Below, in pieces: positions 1 to 51,930 of a DNA stretch of 51,930 nucleotides; within the stretch, counting starts at the first letter, position 1, and each line of letters starts with the position of its first letter. Made by a program: the position numbers and the translations under genes. The stretch comes from Cytophagales bacterium (lineage in GTDB: Bacteria > Bacteroidota > Bacteroidia > Cytophagales > Thermoflexibacteraceae), in assembly GCA_013299115.1 (NCBI GenBank), contig JAAFKA010000033.1:1-51930 (forward strand), given 5' to 3'. Under the pieces are notes generated by a model. It was not told where the DNA came from. It saw only the letters and a list, made by a program, of their open reading frames with translations, and ran no database searches.

Positions 1-231
1 TACCAGTGGTTCCAAACAAACCAATGCCTAAACGCCAAAAAAGTTTGGCGAAAAGGCGAAATTTGGTAGTACAAAATAATTACAGAAAAGCTATATGAAA
101 CGGTTTCTTAGCTTAATAGCATTGGAGTTAAGTTATTTGCTTACCATTTTTGCAAATATTTTGTTTTGCGTTTCTATTTTTTTAACTTCGGCTTTTCAAA
201 CCTCGAAAACCTTAGACTTAACAACCAACCA
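1..231. other. Left-edge intergenic region with a small hairpin
   Basis: No gene can be assigned with confidence. The first bases may be the 3' end of a gene that begins outside the window: three forward frames stop at about 31, 69 and 99, and I cannot tell which, if any, is real. A 7-bp hairpin lies at 33-50 (cgccaaa / tttggcg, 4-nt loop). It could be the terminator of the upstream gene if the frame that stops at 31 is the coding one. The 81-codon open frame that starts at 95 overlaps the next gene in another frame and shows no family resemblance, so I left it out. Confidence 0.4.
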
Positions 232-1218
232 ATGGATTTTGATAGTTTTTATGAGGAAAAATTGTTGCCTGTCTTGCAAGAATTGGAGCAGCAACGGCTT
301 GGTGTCATCAAAAAAAGGGTGGCAATGGGCATTATTTTGACTTTACTCATCTTCGTACATAGCTTGTTGATAGTCATGGAGTTGTTGCACTCCTTGACCA
401 TCTTTGCCTCCTTGTTTGCCCTGCCTTTGTTTGCCTATTGGATTTATCACCAATTTTTTGATAAAACCAACGAAATTGAAGCTGCTTACAAAGAATTGTT
501 GATAAAAGAAACCTTGTCGGCACACATCAGGGCTATGAATTACAAGGAGGATATGTGTATTCCTTACCTCGACTTGCAGCCCAGTATGCTCTACGAAATG
601 ATGCCCGAACATTATAGTGGAAGTCATTACCACAAAGGCGAAAACAAGTTTATGACTCTTGCAGCCTCGCACCTGCACATGGGCTATGACGATACGGATG
701 GCGAATGGAAAGATACTTTTGAAGGTTTTTTCTTGATAGGCGAAAGCAAAACCAGCATCAGAAGCAATACCTTGCTGTTGCCTAATACTTTGCAAGAAAC
801 TTTTGGTGTATTGGGAAAAAAATTGCAAAATGTACCCTTGTTTAAAGTTGATTTTTTTGACAAAGAAAGAACCAAAACCTTTGACTATGTGGAGATGCAC
901 AACAAAGAATTTGCGAAAAATTTTGCAGTCTATAGCGACAATTACGTAGAAACTCACCAAATTTTGAATGAAACAGTTTGTGAAAACCTGTTGCGACTAA
1001 AAGACGAATGTGGGGTTACGTTGGCAATGACCATTACACCGCAAAAAATCTATGCGGGTATTCATTTTGCAGAAGACCAATTTGCTTTCAATCATTGGAA
1101 AACTTTGTTAGACAAAGACAAGTCCTTGCCCGCCTACGAGTCGTTGCGGACTACTCTCGAACTAATGAATGATATTGTGATGCGGTTTATCAAAAAAGAT
1201 AAAATTATGATTTTGTAG
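232..1218 (+). CDS. DUF3137 domain membrane protein
   Basis: 328 residues. The N-terminus (MDFDSFYEEKLLPVLQELE) and a central stretch with EGFFLIGESK followed by LLLPNTLQETFG match the layout of the DUF3137 family, whose function is unknown. A hydrophobic segment at about residues 31-75 should form two membrane helices, with the remaining ~250 residues soluble. The open frame extends 22 codons further upstream, but the ATG at 232 gives the usual family start, so I chose it. Family membership is by recognition of the pattern; no biochemical role can be stated. A palindromic repeat begins one base after the stop. Confidence 0.75.
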   Translation: MDFDSFYEEKLLPVLQELEQQRLGVIKKRVAMGIILTLLIFVHSLLIVMELLHSLTIFASLFALPLFAYWIYHQFFDKTNEIEAAYKELLIKETLSAHIRAMNYKEDMCIPYLDLQPSMLYEMMPEHYSGSHYHKGENKFMTLAASHLHMGYDDTDGEWKDTFEGFFLIGESKTSIRSNTLLLPNTLQETFGVLGKKLQNVPLFKVDFFDKERTKTFDYVEMHNKEFAKNFAVYSDNYVETHQILNETVCENLLRLKDECGVTLAMTITPQKIYAGIHFAEDQFAFNHWKTLLDKDKSLPAYESLRTTLELMNDIVMRFIKKDKIMIL

Positions 1219-1219
1219 C

Positions 1220-1254
1220 TACGTTGGCAATGGTCGAAGACCTTGACAAGCGTA
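1220..1254. repeat. Dispersed palindromic repeat TACGTTGGCAATGGTC, copy 1
   Basis: An imperfect palindrome: tacgttggcaatggtc, a 3-nt centre, then gaccttgacaagcgta. Related copies lie at 7873-7995, 12017-12051 and 32454-32518. It follows the stop codon of the DUF3137 gene by one base, so it may act as a 3'-end hairpin. Confidence 0.85.
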
Positions 1255-1314
1255 GATTTTTGCCTAACCCATTTGCCTAAAGGCGAATATACAGCCCAAA
1301 GACGAATTACATTT

Positions 1315-1863
1315 ATGAACAAAAAACAAGGTTTGTGGTTGCTCATTGGTTTGCAACTGTTGATATTGGCAGGAATGTTTGTCAAGGCACTCTATCCGTT
1401 GTGGGTAGGCAAGGAGATTTTGCTAAAAGTGGAGGCAAAAGACCCAAGAGATATTTTTAGGGGCAACTATGTAGAGTTGAACTATACTTTCAACCGTATT
1501 TGGCTGGATTCTGTCAAAACTGACATAGATTCTTTGCAGGCTACACAATTTACTTTTGGCGATAAATTGTATGTAGAACTCAAACCCAAAGACAATTTTC
1601 AGGAGGTCGTAGGACTTTGGAAAGAAAAACCAACCACCGACAATGTTTGTATGCAGGTAATTGTGCAGAGCAAACCTTATTATTCGCAGATAGAAGTGAA
1701 GGCTGGTGTAGAATCTTATTTTACAACCCAAACCAATGCAAAAGATTTGGAAAAATCTACTTCTTGGGTTTCAAAAGACTCAGTGGAGGTGAGTGTAGCT
1801 GTTTGCGTAGCTTCCAATGGGGCTGCCCGAATTAAGGAATTGTTTGTGAAAGAGCTAAAATAA
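1315..1863 (+). CDS. GDYXXLXY-type membrane-anchored protein
   Basis: 182 residues, counted from the ATG at 1315. The open frame starts earlier at 1243, but those 24 codons run into the upstream palindromic repeat and lack a signal anchor. A single N-terminal hydrophobic helix (about residues 6-27) is followed by DPRDIFRGNYVELNY, which contains the diagnostic GDYXXLXY motif in the form GNYVELNY. The rest should be a periplasmic beta-rich domain. Members of this family often sit beside DUF2157/DUF4401 membrane proteins. Here a DUF2157 gene is present but about 6 kb away at 8012, so the pair is split. The function is unknown. Confidence 0.8.
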   Translation: MNKKQGLWLLIGLQLLILAGMFVKALYPLWVGKEILLKVEAKDPRDIFRGNYVELNYTFNRIWLDSVKTDIDSLQATQFTFGDKLYVELKPKDNFQEVVGLWKEKPTTDNVCMQVIVQSKPYYSQIEVKAGVESYFTTQTNAKDLEKSTSWVSKDSVEVSVAVCVASNGAARIKELFVKELK

Positions 1864-1966
1864 TTTTGAATATCGTGGTTTGGGTTGCTCACAACCCAAA
1901 CATAACTTTTACATAATTTCGATTGTAAGCAACCGAAAGCACGTTAAAAAAACAGTATAAAAAAAT

Positions 1967-2410
1967 ATGAGCAACTTCTCTACGCTGCACCAAGACTTTT
2001 TGACTAACTCCAAAACCCAACTTTCGGCAGAGGAGTTTGAAACTTTGTTAGTTTTTTTTCCTGCTATTTTGGTGGTAGCTGCCGACGGGGACATAGACCA
2101 CGAGGAGTGGCTGTATATCAACCAATTAACACGAGCCATGGCAAATTCCTTCGAAGACGACCAACAAGAAAGATTGGAGGAGGAATATGAAAAGGCTGTT
2201 AAGTTTTTGGTAAGAGAACTGCACACATGGGAGGAAGATGTTATTCCTGTTCTGCAAACTATTTTGAGCAAAAAACCAGATTTGCGAGAGGAAATTACCG
2301 AAGTCATCTACATCGTGGCAGATGCTTCTGATGGCATTTCAGCAAAAGAAAAAAAGGTATTGACCCAACTCAAACAAAAATTGGGCTTGGTAAATTTGGA
2401 GATTGAGTAA
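1967..2410 (+). CDS. TerB-like acidic helical protein
   Basis: 147 residues, acidic and all-helical in appearance. The segment LVVAADGDIDHEEW (about residues 34-47) resembles the metal-binding 'AADGxIdxxE' loop of TerB/DjlA-type domains. A second loop, VADASDGISAKEKKVL (about 119-134), resembles the repeat of that loop in the second half of the fold. TerB domains are named for tellurite resistance but occur widely in stress-related proteins. No other ter genes are nearby, so a tellurite role is not supported. The gene stands alone, about 100 bp from each neighbour. Assignment is by motif only. Confidence 0.6.
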   Translation: MSNFSTLHQDFLTNSKTQLSAEEFETLLVFFPAILVVAADGDIDHEEWLYINQLTRAMANSFEDDQQERLEEEYEKAVKFLVRELHTWEEDVIPVLQTILSKKPDLREEITEVIYIVADASDGISAKEKKVLTQLKQKLGLVNLEIE

Positions 2411-2525
2411 CTTATTGGCAAGAGAGAAGGATAAGTGAATCTGCGTTGCTTAAGAATAGTGAATAGAAAGAGGCGTATCGAAAATAATGTAAGTTACACA
2501 GCCAAACAATAAGAAAAAATTAAAA

Positions 2526-3533
2526 ATGAAACACATAGACGTAGCCTTACAAGGCGGAGGTTCTCACGGTGCCTTTACTTGGGGTGTATTAGAAAGTTTG
2601 CTCGAACACGAAGAACTGCACATTGCAGGCATCTGCGGCACCAGTGCAGGGGCTATGAATGCTGCCATGTTAGCCTACGGCTTAATGAAAGGGGGCAAAC
2701 AAGGTGCAAAAGAACTGTTGCATAAGTTTTGGCGAAAAATAGCCGACATCAATGCTTTCACGCCTATTCAGCCCAGTTGGTACGACAAGCTAAGAAGCCC
2801 TGGCAACATGGATACTTCGTTTACGTTCAACTTTTTACACCAAGTGATGCAATTTGTTTCGCCTTATCAATTCAATCCGTTGAATCTCAATCCATTGAAA
2901 AATGTTTTGTTAGAATTTATCAACTTTGAGGAATTGCAACAGTGCCAGCAGACTAAGTTATTTGTTTGTGCTACCAACGTAAGGCGAGGCAGAGCAAAAG
3001 TGTTTCGCACCAAAGAAATTTCGGTAGATGCCATTTTAGCTTCGGCTTGCTTGCCGTTTTTGTTTCAGGCTGTTCGCATAGACGGCGAGGACTACTGGGA
3101 CGGTGGCTATATGGGCAATCCGCCTATTTTTCCCCTCATCGATGGCACAGATTGCAACGATATTTTGATAGTGCAAATCAACCCCATAGAGATAGACCAC
3201 ACGCCAATGACTGCCTTAGAAATTCAGGACAGAATAAACGAATTGAGTTTTAATTCAAGCCTGATGTTAGAAATGCGGAGAGTCAATTTTGTGCAAAAAA
3301 TGCTCGAAAATGGTATCAATATAGACAACCGTTTCAAAAACTTGTTGCTACACAATATCAATCCTGAAAAAGATTTAGCACAGTTCAACACATCGAGTAA
3401 ACTCAACGCCAACTGGGATTTTTTGCTTTGGCTACACAGGTTAGGCAAAAAATACGGCAAGGAATGGCTCGACCAAAATTTTGATAAAATAGGCAAAGAG
3501 TCTACTTGTGATGTGCAGAAGGTGTTTTTGTAG
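2526..3533 (+). CDS. Patatin-like phospholipase
   Basis: 335 residues. Three patatin hallmarks are visible: the glycine-rich oxyanion loop GGGSHGAF (residues 10-17), the nucleophile elbow GTSAG with catalytic Ser40, and the DGG motif with the second catalytic residue Asp192 (YWDGGYMGNPP). These predict a Ser-Asp dyad lipid acyl hydrolase. The C-terminal ~130 residues resemble the DUF3734-type extension found in many bacterial patatins. No signal peptide is seen, so it is probably cytoplasmic and acts on membrane or storage lipids; the substrate is unknown. It lies about 60 bp upstream of the phosphorylase gene on the same strand and could be co-transcribed with it. Confidence 0.9.
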   Translation: MKHIDVALQGGGSHGAFTWGVLESLLEHEELHIAGICGTSAGAMNAAMLAYGLMKGGKQGAKELLHKFWRKIADINAFTPIQPSWYDKLRSPGNMDTSFTFNFLHQVMQFVSPYQFNPLNLNPLKNVLLEFINFEELQQCQQTKLFVCATNVRRGRAKVFRTKEISVDAILASACLPFLFQAVRIDGEDYWDGGYMGNPPIFPLIDGTDCNDILIVQINPIEIDHTPMTALEIQDRINELSFNSSLMLEMRRVNFVQKMLENGINIDNRFKNLLLHNINPEKDLAQFNTSSKLNANWDFLLWLHRLGKKYGKEWLDQNFDKIGKESTCDVQKVFL

Positions 3534-3593
3534 GCAATTAGGGCAAAACAATTAGGGCAGAAAAGGTATTTTACAGCTTAAACTCGTAATTTT

Positions 3594-4409
3594 ATGACCT
3601 ATATCGAACAACTTTCAACGGCTTGCCAATTTATCAAGCAGCATTATCAGTATCCTATTGACACAGGAATTATCTTAGGCACAGGTTTGGGGGGGTTGGC
3701 AACAGAAATAGACCTTCAGTTGGCATTAGATTATGTCGATATTCCGCATTTTCCTGTTTCCACAGTAGAAAGTCATCGAGGTAAGTTGTTAATCGGCAAG
3801 TTGGCGGGCAAAACAGTGCTGGCTATGCAAGGTAGGTTTCACTATTACGAGGGCTACTCCATGCGACAAGTGGCTTTCCCCGTTTATGTCATGAAACAGT
3901 TAGGAATAGAGCAAGTTTTTATTTCCAATGCTTCGGGAGGGCTAAATCCAAATTTTCAGAAAGGAGATTTGATGCTCATCGCCGACCATATCAGCCTCTT
4001 TTTGCCTGACAATCCGCTAAGAGGCGAAGGGTTGCCGCAGTTGGGTGTTCGTTTTCCTGATATGTCGGTAGCTTATACGCCCCAATTGTTGGCAAAAGCA
4101 AAAAAGTTAGCAACCCAGCACCAATGGAAATTGCAAGAGGGAGTGTATGTGAGTGTTTCGGGACCCATGTTAGAAACCAAATCCGAATACAAACTCTTGC
4201 GAAACACAGGGGCAGATGCCGTAGGAATGTCCACAATACCCGAAGTGATAGCAGCTCACCACTGCGGGTTGAAAATTTTTGCTGTTTCGGTCATCACAGA
4301 TTTATGCTATGAGCCTTATATTCAACCTATTACCTTAGAAGATTTTATAGCCGTAGCCCACCAAGCTGAACCGAAATTACAGGATTTATTTGTGGAAATG
4401 TTGAGGTAG
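3594..4409 (+). CDS. punA: Purine nucleoside phosphorylase (trimeric type)
   Basis: 271 residues, the usual length of the trimeric PNP family. It cleaves purine (deoxy)nucleosides with phosphate to free base plus (deoxy)ribose-1-phosphate in purine salvage. Motifs in order: phosphate loop GTGLGGLA (about residues 28-35), HRGKLLIG with the phosphate-contacting His, MQGRFHYYEGY, SNASGGLN, the substrate region SGPMLETKSEY, and GMSTIPEVIAA followed by SVITDLC near the C-terminus. The order and spacing match inosine-guanosine phosphorylases rather than the hexameric DeoD type. The start at 3594 places the first strand directly before the phosphate loop. Confidence 0.95.
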   Translation: MTYIEQLSTACQFIKQHYQYPIDTGIILGTGLGGLATEIDLQLALDYVDIPHFPVSTVESHRGKLLIGKLAGKTVLAMQGRFHYYEGYSMRQVAFPVYVMKQLGIEQVFISNASGGLNPNFQKGDLMLIADHISLFLPDNPLRGEGLPQLGVRFPDMSVAYTPQLLAKAKKLATQHQWKLQEGVYVSVSGPMLETKSEYKLLRNTGADAVGMSTIPEVIAAHHCGLKIFAVSVITDLCYEPYIQPITLEDFIAVAHQAEPKLQDLFVEMLR

Positions 4410-4453
4410 TAAAATTTATTTGTATTTTACCTAAAGACAAAAACTACCGAAAC

Positions 4454-4843
4454 CTACTCTTTCGTAAGGTCTATGGCATCTATCAAATACTCTCCACCAT
4501 AATTTTTCATTTTAATTGTGATACGGTAGCAACCACTCGGAAAATCATACTTGCCTACGGCAAAGGTTTTTCCATCTTTTGAACTACCCTGATGCAAAAA
4601 ATCAAAATTGGTGGCTACATATCTGGCAAAGAAGTTTTTCATAGCTTCCTCCGTTGCAGATTTTCCTGCTGCCACTTGTTCGTCGTCTTGCACCACAGCC
4701 ACCTCGCTGTGCAGCAAATTAGAAACTAAACCTATGTTCCGAGCCTTAAAAGCTGTTTTGGCTGTTTGTATGGTTTTTTCCTGGGCAACAGCACCAAAAA
4801 AAGTGCCTAAACTAAGTAAGAAAACTAACAATGAAGTTCTCAT
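4454..4843 (-). CDS. DUF4783 secreted protein
   Basis: 129 residues with a signal peptide (MRTSLLVFLLSLGTFFGAVAQ, cleavage after about residue 20). The mature part has the NTF2-like pattern of DUF4783: a helical start 'FKARNIGLVSNLL', a strand pair containing VAVVQDD, a helix 'ATEEAMKNFFARY', then strands ending in GEYLIDAIDLTKE. DUF4783 proteins are small exported Bacteroidota proteins of unknown function. The gene is convergent with punA, with a 44-bp gap, and divergent from the small lipoprotein gene at 5111. Confidence 0.8.
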   Translation of the reverse strand: MRTSLLVFLLSLGTFFGAVAQEKTIQTAKTAFKARNIGLVSNLLHSEVAVVQDDEQVAAGKSATEEAMKNFFARYVATNFDFLHQGSSKDGKTFAVGKYDFPSGCYRITIKMKNYGGEYLIDAIDLTKE

Positions 4844-5110
4844 CGAATTGAATTATTTTTTTTATTATAACGAAAATACTTAAAAGGAAGTTGTGTAGAA
4901 CTGCAAATTTTAAAATCCTTAGCTTTTTTTATTTTACAAAACAAATGTAAATAAAAATAACTAAATCTTTGGCTATTAATGACTTAACTTTAATTTTAAA
5001 TAAATGTATAAAAAATAATATTTTTTTTCTTTTGAGTTGGGTTACTTTCTATTGGTGCTTGTATTAAGTTTGTAATTAATAAAAAGAAACTTTAAACACT
5101 TTTAATAACA
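4844..5110. promoter_or_regulatory. AT-rich divergent promoter region
   Basis: This AT-rich spacer separates the DUF4783 gene (-) from the lipoprotein gene (+), so it should hold promoters for both. On the + strand taagtttg at 5065-5072 fits the Bacteroidota -7 element TAnnTTTG. Its best upstream TTG (5037-5039) is 25 bp away rather than the expected 19-21, so the match is only partial. I see no other structure. Confidence 0.35.
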
Positions 5111-5287
5111 ATGAAAAATTTTGCAAAATTCACTTTGGTAGCTTTGACTATCAGCGTATTAGGTTTGTCGGCTTGTGGTAAAAAAGAAGCAGCAACAGAA
5201 GGTACAACTACTGAAACTACTACAACTACTACAGAAGGTGCAGCAGTTGATACTACTAAAAAAGACACAACAGCAGTAGTAAAATAA
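5111..5287 (+). CDS. Small threonine-rich lipoprotein
   Basis: 58 residues. A signal peptide (MKNFAKFTLVALTISVLGL) ends in the lipobox LSAC, with Cys22 the predicted lipidated residue. The mature peptide of 37 residues is almost entirely Lys, Ala, Glu and Thr, including a run of six threonines, and looks disordered. Short lipoproteins of this kind are common in Bacteroidota and may be structural or envelope-linked; no function is known. The open frame, the clean lipobox and a strong terminator about 105 bp downstream support a real gene. Confidence 0.75.
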   Translation: MKNFAKFTLVALTISVLGLSACGKKEAATEGTTTETTTTTTEGAAVDTTKKDTTAVVK

Positions 5288-5392
5288 GTAGGCTTTTTTG
5301 CTTACAATTATTGACCCATTGATAAACTTAACTTACTTTCAGTGTGGCTTGCTCGCAAAGTAACTACACAACATTTTGATTGGTTTCTGGTA

Positions 5393-5438
5393 AAAAAAGA
5401 AACCTAACATTTCGCAAAAGATGTTAGGTTTCTTTTTT
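5393..5438. terminator. Bidirectional intrinsic terminator
   Basis: A perfect 18-bp inverted repeat (aaaaaagaaacctaacat / atgttaggtttctttttt) with a 10-nt loop at 5411-5420. The arms end in six A and six T, giving a U-tract in both directions. It can end the lipoprotein transcript (+) and also stop transcripts from the glycosyltransferase gene (-). Confidence 0.9.
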
Positions 5439-5454
5439 GCTACTATAGAGAATC

Positions 5455-5545
5455 GGTAGTGCCACACAAGTAATGCTACAAGTACGTTAGAAATAACTTT
5501 TCTCAAAGAAATGTTGGTTCAGAGCATTACATCTGTGACACTACC
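5455..5545. repeat. Intergenic inverted repeat GGTAGTGCCACACAAGTAATGCT
   Basis: Two 23-nt arms, 5455-5477 and 5523-5545, are inverted copies matching at 20 of 23 positions. Related single arms occur at 15059-15081, 35941-35962 and 46402-46432, always between genes. This makes it a dispersed element rather than a local hairpin. Function unknown. Confidence 0.75.
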
Positions 5546-5552
5546 AGAGAAT

Positions 5553-6491
5553 CTATCTTTTCCTATACCAATCTAATAGTTTCCATACCATTTGCACGCC
5601 CAAGATTTTTGCTCCTATTTTTTTGATAGGATTAGAAGCAAAAAGTTGGGCTGTACCTCCTAATTTTTGCAAATAGTCCAAACATTCTTCTCCAATTTTT
5701 TGGTCATTGGCAAACAAAGTTTCGGCACATTGGCAAAAAACGGAGATTAAAGCCTGTTTTTTTTCTGGGTCGTGGTTGAGGTCTTGCTGCCAAAGGGCAT
5801 AAATTTCTTTGGCGTTGATGTAGCAATCTTTTGTAAACTTAAAACTTCCCATGCGTTGCGAGAGGGAAGTCCCCGCAGCCACCCGATAAGCAGCCACCAA
5901 CGAGGGCGTATAGACAAAGGTGGCTTGGTGCAGGGCTGCATCTAAAAAATAACGAGCATCTTGAATAATAGGCAAATCTTTGTTCCACTCCCCAATTTTA
6001 TCTGCTATGCTTTTGGTGTAAAGCAAAGCTGCAGGTGGACACCAAAAGTTGGTAAACAAAGCTATTTCTGGTCTGCCGTTTAGCTGGCGGTTTATAGTTT
6101 CTATTTCCTCTCTTTTGCCATTTACTTCCCTGAATTTCAACCAGTTGCCATAAGCCACCTCTGCATTTTCCCTTTGCAAAGCCTCCACTTGCAAGGTTAT
6201 TTTTTCGGGCATTAACAAATCATCACTGTCTAAATACTGCAAAAAATCTCCTGTGGCTGCTTGCCTGCCCGTTTCGCGTGCAGCACTTGCCCCTCTGTTG
6301 GGCGTATTTATCAAGTGAATTTGTTTGCCATAACTTTCGAGCAACTGCTGGGTATTGTCCGTAGAACCGTCATTGACTACAATAATTTCTACCTGTTCTT
6401 TTGGATAAGTTTGCTCAAAAACAGACTGCAAAGTGGCTGCTATAAAAGTTGCTGCATTGTAGGCAGGAATAATGACACTAACTTTTTTCAT
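5553..6491 (-). CDS. Family 2 glycosyltransferase
   Basis: 312 residues. The N-terminal GT-A fold is clear: VSVIIPAYNAATFI at the start, VVNDGSTDNTQQLL (nucleotide-sugar site, about residues 38-51), NRGASAARETG, and the metal-binding DxD-like YLDSDDLL (about residues 88-95). The C-terminal ~100 residues are helical and not recognised. It probably adds a sugar to an envelope polysaccharide or lipid; donor and acceptor cannot be deduced. Its start lies 12 bp after the pdxA stop, so the two are likely one transcript, although their functions are unrelated. A 3' repeat and a terminator follow. Confidence 0.9.
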   Translation of the reverse strand: MKKVSVIIPAYNAATFIAATLQSVFEQTYPKEQVEIIVVNDGSTDNTQQLLESYGKQIHLINTPNRGASAARETGRQAATGDFLQYLDSDDLLMPEKITLQVEALQRENAEVAYGNWLKFREVNGKREEIETINRQLNGRPEIALFTNFWCPPAALLYTKSIADKIGEWNKDLPIIQDARYFLDAALHQATFVYTPSLVAAYRVAAGTSLSQRMGSFKFTKDCYINAKEIYALWQQDLNHDPEKKQALISVFCQCAETLFANDQKIGEECLDYLQKLGGTAQLFASNPIKKIGAKILGVQMVWKLLDWYRKR

Positions 6492-6503
6492 TTTAGCGTT
6501 TGC

Positions 6504-7592
6504 TTATTCTTTTGCCCCTTTAAACTTGTCTTTTTCTCTATCTCTGATGTCTTTTTCTCTTTCTCTGCTATCTTTTTCCACTCTGCTCCAATACCTATTT
6601 TTGACTACATCACAAGCCAAAAATAAGGCACTCCGCATAGAATTTTCATCGGCTATGCCCTTGCCTGCAATGTCGAAAGCCGTACCATGGTCGGGTGAGG
6701 TGCGTACAATAGACAACCCAGCCGTAAAATTTACGCCTGTTTCGAAAGACAACATTTTGAAAGGCACTAAACCTTGGTCGTGATACATGGCTAAAACGGC
6801 ATCATATTTTTTGTATTGCCCCGCCCCAAAAAAACCATCAGAAGGAAATACACCTGCCACCAAATGCCCTTTTTCTTTGCAATAATTTACCGCAGGTTGA
6901 ATGACGTTGATTTCTTCGCCCCCCAACAAGCCTCCTTCGCCTGCATGAGGATTCAGCCCTAAAACAGCAATTTTGGGTTTGCGAATACCAAAATCGTCTT
7001 TCAAAGATTTGAGCAAGAGGTTAATTTTTTTGATAATTTTTTCTTGGGTCAGTTGGTCAGCCACTTGGCTCAACGGAATGTGCGTGGTTACTGTACCCAT
7101 GCGAATTTGCTCGCCAACCAACAACATCAAACTTTCGTCTTTTGCAAAGTGGTGGGCGTAATATTCGGTATGTCCAGGATACTGAAAATCAGGACTTTGT
7201 ATATTTTGCTTGTTGATAGGAGCAGTAACAATGGCGTCTAAATGCTTGGCTTTCAGGTCTTCGGTAGATTTTGCCAATGCCAAATACGCTGCCCTGCCAG
7301 CTTCGGGTACTATTTTGCCCGGTTCTATTTCTAAGTTGTCTTCCCAGCAATTAATCAAATTGACTTTTTTGTCTTGCACCTGTTCGACAGCATTGATTTG
7401 TTGGAAGTTAAAAACCTCTAATTGCAACAGCTTTTTATACTTCAAAATGATTTTTGATGAGCCGTAAATAATTGGTTTACAGGCTTTTAGTATTCTGATA
7501 TCAGACAAAGTTTTCATTACCACCTCTACCCCTATGCCGTTGAAATCTCCTATGGTAATGCCTATGACTGGTTTTATTTCTGTGTGTTCCAT
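6504..7592 (-). CDS. pdxA: 4-hydroxythreonine-4-phosphate dehydrogenase
   Basis: 362 residues. PdxA oxidises 4-phosphohydroxy-L-threonine with NAD in the DXP-dependent route to pyridoxal phosphate. Visible landmarks: GITIGDFNGIGVEV at the start (the usual 'GDPAGIG' reads GDFNGIG here), PGHTEYYAHHF with a metal-ligand His, LNPHAGEGGLLGGEE, YHDQGLVPFK with another metal-ligand His, and RTSPDHGTAFDIAGKG. The canonical protein ends near 'DVVKNRYWSRV'. About 25 further residues form a charged tail built from a 7-residue unit (EKDSRER, EKDIRDR, EKDKFKG), encoded by three 21-bp DNA repeats. It heads a two-gene unit with the glycosyltransferase. Confidence 0.95.
   Translation of the reverse strand: MEHTEIKPVIGITIGDFNGIGVEVVMKTLSDIRILKACKPIIYGSSKIILKYKKLLQLEVFNFQQINAVEQVQDKKVNLINCWEDNLEIEPGKIVPEAGRAAYLALAKSTEDLKAKHLDAIVTAPINKQNIQSPDFQYPGHTEYYAHHFAKDESLMLLVGEQIRMGTVTTHIPLSQVADQLTQEKIIKKINLLLKSLKDDFGIRKPKIAVLGLNPHAGEGGLLGGEEINVIQPAVNYCKEKGHLVAGVFPSDGFFGAGQYKKYDAVLAMYHDQGLVPFKMLSFETGVNFTAGLSIVRTSPDHGTAFDIAGKGIADENSMRSALFLACDVVKNRYWSRVEKDSREREKDIRDREKDKFKGAKE
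6529..6580. repeat. 21-bp tandem repeat encoding the pdxA tail
   Basis: Units beginning tctttttc start at 6529, 6550 and 6571, a period of 21 bp (7 codons), with small differences between units. On the minus strand they encode the EKD-type heptad tail of PdxA. The frame is preserved, so repeat slippage would change tail length without breaking the gene. Confidence 0.75.
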
Positions 7593-7711
7593 TGCTTATA
7601 CTCAAAAAATTTTTGTAAGTTAAGCAATTTTTTTATCTTACAATCTCCTGTTCCACAAAAAAGTTTTCGCCTAATTTCATCAATACAGGAATATTGCTGA
7701 AGTTTAAATGA

Positions 7712-7804
7712 TAGAGTTTATGAATAAATTTTTGTTATGAGGTTTGAAAAAAGATGTCATTTTTTTGAAAAATGACATCTTTCGAAAATTATTCATAAAC
7801 TCTA
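7712..7804. terminator. Nested hairpins between pdxA and the DUF2157 gene
   Basis: The outer perfect 16-bp inverted repeat tagagtttatgaataa (7712-7727) / ttattcataaactcta (7789-7804) encloses an inner perfect 15-bp repeat aaagatgtcattttt (7750-7764) / aaaaatgacatcttt (7768-7782) with a 3-nt loop. The two neighbouring genes are divergent, so this is not an ordinary gene-end terminator. It is more likely a mobile palindrome or an attenuating structure. Confidence 0.7.
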
Positions 7805-7872
7805 ATATTTTACGAATGACATAATTTCAGAGTTTGTTTGGGTTTTGATAATAAAAACAATACATTCGCCTG

Positions 7873-7995
7873 TACGTTGGCAATGGTCGTTGTGTACGAT
7901 TGTCAAGGTCTGCGACCATTGCCAACGTACACAACGACCATTGCCAACGTACACAACGACCATTGTCAACGTACACAATTACCATTGCCAACGTA
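7873..7995. repeat. Palindromic repeat array (GACCATTGCCAACGTA), copy 2
   Basis: One forward arm tacgttggcaatggtc (7873-7888) is followed by four inverted arms of gaccattgccaacgta type starting at 7914, 7936, 7958 and 7980. The last four have an exact 22-bp period (arm plus cacaac-type spacer). The arms pair with the first arm. The array ends 16 bp before the ATG of the DUF2157 gene, so it would lie in its leader. The rest of the 418-bp gap 7593-8011 holds only the nested hairpins. Confidence 0.85.
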
Positions 7996-8011
7996 AAAAA
8001 ATATACAAACC

Positions 8012-9292
8012 ATGTGGCACTTTTTACATAATTCTCAACGGTTCAAAGAAGAGGTTTCTTTGTGGGTTTCCAATGGCTGGATAACAGCCGACCAAGCCGA
8101 CCTTTTGGCAACGCAATACCAACTGAATGCCCCTGCACCTTGGTACAGGCGGACAAGTTTTATTTTGCAAGCTGTGGCGTTGTTGCTGGCTGCTATGGGC
8201 TTTTTGCTGTTGATAGCTATGAATTGGGAATCTTTGCCTATTGCGGTGCGTACTTTGGTGGGGATTGCACCTTTGTTTGCAACCTATTTTGTGGCTGTTT
8301 GGCAATACCAAAAAGACAATGAATCCGCAGCCGAGTTAGCCATGTTTTTCGGTTGTCTGTTGTTTGGGGCAAATATTGCTTTGCAAGCACAAATTTATCA
8401 CATTTCAGCTTATTTTCCCGATGGAGTGCTATGGTGGATTTTGGGTTCTTTGCCTGTTGTGTTCTTTTTTAGGAGCAACTTTTTGGTTGTGGTCTTGCAA
8501 GGGTTGTTTTTCATCTGGTTGCTGATGCAGTGGCAATACGCCCAGTTTTCGTTTTGGGGAGTGATTTTGTTGGGGGCTTTTGGTGTGTTTTTATACCGCA
8601 ATCCTAATCCATTTCACTTGGTTAGCTTTTTTACGACAGGTTTTGTTTTTATGCTCAACTTGTTGATAGTGAGCCAACAAGCCGTAGGAAGAGGTTGGCA
8701 TACAGTAGAAGTAGCTATGCTTTTATTGCCTGCGGTTTATGGAATTTTGTTTTATGCAGCGTTGCAACTTATCAGAAAACAATACGATGAAAGTTTGCTA
8801 CTTCGTTTCCAAAATTTCTTGAATACAGGCTTTTTGTTTATGTTGTATTGGCTCACGTTTGGCTTTTTTACCCAAGAAGTGTTGGCGGAACTTGTCAGCT
8901 ATCCTTTGCCATTTTTGTTGCCTGTTTTATATTTGTTGGGTTTGGGCATTGGTTTGTGGCAACGCAGCCAAATGAATTTCTACTTTTGGTTCAATGCAGT
9001 GCTTACAGGCATTTGGCTTTCTGCGGCTTACACCAACAAAGACATGGCAGCAGGTTATACTGTTCTGTTCAATCTATTGCTGTTGGGCATCTTGGTACAC
9101 AAAATTTATTCGGGTATTCAGCAGCAGAACAAAAGCCTCTTTATGTGGGGCGTGGGTTATATGGTGGTGCTTGCTCTAAGCAGATATATTAGCTTAATTG
9201 GTGGTGATTTTTTCTTGACAGGTGTGCTGTTTATCCTTTGCGGATTGGGCATTTTGGCTCTCAACCGTTTTTGGAACAAAAAATTTGACTAA
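8012..9292 (+). CDS. DUF2157 polytopic membrane protein
   Basis: 426 residues. The N-terminal ~40 residues (a helical segment with LWVSNGWITADQADLLATQY) match the cytoplasmic start of DUF2157 proteins. The remainder is about ten hydrophobic helices with short loops, beginning at SFILQAVALLLAAMGFLLLIA. Function is unknown; members often occur with GDYXXLXY proteins such as the one at 1315. The ATG at 8012 directly follows the palindromic array, so translation initiation may be affected by RNA structure there (inference). The protein starts with Met-Trp-His, and no better start is present upstream. Confidence 0.85.
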   Translation: MWHFLHNSQRFKEEVSLWVSNGWITADQADLLATQYQLNAPAPWYRRTSFILQAVALLLAAMGFLLLIAMNWESLPIAVRTLVGIAPLFATYFVAVWQYQKDNESAAELAMFFGCLLFGANIALQAQIYHISAYFPDGVLWWILGSLPVVFFFRSNFLVVVLQGLFFIWLLMQWQYAQFSFWGVILLGAFGVFLYRNPNPFHLVSFFTTGFVFMLNLLIVSQQAVGRGWHTVEVAMLLLPAVYGILFYAALQLIRKQYDESLLLRFQNFLNTGFLFMLYWLTFGFFTQEVLAELVSYPLPFLLPVLYLLGLGIGLWQRSQMNFYFWFNAVLTGIWLSAAYTNKDMAAGYTVLFNLLLLGILVHKIYSGIQQQNKSLFMWGVGYMVVLALSRYISLIGGDFFLTGVLFILCGLGILALNRFWNKKFD

Positions 9293-9297
9293 ATTTT

Positions 9298-10155
9298 TTA
9301 TGTTATGTTGTTTTTCTCTAACTTTAAAGCCGCCCATTCGTTTTGTTGCTTTTGGTTAGTCAGTTGCAAATGGTGGGTATTTGCACTTTCTATGACCAAT
9401 TGGTTATATGCCTCGTGAATACCACTCAACAGCAAGGTGCCTCCTTTTGGCAGCAAGGCTGCATAAATTGGCATTTCCTCTAATAATACATTGAGTTGAA
9501 TATTGGCAATGACCACCTCAAAAGGCTCGGTAAGTGTGGCAGGTAGTTGCAATAAATTTTTTGCCGTACCTTGCAAGGCTGTAAGTTCTACCTGATTTTG
9601 AGTTGCATTTTCTAAGGTATTTTCCACTGCCCAGTCCTCTATGTCGCAACCTACGGCAGTTTTTGCCCCTAATTTCATTGCCATGATAGCCAAAATACCT
9701 GTTCCACAACCACAATCTGCTACTTTTTTGCCTTGCAGCGGTGTTTCCAATAAATGCTGCAACATCAGGGAAGTCGTTGCGTGATGCCCTGTTCCAAACG
9801 ACATTTTAGGCGTAATGACCAATTCGTAAGGGTATTTTCCACTATATGGGTGAAAATCTGCTCGTATCAGGCATTGGTCTGCCACCACCACAGGCTCAAA
9901 ATTACTTTCCCAGACCTCATTCCAATTTTGCTTGGCGGTTTCCTCCCACATATAGGTACAGGTTTCGTCAAAAGTTTGTTGCAGGTCTTGTAGCAAAACT
10001 TCGGTGGCTGTGGGAGCAAACAGTTCTTTGTCAATAGAGGTTTCAAAACCTGTTTCGGTCTCCAAAAAAATATCGAAACCCGAAGCTGCTAATTCAGCTT
10101 GTAAAACTTCTGCAAACCACTGGACAGCCTGCACTCGCAAAACCATGTAAGACAT
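9298..10155 (-). CDS. prmA: Ribosomal protein L11 methyltransferase
   Basis: 285 residues. PrmA trimethylates lysines and the N-terminus of ribosomal protein L11 using S-adenosylmethionine. The N-terminal L11-binding domain spans about residues 1-110. The Rossmann methyltransferase domain follows: MSFGTGHHATTSLM (about residues 120-133), the SAM loop VADCGCGTGILAIMAMKLGA, the acidic strand-2 end VGCDIEDWAVENTLENA, and VIANIQLNVLLEEMP, which carries the NIxxNxL-type motif typical of PrmA. It is convergent with the DUF2157 gene, with only 5 bp between stops, and lies downstream of the mevalonate kinase gene. Confidence 0.95.
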   Translation of the reverse strand: MSYMVLRVQAVQWFAEVLQAELAASGFDIFLETETGFETSIDKELFAPTATEVLLQDLQQTFDETCTYMWEETAKQNWNEVWESNFEPVVVADQCLIRADFHPYSGKYPYELVITPKMSFGTGHHATTSLMLQHLLETPLQGKKVADCGCGTGILAIMAMKLGAKTAVGCDIEDWAVENTLENATQNQVELTALQGTAKNLLQLPATLTEPFEVVIANIQLNVLLEEMPIYAALLPKGGTLLLSGIHEAYNQLVIESANTHHLQLTNQKQQNEWAALKLEKNNIT

Positions 10156-10194
10156 TATAGTTGTGATTTTTTTTATTGAGTAATTTTTTTAGGA

Positions 10195-10214
10195 TAGTTG
10201 CCTGAAGGCAACTA
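10195..10214. terminator. Hairpin after the mevalonate kinase gene
   Basis: An 8-bp stem tagttgcc / ggcaacta with a tgaa loop, 4 bp beyond the minus-strand stop of the kinase. On the minus strand it is followed by an A-rich rather than T-rich stretch, so it may stabilise a 3' end rather than terminate. The flanking tttaggatagttgc resembles the arm at 43763-43775. Confidence 0.5.
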
Positions 10215-10218
10215 ATTT

Positions 10219-11178
10219 TTACAAAGTATAAACCACTCGCAACTGATAGCCGTCTAAATCTTTGAGCAAAAAATCTATATCAGGCGTAAAGCCTAAAATA
10301 AAACCACCACCACCAGCACCACAAAGTTTTAAGTAATAACGGTTGGTTTCTAAACCTTTTCGCCAAATTTCTCTGAATAAGGTGGGTATCATTGTTTCAA
10401 AATTGGCAAGTTGAAAAGCAGATAAAGCTCTTAAATTAGTAAATAAATTGGATACATCATTTTGCAAAAATGCCTGAATACAACTATCATTATAAACCAT
10501 CAATTCATTTTTGCAAAGGTCTGCAAAAACATGGTTTTTGACCTTTTCTAAAAATAAATTGACCAAAGGCTCTGTTTTTCGAGGTCTGCCTGTATTGAGG
10601 AGGAAAACAGCTCCATTTTTCCCCTCAAATTTGGGCATGGCTGGCAATTCCATTTGTGTTTTAGACTTAATGAGTACAGGCGTATTGAGGTAGCAAATCA
10701 AGGGGTCAAGCCCAGAACTTGAACCATGAAAATGCGACTCCATTTGCCCAAATACTTTTTTGAGTTGCAACACATCTTCATTAGAGGGCGGAGACAAGTT
10801 GGGATTGTTTTTGGGTGAAGGTTGAATGGCTTTATTATAAACATACCTTTCGTACAAGCTGGCTGTTAAAGCCCCCGAACTACCCACACCGAAACCTTGC
10901 GGAATATTTGCCTGAAAAAACAAGCCTTGTGCAATATCAAACTCCAAAGATTTGACATCAAAATCAGCATCTAATTCGTTTTGCTTAATTTTAAATTTGA
11001 TATATTGACAAAAAGCTCGCAACTCATTGTTAGACTGCTGAATACGGCGAGAACTGTCTGTAATATGTTTGATAAGCAACTTACCTTCAAACAATGGATA
11101 GGGAACAGCCAAACCCATGGCGTGCAAAATGATACTATACTCACCAAAAAGCAAAATTTTAGAGGAAAAAACAGCCAT
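10219..11178 (-). CDS. GHMP kinase, probable mevalonate kinase
   Basis: 319 residues from the ATG at 11178. The open frame extends 27 codons upstream, but that part overlaps the 3' end of purQ and has no family similarity, while 'MAVFSSKILLFGEYSI' is the typical start. GHMP landmarks: SSKILLFGEYSII (motif 1), PQGFGVGSSGALTASLYE (the ATP-binding Gly/Ser loop) and KLCGAGGGGFILGF (motif 3). The N-terminus resembles Bacteroidota proteins annotated as mevalonate kinase, which phosphorylate mevalonate for isoprenoid synthesis. The type 2 IPP isomerase gene 4 kb away supports use of that pathway. Another GHMP substrate cannot be excluded. It follows purQ with a 34-bp gap. Confidence 0.8.
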   Translation of the reverse strand: MAVFSSKILLFGEYSIILHAMGLAVPYPLFEGKLLIKHITDSSRRIQQSNNELRAFCQYIKFKIKQNELDADFDVKSLEFDIAQGLFFQANIPQGFGVGSSGALTASLYERYVYNKAIQPSPKNNPNLSPPSNEDVLQLKKVFGQMESHFHGSSSGLDPLICYLNTPVLIKSKTQMELPAMPKFEGKNGAVFLLNTGRPRKTEPLVNLFLEKVKNHVFADLCKNELMVYNDSCIQAFLQNDVSNLFTNLRALSAFQLANFETMIPTLFREIWRKGLETNRYYLKLCGAGGGGFILGFTPDIDFLLKDLDGYQLRVVYTL

Positions 11179-11212
11179 GTTATTAAAGAATTGTATGAAA
11201 CTAAATAAATAT

Positions 11213-11902
11213 TTAAGCATTTGCCATCTGAAAAATACTTTGCAAAATAAATTTTCCATCTGTATTGCCGAGCAAACTATTGGCTGCTCTTTCGGGGTGA
11301 GGCATCATACCAAATACGTTTTTGGTTGCATTGCAAACACCAGCTATGTTTTCCATTGAGCCGTTGGGATTAGCCTCTTCGGTTATTTGCCCCTCAGCAT
11401 TGCAGTAGCTAAACAAAATTTGACCATTTTTTTTCAATTCTTTTATCACTTCGGGCTTGGCATAATACCTACCCTCGCCATGAGCAATAGGAATTTTGTA
11501 GGCTTTGTCGGTTTGCAAACCCTGCGTGAGCAAGGTATTGGTTTGGTAAGGTTTCAAATAAATATTTTTGCAAACGTATTTTTGGTTGGTGTTTCGCAAC
11601 AGCACACCTGGCACCAAACCAGCCTCCGCCAAAATCTGAAAACCATTGCAAACTCCTATTACATACCCTCCTTGGGCTGCAAATTGGCTGACTGTTTCCA
11701 TAATAGGCGAAAAACGTGCTATTGCCCCTGTACGGAGGTAGTCGCCATAAGAAAAGCCACCGGGCAACACCACGCAGTCGCAGTTTTGCAGCGAAGTATC
11801 TTTGTGCCACAATTTAATGGCTTCTTGCCCCAGCCCTTGCAAGGCATAGACCATATCGTCATCACAGTTGGAGCCAGGAAAAACTATTACGCCAAATTTC
11901 AT
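11213..11902 (-). CDS. purQ: Phosphoribosylformylglycinamidine synthase, glutaminase subunit
   Basis: 229 residues, the usual size of stand-alone PurQ. It releases ammonia from glutamine for the PurL subunit in step four of purine synthesis. Class I glutaminase motifs: FPGSNCDDD (residues 8-16), LPGGFSYGDYLRTGA, the nucleophile Cys85 in YVIGVCNGFQIL, and the His-x-Glu pair in GMMPHPERAA near the C-terminus. The ATG at 11902 was chosen because the 24 upstream codons run through an intergenic hairpin and are not conserved in type. purL and purS are not in this window. The mevalonate kinase gene follows on the same strand. Confidence 0.95.
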   Translation of the reverse strand: MKFGVIVFPGSNCDDDMVYALQGLGQEAIKLWHKDTSLQNCDCVVLPGGFSYGDYLRTGAIARFSPIMETVSQFAAQGGYVIGVCNGFQILAEAGLVPGVLLRNTNQKYVCKNIYLKPYQTNTLLTQGLQTDKAYKIPIAHGEGRYYAKPEVIKELKKNGQILFSYCNAEGQITEEANPNGSMENIAGVCNATKNVFGMMPHPERAANSLLGNTDGKFILQSIFQMANA

Positions 11903-11924
11903 GTGTCTGTTGGGTTTATTGTAG

Positions 11925-11944
11925 CTGTGGGCTTTAGCCCGCAG
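11925..11944. repeat. Mini-hairpin with GGGCTTTAGCCC core
   Basis: A 9-bp stem ctgtgggct / agcccgcag (one G-U type mismatch) around tt, 22 bp upstream of the purQ start codon and therefore probably in its leader. Two relatives lie at 38871-38890 and 42407-42426 with the same ggcTTTAgcc-type centre. Confidence 0.65.
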
Positions 11945-12004
11945 TATAAGTTCAATGTGTTTTCGGTTTCTCAAAACCGAAAATATTATGCAAACAAAGC
12001 AACT

Positions 12005-12063
12005 GTTTAATTTTTATACGATTGTCAAGGTCTGCGACCATTGCCAACGTATAAAAATTAAAC
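12005..12063. repeat. Dispersed palindrome copy 3 with AT-rich outer stem
   Basis: An outer perfect 16-bp stem gtttaatttttatacg (12005-12020) / cgtataaaaattaaac (12048-12063) encloses an attgtcaaggtc / gaccattgccaa centre of the same family as the copies at 1220 and 7873. It begins 14 bp after the nrdB stop (minus strand) and could serve as the 3'-end hairpin of nrdB. Confidence 0.85.
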
Positions 12064-12076
12064 GGCTACGTTTACC

Positions 12077-13063
12077 TTAAAAATCTTCGTTCAACGTAAA
12101 AGTATGCGAACTTGATTTTTCGGTCATTACGCCTGCTTTTTGGTACTCTGCCACTCTTTTCTCGAAGAAATTGGTTTTGCCTTGCAAAGAAATCATCTCC
12201 ATAAAATCAAACGGATTGGTTGCATTGTAATATTTTTTGCAACCTAATTCGCCTAACAACCTGTCAGCAACAAATTCTATGTATTGGCTCATTAAGTTGG
12301 CATTCATACCAATTAGATTGACAGGCAAGGCATCTGTAACAAATTCTTGCTCTATTTTTACGGCATCGGTAATGATTTCCAAAATTCTTTCTTGACTTAG
12401 TTTGTTTTTGATGTGTTGGGTATAAAGCAAACAAGCAAAGTCGCAATGCAACCCTTCATCTCTGGAAATCAACTCGTTAGAGAAAGTAAGCCCTGGCATT
12501 AAGCCTCGTTTTTTGAGCCAAAAGATAGAGCAAAAACTTCCTGAAAAGAAAATTCCCTCTACGGCAGCAAAAGCCACCAATCTTTCGGCAAAGCTGGTGC
12601 TGTTTATCCAACGCAAAGCCCATTGCCCTTTTTTGCCTACACAGGGTACGGTTTCTAAGGCATTGAACAGTCTGTTTTTCTCGGCACCGTCTTTAATGTA
12701 GGTGTCTATCAACAACGAATAGGTTTCGGAGTGGATATTTTCCATCATGATTTGGTAGCCATAAAAACATTTTGCTTCTGGATACTGCACTTCTCTTAGA
12801 AAGTTGGCAGCCAAATTTTCATTTACTATCCCATCACTTGCAGCAAAGAAAGCCAAGATATGAGAAATAAAATGCTTTTCGCCTTCGCTGGTGTTCTCCC
12901 AATCTTTTTGGTCTTGCGAAAGGTCTATCTCTTCGGCAGTCCAAAAACTTGCCTCTGCTTTCTTATACATTTTCCAAATATCGTCATACTGTATGGGAAA
13001 CAGGACAAAACGGTTTGGATTTTCCGTTAATAATGGTTCTGCGTGCAATAATGCGTTGGTCAT
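12077..13063 (-). CDS. nrdB: Ribonucleotide reductase small subunit (R2)
   Basis: 328 residues. R2 houses the diiron-tyrosyl radical used by class Ia ribonucleotide reductase to make deoxynucleotides. All metal ligands can be placed: Asp47 (TAEEID), Glu108 and His111 ([10 protein letters not shown]), Glu169 (AAVEGIFF), Glu203 and His206 ([10 protein letters not shown]). The radical Tyr is Tyr115, in the [14 protein letters not shown] context that resembles eukaryotic R2 more than the E. coli enzyme. The C-terminus TLNEDF is the acidic, Phe-ending tail that docks on the R1 subunit. nrdA is not adjacent within this window; upstream lies the PDDEXK gene with a 106-bp gap. Confidence 0.97.
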
Positions 13064-13147
13064 TTTTTTTTATTAGCAATTACAATAAATTAACAAAAAA
13101 CAAGTTGCCTTGTTTGGTTGGTGCTGCTTACTGAGAAGTATTTTAGT

Positions 13148-13167
13148 TTGCCTATACAAGTAGGCAA
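13148..13167. terminator. Hairpin TTGCCTA/TAGGCAA after the PDDEXK gene
   Basis: A 7-bp stem ttgccta / taggcaa with a 6-nt loop, 2 bp past the minus-strand stop at 13170. A similar hairpin (atttgccta / taggcaaat) lies at 26561-26583. It is a candidate 3'-end structure without a clear U-tract. Confidence 0.45.
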
Positions 13168-13169
13168 AA

Positions 13170-14030
13170 TTATTCTTTGGTTTCGGTTTTTAACTCCTCT
13201 ATTTGTTCGAGAGTTAAGCCTGTTCCTTTTGCTATTGTTGCATTGTCTAAACCCAATGCAATTAAATTTTTAGCAATTTCAACACTTTTGCGTTGTTCTG
13301 CTTCTATTTTTGCGGTGTATTCCACAGCAATTTCTATTCGTTTGTTTTCTTGATACCTTTGGTACATTTTTTTGTCTTCGGGTGTCAAATTTTCATACCG
13401 CATTTTTTCTTTTGCCTTGTCTAAACCTTTTGCCCTGAAACTGTCTTTGACTTCGCTGTTTTTCAAAAAGTAAATCCATTCGTCCAGTGTATCTTTGGCA
13501 ATGTCATTGAAGTTATTGATTTTCAGGATATAATACTTAGGGAATATATCAGCTATCTTTGCTATGGCATAAGCTTTCTTTTGAAAAGGGGTGGCTTGCA
13601 AGACATCTTTTTTGTGCAAGCCTATAAAGTCGCCTTTGTATTCATAGACATAATCCTTACCTTGTCCCAGGCTAAAATAAACAATATGAATAGAATAGAT
13701 TTTTTTGATTGTACCATACTGCTCTCCTTCTTTAATGTATTCAGTCACCAATTTGGAAACCCCATACAGCATACGTTGGAAGTAATCAACCTCCGAATCA
13801 TTTTGCACCTCAATCAACATTAATTCATCTGATTGGCTTTTCACCAAAATATCAACCCGATTGTACTTATCATACTCAACTTGGGGATTGCCTTCACTCT
13901 CTAAAATTGCCACAATCGTAACATCGAAAAGCAATAACTCCGATAGAAGTCCCTCTAAAATTTCAAAATTTGCCTTGTGACGGAGCATTTTTTTCATTGC
14001 CCAATCAAAACGAATAAGTTTGTTGCTCAT
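13170..14030 (-). CDS. Rpn-type PD-(D/E)XK nuclease / putative transposase
   Basis: 286 residues from the ATG at 14030; the 20 upstream codons are unlikely to be coding. The N-terminus IRFDWAMKKMLRHKANFEILEGLLSEL-like segment (residues 5-31) is the classic start of the PDDEXK_2/Rpn family. The nuclease core is visible as RVDILVKSQSDELMLIEVQND: Asp, then ~10 residues, then Glu-x-Gln. The C-terminus has a Lys/Glu-rich helix and a small HTH-like end (LGLDNATIAKGTGLTLEQIEEL). Rpn proteins promote RecA-independent recombination and are often abundant, variable genes. It appears intact and is a single copy here. Confidence 0.85.
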   Translation of the reverse strand: MSNKLIRFDWAMKKMLRHKANFEILEGLLSELLLFDVTIVAILESEGNPQVEYDKYNRVDILVKSQSDELMLIEVQNDSEVDYFQRMLYGVSKLVTEYIKEGEQYGTIKKIYSIHIVYFSLGQGKDYVYEYKGDFIGLHKKDVLQATPFQKKAYAIAKIADIFPKYYILKINNFNDIAKDTLDEWIYFLKNSEVKDSFRAKGLDKAKEKMRYENLTPEDKKMYQRYQENKRIEIAVEYTAKIEAEQRKSVEIAKNLIALGLDNATIAKGTGLTLEQIEELKTETKE

Positions 14031-14303
14031 AGCTTTTTGTTGTATCTTGATTTTAACCCTCTGTGAGATTATGTAGTTGCAAAGTTGCAAAATCTACACC
14101 GAAAAACCAACCCTAAAAAAACATTTTGGTATAGATTAGGATAATTTGGCTTTTGTTTATATTTTTGCACCGTTTTTTTCAATAACCTATTGGCAATAGA
14201 CCTAAGTAATTTGTTATCAAGGTTTTAGCTAATTTGTGTTGTAAAAAAATGTAAAAAAATGTTAAAATTAGAATTCATCATTTTATTAACTTTCCAAAAA
14301 ACC

Positions 14304-14912
14304 ATGCTAAAAAAATATATTGCACTCAGCTTTGTGTGCTTTACATTGGGCTTTTTTGCCTGCACTCCTACAACAAAAGAAACTGCTATCAACAATGATG
14401 GCAACGGCGAGGCAGATACCTTGACTAACTTTGCAAATGCCTTAGACGAAGGCAGCGTAATTACGGCAACGGTCAATGGCGTAGAAAAGGAGTTTAAATA
14501 CCTCGATGTGGTTTTGAACCCCGACCCCAAATACAAAGCCTACTACAACCGCAAAAAAGACGGGTCGGCGGCTTCCATTTCTTTTGCTCGTGCAAGCCAT
14601 GCGGACATGAGAGAGAAAATTGGTATTTTCTTGACAGGTTTAGACGTGGAAACTATGCAATTTCCAATGACTGTAACAGGTACAGACCCTGAAAGAAAAA
14701 AAGTTTGGCGTGTTACCTATGACGTGAAAAAATCGGCTGTTCCCATTCCTTATTACAGTGATGACCTCAACACCAAAATTACTTTTGAAAGCTACAAAGA
14801 TGGGGTGTTGAAAGGCACATTTAGCTGCAAAGTATTCAACCAAGGCAGAAGAATGTTGGATATTCAAAACGGCAAGTTTGAAATGAAATTAGATAAAATA
14901 GAGTTGCCATAA
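14304..14912 (+). CDS. Putative lipoprotein, beta-rich, unknown function
   Basis: 202 residues. The ATG at 14304 begins a signal sequence (MLKKYIALSFVCFTLGFFAC) with Cys20 as a possible lipidation site; the lipobox FFAC is weak. The open frame starts 15 codons earlier, but that would bury the signal peptide. After a short Thr/Asp-rich linker, the mature protein alternates strands and turns (ITATVNGVEKEFKYLDVV, KITFESYKDGVLKGTFSCKVF, LDIQNGKFEMKLDKIEL). This resembles small Bacteroidota lipoproteins that carry a 'GTFSC...NGKFxV' ending. No function or partner can be named. Confidence 0.65.
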   Translation: MLKKYIALSFVCFTLGFFACTPTTKETAINNDGNGEADTLTNFANALDEGSVITATVNGVEKEFKYLDVVLNPDPKYKAYYNRKKDGSAASISFARASHADMREKIGIFLTGLDVETMQFPMTVTGTDPERKKVWRVTYDVKKSAVPIPYYSDDLNTKITFESYKDGVLKGTFSCKVFNQGRRMLDIQNGKFEMKLDKIELP

Positions 14913-15058
14913 ATTGATAGTTTTAGGATTTTTATCTTACAGATGCAATAAAAGGTGTCTGAGAGGCAAAAATTTGGAATTTTACAAAATATAACTTATT
15001 GAAAATCAATTATTTATATTTTTTGTTTTTCATTTTTTTACTTTTCGGACATCCTCTG

Positions 15059-15081
15059 AGCATTACATCTATGGTACTATT
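15059..15081. repeat. Dispersed 23-nt motif, single arm
   Basis: agcattacatctatggtactatt matches the right arm of the 5455-5545 element (agcattacatctgtgacactacc) at 18 of 23 positions. It lies 18 bp beyond the stop of fni, between convergent genes. The rest of 14913-15099 is AT-rich without further structure I can define. Confidence 0.55.
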
Positions 15082-15099
15082 AAACATTCAAAATTAACC

Positions 15100-16131
15100 T
15101 TACCTTACTTTAAGAAAACACTGGGCAAATGCCAACCCTTTTTTTTGCGTTTCTATGTAAGTTTGCAAATCTTCGTAAGAATCTTGGGCGTAACGCAAGA
15201 AAGCGGAGGCTTGTCCGTAAACGCAAGGTTTTTGCAATTTTTGCAGCAAATAATAGCCATCGAGGAAGTTTTTGATACCGCCAGAGATAATAATTTGTGG
15301 AGTTTGAACAGATTTAGGTGTATTGGCAATGATTTCGTTGGTAAAACCGACCATTTCTGTTGCCGTATGCCCAACAGTTGCCAATAAACCATAACTTTCT
15401 TGCTTGGTTGGCTCACTTCTCAATAGTTCTAATTGGGCAAAATTTGTACCTCCGTAGGCTGCAAAATCCACCGCAGCCAATGGCAAAGCCAACAAAGCCT
15501 GCAAACTTGCTTTGCCCATGCCCTGCCCCACTTCTTTGACGATGATAGGCACATCTAACAAACTCAACAATTCTTGAATGGTATTGATAGGTGGGCGGAG
15601 GATTTTGTCGCCTTCGGGTTGCAGCCATTCCTGCATGGGATTGACGTGAACTATTAGCCCATCTGCCTCCAATTTTTCTAACAACGCTGTTATCAAATAA
15701 ACTTTGTTTTCGGCCAGCAACTTTTCTATTTGGGCTATGCCTAAGTTGGCAAAAAGAGGAACTTCGTAGCCCATCACGTGGCGTACTGCAAAATCTTTTA
15801 GGTAGTCATCACTATACAACAACGCCCTGCAAGAGCCTAAACCCATACCAAAACCAAATTCGCCTGCTGCTCTTGCCAAGTTGTGGTTGATTTTGTTGGC
15901 GAGTTGCGTGCCTCCTGTCATACTGCTTACCCAAAAAGGCAAACGAAAAGTTTTGCCCAAAAACCGAAAAGGTTGCAGTGTAGAGTCCGTTGGGTGGGCT
16001 GCCAGCAAAGGTTCGTAATAAAAACGGCTGTCTAAGGTGGCAGCTTGTAGCTGCGACTGAAAAGCTAAGGTAATGTGGTCTTGCTTGCGGGCAACTGCCG
16101 TAGGGTCTTGGTCTGAAGAAGAAGTTTGCAC
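15100..16131 (-). CDS. fni: Type 2 isopentenyl-diphosphate isomerase
   Basis: 343 residues. This FMN- and NAD(P)H-dependent enzyme interconverts IPP and DMAPP. Landmarks: RKQDHITLAF at the N-terminus, SSMTGGT (about residues 79-85, FMN site), GMGLGSCRALL, HVNPMQEWLQPEGD with the catalytic Gln-Glu, IVKEVGQGMG, and the Gly-rich AAYGGTNFAQLE phosphate-binding region. Near the C-terminus IIISGGIKNFLDGY completes the TIM-barrel phosphate site. The type 2 enzyme and the mevalonate kinase gene 4 kb away point to mevalonate-derived isoprenoids (inference). It is transcribed after the sensor gene at 16287-19538, with a long palindrome between them. Confidence 0.92.
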   Translation of the reverse strand: MQTSSSDQDPTAVARKQDHITLAFQSQLQAATLDSRFYYEPLLAAHPTDSTLQPFRFLGKTFRLPFWVSSMTGGTQLANKINHNLARAAGEFGFGMGLGSCRALLYSDDYLKDFAVRHVMGYEVPLFANLGIAQIEKLLAENKVYLITALLEKLEADGLIVHVNPMQEWLQPEGDKILRPPINTIQELLSLLDVPIIVKEVGQGMGKASLQALLALPLAAVDFAAYGGTNFAQLELLRSEPTKQESYGLLATVGHTATEMVGFTNEIIANTPKSVQTPQIIISGGIKNFLDGYYLLQKLQKPCVYGQASAFLRYAQDSYEDLQTYIETQKKGLAFAQCFLKVR

Positions 16132-16168
16132 AGGATTGAATGGCTTGGAATGAATAGGAAATTATTTT

Positions 16169-16219
16169 TTGATAAGGTTAGGTTGCAAAGATGACATCTT
16201 TGCAACCTAACCTTATCAA
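16169..16219. repeat. Perfect 25-bp palindrome with 1-nt centre
   Basis: The left arm 16169-16193 and right arm 16195-16219 are exact inverse complements around a single A at 16194. The centre is gcaaagatgacatctttgc. No U-tract follows on either strand, so it would form a cruciform or RNA hairpin rather than a classic terminator. It lies between the 3' end of the sensor gene and fni. Confidence 0.9.
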
Positions 16220-16286
16220 AGATATTTAACAGCAATAAGAATAGAGTTGTTTGGGTTTTATAAAATTAATATTGTGTAGGCTTAAA

Positions 16287-19200
16287 CTAACAAAGTAAAC
16301 CCATAACCGTAACATCATCTACCTGTTCTTGTGTGCCTTTCCATTGGTAAAAAGTTGTTTCCAAAATTTGGAGTTGTTTATTAGTAGGTAAGTGGTGAAT
16401 TTGGAGCAATAGCTCCCTTAGTTTTTTGGTCATAAATTTCTTGTTTTGTTCGCCGCCAAATTGGTCTTGGTAGCCATCACTACACAAATAAAACATAGTC
16501 GGCTGGTCTGATAGGACTAATGTATGGAGCATAAACTCCTTTTCTTTTAACGATTCACCACCGATGGGCAGTTTAGTTGCTTTGAGTTCTTTCATTTCTC
16601 CATTTTGTACGTAGTAGAGCGGATTCATTGCACCTGCATAATCTAATTGCCTGAATAGGTGTTGTGTGTCTGAACTTTCGGTTTCCTTTTGCAAGGTAAT
16701 AATTGCCATTTCCATTCCTTCTATGCTTTCTCCTTTTTCCTGTTTGAGTGTTCTTCTTACTTCCTTATCAAGTAGTGCTAAAATACGATTAGGTTCTATG
16801 ATTTTATTTTCTATGACCAAGTTGTTCAGAATATTACAGCCTACCATACTCAAAAAAGCTCCTGGCACTCCATGCCCTGTGCAGTCCGCAACAGACAAAA
16901 CAACATAAGTCCTTCCATTCTTTTTGACCTTCGATGACCAGTAAAAATCCCCACTGACAATATCACGAGGTTTGTAGAATACAAAGGAATTGGCAATAGC
17001 AGATGAAATATCTGCCATGGTAGGTAAAATAGCTTGTTGAATACGTTTGGCCACGGCAATAGAAGCCAAAATATCTTGATTTTGTTCTTCGAGCAAAAGT
17101 TGTTGAGTTTTACTGATTTTAAGATTTGCTTCTAAGTCTTCTTTGGCTATTATTAATTCAGCAGTTCTTTCTTTGATTATTTTTTCTAATTTTTCGTTCT
17201 GTGCTAAAATACGTTGGGTGCGGAGATAATTTATCCCTACACCAGCACCGACTAAAATTACAGATACTAAGAGGTATGCCCAAAAAGTTTGATACCAATA
17301 CGGCAAGACTTCAAAGGATATGGTAGCACCCTTTTCATTCCAGAGTCCATCATTGTTGCTGGCTTTAACTTTAAATGTATAAGTACCGTAAGACAAGTTT
17401 GTATATTCTGCAAACCTGTCTTTTGTATTACCTTCTCGCCATGTTTTATCAAATCCCTCTAATTGATATAAAAATTTGACTTTTGAAGGTGCTACAAAAC
17501 TGAGTGCAGTAAAGTCAAATCTAAACCGTAAACTGCCTGCATGAAGGATAATATCTTTTTTATTAAGCCTGATGCTACTATCATTAACCGTAAATTTTGT
17601 AATCCAAACAGGAGGAATTTGTGTGTTTTTTAGTTCTCTGTGGGGCTGCACGATTGTAAATCCACTATTCATAGGAAACCAAAGCATACCTCTACTGTCT
17701 TTCATCACAAAACTTGCTCCTTTGCACTCTCCTAAAAGTCCGTCATTCTGTTCATAACTTACCCATCTGATTGTATGATTTCCCCCTTTTGTGTGTTGAA
17801 TAAGGTCTTGTTTTGGAACTTTAATAATACAAGTAGGCGATGGCATCCATAAAAAGCCGTCTTTGTCTTCTATCACATCATAAATAGTTTCGTTAGGTAT
17901 TTTTTTCTGTAAATTAAAAATAGTTAATTCTGTCCCTTTCTTGCAAACTAATCCCATACTCGACGCAATCCATAGAGTCTGTGCAGAGTCTACATAGGTT
18001 CTAAATGAAACAGCATTGTCTAAGCCTACTTCTTTGTTTATGTATTCAATTTGTCCATCTGTTTTTAGAATGGTAAGTCCTGTACGGTTGCTGGTAAAAA
18101 GCATATCGCCATTTGAGGTTTGATTTATATCCATCACAAAGTTTGAACTTAGTCCTTTTTGCTCATTAAAGACTTCATATTTGTTATCAGGTGTAATTTT
18201 TAAAGCCCCGTTGTTGCGAGAGCCGACCCAAATGTTGCCCTCTTTATCCTTAAACAACTTGCGTAACTGTTCATCATGCAGTAGTTTTTTGTCTATAATT
18301 ACCTGCTTTTGATTTGGTAGATATTTTACTAAACTTCCATTATGAAAACTCATCCATAGTTGTTGTTTATTATCTTTTATCAATCCTTTTACTCTACTGG
18401 TTTTAAATTCTTTGTCAAGTTCTTTTTCATAGACATTGCCTTTATTAAATTCGTATAGACCTTTATCAGAGGCTATTAAATACTGCTCGGGTGCTATTTC
18501 TATGGCGAGATTCGTACTATTTTGTAGGTCATAATTGTCGAATAGAATATTTTTAATAATACTCACACCATTATTGTAAGTTCCTACCCAGAGATTTCCT
18601 TCCCTATCAAAAAAAAGAGTAATAGGAATAGAGCCTGCTAATCCATCTTTTTCTGTGAGTTGTTCCATCTGTTGTGTATAAGCATTAAACCGCCAAAGTC
18701 CTGCATCTGTAGCTGCCCACACAGAACCAAACTTATCTATGATAAGGTCAGAAACTTGCTTTCCGTCTAATTCAGAAATAACTTTGTATTCTTTACTGTC
18801 GGGGTTGAAACGCATAAGTCCTTTGTTAGTGCCTAACCACAAATTATTTTGGGCATCTTGTTTAACACTAAAAATAACATTGCTGATTAAGCCATGCTGA
18901 ATATCATAAATTGTAAAGTTTTTATCTCTGCAACGCAATAATCCTTTTCCATTCGTAGCTATCCATAACTCTTTTGCTGGGGTTTTATAAACACTTGTAA
19001 CAGTTGCTTTATCCAATAATGGATGTTGATAGGGTACAAAGTTTATTCCATTATACACATACAAACCCTGATTGCGTGTACCTACCCATAGCAACGTATC
19101 TTTCGAATCTACATAAAGGCATTGAATATCGGTAAGTTTTTTGTCATAATGACTTTTTAAAACACCATCTTTATAAGATAACACTCCTGAGCCATGTGTA

Positions 19201-19538
19201 CCTATCCACATATCCCCTCTTTTGTCTTCTGTGATAGAGAAAAAATTATTAATTTTTATTTGCTCGACCTGTTGCGTATGATAATTTGTATAGCTTACAC
19301 CATCAAATTTTGATATACCAATATAACTTACCAACCACATAAAACCTTGTTGGTCTTGTGTAATGGTATTGACAGCATTAGACGCTAAACCATCTTTTTG
19401 ACTAATATTGGTAATATGATAGGCTTTGAGAGGTTTAGAAGGGTCTAAACCATAAGGATTTATTTGGGCTGTTGATTGCTGAGAAATCAACAACCCAAAA
19501 AAGGCAGATAATAATAGAAACGAAAATACCCTACACAT
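16287..19538 (-). CDS. Periplasmic two-component-type propeller sensor with SpoIIE phosphatase (A)
   Basis: 1083 residues. A signal peptide (about 1-24) precedes about a dozen 'Reg_prop' repeats (patterns such as DQQGFMWLVSYIGISKFDG, DKRGDMWIGTHGSGVLSY-like), forming two seven-bladed propellers up to about residue 640. A Y_Y_Y domain follows (KVKASNNDGLWNEKG), then one membrane helix (about 755-775), a coiled coil (IIKERTAELIIAKEDLEANLK), and a C-terminal PP2C-like SpoIIE phosphatase (about 840-1083). Metal-site motifs are present: VSGDFYW, VADCTGHGVPGAFLSMVG and YLCSDGYQDQFGG. The output is therefore Ser/Thr dephosphorylation, not histidine kinase activity. Ligand and substrate are unknown. 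A paralogue lies at 47725-51207. Confidence 0.93.
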   Translation of the reverse strand: MCRVFSFLLLSAFFGLLISQQSTAQINPYGLDPSKPLKAYHITNISQKDGLASNAVNTITQDQQGFMWLVSYIGISKFDGVSYTNYHTQQVEQIKINNFFSITEDKRGDMWIGTHGSGVLSYKDGVLKSHYDKKLTDIQCLYVDSKDTLLWVGTRNQGLYVYNGINFVPYQHPLLDKATVTSVYKTPAKELWIATNGKGLLRCRDKNFTIYDIQHGLISNVIFSVKQDAQNNLWLGTNKGLMRFNPDSKEYKVISELDGKQVSDLIIDKFGSVWAATDAGLWRFNAYTQQMEQLTEKDGLAGSIPITLFFDREGNLWVGTYNNGVSIIKNILFDNYDLQNSTNLAIEIAPEQYLIASDKGLYEFNKGNVYEKELDKEFKTSRVKGLIKDNKQQLWMSFHNGSLVKYLPNQKQVIIDKKLLHDEQLRKLFKDKEGNIWVGSRNNGALKITPDNKYEVFNEQKGLSSNFVMDINQTSNGDMLFTSNRTGLTILKTDGQIEYINKEVGLDNAVSFRTYVDSAQTLWIASSMGLVCKKGTELTIFNLQKKIPNETIYDVIEDKDGFLWMPSPTCIIKVPKQDLIQHTKGGNHTIRWVSYEQNDGLLGECKGASFVMKDSRGMLWFPMNSGFTIVQPHRELKNTQIPPVWITKFTVNDSSIRLNKKDIILHAGSLRFRFDFTALSFVAPSKVKFLYQLEGFDKTWREGNTKDRFAEYTNLSYGTYTFKVKASNNDGLWNEKGATISFEVLPYWYQTFWAYLLVSVILVGAGVGINYLRTQRILAQNEKLEKIIKERTAELIIAKEDLEANLKISKTQQLLLEEQNQDILASIAVAKRIQQAILPTMADISSAIANSFVFYKPRDIVSGDFYWSSKVKKNGRTYVVLSVADCTGHGVPGAFLSMVGCNILNNLVIENKIIEPNRILALLDKEVRRTLKQEKGESIEGMEMAIITLQKETESSDTQHLFRQLDYAGAMNPLYYVQNGEMKELKATKLPIGGESLKEKEFMLHTLVLSDQPTMFYLCSDGYQDQFGGEQNKKFMTKKLRELLLQIHHLPTNKQLQILETTFYQWKGTQEQVDDVTVMGLLC

Positions 19539-19580
19539 AGCCTTTAAAGATTAATAAATTTAATATTACTATGCAAACAC

Positions 19581-20549
19581 TTAAAAACCCAATTTTTCAC
19601 GCACTATACTTAGTTTTTCTTTTGCCATTTTTCGAACCCTTGCTTCGCCTGCCTCCAATTTTTTGTCAATTTCTGTGGGATTGTTCATGTACTTGTGAAA
19701 TAATTTGCGTTGGCTATCAAATTTTTCATTCAGCACAGCAAAAAGTTCTTGCTTGGCGTGTCCATAGCCAAAATTTCCTGCCAAATATTTTGCTCTCAAT
19801 GTGGCTTGTTGTGTAGGTGTTGCCACTACGGAGTAAATTTTAAACACATGGCAAGTATCAGGATTTTTGGGTTCTTCCAATGGCGTACTGTCTGTAACAA
19901 TGGTTTTTACTTGTTTGAGCAGTTCTTTTTCGGGCAAGAAAATGTCAATCGTATTGTGATAAGATTTACTCATTTTTCTGCCATCAGTGCCTACAATGGT
20001 TTTAATTTCATCGTCTATTTTGGCTTCGGGCAACACAAATACTTCGCCATAACGGGAGTTAAAAGCCGTTACAATATCTCTTGTAATTTCTAAATGTTGC
20101 TCTTGGTCTTTGCCCACAGGCACAAATTCGGCATCATAGAGGATAATGTCGGCTGCCATCAACACAGGATAGGTAAACAGCCCTGCATTGACATCTGCCA
20201 AATTGCTGGACTTGTCTTTAAACGAATGGGCATTTGCCAGCATAGGAAAAGGCGTAAAACAGCCTAAATACCACGCCAACTCTGCCACTTCGGGGATTTG
20301 CGATTGGCGGTAAAACAAATTTTTTTCAGTATCAAAACCAAAAGCCAACCAAGCAGCAGCTACTGCGTTGGTATTGTGGCGGCGTGTGGCTGCATCTTTT
20401 ATGCTGGTCAAAGAGTGCATATCAGCAATAAACAGCAAAGACTGGTTTTGCGGATTTTTCGATAACTCTATGGCGGGCAACATAGCCCCCAAAATATTTC
20501 CTAAGTGCGGTACTCCCGAACTTTGTATGCCTGTAAGGATTTTTGCCAT
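19581..20549 (-). CDS. trpS: Tryptophanyl-tRNA synthetase
   Basis: 322 residues, the normal length for bacterial TrpS. It charges tRNA-Trp. The class I signatures are GIQSSGVPHLGNILGA (HIGH-type motif at about residues 7-22) and KMSKS in GTDGRKMSKSYHNTI (about residue 192). The segment GKDQEQHLEITRDIVTAFN carries the tryptophan-binding region. The start follows the engB stop by one base, so it is translationally linked to engB at the end of a four-gene minus-strand run. Confidence 0.97.
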   Translation of the reverse strand: MAKILTGIQSSGVPHLGNILGAMLPAIELSKNPQNQSLLFIADMHSLTSIKDAATRRHNTNAVAAAWLAFGFDTEKNLFYRQSQIPEVAELAWYLGCFTPFPMLANAHSFKDKSSNLADVNAGLFTYPVLMAADIILYDAEFVPVGKDQEQHLEITRDIVTAFNSRYGEVFVLPEAKIDDEIKTIVGTDGRKMSKSYHNTIDIFLPEKELLKQVKTIVTDSTPLEEPKNPDTCHVFKIYSVVATPTQQATLRAKYLAGNFGYGHAKQELFAVLNEKFDSQRKLFHKYMNNPTEIDKKLEAGEARVRKMAKEKLSIVREKLGF

Positions 20550-20550
20550 T

Positions 20551-21141
20551 TTAACTGTTTAGTTTTTCTATTAACGCCAAAATTTCTTCTCTCCCTGTTT
20601 TCTTTTCGGCAGAGGATATAAAATGTTGGGGCATCTCTGTCCAATATTGTTTCATAACGGCTTTGTAGTGGTTGATACTTTTTTGGAGTGCCGTAGCAGA
20701 TAATTTATCACTTTTGGTAAATATAATGGCAAAAGGCAACCCATTTTCGCCGAGCCACCGCATAAAATCCATGTCGTTGGTTTGTGGTTCGTGGCGACTG
20801 TCTATCAATACAAAGATACACCGCAAGTTGGTTCTATTGGCAATATAGTTTTCTATCATACTCGAAAACTTTGCTTGCTGCACTTTGCTCACTTTTGCAT
20901 AGCCATAACCGGGTAAATCTACCAAATACCAATTTTCATTGACAATAAAGTGGTTAATCAACTGTGTTTTGCCCGGTGTGGAGGAGGTTTTTGCCAAACC
21001 ACCAAAACCAACTAACATATTGATTAAAGAGGATTTGCCCACATTCGACCTGCCTATAAAAGCATATTCGGGCAGCGTATCGGGTGGACATTGCTTGTAA
21101 TCGGGACTACTAAGCAGAAATTTTGCTGTTTTAATCAACAT
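20551..21141 (-). CDS. engB: Ribosome biogenesis GTPase YsxC/EngB
   Basis: 196 residues. EngB is an essential GTPase for 50S subunit assembly. G motifs in order: GRSNVGKSSLIN (G1, about residues 30-41), SSTPGKTQ (G2), VDLPGYGYAKV (G3), and IFTKSDKLS (G4), followed by a SSAEKKTGREE (G5) end. It sits between the glycosyltransferase gene (2-bp gap) and trpS (1-bp gap), consistent with one operon in which a core growth gene follows envelope genes. Confidence 0.97.
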   Translation of the reverse strand: MLIKTAKFLLSSPDYKQCPPDTLPEYAFIGRSNVGKSSLINMLVGFGGLAKTSSTPGKTQLINHFIVNENWYLVDLPGYGYAKVSKVQQAKFSSMIENYIANRTNLRCIFVLIDSRHEPQTNDMDFMRWLGENGLPFAIIFTKSDKLSATALQKSINHYKAVMKQYWTEMPQHFISSAEKKTGREEILALIEKLNS

Positions 21142-21143
21142 AG

Positions 21144-22679
21144 TTATTTTTTTATTTTCTTGTAAATTGTTCCTTCATAAGAAATAGCCCCCGTTGTGCC
21201 TATTTTTTCTAAGAAATACAATGCTTTTTCAAATAACGGGTTGGGTTTTCCAAAAGAAATGGTTGCAATAGGTAGCAGTTCACTATCAGCAGCGTATGCT
21301 TGTAATTTGCTTGTTTCTCCTTTTTTTATTATCAGGTATTCGTAATCGTAAATTTCATTTTGCACTTTACAGTAGTCTTTTCGGGTGTAAGCAGGCAAAA
21401 ATTGGTAATTTTTAGGCAATAAACAGTAGTAATATTCAGCATCTGCCACTACTTTTGCTTTTTCAGGAATATTTTGTTCTATGATTTGTTTCACTACTTT
21501 TGAATCTCTTTCTTTGTAACTGATTGCAAAGATAGCAATTCTGATGCTAACGGCTGCAAAATTAACGCAAAACAAGAGGGCAAGCAAACTATTTACCACT
21601 ATTTTCAGTTTTTTATCGTCTGTTTTTTCGTGCCATTTGCTGATGATTGCCACAACGAATACATAAAGCAAAGGAATGAGCATGGCAAGATAAGGTTGCG
21701 GCGCGGCAACTAAAAAGAAATAACAAACTGCACAGCCTATTATGTAAGACAACAGTGGTAGATAAGCAACATAAATTGTTTGGCGGTGGCGAATAAACAA
21801 GACAAGACTTGTAAAAAATACGAGCAAAAAAGGTGTTAAAAGTAGGTAATAGCCAATACCAAATCTACTCAAACGGTGCAGGGCAAAAATATAATTTTTA
21901 GTTTCTATATTTTGATAAACAGCCAAAAATTCTTGAAAATTATTGAAGGTTGGGAATATCCAATAAATAGAATAGATAATTGCTGTCAAGACGACTATTA
22001 ATAGGTTGCTTAACAAAGCAGTAGTTTTTTGCTTTTGGTTTGCAATTTCATAGAAAAACAAAATACCAAAGGGCAAAATCATTAATACAACTTCGGGTGT
22101 GGTAAGTAAAGCCAAAGCAACAAAAATTCCAGCCATTATTTTTAGCAAATACAATCGGACAAGATTATTTTTCTCTTGGGCTTTGAGGTAGCAAACTAAG
22201 GCAAGTAGAGCAAAAAAAGCAGCCATAAAATCCATACGACCTGTTTGCAGGTTTCTAAAAAAAACTTCTTGCAACATACACAAGCAGAGAAAAAATATCC
22301 AATATTTTTTATGCACTTGTAGGTATTGCAAAAACCAAAGGCAAATAGCTATAATTCCGCCAGCAGCCATAAAATTGGGCAGTCGCATGGTATGAATAGT
22401 AAATCCAAATTGCTTACCAATCGTACTAAGTATTTGGAAGTAGAGTTTGCCATAGGTAAAAATTTCAGGACTTATTTTTACATTATTAAGGAGTTCGTAT
22501 CCTATCAGGTCATCTACTTTTAATTGGTTAGTTGTTGCATAATTTTTTGCTATACTTACCATAAAAACCTCATCATACCAAGGCAGACGAAAAACATCGA
22601 GCATAGCCAGTTGGAAGACGCAAAGCACCCCAAAGAGGAAAAAAAATAGCTTGTGATAGGCAATGAGTAGCTTATTCAT
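21144..22679 (-). CDS. GT39/ArnT-like membrane glycosyltransferase
   Basis: 511 residues with about ten membrane helices. After the first helix, the first periplasmic loop carries RLPWYDEVFMVSIAKNYA, the acidic Asp-Glu pair typical of the PMT/ArnT (GT39/GT83) C-type transferases that use polyprenyl-phosphate sugars. The last ~110 residues form a soluble periplasmic domain (from about VSIRIAIFAISYKE onward). It probably transfers a sugar to an envelope lipid, glycan or protein; donor and target are not known. It lies 13 bp after the polymerase-like gene and 2 bp before engB, supporting a shared transcript. Confidence 0.8.
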   Translation of the reverse strand: MNKLLIAYHKLFFFLFGVLCVFQLAMLDVFRLPWYDEVFMVSIAKNYATTNQLKVDDLIGYELLNNVKISPEIFTYGKLYFQILSTIGKQFGFTIHTMRLPNFMAAGGIIAICLWFLQYLQVHKKYWIFFLCLCMLQEVFFRNLQTGRMDFMAAFFALLALVCYLKAQEKNNLVRLYLLKIMAGIFVALALLTTPEVVLMILPFGILFFYEIANQKQKTTALLSNLLIVVLTAIIYSIYWIFPTFNNFQEFLAVYQNIETKNYIFALHRLSRFGIGYYLLLTPFLLVFFTSLVLFIRHRQTIYVAYLPLLSYIIGCAVCYFFLVAAPQPYLAMLIPLLYVFVVAIISKWHEKTDDKKLKIVVNSLLALLFCVNFAAVSIRIAIFAISYKERDSKVVKQIIEQNIPEKAKVVADAEYYYCLLPKNYQFLPAYTRKDYCKVQNEIYDYEYLIIKKGETSKLQAYAADSELLPIATISFGKPNPLFEKALYFLEKIGTTGAISYEGTIYKKIKK

Positions 22680-22692
22680 ATAAAAATTTTTG

Positions 22693-24105
22693 CTATTGCT
22701 TTTTACTAAATATACTTTCTAATGCCACATTTTTAGTGGCTACTCTTAATACAATTAGGCATAAGATGCCATAAAATAAAGCTGCAAAAACATTTTCTAT
22801 GGGCATAGCTAATCCAAATAAGTTAAATGTAGACATAAAAACTACAGTAGTTCCTATTGTATAACCACCAAACCATCTTTCGCAAGCCAGTGAAAATACA
22901 GTGGATAACCAACCATAAATAAATCCACAGAGTAAAATAGTAAAAAAGCCACCCATCATATAACCATCGGCTACTAAGGAGGGTTTGGCAGAAGTGCCGC
23001 CCTCTGCTATAAAACTCTCTAATACACCTGCTGATAAAGCCCTTTCCATGGCTGTTTGGTCTATACTTTTTCCATCTGTACGCAAAAAACGCGGAATGAT
23101 ACCAAGTAAGCCTGTTTCTACAAGTTCTAAACCATAAAAATCTCTTTTAGCTGGTATATAGTCAATATACTTCCTAAGCATGGCTATCTCCGATAGTCGT
23201 GCATATAAAAAACTCCATTGACTATTTTGTACCATTTGTTTGCTCCTTTCATCTTCACTGATAGCTATTTTGTAGGTTTCTTGTAAGGCTTCTATCACTG
23301 TGCCACTTTGCCCATACCATGTCAATGCTCTTACTTGATTGGTATAAAGTGGCAAGTAAATAAGTAAGTTAGCAACAAGTACAAATCCTATAATCGTTGC
23401 TACTTTATATCTACTAAAAAAATTGATTGAAAGTAGGATAATTATACTCAAAATACTTTCTTTCATACCTGTAGTAAGGGCTAACCCCAAATTAATAACT
23501 AAGATAATCACATTGAGTAAAATATATTTTTTCATTTCGACAGATTTTAGAAGAGCTAATAAAGATAAAAAAAAAGAAAAATAGCTACAAATCAATGCAA
23601 CAGCACTGAATAAACCTGTCAAACGCATCAAAATAGATAGAACATAGAAACCAATAGCATATTTAAGCACACGAAGTATGTATATGTCTTTAATTTCAAC
23701 TTCCTTCTCTTGTGTTTCATATTTTGCAATATTGATAACTTGCCCATAAGCATACGCAGCATGATTAAGCAAACAACAAAATTGGGCAAAGGCTAAGGCT
23801 TGTAGCTCTTCCTGTCCCTCCGAAACATTTACTTTCTCAAAAAAAACATACCCTTGTAGGTGCAAAAAATAAAAAAAAGAAGTAAGACTTGTATAGGTCG
23901 CAAATAATAAGTGCATATACAGATAAGGGCGAAAAAATTGTTGAAAAAATCCCAAATCTTTTGGTAATTTTTGGGCTATGCCCAAAAAGACTGCCAATAA
24001 AATAAAAACAGAGCCTCCCCACGATAGTAAATAGCCTACTTGGGGGTCATCTAAATAGCTATAAGCCAAAATACAGGGTAAAAAAATTATAGAGGCTCGA
24101 ATCAT
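22693..24105 (-). CDS. Polytopic membrane protein, possible O-antigen polymerase-like
   Basis: 470 residues with about eleven or twelve hydrophobic helices. It has a large loop in the second half (about residues 255-360, containing TWYGQSGTVIEALQETYK and GIIPRFLRTDGKSIDQTAMERAL) followed by GGTSAKPSLVADGYMMGG. Wzy/oligosaccharide repeat-unit polymerases share this layout of many helices plus one big periplasmic loop. The neighbouring GT39-like gene fits an envelope-glycan role. No sequence signature is decisive, so the assignment rests on topology and context. It is the first gene of the minus-strand run ending in trpS. Confidence 0.5.
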   Translation of the reverse strand: MIRASIIFLPCILAYSYLDDPQVGYLLSWGGSVFILLAVFLGIAQKLPKDLGFFQQFFRPYLYMHLLFATYTSLTSFFYFLHLQGYVFFEKVNVSEGQEELQALAFAQFCCLLNHAAYAYGQVINIAKYETQEKEVEIKDIYILRVLKYAIGFYVLSILMRLTGLFSAVALICSYFSFFLSLLALLKSVEMKKYILLNVIILVINLGLALTTGMKESILSIIILLSINFFSRYKVATIIGFVLVANLLIYLPLYTNQVRALTWYGQSGTVIEALQETYKIAISEDERSKQMVQNSQWSFLYARLSEIAMLRKYIDYIPAKRDFYGLELVETGLLGIIPRFLRTDGKSIDQTAMERALSAGVLESFIAEGGTSAKPSLVADGYMMGGFFTILLCGFIYGWLSTVFSLACERWFGGYTIGTTVVFMSTFNLFGLAMPIENVFAALFYGILCLIVLRVATKNVALESIFSKKQ

Positions 24106-24130
24106 TTAAGGATTTGTTTTTCTTAGAAAA

Positions 24131-24160
24131 TTGTACTTCCTTGTTTTTATATTAATTTTG
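24131..24160 (+). promoter_or_regulatory. Candidate Bacteroidota promoter for rsmH
   Basis: TTG at 24131-24133, a 19-bp spacer, then taattttg at 24153-24160. This fits the -33 TTG / -7 TAnnTTTG consensus, about 75 bp upstream of the rsmH start. Not experimentally supported. Confidence 0.5.
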
Positions 24161-24234
24161 GGCAAAGGTATAAAACTTATACGGGCTTTACAAAATCAAA
24201 GCTATAATAAAACAACCAATTACAAAACTAATTC

Positions 24235-25134
24235 ATGTATCATCTACCTGTTTTACTGCCCGAATGTTTGGAAGGTTTGCAAATCAATCCACAAGGCACT
24301 TATATAGACCTCACTTTTGGCGGTGGCGGACACACCAAAGCTATTTTGCAACAACTGAAACAAGGCAAATTATTTGCCTTTGACCAAGACGAAGACGCCG
24401 AACTCAACGCCAAAGCCATTGCAGACCCACAATTTACGTTTATCAAAACCAATTTTAGGTATTTCCAAAAATATTTGAAACTGAAAGGTTGCACCCAAGT
24501 AGATGGCATTTTGGCAGATTTGGGAGTGTCTTCTCACCAAATAGACTCTGCCCACAGAGGTTTTTCCACTCGTTTCGATGGCGAGTTAGATATGCGAATG
24601 AGCAAAACCCAAGACCTCAGTGCAAAAGAAGTAATCAATGAATATAGCAAAGACGAATTACACAAAATTTTTGGGCTGTATGGCGAAATTCGCAATGCAA
24701 AAACCTTAGCAGAAGGAATCATACAGGCACGCAACAGCAAACAAATTCGCAGCACGCAAGAATTGAAAGCTATTTTAAACCGTTTTGCTCCCAAATACAG
24801 CGAATTTAAGTACCAAGCACAGGTTTTTCAAGCCCTGCGAATAGAAGTCAATGACGAACTCAAAGCCTTAGAGGAAATGCTTGTTCAAACAGCCGAAGTT
24901 CTGAAACCCAACGGCAGGCTGGTTGTGATGAGTTATCACTCCTTAGAAGATAGATTAGTAAAACATTTTATCCAAAAAGGCAAATTTCAGGGAGAAATAG
25001 AGAAAGACATTTACGGCAATTATTCTCTGCCCTTAGAAGCAGTCAATAAAAAACCAATAGAGGCTACTCCCGAAGAAATAGCCCAAAATAGTCGTGCCAG
25101 AAGTGCCAAATTGCGAATTGCAAGGAAAAATTAA
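24235..25134 (+). CDS. rsmH: 16S rRNA (cytosine-1402-N4)-methyltransferase
   Basis: 299 residues. RsmH (formerly MraW) methylates N4 of C1402 in 16S rRNA using SAM. The N-terminal YHLPVLLPECLEGL and the SAM loop YIDLTFGGGGHTKAIL (about residues 22-37) are diagnostic, as are ILADLGVSSHQIDSAHRGFS, ALRIEVNDEL and VVMSYHSLEDRLVKHF near the end. The C-terminal NSRARSAKLRIA matches the usual tail. In many bacteria it heads the dcw cell-wall cluster. Here the next gene is convergent (4-bp gap), so rsmH has been separated from mur/fts genes in this window. Confidence 0.97.
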   Translation: MYHLPVLLPECLEGLQINPQGTYIDLTFGGGGHTKAILQQLKQGKLFAFDQDEDAELNAKAIADPQFTFIKTNFRYFQKYLKLKGCTQVDGILADLGVSSHQIDSAHRGFSTRFDGELDMRMSKTQDLSAKEVINEYSKDELHKIFGLYGEIRNAKTLAEGIIQARNSKQIRSTQELKAILNRFAPKYSEFKYQAQVFQALRIEVNDELKALEEMLVQTAEVLKPNGRLVVMSYHSLEDRLVKHFIQKGKFQGEIEKDIYGNYSLPLEAVNKKPIEATPEEIAQNSRARSAKLRIARKN

Positions 25135-25138
25135 CAAT

Positions 25139-26422
25139 TTACTTCTTGATAATCAACCTATTGCTCTTGTCATAAGAAAAATAACTACTCAACCAGTTGA
25201 TAAAAACAAAAAATCTATTTTTGAAACCGACCAAAGACATCAGATGCACAAACAACCAAACTGCCCACGCCATAAATCCGCCAAATTTAAACCCAAAAAT
25301 ATCGGCTACGGCTTTGTTTCTACCTACGGTTGCCATACCTCCCATGTCAAAATATTTGAATGGGCGTAGATTAGTTTCTTTGCGTATCATTTTTTTGAGG
25401 TTGTTAGCCAAGTTTACGCCTTGCTGCATAGCAGGTTGTGCCACCATCGGGTGTCCGTTTGGCGTTTCAGCCGTTTGCATACAAGCCACATCACCAACGG
25501 CAAAAATATTGTCGTGTCCTGCCACTTTGTTGTATTCATCTACTTTTATTCGGTTGCCCCTTACAATAGACTCTGTTTTTAAGCCATTAAGCGGCGAGCC
25601 TTTCACGCCAGCCCCCCAAACTAAGGTTTTTGCTTTGATAGTTTCCCCTGTGGACAAAGTTACAGTTTCTCCGTCATAACTTTTTACGCCTGTATTGAGT
25701 TTTACCTCCACGCCCATCTGTTTGAGATACTTTAAAGCATTGTTGCCAGCCTCGTCTGACATACCATTGAGCAAACGCGGAGAGGCTTCTATGAGATGAA
25801 TGTCCATGTGAAATAAATCCAATTCTTTGTAATCTTGTGGGAACACATGGCTGCGGAGTTCACTCAATGCACCCGCCACCTCTACGCCTGTGGGACCTCC
25901 ACCAACGACCACAAAATCCATATAACTGTTCGTTTTTTCGTGGCTTTCCACTTGCAAAGCAGCCTCAAAACTTTCTAAAATATGATTGCGGAGCAAAATG
26001 GCATCATTCAGGCTTTTCATCGGCACTGCATATTTTTCTATATCTGCCATGCCATAATAGTTGGTAGTTGCCCCTGTTGCAATTATCAAATAATCGTAAC
26101 GAATAGCACCAATGCTGGTTGTCAATTCATTTTTTTCGGGGTGTACTTGCTGCACTTCTGCCAAACGAAAGTAAAAATTTTTTTGGCTACCAAACAACTT
26201 GCGAAAAGGTGCAACAATAGAGCTTGATTCCAAGCCCGAAGTTGCCACCTGATACAACAAAGGCTGGAAAGTATGGTAGTTGATTTTGTCTAACAAAACA
26301 ACTTGGGCAGCTACATTGTGTAGAGATTTGGCTAATTGCAACCCTCCAAAACCTCCACCTACGATGACAATACGAGGCAATGAACTATCGGGTATGCGAG
26401 CTAATGTGGTGTGTGTGGACAT
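25139..26422 (-). CDS. Type II NADH dehydrogenase (NDH-2)
   Basis: 427 residues from the ATG at 26422; the 28 upstream codons are poor in family signal. A single-subunit flavoprotein that passes electrons from NADH to quinone without pumping protons. Two dinucleotide folds are visible: RIVIVGGGFGGLQLAKSL (FAD) and DFVVVGGGPTGVEVAGAL (NADH). IFAVGDVACMQT is the second FAD contact. The C-terminal ~60 residues (FGGFMAWAVWLFVHLMSLVGF then a basic tail) form the membrane anchor typical of NDH-2. It is convergent with rsmH. Confidence 0.92.
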   Translation of the reverse strand: MSTHTTLARIPDSSLPRIVIVGGGFGGLQLAKSLHNVAAQVVLLDKINYHTFQPLLYQVATSGLESSSIVAPFRKLFGSQKNFYFRLAEVQQVHPEKNELTTSIGAIRYDYLIIATGATTNYYGMADIEKYAVPMKSLNDAILLRNHILESFEAALQVESHEKTNSYMDFVVVGGGPTGVEVAGALSELRSHVFPQDYKELDLFHMDIHLIEASPRLLNGMSDEAGNNALKYLKQMGVEVKLNTGVKSYDGETVTLSTGETIKAKTLVWGAGVKGSPLNGLKTESIVRGNRIKVDEYNKVAGHDNIFAVGDVACMQTAETPNGHPMVAQPAMQQGVNLANNLKKMIRKETNLRPFKYFDMGGMATVGRNKAVADIFGFKFGGFMAWAVWLFVHLMSLVGFKNRFFVFINWLSSYFSYDKSNRLIIKK

Positions 26423-26560
26423 GAAAAAAGAGTGGTGTATAAAATGTAAGTAGTTATAAGCTCTAAGATTTTCTTTTTTTTTTGCAAAGGTACAAAAGTA
26501 AATCATAAATCACTACTTAGGTTATCAAAAAAAACATAGACTCATTTAAAAAAGTTGTAT

Positions 26561-26583
26561 ATTTGCCTACTTGATAGGCAAAT
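26561..26583 (+). promoter_or_regulatory. Hairpin and -7-like element upstream of the DsbD gene
   Basis: A 9-bp stem atttgccta / taggcaaat with a 5-nt loop. The overlapping tatatttg at 26558-26565 fits the TAnnTTTG -7 consensus, but no TTG lies at the right distance upstream. It could be a promoter for the following gene or a member of the TTGCCTA hairpin family seen at 13148. Confidence 0.35.
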
Positions 26584-26628
26584 AACCTATTATCAATTCG
26601 GAAATATCCTCCAAATATCAAGTCGTGT

Positions 26629-28815
26629 ATGAAAAAATTTCCAATGAAAAAACAAATTTATTTCCTCCTTACCTTCTTGCTTTTCTTTTGCGGTTGCACG
26701 CAAAAAGCACAGGCACAAATAGAAAAACCAGCTACGTGGCAGGTGGTTTTGTCTGCCAAAGAAGCTAAAATTGGCGACCAAATAGAAGTCAGATTTACGG
26801 TTACCATAGAACCGAATTGGCACTTGTACGCCATGCAACTTCCACCCGACGTGGCAATGCCTACCAAATTTCAATTTGTACCGCACCCTTCTTACCAATT
26901 AGTGGGCAAAACAGAGGAAATTACTAAACCTATCAGCAAGTTTGACAAGGTGTGGGAGGCTACGGTCAGTTATTTTGATAAGAAAGCCGAATTTGTCCAA
27001 AAAATAAAAATCACAGGCAAAAACTTTACCCTCAAAGGCAACATTGACGGCTTAACGTGCAGCGACATAGACGGCAAATGTATTCCCTTAGACGAGGAAT
27101 TTAGTTTGACTACCTTAACTGTCATGGGTGATGTCCCCTCCCCTACTCCACTCACGCAACAAACAACTACCACTACCACAAAAACCACCACAACCTCTGT
27201 TACAACAACAGAAGATACAAAAAATAAAATCAACCCCGATTCGCTAACTTTGTCTGATACGGCAAAGGTAATGAAAGACAGCCTCCCCTCCCCTATTCAA
27301 CCTGCTGTTAATCAGGCAATTACAATACCTGTTCAGGCAATAGAAGACGAAACCATTTCGTTGTGGCAGTTTGCTTTGCTTGCTTTTTTGGGTGGCTTAA
27401 CGGCTTTGTTTACGCCTTGCGTGTTTCCTATGATACCCATGACAGTTTCTTACTTCACCTCTAAGCAAAAAAACAGGGCAAAAGGCATCATAGAGGCTTG
27501 CGTTTATGGTTTGTCTATCATTGGCATTTATACGTTGGTTGGCTTTTTGGTTTCCCGATTATTTGGGGCAGAAGCAGCTAATTGGCTGGCTACCAACTGG
27601 TTGCCCAATGTACTGTTTTTCTTGGTCTTTGTTATTTTTGCAGCCTCATTTTTTGGTGCTTTCGAAATTGTATTGCCTCATACGTGGGTAAACAAAATAG
27701 ATGCCCAAGCCGAAAAAGGTGGTTGGATTGGTATTTTCTTTATGGCTTTTACCTTAGTGTTGGTTTCTTTTTCCTGTACGGGACCTATTGTAGGTAGTAT
27801 TTTAGTGCAATCTGCCGATGGGCAAGTGATAAAACCAGTGATTGGTATGTTGGGTTTTTCGGCTGCTTTTGCCATTCCGTTTACCTTGTTTGCCTTGTTT
27901 CCCTCGTGGCTGCAAAGTCTGCCCAAGTCGGGAGGTTGGCTCAACTCCGTAAAAGTAGTGTTGGGTTTTATAGAATTGGCTTTGGCACTCAAATTTTTGA
28001 GTACAGCCGACCAAGTGGAACATTGGGGTATTTTGCCTCGCCATATTTTTCTTTCCCTCTGGATTGCCATTAGTTTGGCTACTGCCTTGTATCTTTTTGG
28101 CAAAATCCAACTTCCTCACGATAGCAAAACCGAATCTATTGGAGTTTTTAGGTTGTTGTTGGCAATGGTTGCCCTGTCGTTTAGCATTTACCTTGTGCCT
28201 GGTCTTTTCGGCTCGCCATTGAAACCCTTAGCAGGTTATTTGCCACCGCAAACAACCAATGAATTTGATTTGCTCGATGCCTTGCGAACTCAACAAATTG
28301 GAACTAACCCCCAAAAAACAACTATTCCTGCAAATTTGCAACCCAAAAAATACATAGACAAATTTAAGTTGCCACATGGTTTGCAAGGATATTTTGACTA
28401 CCAAGAAGCCTTAGCTGCTGCCAAAGCCCTGAACAAGCCTATTTTCATAGACTTCACAGGACATGGTTGCGTAAACTGCCGAAAAATGGAAGCTGCGGTT
28501 TGGGATAACCCCGAAGTGCTGAGAAGATTGCAAAACGACTTTATTGTGCTGGCTTTGTATGTAGATGACCCAACAGAAGTACCTGAAAATGAGTGGGTTG
28601 TGTCGAAAAAAGATGGCAGAACCAAAAAGACCATAGGCAAAATCAATGCAGATTTGCAAATAACACACCTCAACAACAATGCCCAGCCTTTTTATGTTTT
28701 GCTTGGCACTGCGGGTTTTGCAGGTGGTTTATTGGCTACGCCCCACCAATACGACGAAAATGTGCAGCATTTCATAGACTTTTTGGAAACAGGCAAAAAG
28801 AATTTTGGGAGGTAA
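26629..28815 (+). CDS. DsbD-family thiol:disulfide interchange protein
   Basis: 728 residues; the ATG at 26644 is an alternative start that gives a more compact signal peptide (MKKQIYFLLTFLLFFCG). Domains: an N-terminal periplasmic DsbD-alpha-like domain (about 30-165), a Thr-rich linker (about 170-230), the polytopic CcdA/DsbD-beta core (about 240-545) and a C-terminal thioredoxin domain (about 590-728). Redox cysteines are visible in FTPCVFPMIPMT and SCTGPIVGS of the membrane core and in FTGHGCVNCRKME of the thioredoxin domain (CVNC). It moves electrons from cytoplasmic thioredoxin to periplasmic proteins. The Thr-rich linker resembles the low-complexity tail of the lipoprotein at 5111. Confidence 0.93.
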   Translation: MKKFPMKKQIYFLLTFLLFFCGCTQKAQAQIEKPATWQVVLSAKEAKIGDQIEVRFTVTIEPNWHLYAMQLPPDVAMPTKFQFVPHPSYQLVGKTEEITKPISKFDKVWEATVSYFDKKAEFVQKIKITGKNFTLKGNIDGLTCSDIDGKCIPLDEEFSLTTLTVMGDVPSPTPLTQQTTTTTTKTTTTSVTTTEDTKNKINPDSLTLSDTAKVMKDSLPSPIQPAVNQAITIPVQAIEDETISLWQFALLAFLGGLTALFTPCVFPMIPMTVSYFTSKQKNRAKGIIEACVYGLSIIGIYTLVGFLVSRLFGAEAANWLATNWLPNVLFFLVFVIFAASFFGAFEIVLPHTWVNKIDAQAEKGGWIGIFFMAFTLVLVSFSCTGPIVGSILVQSADGQVIKPVIGMLGFSAAFAIPFTLFALFPSWLQSLPKSGGWLNSVKVVLGFIELALALKFLSTADQVEHWGILPRHIFLSLWIAISLATALYLFGKIQLPHDSKTESIGVFRLLLAMVALSFSIYLVPGLFGSPLKPLAGYLPPQTTNEFDLLDALRTQQIGTNPQKTTIPANLQPKKYIDKFKLPHGLQGYFDYQEALAAAKALNKPIFIDFTGHGCVNCRKMEAAVWDNPEVLRRLQNDFIVLALYVDDPTEVPENEWVVSKKDGRTKKTIGKINADLQITHLNNNAQPFYVLLGTAGFAGGLLATPHQYDENVQHFIDFLETGKKNFGR

Positions 28816-28821
28816 TACAAA

Positions 28822-30015
28822 TTATTGTGGCAGCACCACCTGATAGGTAAGTGTCTGATTTTGTTGCAGTTGATTGGTAAAATCTAAGGTGGCATAATGG
28901 TCTGTAAATTGCAACTGTTCGCCATATTCTACTACCATTTCCACAAAAAGATTGAGCCGTTGCACCTCGTCAAAATTGGCAAATTGGGGCGAAAAGTCAA
29001 AATGCAACAAATAATCGAATAAATCTCGACTGTTGCGGGCAAACAAAGCAAACAACTCATCTTTGTCTATCTCAACCACCGAAGTTTTGCCCAGCGTGGT
29101 GTTCATAACAACTTTTGCAGGCGGCGTATAAGTGTAGGCAGTGTGCAGCTTTTCTCTCAACTTTTTGACAACTTTTATGCCTTCCTCCTCATACAAATAG
29201 TGCAGCGAAACGTAAGGTTTCGGTCTTTCATACTGCGTGAGGTGCAAGGCGTGGAGTTGGTGGGCTACTTGGCTAATATTCGATACATAATGCAAGCCCG
29301 CCGACTTGTCTTTCAGTTCTTTGAGGCGGTGAATGTGCTTATAAAACTCGTCTTGTTGGTAAATTTTGTGCAAATACTCTACAATTTGGTTCTGAATATC
29401 GAACAAATACGTGCTGTTTTGCAAAAAACTTTGTTTCAGGTTAATTACCAACTGATTCATTTCCTCGTCTATTGCCAAGAGAGTTTTGTAAGTCTCCAAT
29501 AACTTTTTGCTTTCCTCTATGCCCTCGTTTAGCATAGCTATATCTTGTCTGCAATAGCCCAACTCCATTTTTTTGAGTTCATAACTCTGTGCAGATTTAT
29601 AAGACTCGTCTATCTTGCCCCGCAACCTCACTATCAAAGCCAGCAAAGTATTGCGTAGCCGTTGCAACAATCTTTTGACCTGTTGCAAATAATCTCCTCT
29701 TAGACTTTCTGAGTAGTATGCCAAATTGCGTTTTATTCTCTCCAAAATATCGCCAACTGCCCCTGTGTTTATTTCGCCTGTGTGCAAAAAATCACTCAAA
29801 AAATCGACAACTCTTTCATCTAAAAAGTATTTGTGGTTTGTTTCCTGTATGATTTGGAAATTGAGCAACCGCCTAAACCTGTCTTCGGTTAGTTGGGAAT
29901 CTGCCTCAAACAATTCATCTTTAAAACGAGGGTGGGGCTTGCTCGAAAAAAGCAACTCTACCACTTTTTGGTTGTGGTAGAGAGTGCCAATAAATTCTTG
30001 TAGGTTGGTTTTCAT
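28822..30015 (-). CDS. Helical protein of unknown function, weakly kleisin-like
   Basis: 397 residues, no signal peptide or membrane helix, so cytoplasmic. The first ~75 residues look like a winged-helix unit (LTEDRFRRLLNFQIIQETNHKYFLDERVVDFL). The middle (about 80-260) is a run of long helices with coiled-coil character, and the end is mixed alpha/beta. That order is reminiscent of MukF/MksF/JetA-type kleisin subunits, but the resemblance is only in layout. No SMC-like ATPase or nuclease gene is adjacent, which argues against a Wadjet or Mks operon here. It starts 27 bp after the hisB stop, so it may be co-transcribed with hisB. Not recognised with confidence. Confidence 0.6.
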   Translation of the reverse strand: MKTNLQEFIGTLYHNQKVVELLFSSKPHPRFKDELFEADSQLTEDRFRRLLNFQIIQETNHKYFLDERVVDFLSDFLHTGEINTGAVGDILERIKRNLAYYSESLRGDYLQQVKRLLQRLRNTLLALIVRLRGKIDESYKSAQSYELKKMELGYCRQDIAMLNEGIEESKKLLETYKTLLAIDEEMNQLVINLKQSFLQNSTYLFDIQNQIVEYLHKIYQQDEFYKHIHRLKELKDKSAGLHYVSNISQVAHQLHALHLTQYERPKPYVSLHYLYEEEGIKVVKKLREKLHTAYTYTPPAKVVMNTTLGKTSVVEIDKDELFALFARNSRDLFDYLLHFDFSPQFANFDEVQRLNLFVEMVVEYGEQLQFTDHYATLDFTNQLQQNQTLTYQVVLPQ

Positions 30016-30042
30016 TTAAACAAATTATTGTTAATCAAATAG

Positions 30043-31170
30043 TTACAAAATTCCTTTTGTCGTTGGCAATATCATTTTATTTGCATCTCTTTTCACAGCC
30101 ATTTGAATACTTTTGGCTAAGGCTTTAAAAATACCTTCAATTTTGTGGTGTTCGTTGTTGCCTGTTGCCTTGATGTTCAGGTTTGCTTTTGCCCCGTCTG
30201 CAAAAGATTTGAAAAAATGCTCGAACATTTCGGTTGGCATTTCGCCTATTTTTTCTCTCCAAAAAGCAGCCTCCCAAACCAACCAAGACCTACCACCAAA
30301 ATCGAGGGCTACCTGTGCCAAACAGTCGTCCATCGGCAGACAAAAACCATAGCGTTGAATACCTTTTTTGTCGCCCAAAGCCTTTGCAAAAACTTCGCCT
30401 AAGGCTATGGCAGTATCCTCTATGGTGTGGTGTTCGTCTATGTGCAGGTCGCCGACTACGTGCAGGTGCAGGTCTATGCCCGAATGTTTGGCTAATTGGT
30501 CGAGCAAGTGGTCGAAAAAGCCAATGCCTGTGTGAATGGTGCTTTTGCCTGTGCCATCGAGGTTGAGAGCAACCGAAATTTGGGTTTCGTTGGTTTTTCG
30601 TTCTACGAAGGCTTGGCGAATGGGTAGCAATAAAAAGTTTACAATTTCTGCCCAGTTGTTAGCTTCCAAAGCTAAGTAAGGTTGCAAATCGGCAGGTACA
30701 GTTACGTGCTGGTTGTAGGGGTGGCGAATGAAAATGCCCTTTGCACCCAAATTTTTTGCCAACTGCACATCAGTCAATCTGTCGCCAATGGTGTAAGAAT
30801 TTGCTAAGTCGTAAGCAGCCGAAAAATAGCCTTGCAATAGTCCTGTATTGGGTTTTCTATTAGGCGAATTTTCATGCTCAAAATGTTCGTCTATATGCAC
30901 CGCAGCAAAAGTAATCCCTTGACTTTCAAATATTTGCATCATTTTGTTGTGTGTTTCCCAAAAACTTTCGGCAGGGAAAGCAGGAGTTCCCATGCCATCT
31001 TGGTTCGTAACCATGACGAAGGCGTAGGGACTTTGCTTGCTCAATCTATGTAATTGGTGGATAACATCAGGCAAAAAAGCCAACTTTTGCAGCGAATCTA
31101 TCTGAAAATCTGTTTGTGGTTCTTCTATCAAAGTACCATCTCTGTCGATGAATAAAACTTTTTGCATCAT
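30043..31170 (-). CDS. hisB: Bifunctional histidinol-phosphatase / IGP dehydratase
   Basis: 375 residues, matching the two-domain HisB. The N-terminal HAD-type phosphatase (about 1-165) has KVLFIDRDGTLIEEP with the nucleophile Asp, VTNQDGMG, and IGDRLTDVQLAKNLGA. It removes phosphate from histidinol phosphate. The C-terminal dehydratase (about 190-375) carries FDHLLDQLAKHSGIDL and GDLHIDEHHTIEDTAIALG with the His/Glu manganese ligands, plus ATGNNEHHKIEG. Two ATG codons are adjacent (31170 and 31167). It is the only histidine gene here, so the his pathway is not clustered at this site. An AACCTTATAAGGTT repeat array lies just upstream. Confidence 0.96.
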   Translation of the reverse strand: MMQKVLFIDRDGTLIEEPQTDFQIDSLQKLAFLPDVIHQLHRLSKQSPYAFVMVTNQDGMGTPAFPAESFWETHNKMMQIFESQGITFAAVHIDEHFEHENSPNRKPNTGLLQGYFSAAYDLANSYTIGDRLTDVQLAKNLGAKGIFIRHPYNQHVTVPADLQPYLALEANNWAEIVNFLLLPIRQAFVERKTNETQISVALNLDGTGKSTIHTGIGFFDHLLDQLAKHSGIDLHLHVVGDLHIDEHHTIEDTAIALGEVFAKALGDKKGIQRYGFCLPMDDCLAQVALDFGGRSWLVWEAAFWREKIGEMPTEMFEHFFKSFADGAKANLNIKATGNNEHHKIEGIFKALAKSIQMAVKRDANKMILPTTKGIL

Positions 31171-31182
31171 AATTCTTTAGCT

Positions 31183-31275
31183 AAACCTTATAAGGTTTTT
31201 AAAACCTTATAAGGTTTCGGATAGGTTTTTAAAACCTTATAAGGTTTCGGATAGGTTTTTAAAACCTTATAAGGT
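31183..31275. repeat. 30-bp tandem repeat with AACCTTATAAGGTT palindromes
   Basis: Exact 30-bp units start at 31201 and 31231, with a half unit at 31261-31275 and a related 18 bp at 31183. Each holds the self-complementary aaccttataaggtt, four copies in all. The array separates the methyltransferase stop (31287, upstream on the minus strand) from hisB, so it is transcribed between the two genes and would give up to four stacked hairpins. Confidence 0.9.
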
Positions 31276-31286
31276 TTTCTTATCAT

Positions 31287-32111
31287 TTACTTTTGGCTAA
31301 AAATAACAGTGTTCCACGCCAGCCTGTTGATAAACGGCAGACTAAGCAGGAAATGGTCTAACAAAATCAAGATTTTGAACCAGCCTCCAATGCTTTTGTC
31401 GGTTTCTTTATACATTTTTTTCCAATACCTTTCTTGGTTGGGGTGTACGCCCTGAAACAGATAATAGTTGATAAACAACAAGAGGGTGCAGAGCCAAAAC
31501 TCTTTGTGATAGACCTTGCTAAAATATTTTTTATAGACATCGAGCATCTCAAAACCTATGGGGGTTTCGTCTATGGTGCGGACTTCGGTAGCCATTTTTC
31601 GATAGACATTGATAACAGGATTGTATCTTAGGGGGTCGAAAGTGATGAGCCAACCACCTTTTTTGAGGTATTTGTGCATATTGGTCAGCCACAATTCGTG
31701 GTCAGACGTGGGTACATGGTGCATCACATTGGCACAATAAATAAAATCGAAAGTGCCTTCTGCAAATTCCAATTTCTCTACGGGGGCAACCACATAATCT
31801 AAGGTAACTTGGTAACGAGCAGCCAATTTTTGGGCTACTTCCAACATTTTGGGCGAAATATCGTTAGACACCACCGAAGCACCTTGCAAGGCAAAATACA
31901 CCGAACTTTCGCCAAAGCCTGCCCCCACGTCTAAAATCCGTTTGCCTTTGAGGTTGCCCATCTGTGCCACAATAAACTTGTTTTCGGTAGCACAAATTCC
32001 CTCAAATTGGGCAATAACGTCTATTTCAGCTATGTTTTCGGCATCAGCCCAGTCGTTATGAAATGTGGCTTCTCTTTCGTGTAATTTTTGTATATCGGTA
32101 GTTGTTTCCAT
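31287..32111 (-). CDS. SAM-dependent methyltransferase
   Basis: 274 residues. The class I Rossmann methyltransferase core is in the first ~170 residues: ILDVGAGFGESSVYFALQGA (SAM loop, about residues 60-79), SNDISPKMLEVAQKL (acidic end of strand 2), and FDFIYCANVMHHVP (strand 4). The C-terminal ~100 residues are hydrophobic and basic (FWLCTLLLFINYYLF and ILILLDHFLLSLPF), suggesting membrane association and a lipid or quinone-like substrate (inference). It lies between the small membrane-protein gene and the tandem repeat upstream of hisB, all on the minus strand. Confidence 0.85.
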   Translation of the reverse strand: METTTDIQKLHEREATFHNDWADAENIAEIDVIAQFEGICATENKFIVAQMGNLKGKRILDVGAGFGESSVYFALQGASVVSNDISPKMLEVAQKLAARYQVTLDYVVAPVEKLEFAEGTFDFIYCANVMHHVPTSDHELWLTNMHKYLKKGGWLITFDPLRYNPVINVYRKMATEVRTIDETPIGFEMLDVYKKYFSKVYHKEFWLCTLLLFINYYLFQGVHPNQERYWKKMYKETDKSIGGWFKILILLDHFLLSLPFINRLAWNTVIFSQK

Positions 32112-32197
32112 TTTTCGTGCAATAAAGTCGCAAAGTTAATAGAAAACATTGAAAATAGGAGTAAAAAAGTGTAATTGTTTTATTCCTTCTTATCACT

Positions 32198-32428
32198 TCA
32201 TTTTTTACCCTTTTTGTTGCTTTTTTTATGGGCTGTTTCTGTTTTAATTTCGGCAACAGTTTGGTTGGCTTTGCCCACAGCCAACCTATAACGCAAGCCC
32301 AAAATAAAAGAAAGAGAAATCATAAAAAGCCAATAGCTGCTTTTGATTCCATACACCATAGATTGGTGAATACCGATAAGGAAAACGGCTATCGCAAAAG
32401 ATAGCAAAACAACGTCTAAGAGTTTCAT
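32198..32428 (-). CDS. Small two-helix membrane protein with Lys-rich tail
   Basis: 76 residues from the ATG at 32428; 12 further upstream codons in the open frame run toward the palindromic repeat and are unlikely to be used. Helix 1 (LLDVVLLSFAIAVFLIGI) and helix 2 (YWLFMISLSFILGLRY) are followed by a 25-residue hydrophilic tail ending KKSNKKGKK, expected to be cytoplasmic. Proteins of this size and layout occur in other Bacteroidota, but no function is known to me. Confidence 0.7.
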   Translation of the reverse strand: MKLLDVVLLSFAIAVFLIGIHQSMVYGIKSSYWLFMISLSFILGLRYRLAVGKANQTVAEIKTETAHKKSNKKGKK

Positions 32429-32453
32429 AATTCCATTTTTATAACTATTTAGG

Positions 32454-32518
32454 TACGTTGGCAATGGTCTGCGACCATTGCCAACGTACTTTTAAGGTCT
32501 GCGACCATTGCCAACGTA
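32454..32518. repeat. Dispersed palindrome copy 4
   Basis: A perfect 16-bp palindrome tacgttggcaatggtc / gaccattgccaacgta around tgc (32454-32488), followed by a second inverted arm at 32503-32518. The unit ggtctgcgaccattgccaac recurs with a 30-bp period (starts 32466 and 32496). It lies between the glycosidase gene and the small membrane-protein gene. Confidence 0.9.
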
Positions 32519-32532
32519 CTTTTAGCATATTT

Positions 32533-35277
32533 TTACAAATGCAAATCGTGAATCAACTCTGCCACCAGACCTGTCCAGCCTGTTTGATGCGAAGCCCCCA
32601 AACCTAAGCCCGAATCACCGTGAAAATACTCGTAAAACTGCACGTAGTCCTTGAAATGCTGGTCGTGCTGGAGTTTTGAGGCTTTGCCGTAAGCAGGTCT
32701 TTCGCCTGCATTGTTTCGTTCAAAGAGTTTGATGAGTCGTTTCGACAACTCTAAGGCTACATCTCGCAAGTTATAAAAATTACCCGAATTGGTTGGGTAC
32801 TCAAATTTTTCGTCATCACCATAATACTCATAAAATTTGAGCAAAGACTCAATTATCATATAATTGACAGGAAACCAGACAGGACCTCGCCAGTTGGAAT
32901 TGCCCCCAAACATAGACGAATCGGACTCACCGGGCAGATACTTGACTGAAAAGACATGATTACCCAAAGGAAAATGATAAGGATTTTCTAAATGGTGTTT
33001 AGACAAGGCTCGAATACCAAAATCCGACAAAAATTCGGTTTCGTCTAACATTCTTCTTAGCGTACATTTCAAACGGTGAATCCTCAACAAAGACAACATT
33101 CGGGTTTCGCCTTTGCCGTATTGATACCAACGCGAAACTAAGGAGGCTAAGTCGGGTCTGTTTTTCAATATCCACTCCAAACGGCGTTTGAAGTCGGGCA
33201 GTTTTTCTAAGAGTTCAGGCGTAAGCACCTCTACGGCAAACAAGGGAGTCAAACCGACCATAGACCGTACTTTGAGTCTTTGGTATTTGCCATCAGAAGT
33301 GTGTAACAGGTCGTAATAAAACTCGTCTTCCTCGTCCCATAGATTTTTTTGCTCCTCGCCCAAATTGGACAAAGCACCTGCAATGGACAAAAAATGCTCG
33401 AAAAATTTCGATGCCATTTCTTGGTAGTAAGGCTTGGTAATGGACAATTCTAAGGCAATTCGCATCATGTTTAGCGAATACATAGCCATCCAACTGGTGC
33501 CGTCGGCTTGCTCCATAAAGGTATTTTCGGGCAGTTTCATATTGCGGTCAAATACACCAATGTTGTCAAGTCCCAAAAAGCCACCTTCAAACAAGTTGTT
33601 GCCCTCTTTGTCTTTTTGATTGACCCACCAAGTAAAATTCATTAACAATTTGTGGAAAATTTTTGCCAAAAAGTCAAAATCTCCTATGCCTTGATTTTGC
33701 TCTTTATCTATGCAATACACTTTCCACGCCCCATACGCATGGACGGGCGGATTTACGTCTGAAAAATTCCATTCATAAGCAGGAATTTGTCCGTTGGGGT
33801 GCATATAATACTCTCGCAACATAAGTTGCAGTTGGCGTTTTGCAAAATTGGAGTCTATCCTCGCCAACGGAATACAGTGAAAAGCCAAATCCCATGCGGC
33901 ATACCAAGGATATTCCCACTTGTCGGGCATGGAAATCAAATTGGAATTATAGAGGTGTTTCCAATGCGAATTTCTACCCACTTTTCTTTCTTTATGCACA
34001 GGCTCTAAATCGGGATTAGGGTCGCCGTTGAGCCATTGGTTTATGTTGTAATAATAGTATTGTTTGCACCACATCATACCCGCCAAAGCTTGGCGTTGTA
34101 TCTTTTTCATTTCTGCATCTTTCAGGTGCAGTTGGAGGTGGTCGTAAAAAGTATCAGCCTCTTTTAGTCTGGTTTCAAACAATTTGTCGAAGTGCAAAAA
34201 CGGCGGTTCTGCCAATGTTTTACGCATTTCGGGCGTGGAGGGTGCATATTCTGCCTCCTGCATGGGTGCATACATCTCTTGCGGAGTCATCATGTACGGA
34301 TTGGCGGAAGGCGGAATAAAAGATTTTGACAACCTCAACCGAATTTCGACCCTGCCAAACGGCGCCACATGAGAATGGTAATGCAAGGCTGCCTTTGTTC
34401 CTTTCAACGAAGGGTTAATGGCACTGCCTTTGTTATTGACCACAAATTCATTGATACCATCTTTCAAATAACGGCTGGTGTTGGGTTTGCCGTAGGCTTT
34501 TTGGCGGTTGGTTTCGTTTTCGCAAAACAACAATTCGGGCTTGCCCTCGTAGTGAAACCTGAAATTGCCCAGCGAAGCATGAGAAGCAAAAATTTGTTGC
34601 TCATCTTTGACATAAAGCAAAGGTTTGTCTTCCCAATAGCCCCAACTCCACGTATTTCTAAACCAAATGGTAGGCAACAGATGCAATTCGGCTTCTTTGC
34701 CACACCGATTGTAAGCCGTAATTTTGATTAAAATATCTTCGGCATCGGCTTTTGCGTACTCCACAAAAACATCAAAATATTCATCTTTATCAAAAATTCC
34801 TGTATCAATCAGCTCATATTCGGGGTCTAAACGGCTGCGTTGTTTGTTGATGACATACAACTCCTCATAAGGAAAACGGTTGTGCGGATATTTATACAAC
34901 ATTTTCATATACGAGTGCGTAGGCGTAGAGTCCAGATAATAATATAACTCCTTCACGTCTTCGCCATGATTGCCCTCTTGGTTGGTCAGCCCAAACAACC
35001 TTTCTTTGAGAAAAGGGTCTTTTCCATTCCACAAGCCTAACGAAAAACACAAAGTATTTTTGGTATCAGACAAACCTGCAATGCCGTCTTCGCCCCACCG
35101 ATACGCCATACTCCTCGACAGGTCGAAGGTAAGGTAGCCCCAGGCGTTGCCATGTTTGCTATAATCTTCCCGCACAGTTCCCCATTGTCTTTCAGAAAGA
35201 TAAGGTCCCCACTTTTTCCAGCCTGTATTGTTTACGGTCTTGCGTAGCCTTTCTTGCTCCTTGTTTGTATGCGTCAT
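32533..35277 (-). CDS. GH63-like (MGH1-type) glucosidase
   Basis: 914 residues, cytoplasmic (no signal peptide). The N-terminal ~360 residues are beta-rich and begin with WGPYLSERQWGTVREDYSKHG. The C-terminal (alpha/alpha)6 barrel shows the GH63/MGH1 pattern: MPDKWEYPWYAAWDLAFHCIPLA, PAYEWNFSDVNPPVHAYGAW, and the acidic segment WDEEDEFYYDLLHTSDG, then GGNSNWRGPVWFPVNYMIIESL. Glutamates in these segments are candidates for the acid/base pair. GH63 relatives cleave alpha-glucosides; the exact substrate is not predictable. It is the longest gene in its neighbourhood and stands alone, with no sugar transporter or regulator beside it. Confidence 0.85.
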   Translation of the reverse strand: MTHTNKEQERLRKTVNNTGWKKWGPYLSERQWGTVREDYSKHGNAWGYLTFDLSRSMAYRWGEDGIAGLSDTKNTLCFSLGLWNGKDPFLKERLFGLTNQEGNHGEDVKELYYYLDSTPTHSYMKMLYKYPHNRFPYEELYVINKQRSRLDPEYELIDTGIFDKDEYFDVFVEYAKADAEDILIKITAYNRCGKEAELHLLPTIWFRNTWSWGYWEDKPLLYVKDEQQIFASHASLGNFRFHYEGKPELLFCENETNRQKAYGKPNTSRYLKDGINEFVVNNKGSAINPSLKGTKAALHYHSHVAPFGRVEIRLRLSKSFIPPSANPYMMTPQEMYAPMQEAEYAPSTPEMRKTLAEPPFLHFDKLFETRLKEADTFYDHLQLHLKDAEMKKIQRQALAGMMWCKQYYYYNINQWLNGDPNPDLEPVHKERKVGRNSHWKHLYNSNLISMPDKWEYPWYAAWDLAFHCIPLARIDSNFAKRQLQLMLREYYMHPNGQIPAYEWNFSDVNPPVHAYGAWKVYCIDKEQNQGIGDFDFLAKIFHKLLMNFTWWVNQKDKEGNNLFEGGFLGLDNIGVFDRNMKLPENTFMEQADGTSWMAMYSLNMMRIALELSITKPYYQEMASKFFEHFLSIAGALSNLGEEQKNLWDEEDEFYYDLLHTSDGKYQRLKVRSMVGLTPLFAVEVLTPELLEKLPDFKRRLEWILKNRPDLASLVSRWYQYGKGETRMLSLLRIHRLKCTLRRMLDETEFLSDFGIRALSKHHLENPYHFPLGNHVFSVKYLPGESDSSMFGGNSNWRGPVWFPVNYMIIESLLKFYEYYGDDEKFEYPTNSGNFYNLRDVALELSKRLIKLFERNNAGERPAYGKASKLQHDQHFKDYVQFYEYFHGDSGLGLGASHQTGWTGLVAELIHDLHL

Positions 35278-35437
35278 GATGTATGGTCGTTGTGGTTAAA
35301 GCCAAAATATTTGGTAATGAAAACTGAAATCTACAAAAATTATTAGCAATTTTGCAAAATATTAAAAAATAAAATATGATTAGAGTAAATTGCAAGCAAC
35401 TTTTGTTTGCGTATATTTACTTAAATTCGTTTTAGCT

Positions 35438-35926
35438 ATGTATTACTTTACCCTCACTTTGCACAAGAGTTTTCAAACACCTTTGATACAATATCTTTAT
35501 GCTTTTAAGGAATATGTGGAGGTAGCAAAAGAAAAACAGTTTGATATGCAAATAAAGCAAGGGGCTACGGAGTTAATCATTATCACCAACGGCAAAAACG
35601 AGGTAAAACCCCATGAATTGGAGCTTTATTTTAAGGAATATGTAGAATTTGCTTTTTTGCAAGCCGAAGACCGAATCATAAACTACGAAGGCAAGGGAGA
35701 AATGTCGCCCAATGTAGCAGATTTTTTGCATCTCAAAATAGACAATGTAGTGGGCAATTTGAAAAATCAGTTGCGAATAGCCAAAATGGAATTACAATTT
35801 TTGAGAAAAGACCACCAAAGTTTACTCCAACTTCACGAACAAACAAAAATAGGCTACCAAGATGTTTTAAAGGAGAAAAATGAAGACATTGCTTTTTTGC
35901 GGTCTTTAAGTAAGTTTATCACTTAG
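35438..35926 (+). CDS. Hypothetical protein with C-terminal coiled coil
   Basis: 162 residues from the ATG at 35438; the open frame extends 16 codons upstream through AT-rich promoter-like DNA. The N-terminal half (YYFTLTLHKSFQTPLIQYLYAFKEYVEVA, then ATELIIITNGKNEVKPHELELYFKEY) looks alpha/beta. The C-terminal half (about residues 100-160, NLKNQLRIAKMELQFLRKDHQSLLQLHE onward in pattern) is a long coiled coil that could mediate dimerisation. No signal peptide. I do not recognise the family. A repeat element follows its stop. Confidence 0.6.
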   Translation: MYYFTLTLHKSFQTPLIQYLYAFKEYVEVAKEKQFDMQIKQGATELIIITNGKNEVKPHELELYFKEYVEFAFLQAEDRIINYEGKGEMSPNVADFLHLKIDNVVGNLKNQLRIAKMELQFLRKDHQSLLQLHEQTKIGYQDVLKEKNEDIAFLRSLSKFIT

Positions 35927-35940
35927 TTGTCAATTTTTAT

Positions 35941-36110
35941 GTAGTGCCACACAAATAATGCTGCAAACTTGAGAGCACTAACATTGCTCAAAGAAGTGTT
36001 AGCTCTATAACATTTTTTATATTAGGCTTCTTGCGAAAGTCTTTAAAACCGTATTTATCAAATACCTTAGAGGGGTCTGATAAGTATTTTTAAACTTTAG
36101 CAAGAAGTCT
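35941..36110. repeat. Intergenic repeats: 22-nt motif and 17-bp inverted repeat
   Basis: gtagtgccacacaaataatgct at 35941-35962 is an arm of the 5455 family. Further on, aggcttcttgcgaaagt (36024-36040) and actttagcaagaagtct (36094-36110) are inverted copies matching at 15 of 17 positions, spanning 87 bp. The region lies between convergent genes and may serve both as 3' ends. Confidence 0.65.
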
Positions 36111-36131
36111 ATTCTTTCCTTATAAAGACAA

Positions 36132-36638
36132 CTAAAACAGCACTTTGGTATTTGGCAACATTTTTTTCAACTTGTCTTTTTCGGCATCTGCCAATGGATT
36201 TTCGAGCAAATTTAGGGTGTGCAGTTTAGCAAGTTGTGCAAGTTCGTTGGGCAGCGAAGTATATTTGTTAAACGACAAATCTAATTGGCGTAAGTTTTTT
36301 AGACTCACTATTTCGGTAGGCATCGAACTGAGTTGACATTCTCGAACATAGAGTTCTTGAATAGGCAAGGAACTTATCTGGCTGATTACTTGCTTTAAAT
36401 CTACTTGCCCCGATATAATAAGCACCTGCAAATTAGGCAACTTAATAATATCGGCAGGTATGGCTCCTGTTATAGATAACTTGAATACATTTGCAGGGTC
36501 TTTTAGGGCATCAGCCAAATTGGTATATTCTTTGGCATCGATGAGTTCTTGTTCATTTAGCATTTTTTGTGCAGATGCTCTGTGCGTCAGGCAGCACACA
36601 GCAAACAAGAAGGCGAGCAACAGGATAGGCTGCTTCAT
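36132..36638 (-). CDS. Secreted leucine-rich repeat protein
   Basis: 168 residues. A signal peptide (about residues 1-23, ending ASA) is followed by about five LRR units of 22-23 residues: LPNLQVLIISGQVDLKQV, LPIQELYVRECQLSSMP, LKNLRQLDLSFNKYTSLP and LAKLHTLNLLENPL. These follow the LxxLxLxxNxLxxLP rule of the bacterial/plant-type LRR. The domain is short and probably a binding module in the periplasm or outside the cell; the ligand is unknown. It is convergent with the hypothetical gene at 35438. Confidence 0.85.
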   Translation of the reverse strand: MKQPILLLAFLFAVCCLTHRASAQKMLNEQELIDAKEYTNLADALKDPANVFKLSITGAIPADIIKLPNLQVLIISGQVDLKQVISQISSLPIQELYVRECQLSSMPTEIVSLKNLRQLDLSFNKYTSLPNELAQLAKLHTLNLLENPLADAEKDKLKKMLPNTKVLF

Positions 36639-36892
36639 GGTCGTATTTGTTTGGTTTTGATTGAAAAACTGATTCAGTTGCGTGTTTCACAAAAATATAA
36701 AACTCCGTTTAGATTTGCAAAGCAAAGGACTAATTTGTCCTCTTTTTTTCAAAGAATTGTTGTAAACTTTCCAATTTGTGATTTTATAACTACATTTGCT
36801 TGGTTTTTAGCAACATAAAGTTACACAAAAAACTCATTAAATAGGATTTTCTGACGTAAAAGCCTCTTACAATTAAAAACTTACAATTACTT

Positions 36893-37672
36893 ATGCAAAT
36901 CAGTACAGCAAAATTTTTACGCAATCTCCGTCCTGTGGAATTAGGACTATTGGCTAAAAAACTATTCAATACCCAACGCATTGATTATCAAGTCCCTACG
37001 CAACCACTAATTTTGTCTATTGATATGGTTTCTGACTTTGGCTTGAGGATTTTAGAAACAGGGCATTATGAGGAGTATGTGGAACAAGTTTTGCAAAAAT
37101 TTCTGAGAGCAGGAGATAGTTTTATAGATTTGGGGGCAAATGAAGGTTATTTTTCTATTTTTGCCTCGCAATTAGTGGGCAAAACAGGTAAAGTTTTTGC
37201 CATAGAACCGCAAGAAAGGTTGTGGGGTGTTATCACACGCAACATGATGCTCAACAAATGTGACAACATACAACTGCTACCTTATGCGGTGGACACGAAA
37301 GAGCAACTGATTGAAATTATTTTGTATCCTTCTATCAATACAGGGGCAAGTTCATTGGTGGCTGCTTCTCGCAACAGGTTTTATGCTCGCCAGACTGTCA
37401 AAACTCGCAGTTTAGACGATATGATAGAGGCAAATCAGATAAAAAATGTAAAGTTGATAAAAATAGACATAGAAGGATTTGAATACTTTGCCTTGCAATC
37501 TGCAAAAGAAAGCCTGAAAAATAAGATTATCAAAAATATTTTGGTAGAAATTCACCCTATTCAACTCCAACAGTTGGGGCAGTCTGCCGAAGCTGTTGTG
37601 AATTATTTAGCACAGATGGGCTACCAACCTGTGCCCAATCAACCAGAATTGTTTACTTGTGAAACTGTATAA
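36893..37672 (+). CDS. FkbM-family methyltransferase
   Basis: 259 residues. FkbM-type enzymes O-methylate sugars or polyketides with SAM. Motifs: FIDLGANEGYFSIFASQLVG (SAM loop, about residues 75-94), VFAIEPQERLWGVITRNMMLN (acidic strand-2 end), IKIDIEGFEYFALQSA (the typical D-x-E-G motif of this family) and ILVEIHP. The acyltransferase gene follows after only 5 bp, so the two probably decorate the same surface glycan or glycolipid (inference). A tacatttg at 36791-36798 resembles a -7 element but lacks a matching -33. Confidence 0.88.
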   Translation: MQISTAKFLRNLRPVELGLLAKKLFNTQRIDYQVPTQPLILSIDMVSDFGLRILETGHYEEYVEQVLQKFLRAGDSFIDLGANEGYFSIFASQLVGKTGKVFAIEPQERLWGVITRNMMLNKCDNIQLLPYAVDTKEQLIEIILYPSINTGASSLVAASRNRFYARQTVKTRSLDDMIEANQIKNVKLIKIDIEGFEYFALQSAKESLKNKIIKNILVEIHPIQLQQLGQSAEAVVNYLAQMGYQPVPNQPELFTCETV

Positions 37673-37677
37673 AAACC

Positions 37678-38862
37678 ATGACTAACAACTCAAACACCAA
37701 CCCTCTCATTTTTTTAGACGGTTTGCGAGGCATTGCAGCTTTTCAGGTGCTTGTCGGGCATATTCGTGCCTTTGTGTGGGAAGGTTACAGCGTGGGCTAC
37801 CAACAACACCCCGAACTATACAGCACCTTAGACAAACTGATGATGTATTTTTTTAGCAGCTTTCGTTTTGGGCATCAAATGGTAGTTTTTTTCTTCATCT
37901 TGTCGGGTTTTGTTATCCACCTCCGCTATGCTCGCCAACTGAAAAATGAAAACCTCGCAAACGTGAAATTCAACTACCCCGATTATTTGGGCAAACGAAT
38001 AAAACGAATTTATCCGCCTTGGCTGTTTATGATGTTGTTGGCTTTTGTGATAGACAGGTTGGGGCTTTGGTTGCAATTACCTGTTTACAAAGAAGTAGCC
38101 AATTATCCGCTGATAACTTCGATGGTGCATTATGACCATAGTTGGCAAACTTTTTTTAGCAATTTGTTCTTTTTAGAAACCATTTATTTTCCTATTTGGG
38201 CTACGCTGTTGCCTGTTTGGAGTTTGGTTTTAGAGTGGTGGATTTATATGCTCTATCCTTTGTTGTGGTTTACCTTGCGAAAATCTGTTTTACCTGCCAC
38301 ACTGTTGGTTGCCGTTTGCTATTTTGCTTGCCTTTATTCGCCTGCGGGTGCATTGGGGTTTTTAGACCCATTCAGAGGGGTGTTTTTGAATTTGCCTTTG
38401 TGGTGGTTGGGGGTTTTATTGGCAGAAATTTATGTGCAAAGGCTACGCATTTCGTTGGCTTGGCTTTCTCCACTTACCGTTTTCTTGTTTGTTGCAGTTT
38501 TACCAACTTCTATTTTACAAAAACTTGGCTTGGTTTCATGGGCAAGCACCTTGCAAGGAGATTTTATGTGGGCAGTTGGTTTTTCAGGCTTAGTTGCCTT
38601 GCTTTTGACTTTACAGGCAAAAGGGTTGAAGCTCACTTGGTTAGAAAAACTAAAACCTTTGGGAGATATGTCTTACACTTTGTATATTGCCCACTATCCG
38701 ATGGCAATATTTCTGGGAGGTCTTGCTTTGTGGTGGGGCAAAGGGCAGTTGCCACAACATAGTTGGTTTATTGTGTTAAGTTTGGTACTTATTATGCCAA
38801 TTTGCTATTTGATACATCTCTACATAGAAAAACCTTTTATGCAGCAAAAAAAGCACAAATAA
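37678..38862 (+). CDS. Acyltransferase family 3 membrane protein
   Basis: 394 residues with about ten membrane helices. The N-terminus has ILFLDGLRGIAAFQVLVGHI-type signature (residues 12-30; LDGLRGIAA and the catalytic His in VGHIRAF), and FFFILSGFVIHLRYARQL follows, both hallmarks of the OafA/NolL acyltransferase-3 family. SFWLPVWSLVLEWW-like (LLPVWSLVLEWWIY) is the third common motif. Such proteins acetylate or succinylate surface glycans. It is downstream of and tightly linked to the FkbM methyltransferase. Confidence 0.9.
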   Translation: MTNNSNTNPLIFLDGLRGIAAFQVLVGHIRAFVWEGYSVGYQQHPELYSTLDKLMMYFFSSFRFGHQMVVFFFILSGFVIHLRYARQLKNENLANVKFNYPDYLGKRIKRIYPPWLFMMLLAFVIDRLGLWLQLPVYKEVANYPLITSMVHYDHSWQTFFSNLFFLETIYFPIWATLLPVWSLVLEWWIYMLYPLLWFTLRKSVLPATLLVAVCYFACLYSPAGALGFLDPFRGVFLNLPLWWLGVLLAEIYVQRLRISLAWLSPLTVFLFVAVLPTSILQKLGLVSWASTLQGDFMWAVGFSGLVALLLTLQAKGLKLTWLEKLKPLGDMSYTLYIAHYPMAIFLGGLALWWGKGQLPQHSWFIVLSLVLIMPICYLIHLYIEKPFMQQKKHK

Positions 38863-38870
38863 CGAATGTA

Positions 38871-38890
38871 ACATAGGCTTTAGCCTGTGT
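38871..38890. repeat. Mini-hairpin with GGCTTTAGCC core
   Basis: acataggct / agcctgtgt around tt; same family as 11925-11944 and 42407-42426. It lies 8 bp after the acyltransferase stop and 43 bp before prfB. Confidence 0.65.
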
Positions 38891-38933
38891 GTTTCCTATA
38901 ATAGCATTTTTAAATTTATAACTACTCATTTAT

Positions 38934-40011
38934 ATGACCAAAGAGCAAATGAAAGAGTTAAAAGCCAGAGTACAGGCTTTGAGGGGGTATCTTTGACTAC
39001 GAAACCAAGTGTGTCGAAATCAAAGAAGCCGAACAACTGACCTTAGCACCCAACTTTTGGGATACGCCCAAACAAGCCCAAGAGGTGCTAAAGAATATAC
39101 AATCGAAAAAAATATGGACTTCGAGCTTTGAAACCATAGCCAATGGATTTGGTGATTTGGAAACTCTGTTTGAATTTTACGAAAGTGGTGATGTAGCCGA
39201 AACCGAATTGGCAGCAGAGGAGCAAAAAGTGTTGAAACTGCTCGATGAATTGGAATTTAAAAAGATGTTGAGCAATGACGAAGACCAACTCAATGCCGTT
39301 TTAGAAATCAATTCGGGTGCTGGTGGCACAGAAAGCCAAGATTGGGCAGAAATGTTGCTCCGTATGTACCTCATGTGGGGCGAAGCCAATGGCTACAAAG
39401 TTTCTGAATTGAGCAAACAAGACGGCGACGGGGCAGGTATCAAGTCGGCAGCCTTAGAGTTTGAAGGGAGTTTTGCTTATGGCTACCTCAAAGCCGAAAT
39501 CGGTGTGCATCGGTTGGTGCGTATTTCGCCTTTCGATGCCAATGCCAAAAGACATACTTCGTTTGCTTCGGTTTTTTCCTATCCTGTTGTAGATGATACC
39601 ATAGACATAGAAATCAACCCTGCCGATATAGAATGGGACACATACAGGGCTGGAGGCAAAGGCGGGCAAAACGTAAACAAGGTGGAAACAGCAGTCCGAC
39701 TCAAACACATTCCTTCGGGCATTGTGATTGAGTGCCAACAAGAAAGGTCGCAGATTCAGAACAAAGACAAAGCTGTAAAAATGCTAAAATCGAGGCTTTA
39801 CCAACTCGAATTGGAAAAGCAAAATGAAGCAAAGGCAAAGATAGACAGCACCAAAAAGAAAATTGATTTTGGTTCTCAAATTCGCAACTACGTGCTACAC
39901 CCCTATAAACTCATAAAAGATGCAAGGACAGGTGTAGAAAGAACAGACGTGCAAAATGTCTTAGACGGTGATTTGAACGAATACATCAAAGCTTTTTTGA
40001 TGCAGCAATAA
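38934..40011 (+). CDS. prfB: Peptide chain release factor 2, programmed +1 frameshift
   Basis: 358 residues after a +1 shift: 20 codons (38934-38993), an in-frame TGA at 38994-38996, then continuation from GAC at 38995 to 40011. The site reads AGGGGGTAT CTT TGA C, with an internal Shine-Dalgarno-like AGGGGG at 38982-38987 placed for CUU-to-UUU slippage. This is the autoregulatory arrangement known from E. coli prfB: when RF2 is low, the shift is favoured. The protein has the stop-codon recognition motif SPF ([17 protein letters not shown]) and the peptidyl-tRNA hydrolysis motif GGQ ([17 protein letters not shown]). An annotation that starts at the ATG at 39085 would miss 50 N-terminal residues. 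The WD40 gene follows by 8 bp. Confidence 0.95.
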
Positions 40012-40019
40012 AATTTTGT

Positions 40020-40994
40020 ATGCTTACCATAAAAAAACTACATACTCTCAAAGGACACAAAGAAGGAGTTTATGCCTTAGCTTACCACCAAAATAGCCTG
40101 TACTCAGCATCGGCAGATGGCTATGTGGTGCAGTGGAATTTGGCAACTTTTGCAGGTGCAGACGAGCCTTTGGGCAAAGTAATTGCCAATATTGCCAATA
40201 GTTGTTATGCTTTGTGTGTCTTGCCAACTACCAATGGTTTGGTTTTTGGGCATAATACAGACGGTATTCATTTGTTGGATTTAGGGCAACAAAAGGAAGT
40301 TTTTTCGGCTGGTTTTACCAATAGTGCTGTTTTTGATATACAGCAATACGCCCAATGGTTAGTCGTGGCTTGTGGCGATGGCAATGTGATGATAATAGAT
40401 TGGCAGCAACAGAAATTACACACCAGCCTTCAATGCAGTGATAAAAGTGCAAGGTGCGTAGCCATAGCACCGAACAAGAAAGAAATAGCCGTAGGATACA
40501 GTGATGCCATGATTAGAGTGTTCGACTCCCAAACTTTTGCCCTCAAACAAGAGTGGGTAGCTCATCAAAATTCAATTTTTAGTTTGACTTATGCTCTCGA
40601 TGAGACATATTTGCTAAGTGGCAGCCGCGATGCCCATCTCAAAGTTTGGAAAACAGAGTTTCCTGCCCTCCAACTGTCATCTTTTGAAAAGATGACAGTT
40701 AGAAAGTTGAAAAAATCATATTCTTTGCACCAAGACATTATTGCTCACTTATTTACGATTAACCATATTGCGTATAATCCCGACGGACAAACTTTTGCTA
40801 CATGCAGCAAAGATAAAGCTATCAAACTCTGGAGTGCTGCCGATTTTAGATTGCTCAAAGTGATAGACAAAGGTAGGTATGCAGGACATGGCACTTCTAT
40901 AAATAAACTTTGCTGGCTAAACAAACACCTACTTGCTTCTGCCTCCGACGATACAACTGTGGTAATTTGGGAAATAGAACTTTCCAAATCATAA
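40020..40994 (+). CDS. WD40-repeat protein
   Basis: 324 residues, probably a single seven-bladed propeller. Repeats are visible as GHKEGVYALAYHQNSLYSASADGYVVQWNL, VAHQNSIFSLTYALDETYLLSGSRDAHLKVWK and the last HGTSINKLCWLNKHLLASASDDTTVVIWE, each quoted only as a guide to the WD pattern. No signal peptide, so it is likely a cytoplasmic scaffold; partner unknown. A perfect 29-bp palindrome (40672-40700) lies in frame between two blades and encodes LSSFEKMTV-type residues, lengthening one loop. It begins 8 bp after prfB and could be translated from the same mRNA. Confidence 0.85.
   Translation: MLTIKKLHTLKGHKEGVYALAYHQNSLYSASADGYVVQWNLATFAGADEPLGKVIANIANSCYALCVLPTTNGLVFGHNTDGIHLLDLGQQKEVFSAGFTNSAVFDIQQYAQWLVVACGDGNVMIIDWQQQKLHTSLQCSDKSARCVAIAPNKKEIAVGYSDAMIRVFDSQTFALKQEWVAHQNSIFSLTYALDETYLLSGSRDAHLKVWKTEFPALQLSSFEKMTVRKLKKSYSLHQDIIAHLFTINHIAYNPDGQTFATCSKDKAIKLWSAADFRLLKVIDKGRYAGHGTSINKLCWLNKHLLASASDDTTVVIWEIELSKS
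40672..40700. repeat. Perfect palindrome inside the WD40 coding sequence
   Basis: aactgtcatctttt (40672-40685), centre g, aaaagatgacagtt (40687-40700): 14 of 14 pairs. It is read in frame as part of the WD40 protein. The gatgacatctttt-like core also occurs in the palindromes at 7750-7782 and 16169-16219. Confidence 0.9.
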
Positions 40995-41032
40995 AGACCT
41001 GGAAAGTTTGGGTTATGCACATACAAGAGCAA

Positions 41033-41084
41033 GAATTTGATAAATCAAATTCCTGCTTTTATGAATTTGATAAATCAGATTCCT
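41033..41084. repeat. 30-bp direct repeat with GAATTTGA/TCAAATTC hairpin
   Basis: gaatttgataaatcaaattc at 41033 and its near copy gaatttgataaatcagattc at 41063 recur at a 30-bp period. The first forms an 8-bp stem with a taaa loop. The array sits between the convergent WD40 and icd genes and overlaps the icd stop codon by two bases, so it may end both transcripts. Confidence 0.75.
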
Positions 41085-42345
41085 ACATATTTTTCACTAT
41101 CTCCGCACCAAATTCAGAGCATTTGAGTAGCGTAGCCCCTTCCATAAGGCGGTGAAAATCGTAAGTAACTTTTTTATTGGCGATGGAAGTTTCCAAACCT
41201 TTGTAAATTAGTTTGGCAGCTTCGTTCCAGCCGAGATGTTCGAGGAGCAAAGCACCCGATAAAATCACAGAACCAGGGTTTACTTTGTCCATACCTGCAT
41301 ATTTTGGTGCAGTGCCATGCGTAGCCTCAAATATGGCGTGTCCTGTTACATAATTGATATTTGCACCAGGGGCAATACCAATACCGCCCACAATGGCAGC
41401 TAAGGCATCAGAAATATAATCACCATTGAGATTTGCCGTTGCAATGACCGAATAGTCGGCAGGACGAGTTAAGATTTGTTGCAAGAAAGCATCGGCAATA
41501 GAGTCTTTTATCAACAGTTTTTTGCCACTGGTGGCTTCTGCCATTAAAGCCTCTGCTTTAGCTTTGTCTGTTTTTTTGATTTCCTCGTATCTTTCCCAAG
41601 TCAAAACTTTGTCGCCAAATTCACGTTCAGCCAATTCGTAGCCCCATTTTTTGAAAAAACCAGAGGTATATTTCATAATGTTGCCTTTGTGAACAATAGT
41701 AACAGAGGGTTTTTTATGCTCCAAAGCATACAAAATAGCTGCTCTTACTAATCTTTCGGTACCATCTTTTGAAATAGGTTTGATACCAATAGAAGAAGTT
41801 TCAGGAAAACGTATGTTTTTTACGCCCATTTCGTTTAGCAAGAAATCTACTACTTTTTTACATTCAGGAGTTCCCATTGCCCACTCTACACCCGCATACA
41901 CATCTTCGGTATTTTCTCTGAAAATGGTCATATTGGTCGTGCTGGGGTCTTTCACAGGCGAAGGCACACCTTTAAACCACTGCACAGGACGTACACAAGC
42001 ATAAAGGTCTAACTGCTGCCTTAAAGCCACATTGAGAGAACGGATACCTCCGCCTACGGGTGTGGTCAAGGGTCCTTTTATGCCTACCAAATACTCTCTG
42101 AAGGCTGTCAAAGTTTCTTCGGGTAGCCAATTTCCATTCATTTTGAATGATTTTTCTCCCGCAAAAACTTCTTTCCACATCAGTTTGCGTTTGCCTCCGT
42201 AGGCTTTGGCTACGGCAGCATCGAATACGCTGACAGAAGCTGCCCAAATATCGGGTCCTGTTCCATCTCCTTCTATGAAAGGAATTACAGGTTGGTCTGG
42301 CACTTGAAGTTTGCCGTCTTTAATGGTGATAATTTGCTCACTCAT
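41083..42345 (-). CDS. icd: NADP-type isocitrate dehydrogenase
   Basis: 420 residues, the length of the dimeric bacterial enzyme. It converts isocitrate to 2-oxoglutarate in the TCA cycle. Landmarks: [16 protein letters not shown] near the N-terminus, [17 protein letters not shown] with the substrate Ser (the residue phosphorylated by AceK in enterics), [46 protein letters not shown], and the cofactor region [19 protein letters not shown]. The Lys/Tyr pattern after that suggests NADP, but cofactor choice was not tested. No aceK gene is visible. A large minisatellite lies upstream of the promoter. Confidence 0.96.
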
Positions 42346-42406
42346 GGCTTGGGTTTAGTCTATGATTTGATAGATAATAACAATAGATTGTATGAAAATT
42401 ACTGTA

Positions 42407-42426
42407 GCATAGACTTTAGTCTGTGC
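42407..42426. repeat. Mini-hairpin GCATAGACT / AGTCTGTGC
   Basis: A 9-bp stem with a tt centre and the TTTA core shared with 11925 and 38871. It is about 60 bp upstream of the icd start codon, in its probable leader or promoter. Confidence 0.65.
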
Positions 42427-42587
42427 ATAACCAATGCAGCACAGGAAATTAGGTCTTTGCTGTTTTGAGTAGTGTCAAAAAAAGTGCCACAGCAAGCTAT
42501 TCTATATTTTACTTTGTAACTCGCAATAATAAGGAGTTTATTTTATAAAAAAAATTTGTTTGGAAAAAATGTTTGTCTTTGTTTCGA

Positions 42588-43020
42588 ACTTTGGCAGCAG
42601 CATTTTTCAAACTTTGGCAGTGGTGCTTTTCAAACCTCGGCAGTGGTGCTTTTTCGCACCCTGCCGATGGTTTCGTTGCTTGTCGTTCAACCATTGGCAG
42701 GGTTTCTCTAAACCTCGGCAGTGGTGCTTTTTCGCACCCTGCCGATGGTTTCGTTGCTTGTCGTTCAACCATTGGCAGGGTTTCTCTAAACCTCGGCAGT
42801 GGTGCTTTTTCGCACCCTGCCGATGGTTTCGTTGCTTGTCGTTCAACCATTGGCAGGGTTTCTCTAAACCTCGGCAGTGGTGCTTTTTCGCACCCTGCCG
42901 ATGGTTTCGTTGCTTGTCGTTCAACCATTGGCAGGGTTTCTCTAAACCTCGGCAGTGGTGCTTTTTCGCACCCTGCCGATGGTTTTTGCACATTCCTCCG
43001 TTCAACCATTGGCAGGGTCT
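42588..43020. repeat. 78-bp minisatellite with internal palindromes
   Basis: Units beginning cctcggcagtggtgc start at 42635, 42713, 42791, 42869 and 42947, an exact 78-bp period. The first four units look essentially identical and the last diverges after about 40 bp. They are preceded by three shorter 23-bp steps (42588, 42611, 42634). Each unit carries accattggcagggt, which pairs with accctgccgatggt (13 of 14), around an inner cggcag...ctgccg hairpin. Because 78 is a multiple of 3, long frames stay open on both strands, but I do not regard them as genes. It fills most of the 738-bp gap between icd and the next gene. Confidence 0.9.
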
Positions 43021-43033
43021 ATCGACCACTGCC

Positions 43034-43087
43034 AAGGTTTCACTTGCAAGGTTTCACTTATAAGGTTTCACTTGCAAGGTTTCACTA
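43034..43087. repeat. 14-bp tandem repeat AAGGTTTCACTTGC
   Basis: Four units of aaggtttcact begin at 43034, 43048, 43062 and 43076. The third has 'tat' in place of 'tgc'. The array ends at the stop codon of the Rossmann gene (43085) and directly follows the minisatellite. Confidence 0.85.
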
Positions 43088-43726
43088 AAATTTTTGCAAT
43101 ACATCAGACTCTAAGATATGCACACCTTCTTTTTTGCTTAGGCTGGAGGCTATCAAGGCTTTGGCTACTTGGGCGGCTGTAATATTTTTGTATTTGGCAG
43201 GAATTAGAAAGTCCAAAGTGTTGCCTATCCAAATACCAATTTCTTCGCCTATGCGGGTTTCTTTGCGGTTGCCCACCAAAAACGAAGGTCGGGCTATATA
43301 CACCGCAGGGAAACCGTATTGGCAAACGGCTTGTTCTACTTCGCCTTTTGTGCGGTTATAAAACACCATACTTTTGGCATTTGCCCCCATTGCAGACACC
43401 ATACCAAAACTTTTTACGCCATTTTGGTAAGCCAGTCGAGCAAAATTATTTGCATACTCAAAGTCCACCTTATAAAAAGCCTCTTTGCTCCCTGCTATTT
43501 TCATTGTTGTTCCCAAACAGCAAAAAGCCACATCTCCTTTGATAAGGGCAGCACTTCGGTTTAGGTTGTCAAAATCTGTGGGGTGTTGGGTGAGTTTGGG
43601 GTGGCGAAGGGGCAACTGGTTGCGGATAAAAACATGAACCGCAGTATATTGGTCGTTTGCCAATAATTGTTCGGTGAGGGCAGTGCCTACCAAACCAGAA
43701 GCACCAATGACAAGGGCAGTGAGCAT
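43085..43726 (-). CDS. NAD(P)-binding Rossmann protein, TIP30/HTATIP2-like
   Basis: 213 residues from the ATG at 43726; the 22 upstream codons pass through an intergenic inverted repeat. It opens with the dinucleotide site LTALVIGASGLVGTALTEQLL. The later segments CCLGTTMKIAGSKEAFYKVDFEY and GMVSAMGANAKSMVFYNRTKGEVEQAV have the pattern of atypical short-chain/NAD(P)H-binding proteins. YNRTKGE contains the YxxxK-like pair. Proteins of this type are often annotated as epimerase-like oxidoreductases; the substrate is unknown. Its stop codon falls on the last unit of a 14-bp tandem repeat. Confidence 0.85.
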   Translation of the reverse strand: MLTALVIGASGLVGTALTEQLLANDQYTAVHVFIRNQLPLRHPKLTQHPTDFDNLNRSAALIKGDVAFCCLGTTMKIAGSKEAFYKVDFEYANNFARLAYQNGVKSFGMVSAMGANAKSMVFYNRTKGEVEQAVCQYGFPAVYIARPSFLVGNRKETRIGEEIGIWIGNTLDFLIPAKYKNITAAQVAKALIASSLSKKEGVHILESDVLQKF

Positions 43727-43762
43727 AAAAAAATAAGTTTTATATTTGCTTAATAGTAGTTG

Positions 43763-43842
43763 TTTAGGAAAGTTGCGTAATAGGCAACTCACCAGTTTTC
43801 AGTTTTTTGCGAATTAGTTGCTCAAAAAACAACTTTCCTAAA
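43763..43842. repeat. Inverted repeat TTTAGGAAAGTTG / CAACTTTCCTAAA
   Basis: Perfect 13-bp arms at 43763-43775 and 43830-43842 enclose a 54-bp centre. The left arm with the following gc...ggcaact resembles the hairpin at 10195-10214. It sits between divergent genes. Confidence 0.75.
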
Positions 43843-44053
43843 TAATGGCTACAAAACTACTAAATTTTTTGTCTAAGAAACTATATTTATTCTTATTTCT
43901 TGTATGAATAGAAAGCAGAATTGGATTAATTTTGTAGAAATTAACCCTTTCTATAAACTCACAAATAGACTTTTTTTATCTCAAACAGAAAAAACATTTA
44001 TTTTTTTACATTTTGGAAATTTTTTTGCATACCTTAGTACAAATTTGCAAGTA

Positions 44054-45418
44054 ATGAAATTTCCTTACACCATCAGGAGTTCTCAGTACCTCAGTAGCAA
44101 GCAACAAATGATTATCACGACGATACATCATGGTTCACTTATTTATCTGCAAACCTCAACTTCACAATATTTAATGATGAAAACGCAAATAGACCACCAA
44201 GAAGTAGCCAACTACGCCAAAAGGCTTGCTTCTATGCTTTGTAACCAATTTTATAGACAACATTCGGCTATTACAGGCAAGCAAGTAGTAGAGTTTACGC
44301 AAAATAAACAAGTGAATTTTTTTGCTGTCAAAGCTATTTTTATGAAGTGGCAAGATGAAATGACCAACTTGCGTAGTCCTTATTTTGACTACACCAACCC
44401 CGAAGTAGCTAAAAATTTGACGACTCTGATGAATTTGCTGTCGCAAAACATTTTGATTGCCCGCCCAGCTTTTGAGCCTGTGGTGGAGGTTGCCTTGGCA
44501 GATACTTTGCTGTTGCACCTCTCACCAAAAAGTTTTTTTGAAAAAATGCTTACAGAAATTGGCGAAAACATACACGTAGCCAATCAAGTAAAGCCGATGG
44601 CAAAATATATCAAGGCAAACAAAAATTTTTTTGATAGGCTGTTGGCTTATTTGGAAAGAGAGGCAAATCCTACTATTTCACAAAGCAGGGCTGTTAGTTT
44701 GGTGCAGACTGTAGCCCAAGAAAATTTGCCCGCAGACGACAGCCAAGACTTGTTCAATTTCTTGTCGCAATACATACCTGTTTCGGCTCAAAATTTTGTG
44801 GCGAAAAACGAAGACCATGACCAAGACCCATTGGCTTTTGATATTTCGACTATTTTACCAACACAACAGCCTGTTTATCAGCAAGTTGTGCAGTCACCAA
44901 TAGAAAAACAAATAGAGAAACCTGTCGAAAAAGTAGTAGAAACTATCAAAACCAATTCTACTATTTATGCACCAGTTATTCAGCAAAACCACTACCAAGA
45001 ACCTGTAAAAGTAGTGGCTGAAACTCCTGTGGAGGCAAACAAAGTGGCAGAAACCATAGAAACTACTTCGGTAAACCAACAATTTAACACTTCGCAAGAA
45101 ACCTCAACAACTGTTCATCAGCATCTTGCCCTAGACCAAGATACCAATAACCACACAAGTTTGCACGACACAACAGATACGTTTAAGGGCTTGCCTTTGG
45201 GTTCTTTGATACCATTGAACAAAAGATTTTCCTATGTCAATGGTTTATTTGGTGGAAGTTCAGAGGAATTTGAGCAAGCTATTGCCATGATAGACCAATG
45301 CAGTGATTACCACAAAGCCATTATGCTTATCAAAGACAAATACTTCCGTCGTTTTGCGTGGGATTTGGAAAAAGATGAGGTAAAAGAGTTTTATGAAATG
45401 GTAAGCAAAAAGTTTTAA
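44054..45418 (+). CDS. Conserved Bacteroidota hypothetical protein
   Basis: 454 residues from the ATG at 44054; the frame is open from 43904, but the extra 50 codons are AT-rich and look like promoter DNA. The N-terminal ~240 residues (from MKFPYTIRSSQYLSSKQQM) are mostly helical. Residues from about 265 to 385 are low-complexity, rich in Gln, Val, Glu and Thr, and probably disordered. The last ~65 residues (LIPLNKRFSYVNGLFGGSSEEFEQAI and a Trp-Asp-Leu-rich end WDLEKDEVKEFYEMV) match a C-terminal module that I associate with Bacteroidota hypothetical proteins. No function known. HMG-CoA lyase follows 47 bp downstream on the same strand. Confidence 0.7.
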   Translation: MKFPYTIRSSQYLSSKQQMIITTIHHGSLIYLQTSTSQYLMMKTQIDHQEVANYAKRLASMLCNQFYRQHSAITGKQVVEFTQNKQVNFFAVKAIFMKWQDEMTNLRSPYFDYTNPEVAKNLTTLMNLLSQNILIARPAFEPVVEVALADTLLLHLSPKSFFEKMLTEIGENIHVANQVKPMAKYIKANKNFFDRLLAYLEREANPTISQSRAVSLVQTVAQENLPADDSQDLFNFLSQYIPVSAQNFVAKNEDHDQDPLAFDISTILPTQQPVYQQVVQSPIEKQIEKPVEKVVETIKTNSTIYAPVIQQNHYQEPVKVVAETPVEANKVAETIETTSVNQQFNTSQETSTTVHQHLALDQDTNNHTSLHDTTDTFKGLPLGSLIPLNKRFSYVNGLFGGSSEEFEQAIAMIDQCSDYHKAIMLIKDKYFRRFAWDLEKDEVKEFYEMVSKKF

Positions 45419-45465
45419 TTTAACCTTTTCCTACTTTTGTATTACCAATAAACACACCTAAACAA

Positions 45466-46341
45466 ATGAAAATAGTTGAATGTCCTCGTGATGCCATGCA
45501 AGGTATCAAGGACTTTATCCCGACTGACCTCAAAGCCACTTACATTAACCACCTGTTGCAAGCAGGTTTTGATACCATTGACTTCGGTAGCTTTGTTTCT
45601 CCAAAAGTTACACCACAAATGCGTGATACAGCCGAAGTATTAAGTAAATTGAATTTGAGCAATACCTATTCTAAATTGTTGGCAATCGTAGCAAGTCTGA
45701 GTGGGGCAAAAATAGCACTTCGACACGAAGAAATCCGCTACATAGGGTTTCCGTTTTCTGTTTCCGAAACTTTTCAGCAACGCAACACCAACAAAAGCAT
45801 AGCAGAGGCTTTTGAGGTATTGCAAGCCCTACAAACTTTGTGTATTCAGTACAACCGAATTTTGGTGGTCTATCTTTCTATGGGCTTTGGCAATCCGTAC
45901 AATGAACCTTACAATCCTGAAATTGTGGCAGAATTTACTCAAAAATTAGACAAAATGGGCGTAAAAATCATAGCTCTGTCTGATACCATTGGCGTTTCGC
46001 ACCCCGATAACATTACACCTTTGTTTGCTACCTTGATTAAAAATTTTGGACATATAGAGTTTGGGGCTCATTTTCACTCCAATCCGCATACGGCTATGCA
46101 AAAAATTCAGGCAGCTTACGTGGCAGGTTGTCGGCGATTTGATGTAGCCATGGGAGGCTTTGGTGGTTGCCCTATGGCAAAAGACGAATTAACAGGTAAC
46201 ATTGCCACTGAAACTTTGTTAGTTTATTTAGCTCAAAATCAGGTAGCTACCAAACTTAACAGCAGATACATAGAAAAGGCACAAGCCTTGATTCCCAAAA
46301 TTTTTGATTTGCATCACGTAAGAAATGGTACTACTAATTAG
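45466..46341 (+). CDS. Hydroxymethylglutaryl-CoA lyase
   Basis: 291 residues. It cleaves HMG-CoA to acetoacetate and acetyl-CoA, the last step of leucine breakdown. A TIM barrel of the DRE-TIM family: IVECPRDAMQGIKDFIP carries the substrate-site Arg-Asp (usually 'VGPRDGLQ'), FDTIDFGSFVSPKVTPQM the Phe-Val-Ser-Pro motif, IEFGAHFHSNPHTA the metal-binding His-x-His, and GGFGGCPMAKDELTGNIATE the Cys loop and Asn ligand. It is close to, but not part of, any leucine degradation cluster. In this genome HMG-CoA can also feed the mevalonate route, so the enzyme sits at a branch (inference). Confidence 0.92.
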   Translation: MKIVECPRDAMQGIKDFIPTDLKATYINHLLQAGFDTIDFGSFVSPKVTPQMRDTAEVLSKLNLSNTYSKLLAIVASLSGAKIALRHEEIRYIGFPFSVSETFQQRNTNKSIAEAFEVLQALQTLCIQYNRILVVYLSMGFGNPYNEPYNPEIVAEFTQKLDKMGVKIIALSDTIGVSHPDNITPLFATLIKNFGHIEFGAHFHSNPHTAMQKIQAAYVAGCRRFDVAMGGFGGCPMAKDELTGNIATETLLVYLAQNQVATKLNSRYIEKAQALIPKIFDLHHVRNGTTN

Positions 46342-46401
46342 AAATATAGAAAATATTTTGTTGTTGGAGTTTATGAATAGTTGAGAAATAGTACTTCTAA
46401 T

Positions 46402-46432
46402 AGCATTACAGTATTAGTTGTGTGGAACTACC
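46402..46432. repeat. Dispersed motif, variant arm
   Basis: agcattacagtattagttgtgtggaactacc; its reverse complement starts ggtagttccacacaactaat, close to the left arm at 5455 (ggtagtgccacacaagtaat), with an insertion before the final aatgct. It lies between two convergent genes. Confidence 0.6.
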
Positions 46433-46460
46433 ATAAATTCTAATATTTACATCTGCTTTT

Positions 46461-47192
46461 TCAAGCACACAAAAAATTAGCAAATTTTTGTGCCAAGCCC
46501 ACTGTTTGGTTTTTGTCGCAAAACAAGAAATAACCAGGGGAGTTGCACTCTATAAAATACGTGCCTTCGGAGGTTTCTATGAAATCAAAAGAGCCAAAAT
46601 TAATTTGCATTGCTTGCATATAAGTCAGGCAAAGGTCTTGGTAAACAAAGTTTGGCACTGCCTCAAAAGTCACTGCCTTTAAATCTTTTCGCCAATCTAA
46701 TTCATAGTTGCCCTCTATTTTGAAAGCATAAACTTCATTGCCAAAAACAACTACCCTGTATTCGCAAACAAAGGCTAATTTTTCTTGAAAGTGATAGACA
46801 TGAAAATCTATTTCCTTGTTTTTTATGGCTTCATAAATAGGTTGGGTAATTAGTGTAGGATAGGTAAAAAACTGTTGCTTGTCTATGGCAATATAGGTAG
46901 AATTGTAAATAGGTTTGAACAAACAAGCTGGGTTTTGCTCATAAAATTGGCTAAAAGTGGCAATGGAATTGGTCAGCACTTGTTCGGCTACTTTCACTCC
47001 CACTTGTTTAGCTATTCTCTGTTGATAAATTTTATTCGTGGCTCGGCTGAGGGTATAAGGATTAGAAACTATCAATACGCCTTGTGCTTCTGCACAGGTA
47101 ATGAGGGCATACAAAATAGAATGATATTCTGTCCGCAAAAAACTTTTCAGGGCTTGCTTCATCCGTTGTGTGCCGAGGTCTGCATACTCCAC
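46461..47192 (-). CDS. ATP-grasp peptide ligase of graspetide type (5'-truncated frame)
   Basis: 243 residues from a GTG at 47192. ATP-grasp landmarks: a linker SRATNKIYQQRIAKQVGVKVAEQVL (helix plus strand before the ATP site), ACLFKPIYNS with the ATP-binding Lys, EYRVVVFGNEVYAFKI, LDWRKDL, and the metal site FGSFDFIETSEGTYFIECNSPG (Asp, Glu-x-Asn). The DWR motif and this order match MvdD/GwsG enzymes that crosslink microviridin-like peptides. Conserved-looking sequence continues upstream without a start codon: IKTIWWGRV and further 'FRIHSDYTID' are readable to 47333, where a TGA stops the frame. The gene is therefore probably frameshifted or lost its natural start. No transporter or precursor of normal length lies beside it. 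Confidence 0.7.
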   Translation of the reverse strand: MEYADLGTQRMKQALKSFLRTEYHSILYALITCAEAQGVLIVSNPYTLSRATNKIYQQRIAKQVGVKVAEQVLTNSIATFSQFYEQNPACLFKPIYNSTYIAIDKQQFFTYPTLITQPIYEAIKNKEIDFHVYHFQEKLAFVCEYRVVVFGNEVYAFKIEGNYELDWRKDLKAVTFEAVPNFVYQDLCLTYMQAMQINFGSFDFIETSEGTYFIECNSPGYFLFCDKNQTVGLAQKFANFLCA

Positions 47193-47287
47193 TCTGCCCC
47201 ACCAAATTGTCTTTATTTCTTGCGAGGTAATAATTTCGTTGGTTTTGGTATTTTTTATGCTAAAAAAGTTGTCGTTTATCCAAACAT

Positions 47288-47365
47288 CTATTGTATAATC
47301 TGAATGAATTCTGAAGTAGCTAACAAAGACAATTCAGACAAAGATTTTCTTTTAGTGTTTTTCAT
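47288..47365 (-). CDS. 25-residue leader-like ORF upstream of the ATP-grasp gene
   Basis: MKNTKRKSLSELSLLATSE then FIQIIQ. The basic start followed by LSELSLL resembles leader peptides of Bacteroidota RiPP precursors (for example those with 'LSLKELS...M..I.GG'), but it has no Gly-Gly site and stops before any core. It overlaps the ligase frame out of phase. A near-consensus promoter (TTG at 47426-47428, 20-bp gap, tattttg at 47399-47405, minus strand) lies just upstream, so its ATG would be the first in the transcript. It may be a real mini-gene, a collapsed precursor, or the displaced N-terminus of the ligase. Confidence 0.4.
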   Translation of the reverse strand: MKNTKRKSLSELSLLATSEFIQIIQ

Positions 47366-47480
47366 GACAACTTGATTTTTTATAGGTTTGAGATAGAACA
47401 AAATACCATGTAAGAAATGGTGTTGCAAGTTAGTTTTTCAGAATAAAAAATCAAATATTTTTGGATATTTTTTGTTTTTG

Positions 47481-47503
47481 TCTGACACTTCAAAAGTGTC
47501 GGA
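47481..47503. repeat. Palindrome TCTGACACTT / AAGTGTCGGA
   Basis: A 10-bp stem (one C/T difference) around caa. The sequence from tctgacac through gtgtcggataaatagag is nearly the same as the right half of the element inside the downstream coding sequence (50733-50765, tcagacacctcaaaggtgtcggataaatggag). Confidence 0.85.
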
Positions 47504-47520
47504 TAAATAGAGTTTATTTG

Positions 47521-47551
47521 TTGTTTTTTTTTCAAAAAATTATTATTTTTG
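47521..47551 (+). promoter_or_regulatory. Candidate promoter of sensor gene B
   Basis: TTG at 47521-47523, a 20-bp spacer, then tatttttg at 47544-47551, fitting the Bacteroidota consensus. Transcription would start near 47558, placing the large hairpin 47599-47691 in the 5' leader. Confidence 0.5.
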
Positions 47552-47598
47552 TTTATACCAAATTGGCTTGTTTAGTTAAAAGCTAATCCAATTAATTA

Positions 47599-47691
47599 AG
47601 CACACAGATAACACAGATTATGCTGATTCTTACGGATAAAAAAATTTAAAAATCTGTTTTTTATCTGTAAAATCAGCGTAATCTGTGTGCT
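47599..47691. repeat. Long hairpin with CACAGATTACGCTGATT motif
   Basis: A left arm (agcacacagat...tgctgattcttacggataaaaaa, to about 47643) and right arm (47657-47691, ttttttatctgtaaaatcagc then gtaatctgtgtgct) are inverted copies of ~35 bp, with a 9-nt duplication (aacacagat) in the left arm. It ends 33 bp upstream of the sensor start codon and should be part of its mRNA leader. It closes the 47366-47724 gap, which otherwise holds promoters and the small palindrome. Confidence 0.85.
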
Positions 47692-47724
47692 AAAAAGCTT
47701 ATTACATTCAACACCAATTACGTC

Positions 47725-50700
47725 ATGCACCAAAGGTTTCTTTTTTTGCTTGTCTTGCTTTTATTGCGTTTTGCTACCATAGCACAAACAGGCACTTTTT
47801 TTATTCAAAACTATAACAAGCATCACTACAAAGGTGAATCCAAGGCGTGGAGCATAGCCCAAGCACCCAACAAAATTATTTATATGGGACAAAGTGGACT
47901 GTTTGAATACGACGGTGTGAAATGGGCTAATACCATAGAAAAAATTTTTGTCCGTGATATTAGTTTTGATGAGGAAAATAATATTTATATAGCTGCAAGT
48001 GATGATTTTGGTATGGTGCAAAAAGATGAAAAAGGCAAAAAATTTACCTCTTTTCTACCACTATTGCCTGACTCTATCAAGAAAGTAACTTTTGTGATTA
48101 ATGTGGTTTGCAAGGCTGATTATGTCTATTTCTCAGGAGAAAATGAACTGTATATTTATCAACGTAGCAGCAATAAAATTATTGAGGTACTAAAATCTGA
48201 CGAAAACTTTGCAAGACCTACCTTGCTAAACAATGTAGTCTATTTAGTGAGTGATAAAAATGGTTTGACAAAAGTAGAAGGCAAAAAAATTACACCTTTG
48301 CCTAACCTAACAAGTTTGGCAGAAAGTGGGATTATGGCAATTTGTTCACGTGGGGCTGACGAGTTAATAATTTTAAGTTATAACAAAGGTATCTCTGTTT
48401 ATCATCTCAAAAACCAAACCCTTAGTCAATTACAGACTCCTATCAATGATTGGATTATTAAAAATAGGGCTTATGCTGCTACACAATTTGCAGATAAACA
48501 AGGCAGACAATATTATGTAATTGGCACAAACAAAGATGGTATCTACATCATAGACCAAACAGGCAAACCTATTCAACACCTCAACAAAACTGTTGGGCTA
48601 CCCGATAATAATATAAATGCTTTGCTAACCGACCACAACAACAACATTTGGGCAGCTACGGACAAAGGCGTATCACAACTATTTACCAGCCTGCCTTTTA
48701 CAGAATTTGGCATTGCCCAAAACATACAAAGCACCATTTATGATGTGTTGAAACACGAGGGCAGGCTCTATTTAGGGACAAGTACAGGCGTAATGGTGGC
48801 AAAGGGCAACCAATTTGAGTTCTTAGCCCAGATGCCCGCCACCCAAAGTTGGGATTTGCAGCCTTTTGGTAAAGATGTAATTGTGGCAGGTGGCAATTAT
48901 GGTTTTTATTATTTGGTCGATGGCAAAATTCGCCAAAATATAGAGGCTGATTGGGCTACCATGGCTATTGGCAGGTCTGCAAAAGATAGCAATGTGGTTT
49001 TCAACGCCAAATATCAAGGTTTTGAGGTCTTGCGGTTCAGACAAGGAAAATTTGAAAAATTAGGACATATCAAAGAGTTTGAAAAGACTATCAACAGGTC
49101 TGTTTTTGAGGATACAAACGGGGCAGTTTGGGTGGGAGTTCCCAAAGAAGGTTTTTATCAAATCAAATTTGAGGGCAGTATCAACGAAAACAGCGTAAAA
49201 AATGCCAAAGTTACTCTCCACACCAAAGGTTTAGGCGAAGTGGTGGGCTGTTATGTGGTGCAAGATGCCAACAAACAACTGCTATTTTCCACCCGAAGTG
49301 GTTTGTATGTTTTCGATGAGCAAAGCCAAAGTTTTGCGTTGCATAATCCTTACCAAATAGATTATAAACAACGGCGATACAAAAGTTTTTATCCGAGTTT
49401 TGATAGCCAAAATAATGCGTGGCTGCCCAAAACTCTCACCATTTTACGCAAGCAAAACCAGCAATATGCCATAGACAGCACCACCTTGCAACCACTTTTA
49501 GAACCTGTACTTAGTTTTTTTGAGGACAAAGACAGTGTGTATTGGCTGGCAACAGGCGAAAAATTGTATCAATATGATGCCAAGTACAAAATTCCTACGC
49601 AGTCCTCTTTTCCTGCGGTGGTGCGTATGGTAAAAATTTCGTCTGTGGACTCTATTTTGTGCCAAAGCAACTGCCTGATGAACGAAAAAGAGAAAACTAT
49701 TCTGCCTTATCAATACAATTCTCTGCTTTTTGAGTATGCTACTTTGAGTTATTATTCTGAAAAAGATAACCAATTTCAGTACAAATTGGAAGGTTACGAA
49801 AACAGTTGGTCGGTGTGGACAAAAGAAGCACGCAAAGAATACACCAACCTCCCCGAAGGCAACTACCGATTTGTGGTGAGGGCAAAAAATGCTTTGCAAG
49901 AAATGAGTACCGAAAGTAGCTATACTTTTGTAGTCAAACCACCATTTTACCGTACATGGTGGGCTTATTTGGCTTATGCGTTGGCTGCTGTTTTGGGGGT
50001 TTATTCTTTGGTTAAATTGAATACTCATCGTTTAATAGAGGCTAAAATTCGTTTGGAGAAAATAGTGCAGCAAAGAACCCAAGAAGTGCAGCTAAAAAAT
50101 GTGGAATTGGAGCAACAAAAAGAGGAAATTTTGGCTCAATCTGAAAATCTGAAACAGATAAACGAGGAAATCAAAACCATAAACGAGGAGCTAAACAGCA
50201 CCTTAGATTTGGCGAATTTCCAAAAAAGAGAAATAGAAAAACAACACGAAGACATCACAGCAAGCATCACCTACGCCCAACGGATACAGACTGCCATGTT
50301 GCCTTTTGAGGAGAGAATTAGCAAATCTCTACACGACTTTTTTGTGTTTTACCAACCTCGTGATATAGTAAGCGGAGATTTTTACTGGTTTCAAGACACC
50401 AGCATTGGTAGTTATTCTATCCAAGAAACTACGCAAATTGCCCAAGACAACAAGGTGATTATGGTGGTTGCCGACTGCACAGGACATGGCGTGCCTGGGG
50501 CTTTTATGAGCATGATAGGCAATGAATTGTTGAACCAAATTGTAAATATGCACCACATCACAAGTCCCGACAAGATTTTGGAGGCTCTGCACAAAGGCAT
50601 TTTATATGCTCTCAAACAAGAGCAGAGCAACAACAAAGATGGAATGGACATTGCCATTATGGTTTTGACTAAACACCAAGAGGAAAATAAAGACCTATCC

Positions 50701-51207
50701 GACACCTTTGAGGCGTCGTATAAATTGGCTTTATCAGACACCTCAAAGGTGTCGGATAAATGGAGTTTGCTGGAATACGCAGGAGCAATGAACCCACTGT
50801 ATTTGGTAACAGCCAAAAACAGCGAAATTCTGCCCGACTATTTGAAACAAAACCCAACCCTAAGCACCGAAAATGCAGATTTCTTTGACATAAAAGCCAC
50901 CAAGCACCCCATTGGCGGACACTCCGAAGATAGCAAAAGCAGAGTTTTTGAAAAACATAGCTTTGATTTGACTAAAAAAGCAGCAGACGAAACCTTATGC
51001 TTTTACCTTTGCTCTGATGGCTATCAAGACCAATTTGGTGGCGAAAAAGAAAGCAAGTTTATGGTGCGTAAATTCAAAAAATTGCTTTTTGACATACACG
51101 AACAGCCTCTTGCTGAGCAAAAACAAGTCTTAGAACAGACTTTTATGGATTGGAAAGGCAAACAGAAGCAAATCGATGATGTGTTGGTGATGGGTGTACG
51201 GTTATGA
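47725..51207 (+). CDS. Periplasmic propeller sensor with SpoIIE phosphatase (B)
   Basis: 1160 residues, paralogue of the protein at 16287-19538. Signal peptide about residues 1-20; propeller repeats to about 640 (e.g. DHNNNIWAATDKGVSQLF); Y_Y_Y domain (NLPEGNYRFVVRAKNALQE); one membrane helix at about 748-765 (WWAYLAYALAAVLGVYSLV); a long coiled coil (about 775-850); SpoIIE/PP2C phosphatase at about 855-1160 with VSGDFYW, VADCTGHGVPGAFMSMIG and YLCSDGYQDQFGG. Both metal-site Asp motifs are intact. A ~21-residue insert (about 991-1011, LSDTFEASYK...VSDK) inside the phosphatase, just before LLEYAGAMNP, is encoded by a palindrome. Input and target unknown; likely regulates a sigma-factor or stress switch, as SpoIIE-type proteins do (inference). 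Confidence 0.93.
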   Translation: MHQRFLFLLVLLLLRFATIAQTGTFFIQNYNKHHYKGESKAWSIAQAPNKIIYMGQSGLFEYDGVKWANTIEKIFVRDISFDEENNIYIAASDDFGMVQKDEKGKKFTSFLPLLPDSIKKVTFVINVVCKADYVYFSGENELYIYQRSSNKIIEVLKSDENFARPTLLNNVVYLVSDKNGLTKVEGKKITPLPNLTSLAESGIMAICSRGADELIILSYNKGISVYHLKNQTLSQLQTPINDWIIKNRAYAATQFADKQGRQYYVIGTNKDGIYIIDQTGKPIQHLNKTVGLPDNNINALLTDHNNNIWAATDKGVSQLFTSLPFTEFGIAQNIQSTIYDVLKHEGRLYLGTSTGVMVAKGNQFEFLAQMPATQSWDLQPFGKDVIVAGGNYGFYYLVDGKIRQNIEADWATMAIGRSAKDSNVVFNAKYQGFEVLRFRQGKFEKLGHIKEFEKTINRSVFEDTNGAVWVGVPKEGFYQIKFEGSINENSVKNAKVTLHTKGLGEVVGCYVVQDANKQLLFSTRSGLYVFDEQSQSFALHNPYQIDYKQRRYKSFYPSFDSQNNAWLPKTLTILRKQNQQYAIDSTTLQPLLEPVLSFFEDKDSVYWLATGEKLYQYDAKYKIPTQSSFPAVVRMVKISSVDSILCQSNCLMNEKEKTILPYQYNSLLFEYATLSYYSEKDNQFQYKLEGYENSWSVWTKEARKEYTNLPEGNYRFVVRAKNALQEMSTESSYTFVVKPPFYRTWWAYLAYALAAVLGVYSLVKLNTHRLIEAKIRLEKIVQQRTQEVQLKNVELEQQKEEILAQSENLKQINEEIKTINEELNSTLDLANFQKREIEKQHEDITASITYAQRIQTAMLPFEERISKSLHDFFVFYQPRDIVSGDFYWFQDTSIGSYSIQETTQIAQDNKVIMVVADCTGHGVPGAFMSMIGNELLNQIVNMHHITSPDKILEALHKGILYALKQEQSNNKDGMDIAIMVLTKHQEENKDLSDTFEASYKLALSDTSKVSDKWSLLEYAGAMNPLYLVTAKNSEILPDYLKQNPTLSTENADFFDIKATKHPIGGHSEDSKSRVFEKHSFDLTKKAADETLCFYLCSDGYQDQFGGEKESKFMVRKFKKLLFDIHEQPLAEQKQVLEQTFMDWKGKQKQIDDVLVMGVRL
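50696..50758. repeat. 63-bp palindrome inside the SpoIIE coding sequence
   Basis: tatccgacacctttgagg (50696-50713) and cctcaaaggtgtcggata (50741-50758) are exact inverse complements, 18 of 18, and the 27-bp centre is itself partly palindromic. It is read in frame as LSDTFEASYKLALSDTSKVSD with no stop. The paralogue at 16287 has a shorter, different sequence at this point. Confidence 0.92.
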
Positions 51208-51460
51208 GTGAGCTTGCAATTTTTTTCGTTTTTTCGCCCACCAAACCCAGAAAAACGCAACGCAAGCCCTCCAAAGCCACGCCCAAAAATCACGTTTTAA
51301 GCCGTATATTTTTTTAAGTGCCGTTAGGCACGAAATATTTATAGTAAACAAATGCACCCCCTCCCCCCTCTTTTTTGTGCCGTTAGGCACTTGCTATTGG
51401 TAGCAAATCCAATTTTTAATGTTGCGTTTTTTAAGTACTTTTTATCATTTTTCATCAAAA
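51208..51460. repeat. Intergenic region with two GTGCCGTTAGGCAC hairpins
   Basis: gtgccgttaggcac occurs at 51318-51331 and 51377-51390, each a 5-bp stem with a gtta loop, flanked by aag and by ctt so the pair can also form a larger structure. Between them lie a C-rich stretch and an AT-rich block. No gene is seen. Such short hairpins may be repetitive extragenic elements. Confidence 0.6.
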
Positions 51461-51492
51461 TTTGCAAACAAAAATAACAATAATTATTTTTG
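51461..51492 (+). promoter_or_regulatory. Candidate Bacteroidota promoter
   Basis: TTTG at 51461-51464, a 20-bp spacer, then tatttttg at 51485-51492: the best consensus match I found in the window. It would serve the small ORF at 51532, about 40 bp downstream. Confidence 0.55.
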
Positions 51493-51531
51493 TATTGCAA
51501 TTTTGCACATAACAAAATAAAAACTACTACT

Positions 51532-51737
51532 ATGGCACTCGAAAGCATAGGACTTTTAAGCCCAGACGACAAGCTGAAGCTTAAAACAGAGTTGGGAAAA
51601 AAGCAGAAATGATTAATTTTGGTATCTATTCTGCCCAAATTCGCAAAAACAAAGCCCTTAAAACGGCTACTAATTTGGAAACCGAAAGTACCACGCTTGA
51701 TGCTGAAATTAAAGTCTTGGAATCAAGTTTGAAATGA
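51532..51737 (+). CDS. Small ORF pair joined at an A AAA AAG slippery run
   Basis: ORF 1 (51532-51612) encodes 26 residues, MALESIGLLSPDDKLKLK onward, stopping at a TGA that overlaps the ATG of ORF 2 (51609-51737, 42 residues, MINFGIYSAQIRKNKALK onward, ending VLESSLK). The heptamer A_AAA_AAG at 51597-51603 is in the phase of a -1 frameshift site. A shift there fuses both into a 66-residue helical protein without any stop. It may be one gene broken by an A-run indel or a true programmed frameshift. I do not recognise the product. Confidence 0.45.
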
Positions 51738-51822
51738 AATTTGGGGAAAATTAAAAAAGGTTAAATACTGTCATATTTTATGTTTATTTTTGAATTGCGA
51801 AATAAAAAATCAAAATAAAACT

Positions 51823-51930
51823 ATGGCACATTTAACCCTAAAACAAAGATATGAAATTTCTGCACTTTTTGCAAGGAATATATCACAAAAAGAAATTGCT
51901 TTGCAAGTTGGAACTAGCGAAAGTACGATT
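51823..51930 (+). CDS. IS30-family transposase, N-terminal part (cut by window end)
   Basis: 36 residues up to the edge: MAHLTLKQRYEISALFARN, then ISQKEIALQVGTSESTI. This is the helix-turn-helix start typical of IS30 transposases (pattern 'HLTxEQRYxIxxLxxxGxSxxEIAxxxGxSxSTIxRE'). The catalytic DDE domain lies outside the window. The left terminal inverted repeat of the element should be between about 51740 and 51820, but I cannot identify it with confidence. A tatttttg at 51785-51792 could be the -7 element of its promoter. Confidence 0.75.
   Translation, partial: MAHLTLKQRYEISALFARNISQKEIALQVGTSESTI

Follow-up and report, generated by a model that had tools for sequence, protein, structure and literature searches.

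A truncated graspetide-type ligase and an out-of-frame leader remnant: a two-gene RiPP locus of a Cytophagales bacterium probably broken by one deletion

The closest described systems to the locus reported here are the microviridin ligases MdnC/MdnB (MvdD/MvdC) and the chryseoviridin ligase CdnC, the grasp-with-spasm loci (GwsG, TIGR04192; SPASM, TIGR04193), and laboratory-made MvdC/MvdD ligases fused to a leader. Two motifs are described for graspetide leaders in PMC8939145, PFFARFL and Phhx(1,2)h; about 50% of precursors have the second. We analyzed a 51,930-nucleotide stretch of contig JAAFKA010000033.1 from a Cytophagales bacterium (assembly GCA_013299115.1), hereafter the window, which carries on its minus strand a ligase with the same ATP-grasp fold as MdnC/MdnB and CdnC. 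The K, R, DWR, D, and E-x-N residues of those enzymes are kept in it, and in its closest relative, from genome G781, a precursor lies upstream of the ligase, as in the microviridin and chryseoviridin systems. In contrast, the window ligase is only about 16 to 19% identical to them in fold alignments, its N-terminus appears to have been deleted, the leader has no PFFARFL, and the core is unrelated. Most probably, we see here what is left of a graspetide-type RiPP locus of two genes, a precursor and a ligase, that were broken and joined by one deletion.

The ligase frame (47333-46461, minus strand) comprises 290 open codons and is closed on its upstream side by TGA 47334-47336. Its first ATG, GTG, or TTG is GTG 47192, and its first ATG lies at 47162. 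This extent, the lack of a start before GTG 47192, and the motifs DWR, EYRV, and E-x-N had all been given in a preliminary description of the DNA and were found as described, together with IKTIWWGRV and FRIHSDYTID. In 500 dinucleotide shuffles of the region, stop-free runs reached at most 140 codons, versus 290 in the real sequence. The codon score of the frame was 0.19 bits per codon, compared with 0.10 to 0.32 for 29 window genes, on which the scores were also trained; its first 47 codons scored low (0.03 bits per codon). All of the ATP-grasp core residues are there (K101, K140, Q183, R193, D213-W214-R215, D250, E262, N264, and G267). Of 33 alignment columns with at least 85% conservation, the window ligase matches 22, the lowest value among 97 rows (L004, L019, and five loci without an N-terminus having been left out), and at the 80% level it has 10 non-gap mismatches, 7 of which are common to the G781 ligase.

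Comparison with NCBIfam gave matches to TIGR04187 (4.8e-31; 108.1 bits, cut-off 350), MvdC (1.8e-27; 96.3 bits, cut-off 425), and MvdD (2.9e-23; 82.6 bits, cut-off 475), none of which reached the cut-off, with GwsG TIGR04192 further off (2.4e-14; 53.4 bits, cut-off 230). Graspetide-type ligases also came out on top in a sequence search of the PDB (5ig8, 1.2e-15; 7mgv, 8.8e-14; also 7m4s, 5ig9, and 9bou). An AlphaFold model of the 290 codons, computed with an alignment (A2) that used 42 of 75 full-length relatives, had a mean pLDDT of 89.9, and its best Foldseek match was MdnC. With VIA-align, the model superposed on MdnC (5ig9) from its residue 20 onward, with a Z of 25.7 and an rmsd of 2.1 across 269 residues. 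Graspetide ligases gave Z values of 21.6 and above, versus 18.2 for LysX and 18.1 for RimK, indicating that they stand out over the wider ATP-grasp background. By profile and predicted fold, the frame is thus an MvdC/MvdD-type (graspetide) ATP-grasp ligase without about its first 28 residues.

The preliminary description had assigned the enzyme to an MvdD/GwsG type. The profiles and the fold agree with the MvdC/MvdD part of this assignment, but membership in GwsG was rejected because of the low TIGR04192 score, a position outside the GwsG clade, and the presence of a separate locus that passes the cut-offs. That locus, on contig C16 of the same genome, encodes a GG-type precursor ORF (523-714), GwsG (1498-2472; 295.9 bits, cut-off 230), and a SPASM maturase (2676-3689; 353 bits, cut-off 175), and a 233-aa ORF lies between its precursor and its ligase. 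In a quick tree, made before G781 was known and without L019 (same place as L066), L074, L079, L090, L113, and L128, the window ligase fell outside the 8-row clade holding the C16 GwsG, on a long and uncertain branch. The locus resembles grasp-with-spasm systems in pairing an ATP-grasp ligase with a GG-type precursor, but no SPASM gene was found among the five window neighbors profiled, namely, genes for an isocitrate dehydrogenase, an epimerase-like protein, a 504-aa family-less protein, an HMG-CoA-lyase-like protein, and a Reg_prop/SpoIIE protein; this profiling covered the larger neighbors. In the same-genus genome G001, a contig end carries a SPASM protein and part of a grasp-with-spasm ligase.

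The window ligase lacks the beginning of its family. For comparison, we used the best 80 of 295 relatives from a genome-contig search, all at most 29% identical to the window ligase, and a family profile built without rows L004, L022, and L024. In 75 of these 80 relatives, the match starts at profile position 1 to 4 and a start codon lies no more than about six codons from where it is expected; the match of the window ligase starts at position 32. Similarly, the pre-ATP-grasp domain PF21068 scored 12.5 in the window, under the cut-off of 27, versus 31.8, over the cut-off, in the G781 ligase. A profile of the N-terminal 36 residues run against the six frames of 46001-49700 found nothing above the inclusion threshold (best E 0.44). 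As the N-terminus is in no frame, it has been lost, and a simple frameshift of an intact ligase gene was rejected. Together with the NCBIfam matches and the MdnC fold, these data bear out the earlier view of a graspetide-type ligase with a missing N-terminus. Residues 7 to 47, which lie upstream of GTG 47192, are no less conserved with respect to G781 (21 of 41 aligned positions) than the remainder (120 of 238), which is not the picture of relatives that start at the GTG and have no homology upstream of it. Five of the 80 related ligases (L074, L079, L090, L113, and L128) likewise have no in-frame profile N-terminus; they could be other broken loci, frameshifts, or sequencing errors.

The only close relative came from the genomes of the order. 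BLAST searches with the window protein returned its own copy only among 39 genomes, its own included (E <= 0.001), and 17 matching genomes at 1e-8, again including its own, among 390 of the order, with the G781 ligase 49% identical over residues 9 to 288 (1.6e-85). Among 395 genomes of the class, 13 matched at 1e-8, and among 395 of the phylum, a set overlapping with the former, 3 matched at 1e-20; these counts include its own, and the other matches were at most 29% identical. No relative was found in a search of genome contigs with P0001, the translated ligase frame, or of viral contigs with P0001 and with alignment A3. Plasmid searches returned distant ligases only, in 35 records with the window ligase (E <= 0.01) and in 1 record with the G781 ligase (1e-10).

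At 318 aa, the G781 ligase (beginning MEKNKILIISNTSDYEVDEIENNLAKEVCFRINTD...) is full length and, like that of the window, scores under the curated cut-offs of MvdC, MvdD, and TIGR04187. A 53-aa GG-type ORF, MDKKKAKKSLTELSLSVTSLTTEEITQVTGGLRRESRRKSLETRQERELKTRS, lies on the same strand and ends 57 bases upstream of the ligase ATG, whereas the window has a leader remnant only beside its ligase. The preliminary description had called the window ligase an orphan, which holds for its present state only. The leader of the G781 precursor ends in GG, and its core has Ser, Thr, Lys, Glu, and many Arg. Neither this precursor nor the window remnant contains a proline, so the motifs PFFARFL and Phhx(1,2)h are absent, and no NCBIfam or Pfam model matches the precursor at E <= 0.01. 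With its upstream precursor, single ligase, and GG site, the intact form resembles a graspetide locus of minimal size, and the pair is a candidate new graspetide-like family. It was seen intact in G781 only among the genomes searched: the G781 ligase retrieved a single other match at 1e-20 from 290 relatives of G781 (G047, 31%), and the 53-aa precursor retrieved from 390 genomes G781 itself and weak matches in G901 and G918 (E 0.08). Elsewhere among the fetched loci, two ORFs upstream of ligases (L152:1082-1429, 115 aa, and L157:1061-1366, 101 aa) repeat T-rich and EPSD-type motifs and are likely multi-core graspetide precursors.

Next to the window ligase, the 25-codon ORF MKNTKRKSLSELSLLATSEFIQIIQ (47288-47365, minus strand), ending at TAG 47288-47290, is in a different frame from the ligase, as had been noted before. 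Its length is unremarkable, as ATG-started ORFs of 25 or more codons occur in 629 of 1,000 shuffles of 47193-47724; what gives it meaning is solely the match with the G781 precursor. The part from the ATG to ...KSLSELSLLATS (47312-47365) aligns with MDKKKAKKSLTELSLSVTS of that precursor and reads as a leader remnant, followed by an out-of-frame tail. The window leader sequence starts MKNTKRKSLSELSLL..., and the G781 leader KKSLTELSLSVTS matches the window KRKSLSELSLLATS over 17 residues without gaps, with a score of 43 that 9 of 20,000 shuffles reach. The match ranks first among 11,417 small ORFs scanned in the fetched loci, a number that includes repeats from overlapping loci (43, next 35). 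In a reverse scan of 7,644 ORFs, run without the G781 loci and the neighbor-search loci (L032-L056), the window ORF again came first (43, next 39). The 18 aligned leader codons encode 10 identical residues, 7 of them through different synonymous codons, arguing for a conserved protein and not merely similar DNA. The leader-like character claimed for the ORF is thus upheld by the G781 precursor, but not by ORF length.

The similarity of the two leaders rests on 17 residues and on position, and the short ORF might instead have arisen by chance beside a divergent or truncated ATP-grasp protein that was never paired with such a precursor. The ordinary length of the ORF would fit this, as would the shortness of the match and its lack of significance at whole-genome scale, where a search with the 53-aa G781 precursor missed the window ORF in its own genome at E <= 0.1. 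Yet the best of the 11,417 ORFs occupies precisely the place of the precursor next to the closest ligase, and the synonymous codon pattern also speaks against chance, making such a coincidence improbable. A search of the window leader against 3,800 ATG ORFs in 111 other ligase loci had given a best score of 32 (best of 20 shuffles, 31 to 41); this null result, which once weighed against the leader idea, was overturned when the closest ligase was found. No second precursor of the G781 kind was found in the genome of the window at E <= 0.1, and a search with P0002 of this genome and of G001 returned itself only (E <= 10). The promoter-like element proposed upstream of the ORF proved weak. With TTG-N19-21-TAnnTTTG as the promoter consensus, no site with at least 5 of 6 core bases is present in 47366-47724; the G781 gene has a site with 6 of 6.

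Neighboring genes are also shared with G781. The divergent Reg_prop/Y_Y_Y/SpoIIE gene (47725-51207, plus strand) is 40% identical to its G781 counterpart (L162:10305-13649), with 772 bits versus at most 491 for 12 other loci from the family of the window ligase, compared out of 28 listed, some of these 12 being cut at the locus end. An NAD(P)-binding epimerase-like gene (43085-43792, minus strand) is also found near the G781 locus (44%). Synteny with G001 was uninformative, the HMG-CoA-lyase-like gene alone being shared, on a 9.9-kb contig. The PF07228 match of the SpoIIE part covers profile positions 2 to 58 of 192 in the window versus 2 to 191 in G781.

Several repeats lie around these genes. 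An imperfect palindrome of about 100 bp (47589-47693) is dispersed in the genome, its best other copy being 89% alike over about 105 bp. A short palindromic repeat at 47477-47515 (CACTTTTGAAGTGTC core at 47484) has related copies scattered over many sites in the genome. One of them (50730-50768), 87% alike, falls within the open frame 47725-51207, in its SpoIIE part with the PF07228 match to positions 2 to 58; this element may be a repeat spreading into coding sequence. A 78-bp tandem array at 42632-43018 (4.9 copies, 97% matches) is open in several frames.

At TTCA 47315-47312, the alignment with the G781 leader stops and that with the G781 ligase starts. The 5′-truncated ligase, identified by NCBIfam, G781 identity, and the fold model, extends from F7 of P0001 onward (46461-47315, minus strand), and the shared TTCA (47312-47315), common to leader (ACTTCA) and ligase (TTCAGA), would be the deletion junction by comparison with G781. 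In the latter, the leader GTTACTTCATTG and the ligase GTATGTTTCAGA each contain TTCA, 253 bp apart as calculated from the coordinates. Precursor and ligase are in the same phase in G781, and losing 253 bp would give the frame relation seen in the window. From this one relative, we infer a deletion at a microhomology.

In the intact state, which G781 would preserve, a short precursor gene would have stood before the gene for an MvdC/MvdD-type ATP-grasp ligase, both on one strand. If it works like the graspetide ligases already known, this enzyme would bind the leader and link core Glu side chains to Ser, Thr, or Lys. A deletion of about 253 bp, as measured on G781, probably between the TTCA copies, would have taken the remaining leader codons, core, and spacer, along with roughly 28 codons from the start of the ligase. 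The leftover leader codons now enter the ligase in the wrong frame and meet a stop after 25 codons. A complete ligase can no longer be made; translation from GTG 47192 or ATG 47162 could at best give a product lacking the pre-ATP-grasp domain, with a probable loss of function. The truncation, the join in the wrong frame, and the intact-looking relative are directly visible in the sequences. The loss of the N-terminus, the intact-looking G781 pair, the leader match and its synonymous codons, the shared neighbors, the branch lengths and lack of a stop, and the MdnC fold all lead to this deletion. It had been offered in the preliminary description as a joining of precursor and ligase, and gains support from the full-length G781 ligase and the matching leader upstream of it.

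The ligase frame shows no visible decay. FastTree branches were 0.66 for the window ligase and 0.60 for that of G781, and among columns with at least 80% conservation, 3 show a departure in the window only and 1 in G781 only, with the 4 gap columns of the window left out (set without L019, L074, L079, L090, L113, L128, and L004). A neutrally drifting frame would be expected to acquire a stop within some 0.065 substitutions per site (P = 0.05), and that of the window has none in 290 codons. As its branch is barely longer than that of G781 and no stop is present, either the break happened recently, or the frame is maintained by some residual use, or the contig is in error; some constraint on the frame after the break is possible, although the low codon score of the first 47 codons points the other way. 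If the junction were a sequencing or assembly error, the strain would have an intact precursor and ligase, in line with the stop-free frame, the similar branches, and the origin of the window in a single draft genome of 74 contigs. However, losing about 253 bp with only 4 bp shared would presumably be an unusual artifact. A DNA search with 47280-47720, with 40 of 284 candidates scored, found dispersed repeats only upstream of 47457 and none at the junction (84 matches, several per copy because the repeats are palindromic). We therefore consider such an error unlikely.

The join might also be functional, a -1 frameshift near codon 16 yielding a leader-fused ligase or the leader ORF controlling ligase translation. 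Its appeal comes from the conserved ligase frame and from laboratory-made leader-fused MvdC/MvdD enzymes, which are constitutively active (PMC9826346). As in those constructs, a leader is set before a ligase; unlike them, the window join is natural, out of frame, and linker-free, and the enzyme N-terminus is lost. No canonical X_XXY_YYZ heptamer was found in the ORF, the first part of the pre-ATP-grasp domain and the core peptide are gone, and the genome yielded no second such precursor at the threshold given above. A functional fusion is thus very improbable, and frameshift control of ligase translation, as put forward earlier, is not supported because a canonical slippery heptamer is absent and the enzyme N-terminus is lost from every frame. 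It is hardly to be expected that rare -1 slippage or re-initiation gives a leader-tethered ligase with a substrate elsewhere in the genome, as a natural counterpart of the engineered fusions.

Our literature search found no paper linking graspetides with pseudogenes. Read as the outcome of a deletion, the locus would show legibly how a minimal RiPP system can disappear, one event destroying precursor and enzyme together. G781 provides an apparently intact pair with an Arg-rich core and a precursor without PFFARFL or Phhx(1,2)h. Broken loci can also end up among the ligases counted as orphans.
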